From Candidatus Raymondbacteria bacterium RIFOXYA2_FULL_49_16 (GTDB lineage: Bacteria > Fibrobacterota > OXYB2-FULL-49-7 > XYB2-FULL-49-35), in NCBI GenBank assembly GCA_001789205.1, contig MFYT01000095.1:1-43253 (forward strand): DNA of 43,253 bases, written 5' to 3'. Below are positions 1 through 43,253 of the stretch, one piece after another. Every line of letters starts with the position of its first letter. Position 1 is the first letter of the stretch. The position numbers and the translations under genes are program-made. The notes beneath the pieces were generated by a model. It did not search any database. It saw only the letters and a list, made by a program, of their open reading frames with translations, and was not told the origin of the DNA.

Positions 1-78
1 TAGAACTACAGGCATTCCCGATATCTTTAAACAAGCGGCTTAACATGGCATTTTATCTACGCAAAAAACGTATATCCT

Positions 79-996
79 TCAGACATAGAGTCTAATACGG
101 TATCCTATTCCCACACGGTGCGTGCCAGCCAATCCCTCTTCGGAATAACCGGTAAACGCGTAGTCGACCTGCACGCCCTCAAGGGCAATGCCCGCCCCCA
201 GCGACAGGCCACCGGTGCTATGCACCGATATTTCACCAAGGCCAGCGCGCACCGCCACTACAGGAAGAGGCCGGTACTCGGTCCCAATAAACACCGCTTC
301 GCTTCCCGACACAGTGGCCACACGTTTGATATCAGCGTAGAATCCCCATTTTTGTTCCAACATCCTGTATGAAGCCCCCACGCGGATTGAGGGAACCTGC
401 TCTTCTTTCCCAAGGGCGCCATAGTCAACGGCAAAGGAGAAAATATTCCTGACCACAAGTCCGAAACCAGCCACGCCCGACACAGAGGTCCAGGAAAGGC
501 CCGCATCAGCGCCCCATCCCGCGCCTGTGTATTGTCCAATCCTGTTTCTGAGATATTTTATTGAACAACCGGCCCGTATCTGGTCCAGAAAGCGCGCGCC
601 TATCAGGAGTGAAGCAACGTATTCATCAGTTTCAATATATCCTACTGTGCTGTATGCCAGTGTATCAGCCGATGAAATGGAATCAATGCGCGTTTGTTCA
701 ATATTTCTGCCCGCAACCTGGATCCAGTTCATCCGGACGCCAAAACGGCCCAGGACATCGGTCCCTCCGGACAGGGCAAAAATATTGTCGCCAAATGGCA
801 AACGCGCATGCAGCGATGAAAAAGCCAACCAATCGCTTGCGGGAAGGGCTGCGGGCGTTGTGGCGGGCGCGAAGACAGGATCGCTGGGCGCGGCAATAAC
901 GCCTCCCATGGCCGGAGACCGCGCTTCAAGCGGAAAATCATCGAGCAGGTATTCAGACCCGGCTGCGTACAGAAAAAGGAGAAGGATTAGTTTCAT
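79..996 (-). CDS. PorV/UPF0164-like outer-membrane beta-barrel protein
   Basis: A 305-aa protein with a short hydrophobic N-terminus (MKLILLLFLYAAG) that fits a signal peptide, followed by alternating polar/aromatic strands typical of a barrel. The early 'ARSPAMGGV' stretch and the closing 'GTHRVGIGYRI' strand are characteristic of the PorV/PorQ/UPF0164 group. Members act at the outer membrane, and PorV in particular shuttles type IX secretion substrates; whether this copy does so is inference, but a T9SS-type cargo lies at 6537-8099. The ATG overlaps the panC stop by four bases (ATGA), so it is translationally coupled and last in a panC operon. It could also be a barrel of unrelated function. 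Confidence 0.6.
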   Translation of the reverse strand: MKLILLLFLYAAGSEYLLDDFPLEARSPAMGGVIAAPSDPVFAPATTPAALPASDWLAFSSLHARLPFGDNIFALSGGTDVLGRFGVRMNWIQVAGRNIEQTRIDSISSADTLAYSTVGYIETDEYVASLLIGARFLDQIRAGCSIKYLRNRIGQYTGAGWGADAGLSWTSVSGVAGFGLVVRNIFSFAVDYGALGKEEQVPSIRVGASYRMLEQKWGFYADIKRVATVSGSEAVFIGTEYRPLPVVAVRAGLGEISVHSTGGLSLGAGIALEGVQVDYAFTGYSEEGLAGTHRVGIGYRIRLYV

Positions 997-1817
997 GAGA
1001 GAATGATGTTGTCGATGAGCCTTGTGGCGCCAATCCGCATTGCCGCAACAACAAGCACGCCTTTTTCAAGTTGGGGTATGGGTTTGAGCGATACAGGATT
1101 AACAGCCTCCAGATATTCGACCTTGCCCAGCGCAAGGGGAAGCGCAACACGCAGCACCTGGCCAGTGTCCTTTTTCCCTGAAGCAAAGGCCGTCTGCACT
1201 GCCCGCAGCATGGCGTTGAGTGACGCGGCCTTGGTCCGTTCCTCGAGAGAAAGATAGAGATTGCGCGAACTCATGGCAAGGCCGCTGGGTTCGCGTACAA
1301 TATTACCGATGATGATGGACACCGGCACATCGAGATCGCGCGCCATTTTCCGGATGATCGCGGCTTGCTGGGCGTCCTTTTGGCCGAAAACAGCGATGTG
1401 CGGCTGGACAATATTGAAGAGCTTGAGCACCACGGTCGCCACGCCTTTGAAATGGCCTGGCCGGGTTTTTCCGCAAAGCGCGTTCTGCATTTCACCAGGA
1501 TCCACTGTGATATCAGCGTCTTCCTCGTAGAGCGAGGCCGGAGCAAAAACAGCGTCAACACCCTCGTTAACAAGAAGCTCACAGTCGCGTTCAAGGTCGC
1601 GCGGATATGCGGCAAAATCCTCTGAAGGCCCGAACTGGGTGGGATTCACATAGATGCTGACCACTACCGCATCGGCCTTTTGCCGGGCAAGGCGTATCAG
1701 CGACAGATGGCCCTCGTGCAGCATGCCCATGGTGGGGACCAGGCCAATGGTGAGCCCCTGCACCGTAAAGGCATGAGACAGATCACGCATCTCCCCTGTT
1801 GTTTTCATGACTTTCAT
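993..1817 (-). CDS. panC: pantoate--beta-alanine ligase
   Basis: Pantothenate synthetase, which condenses pantoate and beta-alanine using ATP in coenzyme A synthesis (cytosolic). The 274-aa length is normal. Diagnostic motifs are visible in order: 'VPTMGMLHEGHLSLI' near residue 28 (HIGH-like nucleotide site), 'YVNPTQFGPSEDF' near 57, 'VFGQKDAQQAAIIRKM' near 143 and 'SSRNLYLS' near 183. Two ATGs lie close together (1817 and 1808); neither has a strong ribosome site. The gene follows the sensor kinase by 44 bases and overlaps the barrel gene. No panB or panD is visible here. Confidence 0.95.
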   Translation of the reverse strand: MKVMKTTGEMRDLSHAFTVQGLTIGLVPTMGMLHEGHLSLIRLARQKADAVVVSIYVNPTQFGPSEDFAAYPRDLERDCELLVNEGVDAVFAPASLYEEDADITVDPGEMQNALCGKTRPGHFKGVATVVLKLFNIVQPHIAVFGQKDAQQAAIIRKMARDLDVPVSIIIGNIVREPSGLAMSSRNLYLSLEERTKAASLNAMLRAVQTAFASGKKDTGQVLRVALPLALGKVEYLEAVNPVSLKPIPQLEKGVLVVAAMRIGATRLIDNIILS

Positions 1818-1861
1818 AGCCGCATAATATACAAAGGAGTACGATCGTTTTGCAAAGAAAT

Positions 1862-3424
1862 TCAGGCGCTGTGAAGCATTTTTTTCACGGCGTCCACGAG
1901 TTCGTGCGGTGTGAATGGTTTGGCAAGATAGTCATCGAACCCCATGCGGACAAAGTGATCGCGGTGCTCGGCAGCGCCATAGGCCGTGACAGCAATGCAT
2001 TTGACCCCTGCCATAGCGCGCCGCCTGCGGATGCTCCCGAGCAAACGTTGTCCCGAGACGAAAGGCATGTTAAGATCGAGCAGTATGAGGTCGGGCTTTG
2101 CCGCGGTGACCTTCTTCATCTCTTCCCCGCTTTCGAGAAGCCTGATGTTCCCGAATCCCTCACGCCGCAGAATATGATACATAAGTTCACGCGAGCCCTC
2201 GTCATCGTCGATAATGAGCAGCCGCGCACCACGGCGGTCTAGTGCCCCAATGCTGGCAGGAAACGCACCATCAGGTTCTGGGTCTTTGGTTTTCGCGCCA
2301 GCGCTTTTTGAACGGCGGGGAAGCAGGACCGTGAACAGGGAGCCCTTGCCCTTGGTACTTCTCACCTCAATTGCACCCCCAATTTTACCGATAATGGCCC
2401 TTGAAACGGCAAGTCCTATGCCGCTGCCCCCGAATTTCCGCGTGAGCACAGGCTGCTCAGTGGAAAAACGTTCGAAAATCCGGCCAATCCTCTCTTCGGG
2501 TATTCCAATACCCGTATCAGCCACCTGGATACGGACAGGAAGCTTCGCGCCAAAGAGTACCTTGAGTTTCAAGGTTATGGATCCCTGTTCGGTAAATTTT
2601 ATCGCATTGCCCAGGATATTGAGCAGGACCTGCTTGAGTCTATTGCGATCAGTATGGATGAGCGGAACATGCTTGGGCAGGGAGACCGAAAAAACGACCG
2701 GCCGGCTGGCAAGCAGGGGTGCGACCACATTGGAGCATTCGTCAAGCAGTTGTCGCAGATCGACCTCGTCGCTGGCAAGGTCGAGGGAACCGGATTCAAT
2801 ACGCGACATATCAAGAATATTGTTCACCAAATGGAGTAACACATGGCCATTTGCGAGGATACGGCGTACGGGTTCGTGGAGCGCATCCGGCACCTGGAAA
2901 AGCAGGTGCTGGTTTAGCAGTTCTGAAAACCCGATGATTGAAGTAAGGGGCGTGCGCAATTCGTGCGACATAAGCGTAAGGAAATCATTCTTTGTTCGGT
3001 TGGCCTTTTCAGCGCATTCTTTTGCCGATAGGAGTCTTTTTTCAAGCCGTTTCCGTTCAGTAATATCGATTCCCGCGCACACAACCGCTTCGACTGCGCC
3101 GGAATCGCCGCGCAGAACAGTATGGCGCCACTGAATGGAACGCCGCACACCCGACGTAGTGGCGATTGGTGATTCGCAGCAGACCATGTCCGGCCCGTTG
3201 CCCGCGGCAATGTCTGAAAAGGTGGCGCGCACTGCGTCCCGCGATTCAGCGGGCACAAAAAGGTTGAACCAGTTTTTGCCCGCCGCCCCTTCTGTAGCCA
3301 CGCCAAGGACGGTGCGCCCGGCCTGATTGATCAGAATGATCCCGCCTGCGAGGTCCAGGACAACCAGGACGACGCCCGCGTGTTCGAAGGAGCGCACCGC
3401 TAAGTTGTCGCCAGTCAAGTTCAT
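1862..3424 (-). CDS. PAS-type hybrid sensor histidine kinase with C-terminal receiver
   Basis: About 520 aa from the ATG at 3424; an upstream in-frame start at 3466 is less likely because it runs into the presumed promoter. Order of domains: PAS with PAC end ('CAGIDITERKRLEKRL'), HisKA ('LMSHELRTPLTSIIGF', phospho-His), HATPase with N box ('NILGNAIKFTEQG') and G boxes ('VADTGIGIPEERI', 'GGSGIGLAVS'), then a receiver ('LLIIDDDEGSRELM', phospho-Asp in 'LILLDLNMP', Lys in 'YLAKPFTP'). There is no transmembrane segment, so it is probably a cytosolic sensor. The cognate output protein is not obvious; panC downstream has no functional link. Divergent from uvrA. Confidence 0.9.
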   Translation of the reverse strand: MNLTGDNLAVRSFEHAGVVLVVLDLAGGIILINQAGRTVLGVATEGAAGKNWFNLFVPAESRDAVRATFSDIAAGNGPDMVCCESPIATTSGVRRSIQWRHTVLRGDSGAVEAVVCAGIDITERKRLEKRLLSAKECAEKANRTKNDFLTLMSHELRTPLTSIIGFSELLNQHLLFQVPDALHEPVRRILANGHVLLHLVNNILDMSRIESGSLDLASDEVDLRQLLDECSNVVAPLLASRPVVFSVSLPKHVPLIHTDRNRLKQVLLNILGNAIKFTEQGSITLKLKVLFGAKLPVRIQVADTGIGIPEERIGRIFERFSTEQPVLTRKFGGSGIGLAVSRAIIGKIGGAIEVRSTKGKGSLFTVLLPRRSKSAGAKTKDPEPDGAFPASIGALDRRGARLLIIDDDEGSRELMYHILRREGFGNIRLLESGEEMKKVTAAKPDLILLDLNMPFVSGQRLLGSIRRRRAMAGVKCIAVTAYGAAEHRDHFVRMGFDDYLAKPFTPHELVDAVKKMLHSA

Positions 3425-3435
3425 GAGGATATAAT
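3405..3435 (+). promoter_or_regulatory. possible sigma-70 promoter for uvrA
   Basis: A perfect TATAAT lies at 3430-3435, with a weak TTGTCG 19 bases upstream. It points toward uvrA, giving a leader of roughly 80 bases, and overlaps the start of the divergent kinase gene. The spacing is long and there is no other support. Confidence 0.3.
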
Positions 3436-3523
3436 ACTTTATTTCATACCACTGGCGCAACAGCATTATTCGCGCGGGTCAACCAATTGCCCTGTCAGCC
3501 GGCCAATACCTATATTGTATTCC

Positions 3524-6346
3524 ATGCCTGAAAAGGAAATCCACGTCAGGGGCGCCCGCGAGCACAACCTGCAGAACATAGAAGTGCGCATTCCCCGCGA
3601 CACGCTTGCCGTGATCACCGGGATATCAGGCTCGGGCAAGTCGTCCCTGGCCTTTGATACAATTTACGCTGAGGGTCAGCGACGTTTTGTTGAATCACTT
3701 TCAGCCTATGCCCGCCAGTTCCTGGGACTCATGGAAAAGCCGGATGTCGATTCCATCGATGGCCTTTCGCCAGCGGTTTCCATTGAGCAGAAGACAACGC
3801 ATAAAAACCCGCGATCAACAGTGGGTACCGTGACTGAGATTTACGACTATTTGCGGCTGCTCTACGCCCGCATTGGTAAACCCCATTGCCACTCATGCGG
3901 CCGGCCAATGCTCAAGCAAACCATCCAGGAGATCGTGGATACGGTGCTCAAATACGCTGAGGGGACACGGCTCCAGGTGCTGTCCCCCATTGTGCGCGGC
4001 CGCAAGGGCGAGTACAAGGAGCTGCTGCGGCAAGTGGCAAAAGACGGATTTGTACGCGCCAGGATAAACGGTGAAATCAAGGACCTGGACGATTCCATCA
4101 CCCTCGACAGGAACAGGAAACACACCATTGAGATCATCGTTGACCGTCTGGTGGCTGGTCCGGGCATAAAACAACGGCTCACTGACTCGGTACAAACAGC
4201 CATAAAATACGCAGGCGGCCTTGTGGTGATTGACGTGCCTGGCGGGAAAAGCGAACTCTTCAGCGAACTCATGACCTGCCCCGAATGCAACATCAGCTAT
4301 GGCGAAGCTTCTCCGCGTCTCTTTTCGTTTAATACACCCTATGGCGCCTGCCCTGGATGCGACGGCCTGGGCCATACCATGGAAATCGACCCGCGCCTGG
4401 TAGTGCCCGATGACGGAAAATCCATTGCCGAGGGCGCCATCCGCGCCTGGGGCATGCCCTCGGGTTCTTACTTCTCGGAGATTTTTTCAGCAGTGGCCAA
4501 ATACGCGGGAACAACCCTGGATACGGCCTGGAAAGCAATGACAAAAAAACAACAGCACGCCTTTCTTTACGGCACTGGGGAAGAAAAACTCCGTATAAAA
4601 TGGGCAAGCGACATAACAGGCCACAAGAGCGAGACCAACCGGCCTTTTGAAGGAGTGGTCCACAATCTCCAGCGGCGGTATAAGCAGAGCACTTCAAGCG
4701 CCATACGCGAATGGATAGAGAGTTTTATGACCTACCAGCCCTGCGAGGCATGCGGAGGCAAGCGGCTGAATAAAGAGGCGCTCTCATTTACCGTGGGCAG
4801 CATGAACATCGCTGACCTCACGCGCTTCAACATCCGCGAATCCATGGACTTTTTCGGAAAACTCGAACTCAATCCGAATGAAAAAAAAATATCTCTCCAG
4901 ATATTCAAGGAAATCAAAGAGCGGCTCACCTTTCTCCTCAATGTGGGCGTCGAATACCTCACTATGAACCGCGCCGCGGGAACGCTCTAGGGCGGCGAAT
5001 CACAGCGCATCCGCCTTGCCACGCAGATTGGCTCCCAGTTGGTAGGCGTGCTCTATATCCTCGATGAACCGAGTATTGGCCTGCACCAGCGCGACAACAA
5101 AAAACTCATTGATTCGCTGGTCAGACTCCGTAATATCGGCAATACCGTGATCGTGGTCGAGCACGACCGTGAAACAATAGAATCCGCGGACTACGTGGTC
5201 GATATTGGCCCTGGAGCAGGACGGCATGGCGGAAAAGTGGTCGCAGCGGGAACGCTGGCCGATATCAAAGCAAGTCCGGATTCAATCACGGGCATGTACC
5301 TCTCCGGCAAACGGCAGATCGTTACGCCTGAAAAACGGAGACCGGGCAATGGGTTCCTTTTTTCCATCAAGGCCGCGTCAGGAAACAACCTGAAAGGCAT
5401 TGATGTTGATTTTCCCCTGGGGAAACTTATCTGCGTGACCGGCGTGTCAGGATCGGGTAAAAGCACGTTGGTCAACCACACGCTCTCCCGCATCCTAAAC
5501 CGGCATTTCTGGGACACCAAAGACCTTCCGCTGGCCCACCGGTCGGTCAGCGGACTCAAATACATCGACAAAGTAATTTCCATTGACCAGTCGCCCATTG
5601 GCCGCACCCCCCGATCAAACCCCGCCACCTACACCCAGCTCTTTGCCCCCATCCGCGACCTCTACACATCGCTTCCCGAATCAAAAATGCGCGGATATGA
5701 GCCGGGCAGATTCAGTTTCAACGTTAAAGGAGGCAGGTGCGAGGCGTGCGAAGGTGACGGCATCAAGAAGATCGAAATGCATTTTCTGCCCGATGTCTAT
5801 GTTACCTGCGAGGTCTGCAAGGGAAAACGCTACAACCGGGAGACACTCGAGGTACTTTTCAAGGGAAAAAGCATCGCCGACGTGCTCGACATGACCGTGG
5901 CTGAAGCGCTTGATTTTTTCACCAACATAACGGCGATCAGAAACAAACTGTTTACGCTGAAAGAGGTGGGACTCGGCTATATTCACCTGGGGCAGCAGGC
6001 CACCACTCTCTCCGGCGGTGAGGCCCAGCGCATCAAACTGTCGACCGAGCTTTCGAAACGGTCCACGGGAAAGACCTTCTACATCCTTGATGAGCCAACC
6101 ACAGGGCTCCATTTTGAGGATGTGAATATGCTCCTCACTGTACTCAACAACCTTGCTGACAGAGGAAACACCGTGGTAGTCATTGAGCACAACCTCGATG
6201 TTATCAAATGCGCGGACCACATCATTGACCTTGGCCCCGAAGGAGGGGATCACGGTGGATATGTAGTTGCAACGGGAACACCTGAAGAGGTCGCTAAAAA
6301 CCCGGATTCATATACCGGGCAATTCCTGAAAAAAGAATTAAAATAA
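3524..6346 (+). pseudogene. uvrA: excinuclease ABC subunit A, interrupted by an in-frame TAG
   Basis: UvrA is the damage-recognition ATPase of nucleotide excision repair. The full reading frame (about 940 codons, normal length) is present: Walker A 1 ('[16 protein letters not shown]'), zinc Cys pairs ('CHSCG', later 'CPEC' and 'CPGC'), 'CEACGGKRLN', first signature region, Walker B 1 ('[14 protein letters not shown]'), Walker A 2 ('[15 protein letters not shown]'), 'CEACEGDG' and '[10 protein letters not shown]', second signature ('[12 protein letters not shown]') and Walker B 2 ('[14 protein letters not shown]'). At 4988-4990 a TAG replaces the invariant Ser of the first LSGGE signature; the frame continues unchanged to the TAA at 6346. 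Start chosen at ATG 3524 ([11 protein letters not shown]); an in-frame TTG at 3515 is less likely. Either a real nonsense mutation or a base-call error; no other damage is seen. Confidence 0.9.
4988..4990 (+). other. in-frame amber codon in uvrA ABC signature
   Basis: The codons read Thr-Leu-TAG-Gly-Gly-Glu-Ser-Gln. The family has Leu-Ser-Gly-Gly-Glu here, and a single C-to-A change in a TCG serine codon would produce TAG. Translation would stop after about 488 residues, leaving no second ATPase half. Confidence 0.9.
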
Positions 6347-6405
6347 GGGCCTAATTTAGAAAACAGCTAGAGAACGATCCCCCTATGGCATATATTTCTG
6401 GAAGG

Positions 6406-6423
6406 CCCCCTTTAACAAGGGGG
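6406..6423. terminator. hairpin between convergent genes, possible terminator
   Basis: Seven-base-pair stem CCCCCTT / AAGGGGG with a TAAC loop, 60 bases after the uvrA stop and before the convergent beta-helix gene. It lacks a clear T-run on either side, so termination is plausible but not shown. Confidence 0.35.
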
Positions 6424-6472
6424 TATAATTCGTAGAAAACATTGGGGGAATTCCTGGCAACTATGATTCGTT

Positions 6473-6522
6473 GTACGGGCGTCATTCAGCAATTATGATT
6501 CAAAGGCAAGAATGACGCCCCC
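6473..6522. repeat. single copy of dispersed palindromic repeat
   Basis: Perfect 11-bp inverted repeat GGGCGTCATTC (6477-6487) and GAATGACGCCC (6510-6520) around a 22-base loop. The left flank 'TTGTACGGGCGTCATTCAGC' is identical to the units of the tandem array at 26451-26792, while the loop differs. It lies between the convergent uvrA and beta-helix genes. Confidence 0.8.
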
Positions 6523-6536
6523 TCATTTCCCAAAAA

Positions 6537-8099
6537 TCATCGCATCAAAACAGCACGCGCAGAGAAAACCTTGCCACCCGCCTTGAGAAAAACAACATAT
6601 ACCCCCGAAGTCATTGCAGACGCATCCCATAGTGTCTCTGGTTTGATCTGATTGGTCAGATCAACAGCCAGTCTCCCGCTAAGATCAAAGATTTTTAATT
6701 CAGGATTCATTGTCTGCAAAGCAGCGGGCGCTATTTTTATGACAGTTTCAGGATTAAACGGATTTGGTTCAACCGCAAGCGCTGATACAGCGTCAATCTG
6801 TTTATCGAGCGATGGCTCAACATCAGTCCAGCATACTATATCATTGGGAACGAATTCATTCCGGTATTCATCAGCCCCATAATCTGGAGTTACGGTCCGG
6901 CACACCCGATCATAATCATTCAAGACATCGATTGTTGGTGTGCCGCCGTCAAACGCGCCTGCTGCCAATGCGGTAAGGTGCAGGTCGCAATGGGCATAGT
7001 CGACAAACCATGACTCAGACACGGTTCCACTGGCAGGTCTGTAATTGTTCGTGACCGTGGTGGCCGCATCACCCGAGGGCAGGTTACCGATGGAAAAATT
7101 GTTCTGGATGAGAATGCCGCTGTTGGGCGGGAAATTTATCTGCATGATGTTTTCGCCGTAGGACCGCGACCCGAGAGGATAGTCGGCAATAGTATTGTTG
7201 ATGAATTTCAGGTTATTGACCCGGGAAATTTCAATGGCCGTGCCTGTCTCGTCAGTACGCATAAAAAAGTTGTTTCTGATGATACAGTTGGTCATGTTCG
7301 GGCTTCCGGCCTCCTGGCTGCTGGCCACGGAAGGGTTGCCAATGGCAAGCAGGCGGTCGCTGTTGTAGAAGATGTTCCGTTCAATAGTGACGTTCTGGGA
7401 GTTGTTCCAGAGAAAAAGCGAACCCCTGCCTCCGCCATTGAGGCCGTTAATGCTCGTAAAGACATTGTCGGCAAAAATCCAATTATCGAGGTCCATCATG
7501 TCGATGGCCGCAATATAGTCGCCTCCCGAATTCCAACTGGACATGGGCAAGTAGTCGTTTCGGAAATAACAATACCGTACAGAGCCTCCCTGGACATAAA
7601 TGGGAGGATTGATGCCCGTGCCTTTGATATGGCGTTCTCCAATATTAATAAAGTGGCAGTTATAAATATTCAAATCAGCGACGTGAGACTCGGCCTTGAC
7701 GTTAACGCCATAGGTACGGACGCCGCGAAAGGTGACATATGCGATATTGACATGCGAAGCGCCGGACACGCGGGCCAGTTCATCGGTGCCGCCGGAATCA
7801 GCATAAAACCCGTTTCCTTTGATAATGACTTTGGTGGGGTCGCGCGAAAGACCCACAATCCAGATATTATTGTTGTCCAGGGCAAGATAGGTCGTCATCC
7901 AATATGTTCCATCGCGCAGAAAAATGACTGTACTGTCGGCCATGTTACTTACCGCGACACGAAGTGTTGGCATGGTTGAAACCGTATCCATATGCGGCAT
8001 GGTTGGGATAACCAATTCAGGTGCTGTGGGCGCACTTGGCTGGGAAAAAACCAATGAAAAAATTGAAAACAGAGCAATACCCAATGCTGCTTTCATCAT
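6537..8099 (-). CDS. secreted right-handed beta-helix protein with T9SS-type C-terminal sorting domain
   Basis: About 520 aa from the ATG at 8099, chosen because AAAGGGGGT lies just upstream; a longer frame from 8123 has no such site. Residues 2-19 form a signal peptide ('MKAALGIALFSIFSLVFSQ'). The middle (about 60-390) is a parallel beta-helix of the pectate-lyase-like kind, with repeated 'NVTIERNIFYNS', 'NCIIRNNFF' and 'LKFINNTIA' turns. The final 80 residues have the type A sorting-domain pattern: 'EPNPFNPETVIKI', 'LKIFDLSGRL', 'SGVYVVFLKAGGK'. It is likely exported across the outer membrane by a type IX system and may bind or cut polysaccharide; substrate unknown. No catalytic residues can be assigned. 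Confidence 0.8.
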   Translation of the reverse strand: MMKAALGIALFSIFSLVFSQPSAPTAPELVIPTMPHMDTVSTMPTLRVAVSNMADSTVIFLRDGTYWMTTYLALDNNNIWIVGLSRDPTKVIIKGNGFYADSGGTDELARVSGASHVNIAYVTFRGVRTYGVNVKAESHVADLNIYNCHFINIGERHIKGTGINPPIYVQGGSVRYCYFRNDYLPMSSWNSGGDYIAAIDMMDLDNWIFADNVFTSINGLNGGGRGSLFLWNNSQNVTIERNIFYNSDRLLAIGNPSVASSQEAGSPNMTNCIIRNNFFMRTDETGTAIEISRVNNLKFINNTIADYPLGSRSYGENIMQINFPPNSGILIQNNFSIGNLPSGDAATTVTNNYRPASGTVSESWFVDYAHCDLHLTALAAGAFDGGTPTIDVLNDYDRVCRTVTPDYGADEYRNEFVPNDIVCWTDVEPSLDKQIDAVSALAVEPNPFNPETVIKIAPAALQTMNPELKIFDLSGRLAVDLTNQIKPETLWDASAMTSGVYVVFLKAGGKVFSARAVLMR

Positions 8100-8185
8100 A
8101 CCCCCTTTTCTTTCGAGAACCAAAAAAAATCGGTCTCACTACATAAAGTAACTAAATTCAATGACTTTTGCAATAAAAATAACGC

Positions 8186-8213
8186 TAAAGTTCCTGAGAA
8201 AAAGTGTCGATAA
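8186..8213 (+). promoter_or_regulatory. sigma-28 (FliA)-like flagellar promoter
   Basis: TAAAGTTC at 8186-8193 and GTCGATAA at 8206-8213 closely match the flagellar consensus TAAAGTTT / GCCGATAA. The gap after TAAA is 16 rather than 15 bases. It lies 36 bases upstream of the ATG at 8249, where an AAAGGA ribosome site follows. Confidence 0.5.
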
Positions 8214-8248
8214 ACGATAATGAGAAATTCTAAGCAAAGGATTGCGCT

Positions 8249-8797
8249 ATGAACATATCTTCAATAATCTCAGATGATTACACCAATTACCAGTACCAAT
8301 TCAGATCAGAAAAAAAGACGCCGGAAGAAGACAATCCACTCAAACCAAAAGATGTGGCTGGAAAGCCCTTATCTGAAGAGGACAAAAAACAGGTCGATGA
8401 ATTAAAAAAAACCGATAAAAAAGTGCGTGCTCATGAACAGGCCCATATGGCAGCAGGCGGCGGGGTTGTGCGCGGTGGCCCCAGTTATTCATATCAAAAA
8501 GGGCCTGACGGCCGCTCATACGCAGTGGGCGGTGAAGTGTCCATTGATACATCAAAAGAAAAGACTCCGCAACAGACCATAACAAAGATGCAGCGGGTGA
8601 AAGCCGCTGCCCTGGCTCCGGGTGATCCAAGCGCACAGGACAGGAGCGTTGCATCCCAGGCAGAGGCCACTGCAGCCCAGGCCCGCGCTGAATTGCTTAA
8701 AAACCAACGGAACGGTGAAAACGCTGCCGCACGGACTGACCCGGCCCAGTCCGCAAGCAACACCTATAAGGGTTCGCTGATCAACCTCATCGCCTGA
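8249..8797 (+). CDS. SprA-related putative metalloprotease (PF12118-like)
   Basis: A 182-aa protein with the SprA-related signature: a lead-in 'KKTDKKVRAHEQAHMAAGGG' with an HExxH motif (His62, Glu63, His66), then 'GGPSYSYQKGPDGRSYAVGG' and 'EVSIDTS', and a C-terminal helix rich in Ala, Gln and Arg. The family is annotated as putative metalloprotease or catalase-like; no activity is established that I can name. No signal peptide. Start supported by AAAGGA seven bases upstream. The sigma-28-like promoter suggests co-expression with late flagellar or chemotaxis genes. Confidence 0.75.
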   Translation: MNISSIISDDYTNYQYQFRSEKKTPEEDNPLKPKDVAGKPLSEEDKKQVDELKKTDKKVRAHEQAHMAAGGGVVRGGPSYSYQKGPDGRSYAVGGEVSIDTSKEKTPQQTITKMQRVKAAALAPGDPSAQDRSVASQAEATAAQARAELLKNQRNGENAAARTDPAQSASNTYKGSLINLIA

Positions 8798-8831
8798 TTT
8801 ACTACTACCGGCCGTTTGCAGCATCCTGTAT

Positions 8832-8859
8832 TTGACAGGCAACATCCCTTCACGATAAC
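8832..8859 (+). promoter_or_regulatory. possible sigma-70 promoter for the DUF362 gene
   Basis: A perfect TTGACA at 8832-8837 is followed after 16 bases by GATAAC at 8854-8859, about 45 bases before the ATG at 8902. The -10 is only partly consensus. Confidence 0.35.
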
Positions 8860-8901
8860 CTTTTGCCTTCATTTCCCGGATAATTCTATTTTTTTACCCT
8901 C

Positions 8902-10089
8902 ATGTTTAAGCCACGGGACAATCTCGTATCGGTTGGCACGGGCCAGGGCCCCTACGGTAACATCCGGACCGCGCTCTCAAAAATAGACCTCTCCCCTGTC
9001 AAGGGGAAAAAGGTCCTGGTAAAACCAAACGCGGGCAGGTTTGTTGAAGGCGGCCAGGGAATCACCACCCATCCTGACGCTGTGGCAGCGGTCATAGACA
9101 CGCTGAGAGAAGCGGACGCTGCGTCAATAACCCTGGGCGAGAGTCCTATTCTTGGCGTAAAAACCCTTGCCGCCTTTGAAAAGACCGGCATTGCCGCGAT
9201 TGCGGATAAAACCGGCGTTCCCCTTTTAGACATGGACAAACGGAAGCCAGTGATACGGCAGGTAAAAAATGGCAGGGTTCTCACCAGTTTGAAATTCTGC
9301 GCGGACATCTTTGATTTTGACATCATTGTCTCGGTCCCCGTGGCAAAGACCCACATGCACACCCAGGTTTCGCTAGGCATAAAAAACATGAAAGGGTGCC
9401 TCTGGCGTAATGAGAAGGTGCGACTCCATCAGCTGCAATACAAAAAAGGCTCCGTTTTTCCCGAAAAGACGCTCGACACGGCCATTTCAGACATGGCCTC
9501 GCTTTTTCTGCCCGACCTCACGGTCATCGACGGCTACATAGGCATGGAAGGCCTGGGCCCCAGCGCAGGGACGCCGGTGACCTCGAATTTCGCGCTTGCC
9601 TCGTGGAACCCCCTTGCGGCCGATAAAGCAGGATGCGAACTCATGGGATTCACGATTGACGAGGTGACTCATCTGCGCCTGGTGCGCGACCGGAAGCTCT
9701 GCCCGCTTGAGGACGTCGCGGTTCTGCCGGCAAACTACCTGGAATACAAGGTCCCCTTTGCCCGTTCTCCCTCTAAACTTGATATTGCATTTCCCAACGT
9801 GGTGGTGCACGACAAGGGTGCGTGTAGCGCGTGCACATCCACGCTGCTGCTCTTTTTAAAACGGTTTGCCGATGAACTGGGCGACTATGTCTTTCCCGAT
9901 GGCAAAATTCATGTGGGCATTGGCAAGGACATAGACGGTTTTCCTGAGGGGACTATTCTGATCGGAAACTGTACTGCGCAAAAAAAAGCAAAAGGGAAAT
10001 TTGTGCCTGGATGTCCGCCGGTCGCGTCACGGATTTATAGGGCCATCACGGGTGTTGAACCAGAGACCAACGAACCCGACATCAGATAA
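8902..10089 (+). CDS. DUF362 domain-containing protein
   Basis: A 395-aa protein of the DUF362 family: 'VKGKKVLVKPNAGR' near residue 34, 'TTHPDAVAAVIDTLREA' near 58, 'ISVPVAKTHMHTQVSLGIKNMKG' region near 145, 'LTVIDGYIGMEGLGPSAG' near 205. Related proteins are often fused to or encoded beside ferredoxins. Here the C-terminal half has only a CxxC ('CSACTST') and scattered Cys rather than a full 4Fe-4S ferredoxin. Biochemical role unknown. No signal peptide or membrane segment. Its last eight bases overlap the end of the convergent J-domain gene. Confidence 0.8.
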   Translation: MFKPRDNLVSVGTGQGPYGNIRTALSKIDLSPVKGKKVLVKPNAGRFVEGGQGITTHPDAVAAVIDTLREADAASITLGESPILGVKTLAAFEKTGIAAIADKTGVPLLDMDKRKPVIRQVKNGRVLTSLKFCADIFDFDIIVSVPVAKTHMHTQVSLGIKNMKGCLWRNEKVRLHQLQYKKGSVFPEKTLDTAISDMASLFLPDLTVIDGYIGMEGLGPSAGTPVTSNFALASWNPLAADKAGCELMGFTIDEVTHLRLVRDRKLCPLEDVAVLPANYLEYKVPFARSPSKLDIAFPNVVVHDKGACSACTSTLLLFLKRFADELGDYVFPDGKIHVGIGKDIDGFPEGTILIGNCTAQKKAKGKFVPGCPPVASRIYRAITGVEPETNEPDIR

Positions 10090-10831
10090 CCGACCGGTTG
10101 TGCCCGGTACAACTGCCCAAAAGCGCGGCGATCTCGCGCTCCGAGAACAGCCCCATTTCTATAAAAAACCTGCCTATTCTGAAGTTATACGAAGCCTGCT
10201 TGTTCAGAAGCGTCTGTATCTGGTGGTCTGTAAGCTTTCCCAGCCGTTTGGCCACGGCGCAGAGCGATTCGCCGGGCGCCACATTCAAAAAAATAGTGTT
10301 CAGATCGTTTACTGATATAAAATTGTAATTGAGCGCCAGTTGTCCAATGAGGGGCCGGTGGCTTCTTTGCCACGCAATGGCCTCCTGCAGGGTCTGCCAC
10401 GATATGAGCCTTTTGTAATAGAGAAATGTGCCCAGACGCAACTTTTTCCTGGGCATGCTGCCCGTGTGCCAGAGATCGCGTTTTTTTACAGACTGCTCCT
10501 GACCTTGCCGCTGGTCCGCGTCGTGACGCAATGAGGGCTTTTTCTGCTGGGTAATGAGCCTGTTGATGTCTTTTTCTCCGGTCACATAGGGAAGCACTGT
10601 TTCGTATGCGTTTGAAATTCTGACGAATGTTCTCTTCAAAATATCAGAAGACACACCCAGGGCCCGTGCTTTGTCGGGATGGCATTGTTTGACCTTTTCA
10701 CGATAGGCTGATTTGAGGCCGTCGACCTGGAGATGTCTTATAAAATCAAGACAGATATTCACTTCAGAGTTAAAAAGCTCTCTGCAATTACTAAGGAGGG
10801 CGTCAATATTCTGGGCGTCTTCCATGGGCAT
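10082..10831 (-). CDS. J-domain protein with GspE N-terminal-like C-terminal region
   Basis: About 249 aa from the ATG at 10831 (MPMEDAQN); the longer frame to 10912 runs into the end of recG and is less likely. Residues 25-100 form a J-domain with the DnaK-activating HPD (His51-Pro-Asp53, in 'VKQCHPDKARALG'). After a basic linker, residues 130-240 hold three short helical repeats ('LRLGTFLYYKRLISWQTLQ', 'LIGQLALNYNFISVNDLN', 'RIGRFFIEMGLFSEREI') that resemble the N-terminal domain of type II secretion/type IV pilus ATPases. It could recruit DnaK to a secretion or motility assembly; that is inference. It follows recG by 38 bases. Confidence 0.65.
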   Translation of the reverse strand: MPMEDAQNIDALLSNCRELFNSEVNICLDFIRHLQVDGLKSAYREKVKQCHPDKARALGVSSDILKRTFVRISNAYETVLPYVTGEKDINRLITQQKKPSLRHDADQRQGQEQSVKKRDLWHTGSMPRKKLRLGTFLYYKRLISWQTLQEAIAWQRSHRPLIGQLALNYNFISVNDLNTIFLNVAPGESLCAVAKRLGKLTDHQIQTLLNKQASYNFRIGRFFIEMGLFSEREIAALLGSCTGHNRSVI

Positions 10832-10869
10832 AAAATAGTATTGGAATACACGCAAGGGACAGAGAATAA

Positions 10870-12969
10870 TCAGGCGGTTTCGAGCAGCGCTTTTCCCAGA
10901 TCGCCGAAACACGCCGCTGAAGCGTACAGGCGCTCCTTTTCACCCGTATCGAGTGTTTCCCAGCGGGCAAGCGTTTCCGCAACGTCTTCCCGCGCTTCAA
11001 TGATGATCTTCCCGTCACGTACAAGATTCAAAAACCTGAATTCACCCAGACCCGATTGTTGCACACCCGAGAGCTGGCCTGCGCCGCGCGTCTCGAAATC
11101 CAACTCAGCGATGACAAACCCGTCATTCGTGGCCGCGAATTTCACCAGGCGTTCGTACGCGTCAGGCGCGCAGGTCTTCCCCGCCATCAGGAAACAGAAA
11201 GACTCCCGCTGACGCCTGCCGATGCGCCCGCGAAGCTGATGGAGCTGAGAGAGGCCAAAACGCTCCGGATGTTCAATGACCATGACATCAGCGTCCGGAA
11301 CATCGACTCCTACTTCGACAACAGTGGTCGAGACCAGGATTTTGCAGGCGCCTGAAGCGAAGCGGGCCATGGCAGCGTCCTTTTCCCCTGACGCCATTTT
11401 CCCATGCATGATATCGACCAGGATGTCAGGAAACACCGTATTCGAAAGATGGGCCGCTGTTTCAATGACAGACCTCACTTCATTGAGTTTTTCCGATTCC
11501 TCGACCAGGGGCAGGATGAAAAAGGCCTTGCCGCCCTTGCCTATCTTGACCCGCACAAATCCATACATGCCCGCCCTTTTATCGTTGGTCACTATGTAGG
11601 TTTTGACCGGGATGCGGCCCGGCGGCAGTTCATCGATGATTGAGAGACTCAGGTCGCCATAGAGAGTCAGGGCAAGCGTACGCGGTATGGGCGTGGCGCT
11701 AACCACTAAAATCTCGGGAAGCGCTCCCTTGCGGGAAAGAGCTTTGCGCTGCAAGACCCCGAACCGGTGCTGCTCATCGACAATGACCAGCTTCAGGTCT
11801 TTGAAAACCGTTGATTCGCTGATAAGCGCATGCGTACCCACGGCAAGGTCTATGTTTCCCGCGGCAAGGTCCTCATCGAGGCCAACACGGACCTGTGTGG
11901 AAAGGCCACTGACAAAAAGTTCAATCCGCTTGCCCGTGCCTTTGTAAAGCCGGTTCAATTCGTGGAAATGTTGGCGCGCAAGTATCTCTGTGGGCGCCAT
12001 AAAGGCAACCTGCGCGCCAATAGCGAGTACGCGGGCGGCTGCCACGGCGCAAACCACGGTTTTTCCCGATCCCACGTCTCCCTGCAACAGCCGGTTCATG
12101 CGTTCAGGGGCGCTAAGATCGGCCTCTATTTCCCGCAAAACCCGTTTCTGGGCATTGGTGAATGCAAAACCCGCGTTTTTAAGGACCGTGGCCGCACAAT
12201 CGCCCGCAATGGGAAAAGAAGACCCTGAAACCTTGTTTTTATTTCTCAGCCCGGCCATAATAAACGCTATGACAAAAGCCTCTTCATATTTCAACCGGTC
12301 TCTGAGCGCATATACCGCTTCCAGTGAATCCTCAACGGGAAAATGGAGCCTTTGATATACCTCTTTGAGCGGCGGAAAGCCACGCTTCGCAATGATTGTT
12401 CCGGGCAGGCTCTCTGGTAAATGTTCACGCATGCGGACAAGCGCGTCCCGTACTGCCGTGCCAATGACCTTGCTGTCCGCACAAACGTCTTTGAGCTCTC
12501 CTGGCTTGACATAGATGGGGAAAATCCCTTTTTCAGGCTCCTCGCCATCTGCAAGAATTTTGACATCAGGATGGGCCATTTGGAGCACAGTGTTGTATAC
12601 GGATATTCTGCCCCAGGCGCTGACCCTGCATCCCAGGACAAATTTATCACTATAATACCGTCTGCCGATGAACCAGACAAGTGTGAGTTCTCCTCTGCCG
12701 TCGGTCAACACTATCGTAAGCCTGTCTCTGCCGGGGGTAAGGACCCGCTTGACCGTGCCAAGCACGGACGCAAACATGCCGTCTCTGAGGTCGCCAAAGG
12801 GGGTTAGCTCTCTTCGGTTAATATAGGTCCGGGGCAAAAACCGCAACAAGTCTTCGACGGTCAGAATACCCAGATCACGGAACGCCGCGGCCCGCTTACC
12901 GCCAATACCGGCAAGGACATCAAGCGAACTGGAGAGTAATACGGGGTCTTTTGGACCGTGCTTCTTCAT
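10870..12969 (-). CDS. recG: ATP-dependent DNA helicase RecG
   Basis: A 699-aa branch-migration helicase that remodels stalled forks and Holliday junctions; length is normal. It shows the N-terminal helix-hairpin and wedge ('LAGIGGKRAAAFRDLGI', 'FLPRTYINRRE'), OB-fold region around 60-160, Walker A 'LLQGDVGSGKTVVCAV' near 293, 'MAPTEILARQH' (motif Ia), Walker B 'VDEQHRFGVLQR' near 395, 'VVSATPIPRTLA' (motif III), 'TTVVEVGVDVPDA' and 'QLRGRIGRR' (motifs V and VI). The ATG lies three bases past the U-run of the upstream gene's terminator and has no ribosome site, so expression is unusual. Confidence 0.96.
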   Translation of the reverse strand: MKKHGPKDPVLLSSSLDVLAGIGGKRAAAFRDLGILTVEDLLRFLPRTYINRRELTPFGDLRDGMFASVLGTVKRVLTPGRDRLTIVLTDGRGELTLVWFIGRRYYSDKFVLGCRVSAWGRISVYNTVLQMAHPDVKILADGEEPEKGIFPIYVKPGELKDVCADSKVIGTAVRDALVRMREHLPESLPGTIIAKRGFPPLKEVYQRLHFPVEDSLEAVYALRDRLKYEEAFVIAFIMAGLRNKNKVSGSSFPIAGDCAATVLKNAGFAFTNAQKRVLREIEADLSAPERMNRLLQGDVGSGKTVVCAVAAARVLAIGAQVAFMAPTEILARQHFHELNRLYKGTGKRIELFVSGLSTQVRVGLDEDLAAGNIDLAVGTHALISESTVFKDLKLVIVDEQHRFGVLQRKALSRKGALPEILVVSATPIPRTLALTLYGDLSLSIIDELPPGRIPVKTYIVTNDKRAGMYGFVRVKIGKGGKAFFILPLVEESEKLNEVRSVIETAAHLSNTVFPDILVDIMHGKMASGEKDAAMARFASGACKILVSTTVVEVGVDVPDADVMVIEHPERFGLSQLHQLRGRIGRRQRESFCFLMAGKTCAPDAYERLVKFAATNDGFVIAELDFETRGAGQLSGVQQSGLGEFRFLNLVRDGKIIIEAREDVAETLARWETLDTGEKERLYASAACFGDLGKALLETA

Positions 12970-12972
12970 AAA

Positions 12973-12999
12973 TAAAAAAGGGGGCTTTCGCTGCCCCCT
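12973..12999 (-). terminator. Rho-independent terminator of the parvulin operon
   Basis: On the minus strand, AGGGGGC (12999-12993) pairs with GCCCCCT (12985-12979) across a seven-base loop, followed immediately by TTTTTTA. It lies 32 bases past the stop of the lipoprotein gene and directly before the recG start. Confidence 0.85.
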
Positions 13000-13030
13000 G
13001 TTCCGAATATGCGTCGCTGCGTACGAACGC

Positions 13031-15226
13031 TTATGATTTGGGCTTTGCCCCTGCCGCGGTGTCCTCGTCGAGGGGAATGAATTCCTTGCCGGTCTTGAGG
13101 TGTTCTATCATGAACTTGGCCGATTCGGCAAGCTCGCACGTGGGATAATTGTCGAGTACCGCCTGATACGCGGCAATGGCCTTTTCCTTGTCGTTCAGAT
13201 TTTCGGAATAAACAAAACCAATCATGAACTGGGCCTTGTATTTGCTTGTATCGTCGGGGAACATACGCAGATAGCGCCGGTATTCCTGTATTGCCTTGTT
13301 AAAATTCTTCTGCTCAACGTATATCTGGGCCAAAGCCATGCAAATATCGGGCTGGCTCTTGAAATCACGGAATTTGTACCGGATTTCGAGGTATTTGTTC
13401 TTTGCCTCCACGTAGTTGCGCGCCTCGTGCAGCTTTTTCGCCTCCTCGAAGAGCTGGCCGGGGGTCAGAAGTTCGTCAAAGGCATATTCCTTGACATAGA
13501 CCTTTGCGCTAAAAGCCTTGCGGTAGCTCCTCATAAGATCGTCCATGGCATACTTGCGTTGCATGCCCAGGAGTTCGGCCCTGATAGTACGTGCCACATC
13601 GGCCAAGGGTTTTGGCGAACCATCGTTGTTCGAATAGTCCTCGATATTATAAGAGTACTGGTCCTTGATCATGTCGTCGGTGACCATGACATAGGTTACA
13701 ACGCGGTTCTTGACCTTTTCATATGGTTCGAGCTTTTTATCGACCATAAAGCTGTCCGGATGCGCTTCGAAGTATTTCTTCAGTTTGCGTTCCGGAACGC
13801 CAAAGGTGACATCGAGATAGGAACTCTTGAAATCGGAAACAAGGAAATTTTTCCGCATATCGGCGATGCGTTTGACCAACGCGGGGGTCTTCTGGAGTCC
13901 GAGTTCCCGGACCTTCATGCTGAAGAGCAGGAAACGGAGATAGTAGCGTTCGACAAGGGCCTTGCGTCCTTCAGCGGTCCGGTAACGTTCAGCGGTCATG
14001 GGCGAAATCTTGTACAAAAGACTGAAGACCATCTCCGCCGTGATCTTCTTGTTGTCGACCTCGGCAAGAACATAGTCAAGAGGGATTTTCAGCTGTTTTT
14101 CGGCCATGCACCGCTCGTGGGCCGACGCCCGCGCCTCTTCAAAACTCATAAGCTCTTCGGCCGCGCGGGAGATGATCTTGAAAATATAAAAGACTTCCTT
14201 GGGCCCGCCCTGGATGGCGATTGGATTTGATATTTTACCCACCGGCAAATACATAATAGTGGGATATACCTGTTTGCTGTCGCCAACGATAAAAGGGACC
14301 GAGGCGTCGGTTCCTGAAACAGTGAGTGTTTTCCCGAGCGCGGCTTTGTCCGTTGAATATTTTTTCTGCAGCTTCAGGAAATCCTCATTTTTCTTGTTCA
14401 CCCGGTCGACAACGTCGTAGGCCAATTTCCGGTCGGTGACCGAGATAAACTGCACTTCCATGTCGGGCTTGCGTTTGTAGCTCTGTTTGGTCTTCTCCCA
14501 GGATTCCCTGAGTTCGGTATCATTTACCTGGGGGGTATATTCGTGCACTTTGACCTTGTGCTGTTCCTTGAGCTGTTCCATGACCGTTGAATCGAGCTGA
14601 CCGACATAATCGTTGACCATGGCGTCTTCAGCTTCGTATATGCGCTGGGAATCGGGGTTCTCGCCAAGCGCCTTGATTCGTTCGGCACGCGCCGCCTTTA
14701 TGGCCGGAAGCTCCATGAGCATGTTCCGCAACACCTTGGGACGCACCACATCGAGCGGTTTGTAGGGGTCTTTTTCGAACGCGGCAAGCGCTTTTTGCTG
14801 TTCGGGTGTGGCAACCGAATCAACACGTGGTTTGTCCTGGCGATACAATTCCCTGCCGGCCTTGTACCGTTTTTCCACTTCAGCCTCGGTAAAACCCCAG
14901 TTCTTTTTTAGGACCTCGTTTGCGTAGTAGCTGGCCGCCTCAATCATAGTAATATTTTCGAGCACCGCCTTGTTTTCGGGCAGTTTGTGAAACCCCATTT
15001 TGAGCGCCTGGTTGTACTGCGCCTGCTTGTCCAGCTCGCTGGTAATATATTCACGGACCTTTTTGGTACGTTCCGCTTTGTCGGCAATTCCCTGAAAAAG
15101 CGAGTCGATCTGCGAAGTACGGATGGTAAGACCCTTGATTTTCGCCACCACGGGATCGTTACCCGCGCCGCATCCGGTGAAAAGCACCGCAAACGCGGCC
15201 ATGGCTGTGATAGCATGTCTCAGCAT
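13031..15226 (-). CDS. lipoprotein with parvulin-type PPIase domain and C-terminal TPRs
   Basis: 731 aa from the ATG at 15226, chosen because AAAAGGAG lies seven bases upstream; the longer frame to 15361 only overlaps the STAS gene. Residues 1-19 are a lipoprotein signal ('FAVLFTGC', lipid on Cys19). A SurA-like helical region follows, then a parvulin (PpiC) domain about 240-365 ('MEVQFISVTDRKLAYDVVDR', 'YLPVGKISNPIAIQG'), a second helical/partial parvulin half, and TPR repeats about 600-715 ('FNKAIQEYRRYLRMFPDD', 'KAIAAYQAVLDNYPTCELA'). Likely a periplasmic, membrane-tethered folding factor for outer-membrane proteins. It is the last gene of the STAS operon and has its own terminator. Confidence 0.8.
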   Translation of the reverse strand: MLRHAITAMAAFAVLFTGCGAGNDPVVAKIKGLTIRTSQIDSLFQGIADKAERTKKVREYITSELDKQAQYNQALKMGFHKLPENKAVLENITMIEAASYYANEVLKKNWGFTEAEVEKRYKAGRELYRQDKPRVDSVATPEQQKALAAFEKDPYKPLDVVRPKVLRNMLMELPAIKAARAERIKALGENPDSQRIYEAEDAMVNDYVGQLDSTVMEQLKEQHKVKVHEYTPQVNDTELRESWEKTKQSYKRKPDMEVQFISVTDRKLAYDVVDRVNKKNEDFLKLQKKYSTDKAALGKTLTVSGTDASVPFIVGDSKQVYPTIMYLPVGKISNPIAIQGGPKEVFYIFKIISRAAEELMSFEEARASAHERCMAEKQLKIPLDYVLAEVDNKKITAEMVFSLLYKISPMTAERYRTAEGRKALVERYYLRFLLFSMKVRELGLQKTPALVKRIADMRKNFLVSDFKSSYLDVTFGVPERKLKKYFEAHPDSFMVDKKLEPYEKVKNRVVTYVMVTDDMIKDQYSYNIEDYSNNDGSPKPLADVARTIRAELLGMQRKYAMDDLMRSYRKAFSAKVYVKEYAFDELLTPGQLFEEAKKLHEARNYVEAKNKYLEIRYKFRDFKSQPDICMALAQIYVEQKNFNKAIQEYRRYLRMFPDDTSKYKAQFMIGFVYSENLNDKEKAIAAYQAVLDNYPTCELAESAKFMIEHLKTGKEFIPLDEDTAAGAKPKS

Positions 15227-15269
15227 ACATTTTCTCCTTTTGGCAGGTTCTATGATAAATGGTTTCATT

Positions 15270-15623
15270 CTAAAGTGAAAGGACGGCTTCGTCCAGGCCT
15301 TCATAAATATCGAGCAGGGTGTTCGCGCCGATAATCTCGATGATCTCGTAGACATGTTCATTGACGTTGGCGATCTTGAAGCACCCCCCTTTTTCCTTGG
15401 CCAGCTTGCTGAAATGGAGCAATATCCCCAATCCGGTGCTGTTCACATAGCGGAGTTTCTCGAAATCAGCGACGATATTCACCACGCCGTTGTCCATGAG
15501 CGAAACGATCTTTTCGAGAACGCTTTCCACGTTGGTGGCGTCGAGGTCGCCGATAAATTCGACCACCTTGGCGTTGGGCTTACCGTCAACATCCTTGAAC
15601 GAGATGTTAATTTGATTCCCCAT
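15270..15623 (-). CDS. STAS-domain anti-sigma factor antagonist
   Basis: A 117-aa single STAS domain of the SpoIIAA/RsbV type. The phosphorylatable serine is in 'LRYVNSTGLGILLHFSKLA' (Ser62). In this family the unphosphorylated form binds and inhibits a kinase-type anti-sigma factor, and that kinase inactivates it by phosphorylation. AGAGGT upstream of the ATG supports the start. Only two bases separate it from the STAS-ATPase fusion gene, so the two are co-expressed and may be direct partners. Confidence 0.9.
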   Translation of the reverse strand: MGNQINISFKDVDGKPNAKVVEFIGDLDATNVESVLEKIVSLMDNGVVNIVADFEKLRYVNSTGLGILLHFSKLAKEKGGCFKIANVNEHVYEIIEIIGANTLLDIYEGLDEAVLSL

Positions 15624-15625
15624 TG

Positions 15626-16420
15626 TTATACCTCTTTCTTTTTTATGACTTTAACTATGGTTTTGTCATTTTCACTTGAAACGGAAAATTCGGCGCACAG
15701 CATTTTCACCAGCTCGATGCCCCTGCCGCGCCGCTCATTGAGATCGAAAGGCGCGCCTCCCGAAATCCGCTTCTGAATTTCGGCAACGCCATCGCCGCCG
15801 GTAGCAGCGTTCCGGTTGATAATACTGAACTCAAGATGGAAACGAAATATCCGGCAAACAACCTGCACCGGCTGCGGCGGGGTGCGGGCGCCGTGCTCCA
15901 CGGCGTTGTTGCACAATTCGTCGATGATGGTCTCGATGCGGAACGCGTCGCGTTTGCTGTACCCCTTCTGGAGTGCTACACCGGAAAACAGACTGCGCAT
16001 CTCGGGTACAAAATTGAGCGCGGGCGGTATGGTAACGGTGATTTCGTCGCCTTTGTCCTCATTTTCCCATCGGTATTTGAGGACCGCTGAACGGATGGTG
16101 GGAAGAAATTCAAATATTTTCTCAGCGCCCATGAGGCGCAGCTTGTTCCGGTTTTCGGTATTGAGCCCCACCAAATAAAGATTGCCCCCCCGTTCGGTAA
16201 GGCGGCGCTTGCATCCCATGAGTTCGCCCAGGACCGGGCTGGATATGAAATCAACCTCGCTCATCTCGGCGACAATGAAGTTCTGGTTATCGGCGAGAGC
16301 GCCGGCAAAACTCTCCTCAATCTCGTGCACCCGGTCGGCGTTCAGGTTTCCCTTGAAATGGAAGACCTGGAGCGCTTCGGACAAGCTGCATTTTTCCTTT
16401 ATAACGCCAAAATCGCGCAC
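15626..16420 (-). CDS. STAS-HATPase fusion protein (partner-switching regulator)
   Basis: 264 aa from a GTG at 16420, picked because TAAGGAG (the upstream gene's stop plus ribosome site) sits six bases before it; an open frame to 16597 only shadows the upstream ATPase gene. Residues 1-115 are a STAS domain with Ser60-Ser61 at the switch position ('EVDFISSPVLGELMG'). Residues 128-264 are a GHKL ATPase of the RsbW/SpoIIAB type, with N box 'IDELCNNAVEHG' and G box 'RRGRGIELVKMLC'. An antagonist and its kinase joined in one chain is unusual and could be self-regulating or buffer the separate STAS protein. Confidence 0.8.
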   Translation of the reverse strand: MRDFGVIKEKCSLSEALQVFHFKGNLNADRVHEIEESFAGALADNQNFIVAEMSEVDFISSPVLGELMGCKRRLTERGGNLYLVGLNTENRNKLRLMGAEKIFEFLPTIRSAVLKYRWENEDKGDEITVTIPPALNFVPEMRSLFSGVALQKGYSKRDAFRIETIIDELCNNAVEHGARTPPQPVQVVCRIFRFHLEFSIINRNAATGGDGVAEIQKRISGGAPFDLNERRGRGIELVKMLCAEFSVSSENDKTIVKVIKKKEV

Positions 16421-16430
16421 GCGCAACTCC

Positions 16431-16892
16431 TTATGACAGCGAGACGAACTCTTCGCCCTGCTCCCGTTTCTTGATGACCCTGATGCAGATATCGTCCTTG
16501 TCAAAAACCTGGATGTCGTCGCAAAGAATCTTAATAATATGGATGCCCCGCTCGAGTTCTGATTCGTAGGCCACCTTCTGTCCGCTCTTTTCCTCAACCG
16601 CCTTTTTTAGTTTGATGATGTCGACCCCCATTGACCGGGGACTGAAAATATCGAGGACAATCTGGTCGTTCTGGATATCGCACGAAAGTTTGATGGACTC
16701 GCCAATACGGGGTTTGCCGAATTTGATGGTATTGTTGCAGAGCTCATCAATGATTATTTCGGTGCGGAAGGCGAAGCGCCGGGAAAAGTCGTGCGCATTG
16801 ATAAGATTGGCGAAAAACTTCCTGACCAGGGGGATATAATCAATATCGCCCGGAAAATCGACCATGACGGGATTGGAAACGATTGGTGCCAC
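16431..16892 (-). CDS. RsbW/SpoIIAB-like serine kinase (anti-sigma type ATPase)
   Basis: A 153-aa stand-alone GHKL ATPase. 'RTEIIIDELCNNTIKFGKP' is the N box and 'ELERGIHIIKILCDD' the G box. RsbW-type proteins bind a sigma factor or other target and phosphorylate a STAS antagonist. Starts at a GTG (16892) with GGGGAAG upstream; an internal ATG lies nine codons later without a ribosome site. No sigma factor gene is adjacent, so the target may be something else. Confidence 0.85.
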   Translation of the reverse strand: MAPIVSNPVMVDFPGDIDYIPLVRKFFANLINAHDFSRRFAFRTEIIIDELCNNTIKFGKPRIGESIKLSCDIQNDQIVLDIFSPRSMGVDIIKLKKAVEEKSGQKVAYESELERGIHIIKILCDDIQVFDKDDICIRVIKKREQGEEFVSLS

Positions 16893-16895
16893 TGG

Positions 16896-17216
16896 TTATT
16901 CTTCCCCGTGCAGGATATAGGCTTCGTCGCTGGAACTGAGGAGGCCTTTTTTGACCAGGCGTTCGACAGCGCGTCCCGTGACCTGGAGGAGCGAAGTGAA
17001 GGTGACCGCTTTCCCAAAACTTTTTACGTTCTTTTTGCCCTCGGTCTCGGAGGTGGACCTGAGATTCTCAAGGACGCATTCCATGACATACATGATTTCA
17101 CCGTAGGTGAGGTTACCCTTGCGGTATTCGGAAAATTTCTGTATGCCTTCAAGAATAAACCCGCGGAGCTTGCCGAATTCTTCCTTGTCATCGAATACAT
17201 TGCGTAACGCTTCCAT
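16896..17216 (-). CDS. hypothetical protein, first gene of the partner-switching operon
   Basis: A 106-aa soluble, mostly helical protein I do not recognise. The C-terminal third ('TFTSLLQVTGRAVERLVKKG') could form a helix-turn-helix-like fold. GGAGG ten bases upstream of the ATG supports translation. It lies three bases before the RsbW-like gene, so it may be the target or a regulator of the switch. That is inferred from position only. Confidence 0.6.
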   Translation of the reverse strand: MEALRNVFDDKEEFGKLRGFILEGIQKFSEYRKGNLTYGEIMYVMECVLENLRSTSETEGKKNVKSFGKAVTFTSLLQVTGRAVERLVKKGLLSSSDEAYILHGEE

Positions 17217-17223
17217 AGAACAA

Positions 17224-17289
17224 CATCCTCCGTACTAAATTATAATACAATGTAATATAAAAAAATGCACTTCAAATAAACCAATATTC
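17224..17289 (-). promoter_or_regulatory. AT-rich leader with possible promoter of the partner-switching operon
   Basis: On the minus strand a TATAAT (17244-17239) lies about 20 bases before the GGAGG ribosome site of the 106-aa gene. No convincing -35 box is seen at the usual distance. Confidence 0.3.
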
Positions 17290-18033
17290 TCAACGCCGGG
17301 GGGTAATGACCTGGCGTTTGGTAGGCGGCGCGCCTCTTTTCAGCACCTTCCTGGCCTTTTTATCGAGAAGCCCTATGTATGAGGCCTCGGCGGTCTCGGC
17401 AAAGGTGTTGCCCATGCCGTTCACCAGTTCGTACATGAAATGCTTTTCTTCCATGGGTGACAGCGGCATCACTCCCTTGTTGTTTCCATACCCAATGTAC
17501 CTGGCGTTCATTTCACCGATGAATTTCAGGTTGCCAGCAAACCGAGGTTCGTTCTCCAGGGCGTCATAGACCTGCAGATAACATATGATTTCCCCGTACA
17601 CTTTGCCGAACGGCAGAATGCCCATGATCCGCCGCATTTCGATCCGGTAGTCGCGGATTTCACCGCTCACGTAAATGCGCTCGCCAAACACCTTCATGAG
17701 CCTCACGGCCTCGTTCGCCGGAACCAGTTTTCCCGTGACAAAGCCCCTGCTTTTTGCCTTGTAATAAAAGTCCTTGTCGGCAAGTTCAATACTTTTATTG
17801 TATGACAATTTAAGGTATATCCTTTCTTCAAGGGTCTCATGGAAACGATTTTCAGCCTTGCTCTCGAGTCCGAGAAACGCCACGCCCGACTCTTTTACCT
17901 TGATGACGTTTTCCTGGGAGGTAAGCGAATCCTGTTCCAACGCGCCGGTAGTATCACTAGCGCTTTTTCCCGCAGGTTGGCCAAAAAGAGGCGGAATTGC
18001 GGCAAGACAGGCAATAAGTATGCGCATTCTCAT
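17290..18033 (-). CDS. hypothetical exported protein in flagellar-type operon
   Basis: A 247-aa protein with a signal peptide ('MRMRILIACLAAIPPLFGQ') and a mixed alpha/beta body. 'ERIYVSGEIRDYRIEMRR' and 'GEIICYLQVYDA' resemble periplasmic lipoprotein-associated folds, but I cannot assign a family. Its ATG overlaps the stop of the FlhB-like gene by four bases, so it is coupled to it. Likely periplasmic; role unknown. Confidence 0.6.
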   Translation of the reverse strand: MRMRILIACLAAIPPLFGQPAGKSASDTTGALEQDSLTSQENVIKVKESGVAFLGLESKAENRFHETLEERIYLKLSYNKSIELADKDFYYKAKSRGFVTGKLVPANEAVRLMKVFGERIYVSGEIRDYRIEMRRIMGILPFGKVYGEIICYLQVYDALENEPRFAGNLKFIGEMNARYIGYGNNKGVMPLSPMEEKHFMYELVNGMGNTFAETAEASYIGLLDKKARKVLKRGAPPTKRQVITPRR

Positions 18034-18329
18034 GAAACGACCTTCCTGTTTAAACGAAAAACATAGATGAGCACCTCAGCAACCACCGCGTAGAGTTCAG
18101 GCGGTATGGACTCGTCCAGTTCAAGGGGATAGAGCATATCGAGAAGATCAGGGTCTTCTTTAATGGGGATCCCATGTTCCCGCGCAATCCTGATGATCTC
18201 GGAAGCGGTGCGGCCCGATCCTTTGGCCGTGACCCTTGGCGCAGAATCTTCACCCTGCGCGTACCGGAGAGCAACCGCGGCATGTTCCTGCGCGGGCGCC
18301 CTGCTGTTTTTTTTCTTCAATATACCCAA
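18030..18329 (-). CDS. FlhB C-terminal cytoplasmic domain protein (FhlB/YlqH-like)
   Basis: A 99-aa protein equivalent to the C-terminal export-switch domain of FlhB/YscU without the membrane part. The family features 'AAVALRYAQGEDSAPRV', 'IIRIAREHGIPIKEDPDL' and 'LELDESIPPELYAVVAEVL' are all present. The NPTH autocleavage site of full FlhB is absent. Starts at a TTG with AAAAGAG six bases upstream. Adjacent to the FliK-like gene, whose product in other bacteria contacts FlhB to switch export specificity. Confidence 0.85.
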   Translation of the reverse strand: MGILKKKNSRAPAQEHAAVALRYAQGEDSAPRVTAKGSGRTASEIIRIAREHGIPIKEDPDLLDMLYPLELDESIPPELYAVVAEVLIYVFRLNRKVVS

Positions 18330-18359
18330 TTGTAACTCTTTTGGTCAACACCTTCCGTC

Positions 18360-20321
18360 TCAGACGGTTACGTCAAACCCTGACCGCCCCTGCCCGAATG
18401 CCGCAGCGCCGCTGTCGTGCGTATTGTCGCGCGAAAACAGGTTTCCCACAGTCAGGCTTCCCACTTTATAACCCGCTGCACCAAGGGGTTCTTTCAGCTC
18501 GTGCAGGCTCTGGGTGAACAGAAAGGTATGCGCGCTCTGTTCCAGAAGAAACCGGATGGAAATTACCCCATCGGCAATGGTTATGTCGCTTTCAACGCCT
18601 CCGAGATTGCGCGGAGAAACGCATATTTTCACATGGGCGTTCCTGCTGTCCACGGGTTTCTTTTTTCCCCGTTTCTTGATAGTGACATAGGCCGCCTTTT
18701 CTTCCTCTAAATGGACCAGGGGAATGACCATATGGTGGGAGTCGCCTTCAACGCTTGCTTTGACCTGAAAGGCCTCGATGACCGTCAAGAGACGCGAGGT
18801 TTCAGCCAACAGTCGCTCCTTGGTCTCTGGCCGGGCATCGTTCCTGTTCAACAGGCTGATGAGTTCATATATCGCGGCCTTGAGGTTGTTCTGCAATGTA
18901 CGGGCAAGCAATCCATGGTCCTTTACCCCCTTGAAAAGCGCCTGCTCAAAAAAGAGGCCGCTGTTCTCATGCATGAATTTGATGCGACCCGCCTTTTCAA
19001 CACCCTGGCCTTGCTCCGGTATTTCCAGTGCCTGGAAAAGCGTGTGCTTTTCCAATGTCCTGAGAATATCGACAGCTGCCTTGGCTTCGGCTTCGGGAAG
19101 AGCTGGAACAAGAGTCTGCAGCTCGCGCATGACCTCGGAGAGCCCTTTTCCCAGAGTTGCGATCTCCCTATAGAGCGAGATAACCGGCTGGATCCGTTCA
19201 GCCTCTATGCCTCGCGCATATAAATGGACCACAGACCTGATAAATGGCTCCTGGGCTTCGGCGCCAAGGCCGTTCTGTTTTATCGCGTAATGGATCTTTT
19301 CCGCAAGGGGGGCGAGTTCCGCGGGCAATTCACGGGTCCCTGGTTTCACGAGTCCTTCGGCAACAGCGGCTTCTATGACATTCCGCAGAAGCGGGGCTGG
19401 TATGCGGGCTGTCACCGCAGCGCTCTTTTCCCTGACCAGATGGTCGGTTTCCGGCACAAATAAGAGAGCGTGCGCGGCGGGAACATGGGTGACTTTGACA
19501 AGACTGCCCGGCGTAAGAGGAAGAGGCGACCGGATTTCCACTGTATCTCCCGAGGGAAGGGCGAGAAGGGTCGCGCCGTTTTGTTTGACAGAAACCACTT
19601 CAGCGTCAAACGGTACATGGCGTGGCATAGGAGGCGTATCCTCATGGTTTGATACTATCTTAAAGGTGAAGGTATCAGGTTTTGCCTGAACCTGAACGGC
19701 TTTTTCGGTCAATTCCGTCATAAGAGAAATGGTTTGCGCCATTTTCATACGCACCTGCGCCGGCGCATCCGGAATAACGCGCAACGCGGACAACTGGTCC
19801 GAGGCCTTTTCAACAAGGACCTGGAGCACGGCGGGATTGGGTGCGCCCCGCATTGAATCAAAAGCCTGAAAAAAAGACTTCACTGCATCGCTGAAAAGCG
19901 CTGTGCGCTCTTGCAACGGCTGCGCCGCGGCCAGGACCTGCGCTGGCGTTTGCTGCGTCCGTGCCTGCTCCTCGCCGCTGGAACGCGGGACCAGCTCCTC
20001 AATTTCATTCAGCAATTGGGCCAGGATGAGACGTGGAGGAATGGTCACCTGATCACGCAACACCGGTTGTTCGCCGGGAACAATCCGCGCCTGCAGCCGG
20101 CCCGCCTCGTCCTTTGAAAAGACAAGAAAGAGATCTGCGCCGGAAACAAGGTCCATGCCCGGAAGCGATAGGGTGATTTTTTCCCCGCCAATGGAGACGG
20201 TCACCACGCCATTGGCCTTTACATCGGTGACAACCGCCCGGACAGGCCGGTCGCTGGAAAGGACGCTTTCAACCAATTGTTTTCTGAGTAGCGGGGAAAG
20301 CTGTGAGAGAAGTATTTCCAT
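18360..20321 (-). CDS. FliK-like flagellar hook-length control protein
   Basis: A 653-aa protein. The N-terminal 100 residues are beta-rich ('VVTDVKANGVVTVSIGGEK'), followed by a long Ala/Gln/Glu/Pro-rich helical middle and a C-terminal FliK-C-like domain (about 540-640: 'ISIRFLLEQSAHTFLFTQSL', 'LKEPLGAAGYKVGSLTVG'). FliK measures hook length and switches the flagellar export gate. The length exceeds typical enteric FliK (about 400 aa) but FliK proteins vary widely. Located 30 bases upstream of the FlhB-like domain gene. Confidence 0.65.
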   Translation of the reverse strand: MEILLSQLSPLLRKQLVESVLSSDRPVRAVVTDVKANGVVTVSIGGEKITLSLPGMDLVSGADLFLVFSKDEAGRLQARIVPGEQPVLRDQVTIPPRLILAQLLNEIEELVPRSSGEEQARTQQTPAQVLAAAQPLQERTALFSDAVKSFFQAFDSMRGAPNPAVLQVLVEKASDQLSALRVIPDAPAQVRMKMAQTISLMTELTEKAVQVQAKPDTFTFKIVSNHEDTPPMPRHVPFDAEVVSVKQNGATLLALPSGDTVEIRSPLPLTPGSLVKVTHVPAAHALLFVPETDHLVREKSAAVTARIPAPLLRNVIEAAVAEGLVKPGTRELPAELAPLAEKIHYAIKQNGLGAEAQEPFIRSVVHLYARGIEAERIQPVISLYREIATLGKGLSEVMRELQTLVPALPEAEAKAAVDILRTLEKHTLFQALEIPEQGQGVEKAGRIKFMHENSGLFFEQALFKGVKDHGLLARTLQNNLKAAIYELISLLNRNDARPETKERLLAETSRLLTVIEAFQVKASVEGDSHHMVIPLVHLEEEKAAYVTIKKRGKKKPVDSRNAHVKICVSPRNLGGVESDITIADGVISIRFLLEQSAHTFLFTQSLHELKEPLGAAGYKVGSLTVGNLFSRDNTHDSGAAAFGQGRSGFDVTV

Positions 20322-20361
20322 GATAGTCCAGCGGTCCGGAGGGTGGAAAGGCTAGAACGCC

Positions 20362-21186
20362 TTATCGTTTGAACCTGAGAATGAGTCGCACCTGATCCTG
20401 GTTGACGCGAAGTTTCTCCGAGATATATTCGACATCAAATCCCTTGCCGTGCAGGGCAAAGACCTGATCGACAAGATCGTCGGGCGCGCCGCCCCCCTCC
20501 GGCTGCGCCGGGGCACGCTCATTCTTTGCGGACGATGCGCCAACCAGACCGCCAAGGAGCTCCGCCTTCTTTCTCAGCCGTTCGCGCGCCTCTTCGAGCG
20601 CCTCTTTTTCCGGTGTTTTCTGGTCAACCATGGATGTATCAGGTATAGGTGCGCCGCTCTGCTGCGCCTTGAATTTTTCGAGCGTGGCGCGCAGATCAGC
20701 GCCCCCTGCCTGAGACTGCGGACGGACTGGCCTGGATGGCCCTGCAGGCGTCTTCTTTTTCCTGAGACTGCCGATGGCGAGAAAAAGAACAATGACGCAG
20801 ATGAGCACGCCAATGCCACCGAGAAAGACCAGTCTATACTGGTCTTCGAAAAAGGCCCCTGAAGGAAGGGAAAAATGTTTTGCGGCAGCGTCTGGTCCAA
20901 ACTCGAGAGCCTTTGCAGCAACGGCTTCCTTTAACATCTGGATGCGTTGCCGCAGCCCTTCAGCCGCCTCCTCTTCATCTGAATATTCCTTGCCCTGGTT
21001 TTGCAAATCATTGATTTTTTGTTCGAAAACAGCAAGTTGTTCATGCAGGTTCCGAAGTTCTTCCACTTCCACTGGAGTTGTCTTTGGCTGCAACTTTCCG
21101 ATATTTTTGGCCAGGTAAAAAGTAGCGCCAAAATAGAGGACGCCGAAAATAAGCACAAGCAGCAGAAGTATCTTCAATAGTTTCAT
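20362..21186 (-). CDS. membrane-anchored coiled-coil protein with C-terminal HTH-like segment
   Basis: 274 aa from the ATG at 21186; a longer frame to 21225 begins in the intergenic region. It has a transmembrane helix at residues 4-22 ('LLKILLLLVLIFGVLYFGA'), a charged coiled coil about 40-85, a second transmembrane helix about 120-140 ('LVFLGGIGVLICVIVLFLA'), a disordered Pro/Gln-rich linker, and a C-terminal segment 'VFALHGKGFDVEYISEKLRV' that reads as a helix-turn-helix. This layout recalls DUF6115/SwrB-type proteins of flagellar loci; that is inference. It leads the operon containing fliK. Confidence 0.5.
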   Translation of the reverse strand: MKLLKILLLLVLIFGVLYFGATFYLAKNIGKLQPKTTPVEVEELRNLHEQLAVFEQKINDLQNQGKEYSDEEEAAEGLRQRIQMLKEAVAAKALEFGPDAAAKHFSLPSGAFFEDQYRLVFLGGIGVLICVIVLFLAIGSLRKKKTPAGPSRPVRPQSQAGGADLRATLEKFKAQQSGAPIPDTSMVDQKTPEKEALEEARERLRKKAELLGGLVGASSAKNERAPAQPEGGGAPDDLVDQVFALHGKGFDVEYISEKLRVNQDQVRLILRFKR

Positions 21187-21213
21187 TCTATTGATAATAT
21201 ATTCATTTAAATA

Positions 21214-21225
21214 TTGCCAAGGCAA
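21214..21225. promoter_or_regulatory. short inverted repeat in divergent intergenic region
   Basis: TTGCC-AA-GGCAA lies between the divergent flagellar-type operon and the kinase gene, near AT-rich sequence. It might be an operator for either side. Only its symmetry and position support this. Confidence 0.2.
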
Positions 21226-21251
21226 AATTTAATAACCTATATTGCTGTCTT

Positions 21252-23390
21252 ATGAAATGGCTTAAAGTCATTGGCGTTACATTAATTATAATAATTATCC
21301 ATTTTTTTCTGAAAAATTCTGACGGGTTCATACAAAATATATTCTATTCATTCCGCGGCAAAGTGGGTCCTGCTGAAAACACGGTGATCGTGGCCATTGA
21401 TCCAGGCAGTATAAATGTCATAGGCGACTGGCCATGGAAACGGACCAAAATCGCGGAACTGGTTGACTCCGTGTCAGCGTGCGGTCCATCGGTCATTTTC
21501 GTCAACTGCTTTTTCAGGCCCAAGGACTTTGCAGGCATGGGTGACGAGGACAAAGAGGCCATACGAGCCGAAAACAAGGACCTGGCCCGCGCTTTCATTG
21601 CCGCCCAAAACGTGGTTGTTCCCTATTTCTTTGAGAAATTCGAGAAATCCCTCGATGTGCAGCTTCTGGTTGTACCGCCGGAAAGAATACTGCTGACCCG
21701 CTTTTTGAACATGGAAAACACCAGCGCTGGATCTGATCTCTACATTGCCAATGCCATCCGCTCTCCCGAACAGGCCGTTCTTGAAAGCGCGCGTTCCCTG
21801 GGATATCACAACATCGGTAAGGAACAGGGAATTCACACCACCAGGCACATTCTCCAGACTATTGTGTATGCGAACAATTTCTATCCGGCCATTTCCCTCG
21901 AAATCGCGCGCGAACATTTAAAACTCGACCGCGGATCAATGGCGCTCAAAATAAACGAGGAAGTGGCGTTGGGCGACCATCTCAGATTGCCCATGAATAC
22001 CGATGGCTCGAGCATGATCAATTTCTATGGACCATCAAAGGCCTTCCCTTACATTTCCGCGTCCGATCTTCTGGGGCGAAACTTCAACAAGCAGCGGTGC
22101 GCTGGAAAAATCGTCATTATAGGAATCACCGATCCCGCCCTGAAACGTGATTATGATGGCCATATCACCCCATTCGATAATAATATGGCGGCATCAGAAG
22201 TATGGGCGAACATCATAGAAAACACGCTTACTGCCTCCTTCATCAACAGTTCGTCGCTTTTTTTTGCCCTGGTATTGCCCCTTATTATCATACTCCTGCT
22301 CGCGATTCCCTGCACGCTGGTCTGCGTAAAAATGACCTTTAAGAAACAAACCCTGACCCTGTTCGCATGTTTCGCGGTACTGGTGTTCACGGGATTTATC
22401 TTTTTTCTTTTCAAGATATGGGTGCCATTGCTGGTCCCGCTGCTTTATATCGCAGGGCTGTTCCTGTCTTTCGTCTGGAAACGTTTCAAGGTACGGGGAC
22501 TTCCTTTGGCAACAATGCCCGGCGGAACAACAGGCATAAACCCTTCGGAAACAATCCTCTTCAGCCAGACCGGGCAGCTGATGCGCATTGGCCGGTATCA
22601 AATCATCAAGGAATTGGGAAGCGGTGCCATGGGCACCGTATACAAAGCCAACGATCCGGTCATCAACCGTACTGTTGCCATAAAAACCATCCGCCGCGAC
22701 CTAGGCATAGGCGCCAACAAGGAGCTGCGCGAACGTTTTCTACGCGAAGCGCATGCCGCGGGCACCCTCTCCCACCCCAACATTGTCATCATCTACGACT
22801 ATGGCGATACTGATTCGGTCTCTTACATTGCCATGGAGTACCTGGAAGGAACAAGCCTTGAGGAGAAGCTGGCAAATGAAAAAAAACTTGGGGTTGCGGA
22901 GACCATCGCCATTGTATGCCAGGTTGCCGATGGCCTGGACAAGGCCCATGCGCAAGGAATTGTGCACCGTGATATAAAACCAGCGAATATCATGCTGATG
23001 AACAATGACACAAAGGTAAAGATCATGGATTTTGGCGTGGCCAAGATCTCAAACGCCGCCATGACCCAGACCGGGAAGACCCTGGGCACGCCCTATTACA
23101 TGTCGCCCGAACAGATAAACGGCGAAGAGATAGACAACCGCTCCGATATTTTCTCGCTTGGCGTCATCGCCTACGAATGTCTTGCCGGTGTCCGTCCCTT
23201 CAGGGGAGAAAACATCTCGAAGCTCTCCTACGCCATTCTGCAGGAAACGCAGCAAAATCTTTCCAGTATAGACTCAAACGTCAGCCCCGCGGTCGACGAG
23301 GTGCTTAACAAAGCCCTGGCCAAAGAGCGGCACAACCGGTTCGCCCATGCGGCTGAATTCTCGACCAAGCTGAAAAAGGTCCTGATTTAA
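21252..23390 (+). CDS. CHASE2-domain serine/threonine protein kinase
   Basis: A 712-aa membrane kinase. A transmembrane helix at 5-20 leads into an extracytoplasmic CHASE2 sensor (about 25-330; 'VIVAIDPGSINVIGDWPWKR' is the typical start). Three further transmembrane helices follow (about 333-420). The cytoplasmic Hanks-type kinase (about 447-712) has the Gly loop 'LGSGAMGTVYKA', the 'VAIKTI' Lys, HRD in 'IVHRDIKPANIM', DFG in 'IMDFGVAK' and 'GTPYYMSPEQ'. All catalytic residues are intact. Signal and substrates are unknown. It is followed after six bases by a small helical gene. Confidence 0.93.
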   Translation: MKWLKVIGVTLIIIIIHFFLKNSDGFIQNIFYSFRGKVGPAENTVIVAIDPGSINVIGDWPWKRTKIAELVDSVSACGPSVIFVNCFFRPKDFAGMGDEDKEAIRAENKDLARAFIAAQNVVVPYFFEKFEKSLDVQLLVVPPERILLTRFLNMENTSAGSDLYIANAIRSPEQAVLESARSLGYHNIGKEQGIHTTRHILQTIVYANNFYPAISLEIAREHLKLDRGSMALKINEEVALGDHLRLPMNTDGSSMINFYGPSKAFPYISASDLLGRNFNKQRCAGKIVIIGITDPALKRDYDGHITPFDNNMAASEVWANIIENTLTASFINSSSLFFALVLPLIIILLLAIPCTLVCVKMTFKKQTLTLFACFAVLVFTGFIFFLFKIWVPLLVPLLYIAGLFLSFVWKRFKVRGLPLATMPGGTTGINPSETILFSQTGQLMRIGRYQIIKELGSGAMGTVYKANDPVINRTVAIKTIRRDLGIGANKELRERFLREAHAAGTLSHPNIVIIYDYGDTDSVSYIAMEYLEGTSLEEKLANEKKLGVAETIAIVCQVADGLDKAHAQGIVHRDIKPANIMLMNNDTKVKIMDFGVAKISNAAMTQTGKTLGTPYYMSPEQINGEEIDNRSDIFSLGVIAYECLAGVRPFRGENISKLSYAILQETQQNLSSIDSNVSPAVDEVLNKALAKERHNRFAHAAEFSTKLKKVLI

Positions 23391-23396
23391 AACACC

Positions 23397-23804
23397 ATGG
23401 AACTCGAAAGCATCAGACAGCGGCACCAGGAAGGGCTTTCAGGTGAAATTAAAAACCAGCTTGTCGCTTGTCTCCAGAAAAACATTGACGAATTCGCCGC
23501 CTTTTTCAAGGACGAGAAAAAGGCGTGGCAAAAGGAAATAGACGTCTTTACCGCGCTCAAACTCTACTTTCTGCAGAAAAAAACCATCAATGTCCGCGAG
23601 GAGATGAACAGCCAGATAGAGGAGATGAGCAAGGAAATCGAACGGCGGACAAAGGCCGATCCCCGCGCTGACTCAAACCAGATAAAGCTCGAATGGACCA
23701 AACAAAACGCCGCGCACTGGCGCGCGCACCGTATTCTTGAGATTATCTATGTGCTAAACGAAAACCGCAACCTGTTCATGAACATGGTCGCGCACATTGC
23801 CTGA
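23397..23804 (+). CDS. hypothetical helical protein downstream of the Ser/Thr kinase
   Basis: A 135-aa, strongly charged, all-helical protein with likely coiled-coil stretches ('MNSQIEEMSKEIERRTKAD') and no signal or membrane segment. I do not recognise a family. It starts six bases after the kinase stop with no strong ribosome site, so translation is probably coupled. It may be a substrate or accessory protein of the kinase; position is the only evidence. Confidence 0.6.
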   Translation: MELESIRQRHQEGLSGEIKNQLVACLQKNIDEFAAFFKDEKKAWQKEIDVFTALKLYFLQKKTINVREEMNSQIEEMSKEIERRTKADPRADSNQIKLEWTKQNAAHWRAHRILEIIYVLNENRNLFMNMVAHIA

Positions 23805-23819
23805 TCTGCGCCTATCTGT

Positions 23820-25148
23820 TCACACCGTATCGCGAACAACCGTGCCCGTAATCTTTACCAGTGTGCTGAGTTCCTTTTCCCGTATGGTAAGCGGTGGCAT
23901 GAAATAGAGCGTATCGCCCAAAGGCCTTAAGAATACGCCGCGCTGTATGGCCGCGCGCGCCACGCGCAATCCCATGCGCTTGCGGGGATCAAAAGGTCTT
24001 CCTGTCGTTGGATTGACCAGATCAAAAGCGCCAATAAGACCAGTCTGCCGCATATGTACCACACCCGGAATTTTCCCTAGCCCGGCAAGCAGAGTACCTA
24101 GGAGAGAAACCGCGGGCGCCATGTTCCTGATAATGGCTCTGCGCCTGAAAATGGCCAGCACCTCGCGTGCAAGCGCGCACCCCAGGGCATTGCCCGAATA
24201 ACTATGGCTGTGCAGAAAAGCCCTGTTCTTCGCATGGCCGGCATAGAACGCCTTGTATATCTTTTCCATTGCCAGCACAACTGAAAACGGCATCCACCCG
24301 CCGGTAATGCCCTTGGAAAGGCACATGATGTCCGGGGTAACGGCGGCATGGTCACAGGCGAACATTTTTCCCGTGCGACCAAACCCCACGGCGATTTCAT
24401 CGGCGATAAAATGCGCTTTTTCGCGCGTGCATAATTTCCTGAGCTTCTGCAGATACACGGCAGGATACATGTTCATCCGGTTTGCACATTGCACCAGGGG
24501 TTCGACAATAATCCCGGCAACAGTATCGGTGCCTTCTTTCTCAAGCGCTTTTTCGAGAAACACAAAGCATTCCGCGCCACACAACTCAGGCGTTTTTCCA
24601 AAAGGACAATTGCAGCACGAGGGTGCCTGCGCAAAACGCACCTTCATGAGCATGGGCGCGAATACATCCCGGTAAAGCTTGATACCACCGGCAGAAAGCG
24701 CGCCAAGGGTCTCGCCATGGTATGCGCCGGTCAAAGCGATAAAACGCTGCCGCGCGTGACCCTGCTGTTGCCAGTACTGAAAGCTCATTTTCAGCGCAGC
24801 TTCAACCGCGGACGACCCATTGTCCGTGAAAAAGACGCGCGACAGACCTTCAGGTGCAACCCGCAACAATTCTTCAGCATAGGCCAGCGCGGGTTCGTGA
24901 GTACACCCGGCAAAAATGACATGCTCCAGCTTCTTCATCTGACTGGAAAGCGCCCTTGAAAGGCCAGTGTCGCAATGGCCGAAAAGATTGACCCACCACG
25001 ATGAAACAGCGTCGATATATCGCTTGCCTGCCGCATCGTAGAGATAGACACCCCTGGCCTTCACAATCTTGAGGGGCGTGAAGGTTTCATAGTCCTTCAT
25101 CTGGGAGCAGGGATACCAGACATGGGCGAGTGAACGGTGCGTGTTCAT
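23820..25148 (-). CDS. bioA: adenosylmethionine--8-amino-7-oxononanoate aminotransferase
   Basis: A PLP enzyme of biotin synthesis that transfers an amino group from S-adenosylmethionine to KAPA, giving DAPA. 442 aa, normal length. Diagnostic stretches: 'HVWYPCSQMKDYE' near residue 9, 'VSSWWVNLFGHC' near 48, 'FTDNGSSAVEAALKM' near 104, 'GAYHGETLGALSAGG' near 142, the PLP Lys in 'CLSKGITGGWMP' and 'HSHSYSGNALGCA'. The ATG overlaps the M48 protease stop (ATGA). Other biotin genes (bioF, bioD, bioB) are not nearby. Confidence 0.95.
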   Translation of the reverse strand: MNTHRSLAHVWYPCSQMKDYETFTPLKIVKARGVYLYDAAGKRYIDAVSSWWVNLFGHCDTGLSRALSSQMKKLEHVIFAGCTHEPALAYAEELLRVAPEGLSRVFFTDNGSSAVEAALKMSFQYWQQQGHARQRFIALTGAYHGETLGALSAGGIKLYRDVFAPMLMKVRFAQAPSCCNCPFGKTPELCGAECFVFLEKALEKEGTDTVAGIIVEPLVQCANRMNMYPAVYLQKLRKLCTREKAHFIADEIAVGFGRTGKMFACDHAAVTPDIMCLSKGITGGWMPFSVVLAMEKIYKAFYAGHAKNRAFLHSHSYSGNALGCALAREVLAIFRRRAIIRNMAPAVSLLGTLLAGLGKIPGVVHMRQTGLIGAFDLVNPTTGRPFDPRKRMGLRVARAAIQRGVFLRPLGDTLYFMPPLTIREKELSTLVKITGTVVRDTV

Positions 25149-26245
25149 GGTGTGTCTCCGAAAAGCGCGGCAATCCGCTTGTTTTGCGGTGGATGGCTGT
25201 ACGAATACCAGGCCACCAGCGGATGGGGTTCTGGGTCTGCCATATTCATGTCCCCCAGTTTCTTCAGGCTCGAAACAAGGTCATCGGACTTGCCAAGAAT
25301 TCTTTTCGCGTACAGATCCGCGCTACTTTCAAACCTCCGGGAAAGATAATTGTTTGCCGGAGTAAACACGAGACCGAAAAGCAGCAGAAAAAAGGCGATA
25401 AGAGGAAACGCCGCAGGATCTGACACGCCTGCAAACCCATGCGCATGAATAAGGAAAAGTTCAATCGCTCTGGATACGGCAAAAAGACCCGCAAAGATAT
25501 ATATGCCTCCCAGCAATACGCTTTTCAGTATATGGTTTAAGCCATGGTGGCCCAGCTCATGGGCAATAACAGCGGTAATCTCGTCAGTGGTCATTGTTAA
25601 AAGCAATGTGTCGGAAATAATGATACGCCGCGTCTTTCCCATGCCTGCAAGCGCTGCATTTGCCTTGCGCGTGTCTTTGCTCAGATTAAAAGAAAAGACA
25701 TGGCTGACCATAACCCCACAATCACGAGCCATTGCTTTAAGATTATTCTCCAACTCTTTATTTTCCAATGGCTTGAATTTATAGAATATTGGAAAAATTA
25801 GAACTGGCGCAAGACTCGAAAGAACAATTGAAAAAAGAAAAAAAAGTGCGCCGGACAAGACCCACCAAGTATCGGAAAAATGCCGTATACACCAGGCAAA
25901 AGCAAGCGCAAGCGGCGCGCCGATAATCAAAGTCACAAGCAGACCCTTGAGATGTTCCCATACCCATCGAAAAACACTTTGACGGGAAAGTCCATAGGCG
26001 TGTTCGAGCAGAAAACCTGAGTAAAAATCAAGGGGCAAAGACACCAACTTGAAAATTCCCATCCACATGCCCATGAATAGCAGGTATGCCGGATAATAGC
26101 CCGCTGCAATGCTGGAGGAAAACCCGGCCAGATACCGGGAAAAACCTGATCCGAGCGAGGAAAAAAAACAGTATACGACAACAAGAACCGCGCCCGTAAT
26201 GGCGCAGAGGATTTTTTTCTGGTGGTAACTCTTTATGGAAGACAT
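25145..26245 (-). CDS. M48 family zinc metalloprotease (Ste24/CaaX-protease type)
   Basis: A 366-aa integral membrane protease. Zinc-binding HExxH is in 'VIAHELGHHGLNHI' (His229, Glu230, His233), with the third ligand Glu in 'RRFESSADLYAKR' about 80 residues later. Several transmembrane helices precede and follow (about 10-30, 52-75, 100-120, 130-155, 240-265, 275-300). The 'NAALAGMGKTRRIIISDTLL' region is typical of the Ste24 branch. In bacteria such enzymes contribute to membrane protein quality control. Coupled to bioA by a four-base overlap. Confidence 0.9.
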   Translation of the reverse strand: MSSIKSYHQKKILCAITGAVLVVVYCFFSSLGSGFSRYLAGFSSSIAAGYYPAYLLFMGMWMGIFKLVSLPLDFYSGFLLEHAYGLSRQSVFRWVWEHLKGLLVTLIIGAPLALAFAWCIRHFSDTWWVLSGALFFLFSIVLSSLAPVLIFPIFYKFKPLENKELENNLKAMARDCGVMVSHVFSFNLSKDTRKANAALAGMGKTRRIIISDTLLLTMTTDEITAVIAHELGHHGLNHILKSVLLGGIYIFAGLFAVSRAIELFLIHAHGFAGVSDPAAFPLIAFFLLLFGLVFTPANNYLSRRFESSADLYAKRILGKSDDLVSSLKKLGDMNMADPEPHPLVAWYSYSHPPQNKRIAALFGDTP

Positions 26246-26292
26246 AGCGAATTATTATATTGAAAATAGAATTATTGCCTACATGGCATCAA

Positions 26293-26378
26293 GCCGGAGT
26301 GGTGAAACTGGCAGACACGCTGGACTCAAAATCCAGTGGGACTTAAATCCCGTATCGGTTCAATTCCGATCTCCGGCA
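26293..26378 (+). tRNA. tRNA-Leu (anticodon CAA)
   Basis: An 86-base class II tRNA. Acceptor stem GCCGGAG / CTCCGGC, anticodon stem CTGGA / TCCAG with loop CTCAAAA (anticodon CAA, reads UUG), a long variable arm (TGGGACTTAAATCCCG) and T arm ATCGG-TTCAATT-CCGAT. The 3' CCA is not encoded. Confidence 0.95.
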
Positions 26379-26383
26379 TAAAT

Positions 26384-26420
26384 AAAGAGGGCTTCGTGAA
26401 TCTCATGAAGCCCTCTTTTA
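26384..26420 (+). terminator. Rho-independent terminator after tRNA-Leu
   Basis: AAGAGGGCTTCGTGA pairs with TCATGAAGCCCTCTT around a three-base loop, and a T-rich tail follows. Located six bases past the tRNA. Confidence 0.85.
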
Positions 26421-26866
26421 ATTGTGGCGCATATATGCATGCGCGTTTTTGTACGGGCATCATTCCGCAAAACCAGCCATCAATTGATGAATGACGCCCC
26501 TGCATCAAACACATAACATTTCATACACACATCTGCATGCATTTTTGTACAGGAGTCATTCAGCAAAACCAGCCATCAATTGATGAATAACGCCCCTGCA
26601 TCAAACACATAACATTTCATACACACATCTGCATGCATTTTTGTACGGGCGTCATTCAGCAAAACCAGGCCATCAATTGATGAATGACGCCCCTGCATCA
26701 AACACATAACATTTCATACACACATCTGCATGCATTTTTGTACGGGCGTCATTCAGCAAAACCAGGCCATCAATTGATGAATGACGCCCCTGCGCCAGGA
26801 AATATGGCGCAATAATGGCTTTGGCTGGCTGAAAATACTATTTTAATTCCATACGGAGGAGTACCT
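26421..26866. other. non-coding stretch between tRNA-Leu terminator and tatA
   Basis: This 446-base gap holds the tandem palindromic repeat array (26451-26792) and then about 75 bases of leader with a GGAGGAG ribosome site (26854-26860) before tatA. I see no convincing gene; a 62-codon open frame through the repeats is a by-product. Confidence 0.7.
26451..26792. repeat. tandem 96-97 bp palindromic repeat array, about 3.5 units
   Basis: Units begin with GTAC at 26451, 26547, 26643 and 26740 (periods 96, 96, 97). Each carries an imperfect-to-perfect hairpin GGGCGTCATTC / GAATGACGCCC (arms 26455-26465/26489-26499, 26647-26657/26682-26692, 26744-26754/26779-26789; the arms of the second unit are mutated) with an inner palindrome CATCAATTGATG. 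The spacer between hairpins is also conserved (contains TGCATGCA). The last two hairpin segments are identical. A lone related copy is at 6473-6522. Confidence 0.9.
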
Positions 26867-27040
26867 ATGATCGGCATGCAGGAACTGGTAATTGTCCTAA
26901 TCATTGTCATTATTCTCTTTGGCGGAACAAAAATTCCTGAAATCATGCGCGGCCTGGGAAAAGGCATCAAGGAATTCAAAAAGGCCAAGGAAGACATTGA
27001 GAGCGACACTGATAAAAAATCGGACAAGCCCAACACCTAA
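26867..27040 (+). CDS. tatA: Sec-independent translocase subunit TatA
   Basis: A 57-aa protein: short N-terminal membrane helix ('[15 protein letters not shown]'), the conserved Phe-Gly hinge, then the amphipathic helix '[20 protein letters not shown]' and a charged tail. TatA oligomers form the translocation path for folded proteins bearing twin-Arg signals. The GGAGGAG ribosome site six bases upstream of the ATG is strong. tatB and tatC are not in the window. TatE-like function cannot be distinguished by sequence. Confidence 0.92.
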
Positions 27041-27081
27041 AAACAACCCCGCAGCCGCGCGCTGCCTAAGCCCCACAGCAC

Positions 27082-29079
27082 ATGGAACTCTTCCCCTATC
27101 TCCGCGATATTGTAGTACTTTTCGGTGTGGCGCTTGCCGTTATTGCGGCAAGCCAGACGCTCCGCATTCCCACGGTGGTCGGTTTTCTTCTCACGGGCTG
27201 CGTTGTTGGCCCCTATGGCGCGGGACTCATCCACAATCCCGAACATGTTGAGATTTTCGCTGAACTGGGCATTATTTTCATTCTCTTTGAAATCGGACTC
27301 GAACTCTCGTTCAAACGGCTGAAGAAACTGGGCCGGGTCTTTTTTACCGGCGGCACGCTCCAGGCCGCCTCGACCATAGCCCTGACCACCGGCATCGCCT
27401 GTCTGTGCGGCTACGCATTGCGGTCGTCGCTCTTTTTCGGCCTCATGCTTTCGCTCAGCAGCACAGCCATTGTACTGAAACTCTATGCTGACCGCCGCGA
27501 ACTGGACACGCCCCACGGCAACATCTCGCTGGGAATACTCCTCTTTCAGGATTTTCTGATTGTTCCCTTTCTGCTCATTGTGCCTCTGCTAGCCGGCTCG
27601 TCAAGCGTATCGCCGACCCATGTGCTCATCAGGTTCGGTGGAGGCCTTGCGGTCATCGGCGTGGTGGTTGCGGGCAGCAGATATATTATTCCCCGCGGGC
27701 TCCGGTTTCTGGCAAGCACGCGCATCCGCGAACTCTTTGTCATTGGATCGCTCTTTCTCTGTCTGGGCGCGGCCCTGGCAACAGAGCAGCTTGGTTTTTC
27801 CCTCGCGCTGGGCGCTCTTCTGGCCGGCATCCTGATAGCCGAATCAGACTATTATCACCAGGTCATGGCCGAAACCACCCCCTTCCGCGACGTCTTCAAC
27901 AGCATGTTCTTCATATCCATTGGCATGTTGCTGAAATTCGACTTCGCCTCCAAACATCTGGGGGCCATTCTCCTTGTCACCGCGGCCATCATGATAATAA
28001 AATCAGCGGCCCTTGTGTTTTCCGCGAAACTCCTCTCCTTCCCCCTGCGTGTATCGTTCCAGACCGCGCTTGGCCTTTGCCAGATAGGAGAATTTTCCTT
28101 TGTCCTTATCCGCTCGGGAAAAATGTACAATGTAATTGACGAACCCACCTACCAGCTTGCCATTGCCGCGTCCATCCTGACCATGGCCCTGACGCCGCTC
28201 CTTATTGCCATAGCGCCGCGGATTGCCGGCGTTTTGCCATCGAGCAGTGAGCGGAAAAATCACGGCCAACGGCTCTCGGGCCATGTCATTATCGTGGGAT
28301 TCGGTCTGGCGGGCCGTCATCTGGCCGGTGTGCTCAAGACCGCCATGATCCCCTATATCGTTGTTGAGTTAAACGGCGCGGCAGTGGAAAAGGCGAAAAA
28401 AACCGGCGAACCGATCCTCTACGGCGACGCCACCCGCCAAATCATTCTTGAACAAGTCTGCATGCAGGAGGCGCAAGTAGTCGTCTTTGTCATTTCCGAT
28501 TCCCTTGCCGTGCGCCGCGGCGTATGCCTTGCGCGTCAGATGAACCCGAATGTGTCTATTATTGTGCGAACGCGCATGCAGTCGGACATCGAGGAATTGC
28601 GGCGATGCGGCGCCACCGAGGTGGTGTCAGAGGAATTTGAAACATCGATCGAAATTTTTACCAACGTGCTCACCAAACTGCATATTCCGGGGAACATCAT
28701 TAAAAGCCAGACGCGGCTGCTGCGCGACAACGGTTATAGCATGCTGCGCAGCCCGGCAGCGGTCAACCGCTTTTCCGAGCGCATTGCCCAGGTACTCTCC
28801 ATGGGCACCACCGACACCTTCCTCATTACCTCGGACCTTACGGCAGTGGGAAAAACCATCGCCGACCTGCATGTGCGCAAACACACGGGCGCCACAATTA
28901 TAGCGGTGGTACGCGACGAAAAGCCCATGACCAATCCCGCGCCCGATCTCATACTCAATGCCGGAGACCTGCTGGTATTGGTGGGCAACCACGCGCAAAT
29001 GGATGCGGCTTTCCTGTTCCTGGAAAAACTAAAAGATGGGGCTATTCTTCCCCAAAAAAATCACTCAGAAGAAATCTAA
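27082..29079 (+). CDS. CPA2-family cation/proton antiporter with RCK domain (KefB/YbaL-like)
   Basis: A 665-aa membrane transporter. About 12 transmembrane helices span residues 1-385 (e.g. 'GFLLTGCVVGPYGAGLIHN', 'FALGALLAGILIAESDYYHQ' region, 'FISIGMLLKFDF'). Then come a Rossmann-type RCK/TrkA-N domain from about 396 ('GHVIIVGFGLAGRHLAGVLK') and a TrkA-C domain at about 570-650 ('LTAVGKTIADLHVRKHTGA'). Members exchange K+ or Na+ for protons under nucleotide control. The ion is not predictable here. Starts 41 bases after tatA; its last 38 bases overlap the convergent glycosyltransferase gene. Confidence 0.9.
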   Translation: MELFPYLRDIVVLFGVALAVIAASQTLRIPTVVGFLLTGCVVGPYGAGLIHNPEHVEIFAELGIIFILFEIGLELSFKRLKKLGRVFFTGGTLQAASTIALTTGIACLCGYALRSSLFFGLMLSLSSTAIVLKLYADRRELDTPHGNISLGILLFQDFLIVPFLLIVPLLAGSSSVSPTHVLIRFGGGLAVIGVVVAGSRYIIPRGLRFLASTRIRELFVIGSLFLCLGAALATEQLGFSLALGALLAGILIAESDYYHQVMAETTPFRDVFNSMFFISIGMLLKFDFASKHLGAILLVTAAIMIIKSAALVFSAKLLSFPLRVSFQTALGLCQIGEFSFVLIRSGKMYNVIDEPTYQLAIAASILTMALTPLLIAIAPRIAGVLPSSSERKNHGQRLSGHVIIVGFGLAGRHLAGVLKTAMIPYIVVELNGAAVEKAKKTGEPILYGDATRQIILEQVCMQEAQVVVFVISDSLAVRRGVCLARQMNPNVSIIVRTRMQSDIEELRRCGATEVVSEEFETSIEIFTNVLTKLHIPGNIIKSQTRLLRDNGYSMLRSPAAVNRFSERIAQVLSMGTTDTFLITSDLTAVGKTIADLHVRKHTGATIIAVVRDEKPMTNPAPDLILNAGDLLVLVGNHAQMDAAFLFLEKLKDGAILPQKNHSEEI

Positions 29080-30337
29080 GCTTTGTTCGCAGCATTGAAT
29101 AGGAATAAAATCTTCGCGCAAGATCGTAATTATAATCAGTCATCTCTCTCACCAAATCCCGGTCTTTCAATAGCGTTTCGACCGCGGAAACCGCCTCTTC
29201 GGTTATATAATCGTCTATTTCAACGACCTTAAAGCCTTTTGGTTTGATATCATGAGTGTATATGGAATAATTGTTGATGAGCAACGGTTTTTTAAAGTAG
29301 ATAGCTTCGAGAAAGGCGTTGCCAAACCCCTCGTACGTTGAGGGATAGGTGACGAAATCCGCATGGGGGTAGACGTCCCTGAGGCTGTATATTTTTCTGC
29401 CGTTGGCCGTGGTTCCCCGCGTGTCGCCGATGATGTCCGACACAAAAAGTGTATTGACCTTGAGCAGGTCTGAGTATTCCCTGACGCGGTGTTCATAATG
29501 GTCGCCTTCATCGCCCGATGCGTGAGAAATGACCAATTTTGCCTTGACGCCCCTGCCGGAGAGACGGCGAATGAGCTCAATGGCGTGTTCAATACCTTTA
29601 CGCTGCACAACACGCGTAGGCTGGAGGATGAAATATTCGCCGTCCGCAATACCCAGGGCATGCCTGACATCCGCGGTATACTCATCGGGCAAGGCCGGAG
29701 GCTTCTCATAGTCCATGATATTCGGGATAATAATCGCGGCCACGCCGCGCCGCAGGGCAACCTGGGTACGCGCCTCGGAATTGATGACCACCTGGCGTAT
29801 ATGCGGGTGGCGCGGTGGAAATGCTTTGTTGAGGTAGTCCCACACACAGTTGATTGAAAAACGCTTGCGCTCCCAAAAAAAATCATGGTTATGCGCCACC
29901 ACAGGCATGCTGGTCTCGGCAACAATCTCCGTAAGGGCCAGACCCAGCGGGACATTCAACGGAATCGCGAGCACATTTTCCGCAATAATGAGTTCAATGT
30001 CAAATCGTGCGATAAATTCCTTTAGATCCGCCTTGAGTTCCTTTTTAAGTCCGTCGATCTGGTCGGTAATGGCCTCAGGACGTTCCGTATGCGAAAAAAC
30101 GAATTCGTTCAACTGGGAAATGACTGGATGTTTAAAATGGGCGCGTGGGGAAAGCATGGCCGCGCTTTTTGGCCTGTCGAGTTCACCGGCAAAATAAAAA
30201 CACCGATACCCCATTTCATCGAGTACCGTGGCCCACTTCTGCGTCTCGAGGGAAACACCGTCTGTTCCCGCAAACCGCGTGGAGACAAAACCGATGTTTT
30301 TTATTTCAGAGATGTTTTTCCGCTTGAAGCTTTCCAT
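29042..30337 (-). CDS. GT-B fold glycosyltransferase (family 4-like)
   Basis: A 431-aa glycosyltransferase. An N-terminal Rossmann half ('IGFVSTRFAGTDGVSLETQK' start) is followed by a C-terminal donor-binding half with 'ILQPTRVVQRKGIEHAIELI' near residue 238 and the EX7E-type motif in 'STYEGFGNAFLEAIYFKKP' near 350. The acceptor is unknown; the sequence recalls mannosylglucosylglycerate synthase-type enzymes, which is only a guess. It ends in TAG. It is the last gene of the long chemotaxis run, 20 bases behind a hybrid kinase. Confidence 0.8.
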   Translation of the reverse strand: MESFKRKNISEIKNIGFVSTRFAGTDGVSLETQKWATVLDEMGYRCFYFAGELDRPKSAAMLSPRAHFKHPVISQLNEFVFSHTERPEAITDQIDGLKKELKADLKEFIARFDIELIIAENVLAIPLNVPLGLALTEIVAETSMPVVAHNHDFFWERKRFSINCVWDYLNKAFPPRHPHIRQVVINSEARTQVALRRGVAAIIIPNIMDYEKPPALPDEYTADVRHALGIADGEYFILQPTRVVQRKGIEHAIELIRRLSGRGVKAKLVISHASGDEGDHYEHRVREYSDLLKVNTLFVSDIIGDTRGTTANGRKIYSLRDVYPHADFVTYPSTYEGFGNAFLEAIYFKKPLLINNYSIYTHDIKPKGFKVVEIDDYITEEAVSAVETLLKDRDLVREMTDYNYDLARRFYSYSMLRTKLRFLLSDFFGEE

Positions 30338-30357
30338 GCCTCAAAATATAGCATTTT

Positions 30358-32691
30358 CTATCCCAGAACCTCTGTAAGTACCTTGGTCATATCATCTCTC
30401 CGAAAAGGTTTTTCGAGTTTTGAGGAAAATCCGAATTCCCGCGGATTGACCATGACCGGGTCCGTGGAATAACCGCTTGAGGCAATGACGCGGATAGCAG
30501 GATCAATGTCCCTGAGTTTTTGGATCGTTTCCCTGCCGCCCATGCCGCCGGGAATGGTAAGGTCAAGAATGGCAAGGATAAAAGACATGTTTTCGGACCG
30601 GGACACGTCAAATGCGGCAACAGCGTTATCGCCGTCCGCAACGCATATGACGTTAAAACCCATGCTTTCAAGCATCTCTTTTATCAGTGCGCGCATAAAC
30701 TCTTCGTCGTCTAAAACCAGTACCCGTCCATGGCCAACAAAGTCTGGTGCACGGTGTTCAACACTATCCGTCATACTATTATTGGAAGCTGGCATATAGA
30801 TGCGGACCGTTGCGCCCTGGCCTTCGATTGATTCAATTTCAATATGCCCCGCATGTTTGCTGATGATTGAATAGGCGGTCGCAAGACCCAAACCGCTCCC
30901 CTGCTGTTTGGTAGTAAAAAAAGGGTCAAAAACCTTTGGGAGGTTTTCGGGTGCAATGCCAGTGCCATGGTCAATAATGGAGATACGAATGTATTTCCCC
31001 TGTTTGAGCGCGGTAGGAAGCGCCACATCCCCCGGCAGATTCTCAGCCTCCACAATAATAGTGCCGCCGTCAGCCATTGCCTGACGCGAGTTTATGACTA
31101 TATTATCGATGACCTGGCCGAACTGGTTTTCATCGAGCTCGCACATCCATAGGTCAGGGGCCACAGCAAAAAGGGGGACCACGTTGGACCCGGAAAGCAC
31201 AAAGTGCACATTACTCATGATAAGCGGCGCTATATCAATGGTCTTTTTAAGGGGCTGACCGCCTTTTGAAAACGTAAGCAATTGCCGGGTAAGGTCTTGC
31301 GCACGGTTGAAGACTTCGAGCGCCTTGCTAAGATAGGTGACGACACGCGCATCGTTGACCGCTGCCTCGCGCGCCATGTCCATGTAGCCAAAAAGCCCGC
31401 ATAAAAGATTGTTGTAGTCGTGCGCTATGCCACCAGCAAGCACGCCGATGGATTCGAGCTTTTGGGACTTGACCAGTTCCGCCTCCAATTTCCTTTCACT
31501 TTCCTGGAAAGCCAGCTGGTTCTTTTTTTGTTCAGACATATCGAGGGCTGTAAAAGTAATACCCTGCGAAAGATCGTTCTGAATAACAGGAGTTGAGTTG
31601 AGGAGAACATCGATAATTGTACCGTCTTTGCGCTTCCAGTGTGTTTCCACGGTAGCAATGCCCGATTGCTGAATTTGCCGGTACTTTTCCTTGCCAACAA
31701 ATTCAAAATCCTCATCTGAAAGATAGAGTATGCGAGCGGATTGACCAACTAACTCGCGCGCCTGGTATCCGGTCATTGCGCATATCTGGTCATTCACCTC
31801 CAGTAAAACCTGGTCGTTGACCAAGCCAATGCCGGTTGGGGCTGCGCGAAAAATGCTGCTAAGCTTTGCATCACGCGCCCTCATAGAGGCTTCGACCCGT
31901 TTCAATTCGGTTATATTTTCGAAACAAAGGGCCACGCGCCCCTGCGGCAGAGAAAAAACATTAATTCTGAAGATGCCCGACATTCTAACATCACTGTAGG
32001 CGAACTCTTCAGCCCTGAATGGTTCGCCGGATTTTATGACCTCCCACGTTTTTTTATCGAGTCCTGTTTCCCTGGCACCGGGAAACATGTCGGCGAAATC
32101 CTTGCCGAGCCACTCCTCCACCCGCAGTCCGGTCGCATGTTCAGCTTCAAGATTGCCGCCAGACAGGGTCAATGTTCCCTCGGTAATATGTGACCTGAAA
32201 AGAAAAACACCTGAAGGTATAAAACGAACAAAATCCTCAGAGACCTTCAGGCTTTCACGCGCGGTTTCACCGGCAATGGCCCTATCGGTAATATCATTGA
32301 TACGCGTAACAATGACTTTTTTTCCATCCAGGACATGCGTTGAGGCGCATACTTCAATTTTTTTCCCGTTCAACCTACCCTGGTACGCAGGGATAGTTTC
32401 GCCTGCCAGGATTTTTTTCAGGAAACCAAGCGACCGGGGAATGTCTCTGAGAGAAAGCGTTTTTTTCGCGACAATGATCGCTGATCTGTTGACTATTTCT
32501 TCGCGGGAAAATCCGGAAATGGCAATAAGCGCGTCGTTGATGGCAATGATAGTACCTGAAGTATCAAGAATGGCCAGACCTTCGGACGAGATGTTGAACC
32601 AGAACAATTCACTGCTCTGCGGATCAGCCGAATCATTAATCACATCCTCCAGCCCCTGCCTGGTGCCATGCTCTTTTTTGCCAGTTTCCAT
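30358..32691 (-). CDS. multi-PAS hybrid histidine kinase with C-terminal receiver
   Basis: About 777 aa from the ATG at 32691; an in-frame TTG at 32733 is more likely part of a promoter -35 box. It has three PAS domains (about 30-140, 150-265, 275-390; 'GTIIAINDALIAISGFSREE', 'VLLEVNDQICAMTGYQARE'), HisKA of the 'GGIAHDYNNLLCGLFGYM' type (His near residue 424), an HATPase ('DNIVINSRQAMADGG', 'DHGTGIAPENLPKVF', 'GSGLGLATAYSI') and a receiver ('RVLVLDDEEFMRALI', 'LAILDLTIPGG'). No membrane segment, so cytosolic. Probably one input of the chemotaxis-linked network. Confidence 0.9.
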   Translation of the reverse strand: METGKKEHGTRQGLEDVINDSADPQSSELFWFNISSEGLAILDTSGTIIAINDALIAISGFSREEIVNRSAIIVAKKTLSLRDIPRSLGFLKKILAGETIPAYQGRLNGKKIEVCASTHVLDGKKVIVTRINDITDRAIAGETARESLKVSEDFVRFIPSGVFLFRSHITEGTLTLSGGNLEAEHATGLRVEEWLGKDFADMFPGARETGLDKKTWEVIKSGEPFRAEEFAYSDVRMSGIFRINVFSLPQGRVALCFENITELKRVEASMRARDAKLSSIFRAAPTGIGLVNDQVLLEVNDQICAMTGYQARELVGQSARILYLSDEDFEFVGKEKYRQIQQSGIATVETHWKRKDGTIIDVLLNSTPVIQNDLSQGITFTALDMSEQKKNQLAFQESERKLEAELVKSQKLESIGVLAGGIAHDYNNLLCGLFGYMDMAREAAVNDARVVTYLSKALEVFNRAQDLTRQLLTFSKGGQPLKKTIDIAPLIMSNVHFVLSGSNVVPLFAVAPDLWMCELDENQFGQVIDNIVINSRQAMADGGTIIVEAENLPGDVALPTALKQGKYIRISIIDHGTGIAPENLPKVFDPFFTTKQQGSGLGLATAYSIISKHAGHIEIESIEGQGATVRIYMPASNNSMTDSVEHRAPDFVGHGRVLVLDDEEFMRALIKEMLESMGFNVICVADGDNAVAAFDVSRSENMSFILAILDLTIPGGMGGRETIQKLRDIDPAIRVIASSGYSTDPVMVNPREFGFSSKLEKPFRRDDMTKVLTEVLG

Positions 32692-32703
32692 ATATCTGGT
32701 AAT

Positions 32704-32733
32704 TAAATAAAATAGAGCATAAGTCTTTGTCAA
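32704..32733 (-). promoter_or_regulatory. possible internal promoter before the multi-PAS kinase
   Basis: On the minus strand TTGACA (32733-32728) is followed at 17-18 bases by TTATTTA (weak -10), just before the ATG at 32691. A perfect -35 with a poor -10. Confidence 0.25.
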
Positions 32734-32742
32734 TAATAAATA

Positions 32743-33111
32743 TCAGATATTGTTTATTTTCTCCTGGATAGATTCGACGGTAAAAGGCTTTACAATGTAA
32801 TCCCGCGCGCCCGACTGGACCGCTTCCATAATGTCCTCTTTCACGTTACGCGAGGTGACCATGATAAAGGGGATGTTCTTCGTATCGCCGTCAGCCTTTA
32901 CATTCTTTAAAAACTCGATACCCGTCATTTCGGGCATGTTCCAGTCCGATAAAATGAGATCAACGTCCCTGTTCTCGGCGAGTTTCAACAGACCATCCTT
33001 TCCATGGCACGCGGTGATCGAATCGGGAAAACCCGCCTTTGCCAGCGTGTTCTGCAGTATTCTAAGCATGGTGGGCGAGTCATCGACAATGAGTATTTTT
33101 TTGACCTTCAT
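32743..33111 (-). CDS. CheY-like single-domain response regulator
   Basis: A 122-aa stand-alone receiver: acidic pair in 'ILIVDDSPTML' (Asp10, Asp11), phospho-Asp56 in 'LILSDWNMPEMTG', Thr in 'IMVTSRN' and Lys in 'YIVKPFTVE'. The 'DWNMPEMTG' form is typical of flagellar CheY. A textbook AAGGAGG lies six bases upstream of the ATG. It lies just downstream of the pseudo-receiver CheX gene. It may bind the flagellar motor switch. Confidence 0.85.
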   Translation of the reverse strand: MKVKKILIVDDSPTMLRILQNTLAKAGFPDSITACHGKDGLLKLAENRDVDLILSDWNMPEMTGIEFLKNVKADGDTKNIPFIMVTSRNVKEDIMEAVQSGARDYIVKPFTVESIQEKINNI

Positions 33112-33130
33112 GATTATCCTCCTTCTCCGA

Positions 33131-33970
33131 TTAGGCTGTTTTCAGGCACACTTGCAGAAAAAGCTCCTTATGGTCAGGTGTCTCAAATTTTACCACAATG
33201 CTGTTCTCGTGCAGCCCATGGTTGATGGTATGCCCCTTGCCTCTCACCATAGTGGGCGTAGTAAAATCAAAATGGTGCTGGTTTTGATTGAACAAAGCCT
33301 GGGCCTGGCCGGAAATGACATTGATGAGCTCCATAATGCCTCCTTCGATCAGTTCATTGTCGCTTTCAGACACATCCCCCATGGTCATCCTTTTTACAAT
33401 CTCAATTGCCGTGTCAATACCCATGCTGATGACCACAAAGCCGTTGGCGTTGCCTGAAAGGGCCATGACGCCCGATATATCACCATAGACCGTAAGCCCT
33501 TTGTCGATACGCACCTCTTTTTTCTCAATGTCGGTCTGCGCCATCTGTTGCATAATCGCCTTTGTCGACTCGATAAAGGGGTTCACATACTCAATATTGA
33601 TGGTCGGCGGTCTCTTTTTTTCAGCCAGGAGCATGCGCATGCCTATCTGTAATCGCTCGCGGGTGAGTGGTTTGAAAACAAATTTGACCTCATCGTATTT
33701 GACCAGCACCTTAATGGCCTCTTTGATGCCTTCATCGACAATGAGCAGCACCTTGAGACCGGTAGTCTGTTTCATGAGCTCCTGGAGATTGCGGGTCTCC
33801 TCCTGCGGATCTTCACTCCATTCGTAAACAACAATGTTCTGCTTTCCCATAAATTTGGCTGCCGCAAGCGCAGGGTTCTTGACGGTTTTAATGGGATCAC
33901 ACCCATTTTTATGCAATACTTCAGTCAATTCCGCGGAAAACGGTCCCTTCGAAATAACAATTGTGTTCAT
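33131..33970 (-). CDS. receiver-like/CheX fusion protein
   Basis: 279 aa. Residues 1-120 have a receiver fold pattern but the expected phospho-Asp is Glu50 ('NIVVYEWSED'), and the acidic pair after strand 1 is missing; Lys is kept in 'FVFKPLTRE'. Residues 125-279 are a CheX-type phosphatase domain ('YVNPFIESTKAIMQQMA', catalytic Glu/Asn in 'GGIMELINVISGQA'). CheX removes phosphate from CheY-P. The N-terminal half is likely a non-phosphorylated docking or mimic domain (inference). GGGAGTG precedes the ATG. Confidence 0.75.
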   Translation of the reverse strand: MNTIVISKGPFSAELTEVLHKNGCDPIKTVKNPALAAAKFMGKQNIVVYEWSEDPQEETRNLQELMKQTTGLKVLLIVDEGIKEAIKVLVKYDEVKFVFKPLTRERLQIGMRMLLAEKKRPPTINIEYVNPFIESTKAIMQQMAQTDIEKKEVRIDKGLTVYGDISGVMALSGNANGFVVISMGIDTAIEIVKRMTMGDVSESDNELIEGGIMELINVISGQAQALFNQNQHHFDFTTPTMVRGKGHTINHGLHENSIVVKFETPDHKELFLQVCLKTA

Positions 33971-33982
33971 GCAACACTCCCT

Positions 33983-35224
33983 TTAGTAGGCCATTTTAAT
34001 TGGCAAGGTAAACCAGAAAATCGTCCCAGTGCCTTGTTCTGACTCTACCCATATCCTTCCGCCATGCCGTTCAACAATCCTTTTGCATACGGCAAGACCA
34101 ATGCCCGTTCCCTCATACTCTTCCCGGGTATGCAACCGCTGGAATATCTGGAAAATACGCTCCCGATGCTCCGGCGCAATGCCAATCCCGTTGTCCTTAA
34201 CAGAAAAAAGCCAATAGCGCTCCTCTTGCTTGGCTGCAACATGGACTTCCGGTGTTTTTTCTTTGCAGAATTTGATAGCATTCCCTAGCAAGTTCTGAAA
34301 TAATTGAACAAGCTGATTCTGGTCTGCCATAAGCACAGGCAAGGAACCACACGTTATCGCGGCATTCTTCTCTTCAATGGCAACTTCCAGGTTTTTAGCA
34401 GCTTGACTAATCACATCGTTGCATTCGGTGGGGGCAAATAAACCACCCTTGGTCCCAACACGCGAATAGTCCAGCAAATCATTAATAAGCCGGTTCATAC
34501 GGGCAGCGCCATCCATGGCGAACCCAAAAAACTCCTGTGCGTTTGCATCAAGGTTTGCTATATACCGTTTTAAAAGCAATTGAAGATAACTGGTGACCAT
34601 GCGAAGCGGTTCCCGCAAATCATGGGACGCAACATAGGCGAATTGTTCCAGCTCGGTATTCGAACGCGCCAGTTCTTCCTCAATTCTCTTTCGAGTCTCA
34701 ATTTCCACGGACAATTTTCTGTTCGATTCCGCAATCTCTTCATTCAGCATTTCTAAACGGGCGGACATCTCTTTTTCGTGCTGCAATGTGGCGATGAGCG
34801 CGCCATTTAGCCCCTGGAGCTCCTGTTTTATCTCAAGCATCTCTTTTTCACGTTCTATAAAATCGGCGATATTATGCGTAATATATGCGTGCCCAATGGT
34901 CTCTCCAACCTGATTTTTTAAAGCAGTTTCCGCAAGCAATACAGAGATTTCCTTCCCTGTTTTGTTCTTTACTATATATTCGTTGTTGCTTCTATAGGTT
35001 TCAGCCTGTTCAATGTCCTGAATGTGAGACACGCTTGCAGAAGCCGTACGACTGATCACTGCGTCTAAGGATACCCCTATAAGCTCCTCTGCCTGGTAAC
35101 CCAGCAGGTCCTGGGCCGACCTATTCGTCGAAACGATAGAGTCCTGAGCATCAGTGATAAACAAAGCGTCGGGCATGGCGGCAAGTACTGCCTTTTCGTC
35201 AATAATAATGCCATTCATAAACAT
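33983..35224 (-). CDS. PAS-domain sensor histidine kinase (phytochrome-like HisKA)
   Basis: A 413-aa cytosolic kinase: PAS about 10-125 ('DALFITDAQDSIVSTNRSAQ'), coiled coil 125-190, HisKA with phospho-His201 ('LEQFAYVASHDLREPLRM'), HATPase with N box 'NLLGNAIKFCKE' and G boxes 'VKDNGIGIAPEHRE', 'GTGIGLAVCKRI'. No receiver or membrane helix. It lies between the two CheX genes and is six bases from one, so is likely part of the same signalling set. Confidence 0.9.
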   Translation of the reverse strand: MFMNGIIIDEKAVLAAMPDALFITDAQDSIVSTNRSAQDLLGYQAEELIGVSLDAVISRTASASVSHIQDIEQAETYRSNNEYIVKNKTGKEISVLLAETALKNQVGETIGHAYITHNIADFIEREKEMLEIKQELQGLNGALIATLQHEKEMSARLEMLNEEIAESNRKLSVEIETRKRIEEELARSNTELEQFAYVASHDLREPLRMVTSYLQLLLKRYIANLDANAQEFFGFAMDGAARMNRLINDLLDYSRVGTKGGLFAPTECNDVISQAAKNLEVAIEEKNAAITCGSLPVLMADQNQLVQLFQNLLGNAIKFCKEKTPEVHVAAKQEERYWLFSVKDNGIGIAPEHRERIFQIFQRLHTREEYEGTGIGLAVCKRIVERHGGRIWVESEQGTGTIFWFTLPIKMAY

Positions 35225-35230
35225 CTCTTT

Positions 35231-35722
35231 TCAGCGCAAGGCTATTTCCAGAAACAACGCATCCTCCGCATTGTCCGTGATCGAATAAAATGTAAACGGG
35301 CAAACCATTACTTCGCACGGTGCGGATTCATCAAAAGGCGCTACGCGCACATTCCTGCACTCAGGAATGCCCAACTTCGCCAGGCTCTTCTCACTATCCA
35401 TCTTGTGCAAAACGCTGCCTGTCACCATATTGACGAACTCCTTGAGTGTATCGAACAACTGTTCCTCGTTCACCTCAGCCCCCTCAATGCCCAAAAGATT
35501 GGATGTGGCTTCGCGGATGAATTGCGCCGAACAGTTGATAAGAAACACGCCCGAGACCGGGCCAGAAAAAAACAACCTTCCGGCCAGTTCTTTTTCAAAG
35601 ATAAAATCGCCCGTCCAATACGGCTCGCGCGGTTCAATGTTCACAAAGGCCATTTTTTCGAGCAGTTCGTTCATGGATTCGACCACAAAATTTCCTGCTA
35701 TACGGTTGTCTCGGGTGCTCAT
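35231..35722 (-). CDS. CheX-like CheY-P phosphatase
   Basis: A 163-aa CheC/CheX-class protein. The catalytic helix reads 'LKEFVNMVTGSVLHKM' (Glu and Asn of the ExxN motif); 'GRLFFSGPVSGVFLINCSAQ' is the preceding sheet. Only one ExxN is clear, as in CheX rather than CheC. Its ATG overlaps the upstream receiver gene's stop (ATGA), which pairs a phosphatase with its probable substrate. Confidence 0.75.
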   Translation of the reverse strand: MSTRDNRIAGNFVVESMNELLEKMAFVNIEPREPYWTGDFIFEKELAGRLFFSGPVSGVFLINCSAQFIREATSNLLGIEGAEVNEEQLFDTLKEFVNMVTGSVLHKMDSEKSLAKLGIPECRNVRVAPFDESAPCEVMVCPFTFYSITDNAEDALFLEIALR

Positions 35723-36096
35723 TTCTTTATCGCCTCCTTTAAAATATCAAGCACTTCTTCAGGACCAAAAGGCTTTTTCAGATACCCGTTGGCCCCGCAT
35801 TTGACCGCCTCAATAATCTTTTCCCTGCTTCCCTCGGTTGAAATGACCACAATCTGTATGGAGGCGAACTTGGGATCCTCCCGTATTTTACGTATCATAT
35901 CGAGCCCGTCCATATTAGGCATATTGATGTCCGTGAGTACAACGTCCACTGGATTCTCGGCCAGCTGTAATAGGCCATCAATGCCGTCAGTGGCTTCGTC
36001 TATCCGTTCTATTTCAAGTCCCGTGAGCCCAAGCGTCTTTTTCACAAACGCCCGGATATTCGCGGAATCGTCGACAATGAGAAATTTAAGCCCCAT
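35719..36096 (-). CDS. CheY-like single-domain response regulator
   Basis: 125-aa receiver: 'FLIVDDSANIRAF', phospho-Asp56 in 'VVLTDINMPNMDG', Thr/Ser in 'VISTEGSRE', Lys in 'YLKKPFGPE'. Translationally coupled to the CheX gene that follows and three bases after the HDOD gene. Could serve the motor or pass signal within the cluster. Confidence 0.88.
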   Translation of the reverse strand: MGLKFLIVDDSANIRAFVKKTLGLTGLEIERIDEATDGIDGLLQLAENPVDVVLTDINMPNMDGLDMIRKIREDPKFASIQIVVISTEGSREKIIEAVKCGANGYLKKPFGPEEVLDILKEAIKK

Positions 36097-36099
36097 GGG

Positions 36100-36951
36100 T
36101 CACCCCCGTATCATTTCTTCGGTTTTCGCCAGTTCTTCGACCAAATAAATAAACAGCATCTGCACGTCGGCCTCAGATAGATTAAACATGTCAAAGATAT
36201 CTTTCTGAGCCGTGTACGAAAGCCCTCCCAGATCAAGACCAATACCCATCATAAGACAAATAACATCGCTGAGATACACATGATAGGCGAGTTTTTTACC
36301 TGAAAGCGCGCGTTCGGGTTCGTGATGGTGACGCACAGCGCTTATCATGTCCTGCGGAAAACCCCATCGTTCGAGTAGGCGCGCGCCTATTTCGCCGTGG
36401 CTGAACCCCATTATTTCCATCTCAGCTTGCGTAAAAGTAACTGTACCCAAGGCAAGTTTACTCAGGATTTCCGCGCGTTTGGTGCTCATATACGAATCGA
36501 GCAGGGTCTTGCCAACATCGTGCATGATGCAAGAGGTGAAAAGCGCCTCTTTATGCTCAAACTGTGTTTTTTCAGCCAGCTTTTGGGAAACCAGAGCGGT
36601 TGCAATGGAATGGCGCCACAATTCACCGCGTTTGAGGTCGTACCCTGTTCCCGCACTCTCGTAATACTGGGAACAGCTTTCAGCTATCACCATATTAATG
36701 AGCGTGTTGTTACCCAACCGGATAAGCGCTTCGCCTACCGTGCGCACATCCTCACCGCTCCTTTTATAATAGGCCGAATTGGCCATTCTGATGACCCGGA
36801 AAGTAAGCACCTCATCCAACTGCACCACAGCGATGATGTTTTTAATAGAGGGCTCGGGGTTGCGCATGACAGAAAGTATTTTCATGACAATTGAGGGCAA
36901 GGGCGGCACCTTCTCGATGTTTTGCAGGATTTTTTCAAGTACAGGGTTCAT
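36100..36951 (-). CDS. HDOD-domain signalling protein
   Basis: 283 aa from the ATG at 36951 (GAGGTG five bases upstream, and ATGA overlap with cheD); a GTG six bases earlier is possible. The HDOD domain spans about 10-210: 'VPPLPSIVMKILSVMRNPEP', 'VIRMANSAYYKRSGEDVRT', 'ALIRLGNNTLINMVIAES', and the HD-like 'IMHDVGKTLLDSYM'. HDOD proteins lack classic HD phosphohydrolase chemistry in most cases and often join chemotaxis or c-di-GMP circuits. Exact role unknown. Confidence 0.88.
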   Translation of the reverse strand: MNPVLEKILQNIEKVPPLPSIVMKILSVMRNPEPSIKNIIAVVQLDEVLTFRVIRMANSAYYKRSGEDVRTVGEALIRLGNNTLINMVIAESCSQYYESAGTGYDLKRGELWRHSIATALVSQKLAEKTQFEHKEALFTSCIMHDVGKTLLDSYMSTKRAEILSKLALGTVTFTQAEMEIMGFSHGEIGARLLERWGFPQDMISAVRHHHEPERALSGKKLAYHVYLSDVICLMMGIGLDLGGLSYTAQKDIFDMFNLSEADVQMLFIYLVEELAKTEEMIRG

Positions 36952-37433
36952 AACCACACCTCTTCCTTAACACCAGAATATCTGACACTCACACTCATCT
37001 CCGCAAGATTGAGCGTCATATTCCTGCTCAGGCTGCCGCCAACATCCTCGCCCCTAAGAATGAGATTGTAGCGCCAAAGAATGCGTTTGAGGGCCAGGTA
37101 GTTTTTTTTACCAATGGAGAAAGTACCGTTCGGATCCATGATATTGGAACCGCCCGCCGCCTTGATGGTCAACCGCCGTATTTCGCATCCGCACTTTTCC
37201 AATTTCCTCAACATGGAAGTGATTCCAGTGTCGGCGAACATGAAAGGGTTCTCGCTTGCCTTGCGTTCGTCAAGTTTCGAGTCGGGCAGCATATAATGCA
37301 GCAATCCGCCAGCACCTGCAACCGGGTCGAATACCGCAACACCGATACATGACCCCAATGCGTAGGTGATCAGACGATTGCCTGAATTCGACGCCTTCAT
37401 ATCAGCTATATTCACCACGAGGATGTCGTTCAT
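36948..37433 (-). CDS. cheD: chemoreceptor glutamine deamidase CheD
   Basis: 161 aa. The catalytic Cys29 ('LGSCIGVAVFD'), His46 ('GGLLHYMLPDS') and Thr23 ('LITYALG') line up with known CheD. 'IKAAGGSNIM' and 'GGSLSRNMTL' are family motifs. CheD deamidates receptor glutamines and interacts with CheC-type phosphatases; two CheX proteins lie nearby. Lies three bases after cheB and overlaps the HDOD gene by four bases. Confidence 0.93.
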   Translation of the reverse strand: MNDILVVNIADMKASNSGNRLITYALGSCIGVAVFDPVAGAGGLLHYMLPDSKLDERKASENPFMFADTGITSMLRKLEKCGCEIRRLTIKAAGGSNIMDPNGTFSIGKKNYLALKRILWRYNLILRGEDVGGSLSRNMTLNLAEMSVSVRYSGVKEEVWL

Positions 37434-37436
37434 GAC

Positions 37437-38498
37437 CTATTTCGCCTTTATTGAAATTTCCTGCGCTATCCTATCAAGGGACGTCAGCGAACCGCACGCG
37501 CCAATATCATAGGCGGCTTTAGGCATGCCCCACACAATACTTGTCGCCTCGTCTTGCACAATGGTGGCGGCGCCTGCTTGTTTCATCTCAAGAAGCCCGC
37601 GCGCGCCATCACTTCCCATACCAGTAAGAACGACGCCTACGGCGTTCTTGCCAGCGTATTCTGCGACAGACATGAAAAGCACATCAACAGACGGTCGAAC
37701 ATGACATACAGGGGGCCGCTGGTTTAGAGTAACGAAATACCGGGCGCCGCTGCGACGGAGAAGAATGTGGTAATTGCCCGGCGCGATAAGAAGCAATCCC
37801 TGCCGCAGTGAATCGCCCTCCTCCGCCTCTTTTACCTCCATATTGCTACTTTCATTAAGACTTTCCGCATACGTTCTTGTAAAAATAGGCGGCATGTGTT
37901 GGACCAGAATCATGGGAGGACCGTCAGCGGGAAGTTGCGAAAGAATTGTACGGAACGTCTGTGTGCCGCCTGTACTGGCGCCAATCGCAACGATCTTATC
38001 AGTTGTTTCCACCATAGCCTTCGATGAGGCTTTCTTCTTCCCGGCGGATGAAAGCGTGCCTGAAATACCTGCGACCGCACGCCGGGCCTCCATGTTTGTC
38101 TTGGCCGCGATCTTGATCTTCTCCGCTATGAGCATCACCTGCGTTTCAATGCTTTGGCCGAATGCGGAATCGGGTTTTGAAATGACCTCAAGCGCCCCTA
38201 GTTCCAAGGCTTTGAAATACGATGCGCTGCCTTCCGGGGCAAGAGAACTGATCACAATCACAGGGATCGGATAATACATCATCAGCTTTTCGAGAAATGT
38301 AAGTCCGTCCATACGCGGCATCTCAATATCCAACGTAACAACGTCTGGTTTTAGGACGAGAATTTTATCGCGCGCAATGAAAGGATCCAAGGCTGTACCC
38401 ACTATCTCGATACCGGGTACAGCCCCCAAGCGCTGCGCAAGAGCCGACCGGACCACTGCTGAATCGTCAATGATAAGGACTTTAACGTTATCCGCCAT
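37437..38498 (-). CDS. cheB: chemotaxis response regulator methylesterase CheB
   Basis: 353 aa from the ATG at 38498 (TAGGAG just upstream, the TAG being the cheA stop); a longer frame to 38552 lies inside cheA. Receiver with phospho-Asp57 ('VVTLDIEMPRMDG'), linker, and the methylesterase domain with the Ser-His-Asp triad in 'IGASTGGTQTF', 'LVQHMPPIFTRTYAE' and 'GMGSDGARGL'. It removes methyl groups from receptors and can deamidate them. Ends in TAG. cheR is not in the window. Confidence 0.96.
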   Translation of the reverse strand: MADNVKVLIIDDSAVVRSALAQRLGAVPGIEIVGTALDPFIARDKILVLKPDVVTLDIEMPRMDGLTFLEKLMMYYPIPVIVISSLAPEGSASYFKALELGALEVISKPDSAFGQSIETQVMLIAEKIKIAAKTNMEARRAVAGISGTLSSAGKKKASSKAMVETTDKIVAIGASTGGTQTFRTILSQLPADGPPMILVQHMPPIFTRTYAESLNESSNMEVKEAEEGDSLRQGLLLIAPGNYHILLRRSGARYFVTLNQRPPVCHVRPSVDVLFMSVAEYAGKNAVGVVLTGMGSDGARGLLEMKQAGAATIVQDEATSIVWGMPKAAYDIGACGSLTSLDRIAQEISIKAK

Positions 38499-38505
38499 AC
38501 CGCTC

Positions 38506-40311
38506 CTATTCCAGTTTCTCCACATCAACGACCATGGCGACTCTCCCATCACCCATAATGGCCCCTCCCATAAAGAGGTTGGTCTCCATAGTTATGCCCA
38601 TGATTTTTTTTAGTACAATCTGCTGCACACCGATAATCATGTCTACGCACACTACTTTTTTCGCCCTTTTCCGGTTTAGCACAATGCCGATGCCGGCTCT
38701 ATCGGCGTTATTGTCCGCAATGCATTCCCGTTTAAATATATCGTCGATCTCCATCAGGGGAATAAATTCCCCCCGCCGCGCAACACACCGGCCTTTTCCG
38801 CCGACCAATGTGCAATCCTGAGGCAGTATCTGAAATGTTTCCTGGATCGTTTCAAGAGGAAACGCGTAATACTCGGTACCGGCCATGACCACGAATCCAT
38901 CAATGATCTGCGTATAAATGCTTTCCGGCAAGGTAATAGTGAACTCCGTGCCCATATCCGGCTGGCTGTTCAGCGAGAGTTTGCCTCCAGCCGCCTCAAT
39001 CGAGCGTTTGACTACATCCATGCCCACCCCTCTGCCTGAAACGTCTGTCACCGTATCCGAAGTAGACAGTCCTGAGATAAAGATAAGCTCTTTGATGTCT
39101 TCTTCGGTAACGGCCAAATCGTTCTTAAGCAGTCCCATTGAGACCGCCTTTGTGCGTATAGCCTCATAATTCAATCCTTTTCCATCGTCCGTGATTACCA
39201 AGGCGATTGTACCGCGTTTTTCCACGACGCTAACCGTTATTTTTCCGGTCCTGCTTTTGCCTTTCTTCTCCCGGACATCAGGCATCTCGATGCCATGGTC
39301 AGCAGCGTTCCTCACCATATGGATAAAAGGAGCTTCCAGCGTCTCCATCAGGCTTTTATCGATTTTCACCTCTTCACCGGTGATCTCCACCTCAATATAT
39401 TTGCCATGGGCGTTTCCGATATCCCGGATAATACGGGGCGCTTTTTGCAGTAAAGATTTGATAGGCATTTTACGGATTTCCATAATGCTTTTCTGGAGGT
39501 TGTACGACAACGTCCGGAACAAACTGTTTGCGTTACGGAAATCAGCGACAATTTTCACATGTTCAGCGCAATCCGATATCCGTTTCTGAAGATGTTCGAA
39601 CATTTCGCGAACAATGACCAATTCGCCGACATATGCGAGAAATCCATCAATGCTTTCCTCCGGCACACGCATTGTTTTTTTATCATTCGCGGCAGACTGC
39701 AGTTTTGGCGATTGCGGCGAAGCTTCCAGCGGCCGTACTTCAGCTGGCGCTTCTTTTTGCCCTATAAAGCCGGAAAACGCGGCTTTCATGTCTTGCATAA
39801 CAGCATCGAGGTCGGTCAGATCAACTCCGTCTCTATCCACGAGGTTTTGCCGCACAATCGCAAGCCTGTTAACAAAATCCAGACCAGAACGCGCGGCATC
39901 TTTTACCACAAAATGCTGCGCACCCAAGACCTTTTCCAGCAATGCCTCAAATGCGGGTCTGTCCGCCACTTCCGGCTGGCCCTGCCTGACACGCCGCAGT
40001 ATGGCCTGCAGTTCGTCCAGCCCTTTCAGGACAATATCTATCACGGGGTGTGAAGGGAAAAGCTTTTCTTTACGGAGCAAGTCCAGCACATCTTCTATCC
40101 GGTGCGCCAGGGCCTTGGTGTCCATAAGGCCGAAATAGGTGGAATTTCCTTTGATCGAATGGACCGGCCGGAAAATTGCGTTTACAAGCTCCTTATCGCC
40201 GGTGGACGACTCAAGGCCCACGACCATAGTATCGATGCTCCGCAGCACATCGACCGACTCGTCGACAAACTCCAGAAGCAGATCATGATCGAATTCAAAC
40301 GCGTTTTCCAT
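38506..40311 (-). CDS. cheA: chemotaxis histidine kinase CheA
   Basis: A 601-aa kinase of the chemotaxis signalling array: Hpt with phospho-His51 ('FRPVHSIKGNSTYFGL'), a linker without an obvious CheY-binding P2 domain, dimerisation helices about 215-270, HATPase with 'MVRNAADHGIEMPDV', 'DDGKGLNYEA' and 'GRGVGMDVVKRSI', then a CheW-like domain about 460-600. Shorter than E. coli CheA (654), consistent with no P2. AAGGA precedes the ATG; ends in TAG. It phosphorylates CheB and CheY-type receivers. Confidence 0.95.
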   Translation of the reverse strand: MENAFEFDHDLLLEFVDESVDVLRSIDTMVVGLESSTGDKELVNAIFRPVHSIKGNSTYFGLMDTKALAHRIEDVLDLLRKEKLFPSHPVIDIVLKGLDELQAILRRVRQGQPEVADRPAFEALLEKVLGAQHFVVKDAARSGLDFVNRLAIVRQNLVDRDGVDLTDLDAVMQDMKAAFSGFIGQKEAPAEVRPLEASPQSPKLQSAANDKKTMRVPEESIDGFLAYVGELVIVREMFEHLQKRISDCAEHVKIVADFRNANSLFRTLSYNLQKSIMEIRKMPIKSLLQKAPRIIRDIGNAHGKYIEVEITGEEVKIDKSLMETLEAPFIHMVRNAADHGIEMPDVREKKGKSRTGKITVSVVEKRGTIALVITDDGKGLNYEAIRTKAVSMGLLKNDLAVTEEDIKELIFISGLSTSDTVTDVSGRGVGMDVVKRSIEAAGGKLSLNSQPDMGTEFTITLPESIYTQIIDGFVVMAGTEYYAFPLETIQETFQILPQDCTLVGGKGRCVARRGEFIPLMEIDDIFKRECIADNNADRAGIGIVLNRKRAKKVVCVDMIIGVQQIVLKKIMGITMETNLFMGGAIMGDGRVAMVVDVEKLE

Positions 40312-40318
40312 GGTTTCC

Positions 40319-40762
40319 TTATCCTGCGTTGTCCAATTTCAGTCCGTGCAACTGTTTTAACTTCTGGTGCCACACTTCCAGCGTATTGAGCGCTGCGGCA
40401 ACCGCGCCGTCCAATTCACGCAAATCGTTAAAAGGTTTAAACACGCACGTGTCTGCGCCATGCCGCATACAGGCAAGAGCGTTCTCAAGTTTCACATATC
40501 CGGTGATCATGATCACGTGCGTCATGGGATACTGTTGTTTAATATTGCGCAGCAAGTCGATGCCGTCCATTTCCGGCATGATTATATCGGAAATTACCAC
40601 GTCGAACTTCGCGTTCGCCATCTTTTCCAATGCTTCCCTGCCGTTAAAGGCCCGGTGCATTTCGTATCCGAGAAAACCGAAATGGTTGCACAACATTTCC
40701 TGTATTTCCAATTCGTCATCGACGATCAATAAACGGCCTTTCAAACCATCTCCTTTCGTCAT
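40319..40762 (-). CDS. single-domain response regulator
   Basis: 147 aa: receiver about 8-125 ('RLLIVDDELEIQEM', phospho-Asp59 in 'VVISDIIMPEMDG', Thr in 'IMITGYVKLENAL', Lys in 'CVFKPFND') with a short helical tail that lacks a DNA-binding domain. The 'GYVKLENALACMRHGADTC' stretch resembles NtrC-type receivers. Lies directly upstream of cheA. Confidence 0.85.
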   Translation of the reverse strand: MTKGDGLKGRLLIVDDELEIQEMLCNHFGFLGYEMHRAFNGREALEKMANAKFDVVISDIIMPEMDGIDLLRNIKQQYPMTHVIMITGYVKLENALACMRHGADTCVFKPFNDLRELDGAVAAALNTLEVWHQKLKQLHGLKLDNAG

Positions 40763-40767
40763 TTTTT

Positions 40768-41985
40768 TTATCCAAGCTCCAGGACCGGCGCATCCGGTAC
40801 GGGTAAAGAAACCGTGAATCTCGCACCACCGCCCGGCCGATTTTCCACTGCAATGCTGCCGCCATGGTTCCGAATAATAGTATACGAGATTGGCAATCCC
40901 AAGCCTGTCCCTTTCCCCTGCGGTTTGGTGGTAAAGAAAGGCTCCCAGATCGATTCAATACAATGTTGCGGTATTCCTTTTCCAGTGTCCTCAATGACAA
41001 TGGTTATTCGCTCCTCCTTTGTCAGCCTTACATACAACGACCCTGTTCCCACTTCCTCAATAGCGTCCGCCGCGTTTATAATTAGATTGACAAAGGCCTG
41101 TTCAATCCGAGACCTGTTGCCGCGAAACAAAACCGCGTCCTGGCACATTTCGTTTGATACCGTGACGTGATGTTTCAAGCGGTTTGCGCATAAATCCAGG
41201 GCCCGTTCAATGCTGTTTCCGATATTGAATAACACTGTCTTTTCCTTCTCCTGCCTTGAAAAGTCGCATAACTCCTGAACGATCTTCGTGATACGCCGCA
41301 CGCCGTTCTGCATTCCGCCTATGACCTGCGGCATTTTTTCCTGGATATATTTCATTTTCTCCGCTTTGCCGCTGTCGGCGTACGGGGCCTCCCTGACCGC
41401 GCATCCGGCCTCCGCCCAAAACATTTCAAGCATTTGGACATTGCCGGAGATAAACGTCAGCGGATTGTTTATTTCGTGCGCCACTCCGGCTGCCAGCATG
41501 CCCAATGTTGACATTTTCTCCGCCTGGAAAAGCTGCCGGCTCTTTTGTTGCACCAGCGTCTCCATAAGCAGGCTTTTCTCCATCAGTTCCTTGTTCTGGC
41601 GTAGAATAAGCTGGTAATATTCCGTAATCCGCTTGCCCGCCTTGAGACGGCTGCTGAGGACGGAATGGTTGACCGGTTTCACAATATAATCGTCCGCTCC
41701 AGCCTCAAAACCCAGGACCATATCGTCTTCACGGTCCTGCACTGTCAACAGTATCGTGTAAATATGCCGGAAGGCGCTTGACCCTTTTATCTTTCTGATC
41801 AGATCAAGGCCATCCATTTCGGGCATTACCCAATCAACAATCGCGATATCTATACCGTCATTTTTAATGATATTCCACGCGTCCCTGCCGTTCTCGGCCA
41901 GCACATACGGCACGTTCCATTTTTGCAAATACGACTCAATGATGCGGCGTGCCACGGCCCCGTCTTCCGCAACCAGGGTCCTCAT
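40768..41985 (-). CDS. receiver-histidine kinase hybrid (N-terminal REC)
   Basis: 405 aa. N-terminal receiver ('RTLVAEDGAVARRII', phospho-Asp51 in 'IAIVDWVMPEMDG', Lys in 'YIVKPVNHS'), coiled coil, HisKA with phospho-His170 ('LGMLAAGVAHEINNPLTF'), HATPase ('INAADAIEEVGTG', 'IEDTGKGIPQHCIESIW', 'GTGLGLPISYTI'). The receiver-first layout suggests that its kinase activity is controlled by another kinase's phosphate. No membrane helix. Confidence 0.9.
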   Translation of the reverse strand: MRTLVAEDGAVARRIIESYLQKWNVPYVLAENGRDAWNIIKNDGIDIAIVDWVMPEMDGLDLIRKIKGSSAFRHIYTILLTVQDREDDMVLGFEAGADDYIVKPVNHSVLSSRLKAGKRITEYYQLILRQNKELMEKSLLMETLVQQKSRQLFQAEKMSTLGMLAAGVAHEINNPLTFISGNVQMLEMFWAEAGCAVREAPYADSGKAEKMKYIQEKMPQVIGGMQNGVRRITKIVQELCDFSRQEKEKTVLFNIGNSIERALDLCANRLKHHVTVSNEMCQDAVLFRGNRSRIEQAFVNLIINAADAIEEVGTGSLYVRLTKEERITIVIEDTGKGIPQHCIESIWEPFFTTKPQGKGTGLGLPISYTIIRNHGGSIAVENRPGGGARFTVSLPVPDAPVLELG

Positions 41986-41998
41986 ATCCGCTCCCCTT

Positions 41999-42391
41999 TT
42001 AAACCAAGCCGAGTTTCTTTATTTCCTGAACTAGCTTTTCCTGCTGGACAGGTTTTACTATATACGCTTCACACCCTTCCTGGAAAGCTGAAAATATCTC
42101 TTCCTTGTCGCTACATCCCGTGATCATGACTACTTTCACACCATCAAGCCCTTCAATGCCCTGTTTCTTTTCAATAGACCGGATTCGTTGCAGCGTCTCC
42201 CGTCCGTCCATTTCCGGCATCAAGATGTCCAAACAGATTACATGATACGGTCTTCGCTCCTCATGGGCCAGACAGAAAGCTTCAATCGCCTCCTTTCCGT
42301 TGACCGCAATGTCGCACTGCCCAAACGCTGCCATAATCTTCATTAATATTTTTCTGCTGGTGAATTCGTCTTCCACGATCAGTGTTCTCAT
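41999..42391 (-). CDS. single-domain response regulator
   Basis: 130-aa receiver: 'RTLIVEDEFTSRKIL', phospho-Asp55 in 'VICLDILMPEMDG', Thr in 'VMITGCSDKEEI', Lys in 'YIVKPVQQEKL'. No output domain. Thirteen bases before the receiver-kinase gene and 35 bases after the receiver-Hpt exon, which could pass phosphate to it (inference). Confidence 0.87.
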   Translation of the reverse strand: MRTLIVEDEFTSRKILMKIMAAFGQCDIAVNGKEAIEAFCLAHEERRPYHVICLDILMPEMDGRETLQRIRSIEKKQGIEGLDGVKVVMITGCSDKEEIFSAFQEGCEAYIVKPVQQEKLVQEIKKLGLV

Positions 42392-42426
42392 GACTCTCCT
42401 CTTTCACATAATATGGTTCAGCGACG

Positions 42427-43164
42427 TTACAACTCCGCCCGTATAACAGCGGCGAACTCTTCAATGGCTCCGGACAAATCAGCAAGCGCCTTTTCAATGC
42501 CGTCACGTGCCTGTGAGCGGCAGAGCAATTCAAAATGCGCCGCATGCTCCTTCGCGATAGTGGCGCCAAGGTTGGCAAGCGCCCCTTTTAATGAATGCGT
42601 CTCGTTCGCCGCTTTCACAAACTCGTCACTTTTTAAAGCAGTTCGGATAGCGTCCATACGAAGCGGGTAATCCTGTAAAAACAGCTCAAGGAGTTCTTTC
42701 AGCAACAAGACGTCTCCATCAATGTTTTTCATAATCGCGTCTTTATCGAATATAGCCTTGTTCAACCGCAATGGAGACAAGGTTTCTCGATATCTTTTTA
42801 TATGCGGCTCAAGTACCGCCATTAATTTCTGGAGATTATACGGCTTTGGAAGACAGCCGTCCATTCCAACGTAACTGTATTTATCCAGGTCCTCTGAAAT
42901 GATATCACCGCTTAAAGCAACCACTGGTATCCGCTGTTTGGGCAAGGGGAGATGCCTGATCTCCCAGACTGCGCCAAATCCATCGAGAACAGGCATCTGA
43001 ATATCCATGAGTACTGCATCATAATCGCCGTTTTTAATTTCTTCAACCGCCTGCCTGCCGTCGATGACTACCACGCCGTTCCAACCCTTTTGTTTTAGAA
43101 GCGCCAGAAGCAATGACCCATTGACAGGATTGTCTTCCGCCACGAGTATTGTACAGGCGGCAAT
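42427..43164 (-). CDS. receiver-Hpt 3' exon of a gene interrupted by a group II intron
   Basis: The C-terminal part of a longer protein. Coding begins with codons for 'IAACTILVAEDNPVNG' right after the inferred intron end. Receiver: 'LVAEDNPVN', phospho-Asp in 'AVLMDIQMPVLDGFG', Lys in 'CLPKPYNLQ'. A C-terminal Hpt domain has its phospho-His in 'NETHSLKGALANLGA'. The spelling 'ILVAEDNPVN' is typical of receivers inside hybrid kinases (BarA-like order kinase-receiver-Hpt). The 5' exon lies beyond the window. A GTG at 43143 could serve as a start but lies within the first receiver strand, so would give a broken domain. Confidence 0.75.
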   Translation of the reverse strand: MAACTILVAEDNPVNGSLLLALLKQKGWNGVVVIDGRQAVEEIKNGDYDAVLMDIQMPVLDGFGAVWEIRHLPLPKQRIPVVALSGDIISEDLDKYSYVGMDGCLPKPYNLQKLMAVLEPHIKRYRETLSPLRLNKAIFDKDAIMKNIDGDVLLLKELLELFLQDYPLRMDAIRTALKSDEFVKAANETHSLKGALANLGATIAKEHAAHFELLCRSQARDGIEKALADLSGAIEEFAAVIRAEL

Positions 43165-43253
43165 GTTGAGTAGACCGGGCAGTTGCCTGCCCAGCCCCTC
43201 GCGGAACCGTACGAGCAGCTTTCCCGCATACGGCTCTTCATTCGGTCTTCGGG
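43165..43253 (-). mobile_element. 3' end of a group II intron (domains V and VI)
   Basis: Domain V: 33 bases (43236-43204) from GAGCCGTATGCGGGAAAG to CTCGTACGGTTC, with the AGC triad, eight-pair lower stem GAGCCGTA / TACGGTTC, two-base bulge and GAAA-type loop. Domain VI: 43200-43168, a 14-pair stem (GAGGGGCTGGGCAG / CTGCCCGGTCT-A-CTC) with a GCAA tetraloop and a single bulged A at 43171, seven bases from the inferred 3' end (...CTCAAC). This is the classical branch-point geometry. The intron body, any reverse transcriptase gene and the 5' splice site lie beyond the window. Confidence 0.85.

What the first reader, a model, noticed from the sequence alone, without database searches (positions are those of the whole stretch)
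43165..43253. Group II intron inserted into a receiver-Hpt (probable hybrid kinase) gene
The last bases on the minus strand fold as domain V (AGC triad, GAGCCGTA/TACGGTTC stem) and a perfect domain VI with one bulged A seven bases from an AC end. Right after it the frame resumes with the first strand of a receiver domain ('ILVAEDNPVN'). Bacterial group II introns usually sit outside genes or in mobile elements; one in a signalling gene at the head of a chemotaxis operon would make this operon depend on splicing, or would have destroyed the gene.
Basis: partly seen in the sequence, partly recalled or inferred. Interest (0 to 1): 0.8.

Follow-up and report, generated by a model that had tools for sequence, protein, structure and literature searches.

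The report
Mobile intron parked at start codons
The end of this contig is the tail of a self-splicing mobile intron that sits directly behind the start codon of a chemotaxis-operon gene; the same and related introns sit behind the start codons of about two dozen genes in this uncultured bacterium and its relatives, and several carry a spare ribosome-binding site and start codon of their own, so the host gene might be read with or without splicing.

Summary
Observation confirmed. Window 43238-43165 (-) is domain V+VI of a group II intron (Rfam RF00029, E 6e-7). The window is a whole contig that breaks inside a multicopy intron: the same 3' end, 100% identical, lies at eight places. The intron's 5' end (ATG|GTTAACCTGG) was found at six other contig ends. 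Two full-length relatives (~680 nt, no reverse transcriptase, Rfam domain I E 1.6e-18 and 1e-17) join both ends in one element. The interpretation needs correcting: this is not a hybrid kinase. All six 5' exons end exactly at a start codon, and the window's best partner (contig C85) carries cheA-cheW-mcp-cheR. Joining the exons gives a complete stand-alone receiver-Hpt protein (MIAACTILVAEDNPVN..., 246 aa) whose ATG overlaps the cheR stop codon (ATGA). A second, related intron family in this and other genomes of the phylum sits at ATGA| of htpG, uxaC and many secreted-protein genes. In both families the exon-binding loop EBS1 contains CAU (anti-start codon), and members carry an internal ribosome-binding site and ATG in frame with the downstream gene. 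Best reading: start-codon-targeting group II introns with a built-in replacement start. No RNA data exist here. The nearest precedent, C. tetani C.te.I1, is a single immobile locus.

The parts
43204..43236 (-). Group II intron domain V
   Evidence: Rfam RF00029, 49.7 bits, E 6.3e-7
43165..43200 (-). Group II intron domain VI; bulged branch-point A at 43171; intron ends ..CTACTCAAC at 43165
   Evidence: RF00029 and fold; same end in eight copies
43237..43253 (-). Intron sequence just upstream of domain V, where the contig breaks; frame open through domains V-VI into the 3' exon (RRPNEEPYAGKLLVRFREGLGRQLPGLLN)
   Evidence: Contig end in a multicopy repeat; open frame
42427..43164 (-). 3' exon: receiver-Hpt gene lacking only its start codon (245 residues after the ATG; stop included)
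   Evidence: Pfam Response_reg and Hpt; exon joining
41999..42391 (-). Receiver-domain protein, next gene of the operon
   Evidence: Pfam Response_reg
38506..40311 (-). cheA in the same operon
   Evidence: Pfam Hpt, H-kinase_dim, HATPase_c, CheW
37437..38552 (-). cheB in the same operon
   Evidence: Pfam CheB_methylest
36948..37433 (-). cheD in the same operon
   Evidence: Pfam CheD

Best explanation
The feature is the 3' end of one copy of a multicopy group II intron (about 680 nt and without a reverse transcriptase in its relatives) that reverse-splices into DNA directly behind start codons. Its EBS1 loop contains CAU..., the complement of ..AUG, so start codons are its target. In the window it lies between codon 1 and codon 2 of a stand-alone receiver-Hpt gene in a chemotaxis operon, behind cheR. 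Splicing would rejoin ATG with ATTGCC..., restoring both the receiver-Hpt start and the overlapping cheR stop. Related copies carry a ribosome-binding site and ATG just upstream of domain V (this family) or inside domain VI (family X), in frame with the 3' exon. Unspliced RNA would therefore give the same protein with a short N-terminal extension, which would make insertion at start codons nearly harmless. Shown by sequence: intron identity, both ends, start-codon placement, exon phase, internal starts in relatives. Inferred: splicing, mobility in trans by another intron's reverse transcriptase, use of the internal start, and the C85 link.
For: Intron identity: RF00029; full-length relatives G061:C81 and G025:C320 with domain I (RF02005, E 1.6e-18 and 1e-17) and 74% identity to each other over ~690 aligned positions. 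Start codons: 6/6 5' ends are ..ATG|; of the ten 5' exons measured (both families), 8/10 have a ribosome-binding site match of at least 4 nt against 13.9% of background ATGs, P 5e-6. Exons: 6/8 3' exons are open for 173-507 codons in phase 0, among them FolE2, a GDSL lipase and secreted proteins. Family X: 10 of 11 3' exons in G000 and 5 of 6 in G035 continue in the phase of ATGA| with a frame over 65 codons (in G000 some frames reach the end of the 300-bp stretch read); UxaC residue 2 aligns to profile position 3, HtpG residue 2 to position 3. Complete family X copies with both exons: G000:C60 and G011:C5. Target pairing read from the sequences: EBS1 CGAAAU with exon ATTTCG (6/6) in G025, UCAUAU with GTATGA in C60, CAUUUU with ..AATG in G061. 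Operon link: C85 carries cheA-cheW-mcp-cheR and joins with an ATGA overlap. Internal start: SD-ATG with an open frame in C84 and G061, TAA stop in the G025 copies; in family X the ATG-to-splice distance is 13 or 16 nt, both in phase with ATGA|.
Against: No RNA data. The interior of the window's own copy is not in the assembly, so its length, lack of a reverse transcriptase, EBS1 and internal start are taken from relatives. The 5' end GUUAAC departs from GUGYG. Two of eight 3' exons are not start-codon sites (C66 lies upstream of a gene, C102 is out of phase). Only six 5' ends match eight 3' ends, so the C85 partner is not proven. The G061 copy sits at an ATG without a clear ribosome-binding site and without a clear gene behind it. 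An SD-ATG upstream of domain V was visible in only two copies of this family.
Confidence: 0.72

Rival explanations
1. One reading: the intron interrupts the middle of a hybrid histidine kinase gene whose kinase part lies upstream.
For: The receiver-Hpt part most resembles C-terminal parts of hybrid kinases such as BarA and of long reading frames in relatives.
Against: All six 5' exons of this intron end at start codons and none is a kinase frame; the operon-matched C85 ends in cheR and the joined gene is complete.
Confidence: 0.07
2. The start-codon pattern is plain site-specific homing: the intron recognises ATG in its IBS1, start codons are tolerated sites and others are purged, and the internal ribosome-binding sites and open frames are by-products of domain IV/VI structure without translational use.
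For: EBS1 and IBS1 pair at ATG; C102 shows insertion away from a start codon; in family X the purine-rich stretch is part of the domain VI stem.
Against: Family X keeps AAGGA and ATG at a frame-preserving distance (13 or 16 nt) across divergent domain VI sequences, and in the window's family the open frame with SD-ATG is found in start-codon members and not in the G025 copies. These are few independent comparisons.
Confidence: 0.35
3. The copies are dead insertions that have silenced the genes, with no splicing.
For: No RNA evidence; one relative (G011:C5) has a degenerate reverse transcriptase.
Against: Domains V-VI are 100% identical in all copies; targets include an htpG copy in G035; 3' exons stay open.
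Confidence: 0.1
4. C. tetani-type arrangement: one intron body with several domain V-VI/exon cassettes giving alternative splicing or trans-splicing.
For: More 3' ends (8) than 5' ends (6) of this family, and more (11) than (5) of family X, were found.
Against: The 3' ends lie on unrelated contigs, mostly after a gene start; complete single-intron copies exist (G061, G011); missing ends are expected in a draft assembly.
Confidence: 0.08

Closest known systems
C.te.I1, ORF-less group II intron of Clostridium tetani (PMC3919590)
   Same: No reverse transcriptase; domains V-VI contain start codons of the downstream reading frames, so unspliced and spliced RNA encode different proteins.
   Different: C.te.I1 is one locus of surface-layer genes with four domain V-VI copies, thought to have lost mobility, spliced 8 nt upstream of GUGCG. 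Here there are dispersed copies at unrelated start codons.
ORF-less TeI3 introns of Thermosynechococcus elongatus (PMC2882425)
   Same: Multicopy introns without a reverse transcriptase, spread through EBS/IBS pairing and a reverse transcriptase acting in trans; one family sits between two start codons of the intron-encoded protein gene.
   Different: Mostly outside host genes; no start-codon targeting of unrelated host genes and no replacement start in the passages read.
Bacterial class C group II introns
   Same: Also multiply by using a site class where insertion does little harm (behind transcription terminators; PMC8919778).
   Different: The site class here is the start codon, apparently recognised by EBS1 pairing.
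Azotobacter group II intron at the groEL termination codon (recalled from memory, not read here)
   Same: Insertion at the edge of a coding sequence of a chaperone gene.
   Different: Stop codon, single gene.

Membership tests
Group II intron | Domain V with catalytic triad and domain VI with bulged A | tested here: met
   RF00029 at 43165-43238, E 6.3e-7; bulged A at 43171
Group II intron | Domain I with EBS1 pairing to the 5' exon | tested here: met
   Met in full-length relatives (RF02005 E 1.6e-18, 1e-17; EBS1-IBS1 6/6 in G025); the window's own domain I is not assembled
Group II intron | 5' end GUGYG and 3' end AY | tested here: inconclusive
   3' end AC met; 5' end is GUUAAC in this family (GUGCG in family X)
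Group II intron | Splicing in vivo or in vitro | not testable with these tools
   No RNA data
Mobile retroelement form with its own reverse transcriptase | Intron-encoded reverse transcriptase in domain IV | tested here: inconclusive
   Absent in the ~680-nt relatives; interior of the window copy unknown; reverse transcriptases are present elsewhere in the genome
ORF-less intron mobilised in trans (T. elongatus type) | Multiple dispersed near-identical copies without a reverse transcriptase | tested here: inconclusive
   Eight identical 3' ends and six 5' ends; lack of a reverse transcriptase shown only in relatives
C.te.I1-type alternatively splicing intron | Several domain V-VI copies behind one intron body at one locus | tested here: not met
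   Single domain V-VI in the full-length copy G061:C81; 3' ends dispersed over unrelated contigs
Bacterial class C intron | Insertion directly behind a transcription terminator | tested here: not met
   5' exons end at a start codon, most with a ribosome-binding site

The most novel reading that the evidence does not exclude
Two related group II intron families have evolved an EBS1 that is an anti-start-codon (CAU...) and a built-in replacement start (ribosome-binding site plus AUG upstream of domain V or in domain VI, kept in the right frame for their insertion phase), so that they can settle in the start codons of many host genes and yield two N-terminal protein forms, spliced and unspliced.
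Probability: 0.45. Interest if true: 0.85.

Novelty: new variant of a known kind. Interest (0 to 1): 0.7.

Why it matters
A review describes most bacterial group II introns as lying outside housekeeping genes, and introns without a reverse transcriptase as rare in bacteria (PMC4424553). An intron lineage that targets start codons and brings its own start would be a new way for introns to live inside many protein genes, including signalling and chaperone genes, with splicing optional. That bears on how introns first became tolerated in genes and on how N-terminal protein variants can arise in bacteria. It also matters for annotation: gene callers may start these genes too late (here GTG at 43143) or extend them through intron RNA.

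Tried and rejected
First guess that family F1 (ATGA|GTGCGTC) was the window intron's 5' end: rejected by phase and by the full-length relatives. Tail of a hybrid kinase: rejected. Interior of the intron in the same genome: not found. Same intron core in viral contigs: none; in genome contigs only the two relatives already found. Receiver-Hpt next to cheR in relatives: none among the short loci held. Papers: no description of start-codon-targeting group II introns found in this library; absence there is not proof.

Full report
CHECK. The last 74 bases of domain V-VI on the minus strand of the window match Rfam RF00029 over its whole length (43238-43165, 49.7 bits, E 6.3e-7). Domain VI folds as a perfect hairpin with one bulged A, seven bases from the 3' end.

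WHY THE WINDOW ENDS HERE. The window is contig C95 of a 5.43-Mb, 112-contig genome. Its last 89 bases recur at seven other places, 100% identical over the part assembled and at or near contig ends: a multicopy element broke the assembly. The interior is absent from the assembly (this was sought with a relative's interior, so a diverged copy could be missed). I fetched and clustered most contig ends.

THE OTHER END. Six contig ends (C29, C85, C86, C87, C92, C99) carry, reading outward..ATG|GTTAACCTGGCAATGAGTCATC... Searching the phylum (168 genomes) with this end and with the window's 3' end gave two genomes in which both lie on one strand ~680 nt apart: G061:C81:346-1025 and G025:C320:7-683. 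A pattern scan returned contigs of the same lengths, titled Chitinivibrionales bacterium RBin_299 and Fibrobacter sp. AS06rmzACSIP_609. Both match group-II-D1D4-6 (RF02005, E 1.6e-18 and 1e-17) and RF00029. An element of this size has no room for a reverse transcriptase. In G025 the EBS1 loop reads CGAAAU and all four 5' exons end in ATTTCG (6/6 pairs); in G061 it reads CAUUUU and the exon ends ..AATG. The 5' end GUUAAC departs from GUGYG.

START CODONS. All six 5' exons in the window's genome end at an ATG, most with a ribosome-binding site. Over the ten 5' exons measured (this family and family X), 8/10 have at least a 4-nt match against 13.9% of background ATGs (binomial P 5e-6). Of the eight 3' exons, six continue in phase 0 for 173-507 codons: receiver-Hpt (window), FolE2 (NCBIfam residue 6 to profile 13; below the curated cut-off), a GDSL lipase/CBM96 protein, two proteins with a secretion tail and one protein without a family match. 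C66 lies upstream of a gene and C102 is out of phase.

THE WINDOW'S GENE. C85 carries cheA-cheW-mcp-cheR up to the intron (Pfam), and the window continues with receiver-Hpt, regulators, cheA, cheB, cheD. Joining C85's 5' exon to the window's 3' exon gives GGAGTCTAAATG^ATTGCC: CheR ends ..SIYAKSMESK* (289 aa) with its TGA overlapping the ATG of a 246-aa receiver-Hpt protein. With the intron in place CheR would instead run five codons further (WLTWQ). Because every 3' exon of this family begins with A, the TGA overlap alone does not identify the partner; the link rests on operon content. Two 5' ends are missing.

A SECOND FAMILY. Family X (3' end ..TACTCGAC|) starts GTGCG behind ATGA. In the window's genome 10 of 11 3' exons continue in that phase (C42 only for 30 codons; some frames reach the end of the 300-bp stretch read), for example uxaC (NCBIfam residue 2 to profile 3; MNKGFITENFLLRTKTAQKL) and signal peptides such as MKKAFYFILVSCG. 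In G035 five of six do, among them htpG (residue 2 to profile 3), a glycosyltransferase-like protein and lipoprotein-like proteins. Contig C60 holds a complete copy with both exons: GGGAGGAATGTATGA|GTGCGCC.....CGAC|AAATCACGAAC, giving a lipoprotein-like MKITNIVIMAALLTAAGLLMSC; domain I matches RF02005 at E 3.7e-37, and the EBS1 loop UCAUAU pairs with GTATGA (one G-U). G011:C5 is another complete copy, with a broken reverse transcriptase. G042:C119 carries a reverse-transcriptase-like reading frame (read by eye; not scanned).

REPLACEMENT START. In family X, domain VI itself holds AAGGA..ATG, with 13 or 16 nt from the ATG to the splice site, both in phase with ATGA|. In the window's family, C84 (AGGAGGAACCT ATG) and G061 (ATAGGAGCAATGTGAATT ATG) have it just upstream of domain V, open through V-VI in phase 0, whereas the G025 copies, which sit at ATTTCG sites, are closed by a TAA. 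The start therefore goes with start-codon targeting, on few independent comparisons.

KNOWN RELATIVES. C.te.I1 of C. tetani has start codons of downstream frames in domains V-VI but is one locus (PMC3919590). ORF-less T. elongatus introns spread with a reverse transcriptase in trans (PMC2882425). A review calls ORF-less introns rare in bacteria and most bacterial introns located outside housekeeping genes (PMC4424553). I found no description of start-codon targeting with a replacement start.

LIMITS. No RNA evidence; the window copy's interior is unknown; the C85-C95 link is not proven; which reverse transcriptase would move these introns is unknown.

Noticed in passing
L202 (G000:C60) 193-1716: Complete family X intron with a second group II-like element (RF02003, E 3.6e-6, below the gathering score) apparently lying inside its domain V, i.e. 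a possible twintron; its 3' end is a 12-nt direct repeat giving two possible in-frame 3' splice sites.
   Followed up: partly
G000:C39 start, C48 start; C40 end, C35 start: A third intron family: 3' end CCCAAT| and, probably, 5' end ATG|GTGCGCCAAGAAG; C39's exon joined to ATG would read MRKALIVLGVFTLNMCAFAQ.
   Followed up: partly
L260 (G035:C8): A family X intron lies behind the start codon of htpG (Hsp90).
   Followed up: partly
window 42427-43143: A gene caller would start the receiver-Hpt gene at GTG 43143 or run it through intron RNA; the likely first codon is on another contig.
   Followed up: yes
G000:C34:5818 and 6591; C1:3698; C107:2636: Further group II introns or fragments of other families in the same genome.
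   Followed up: no
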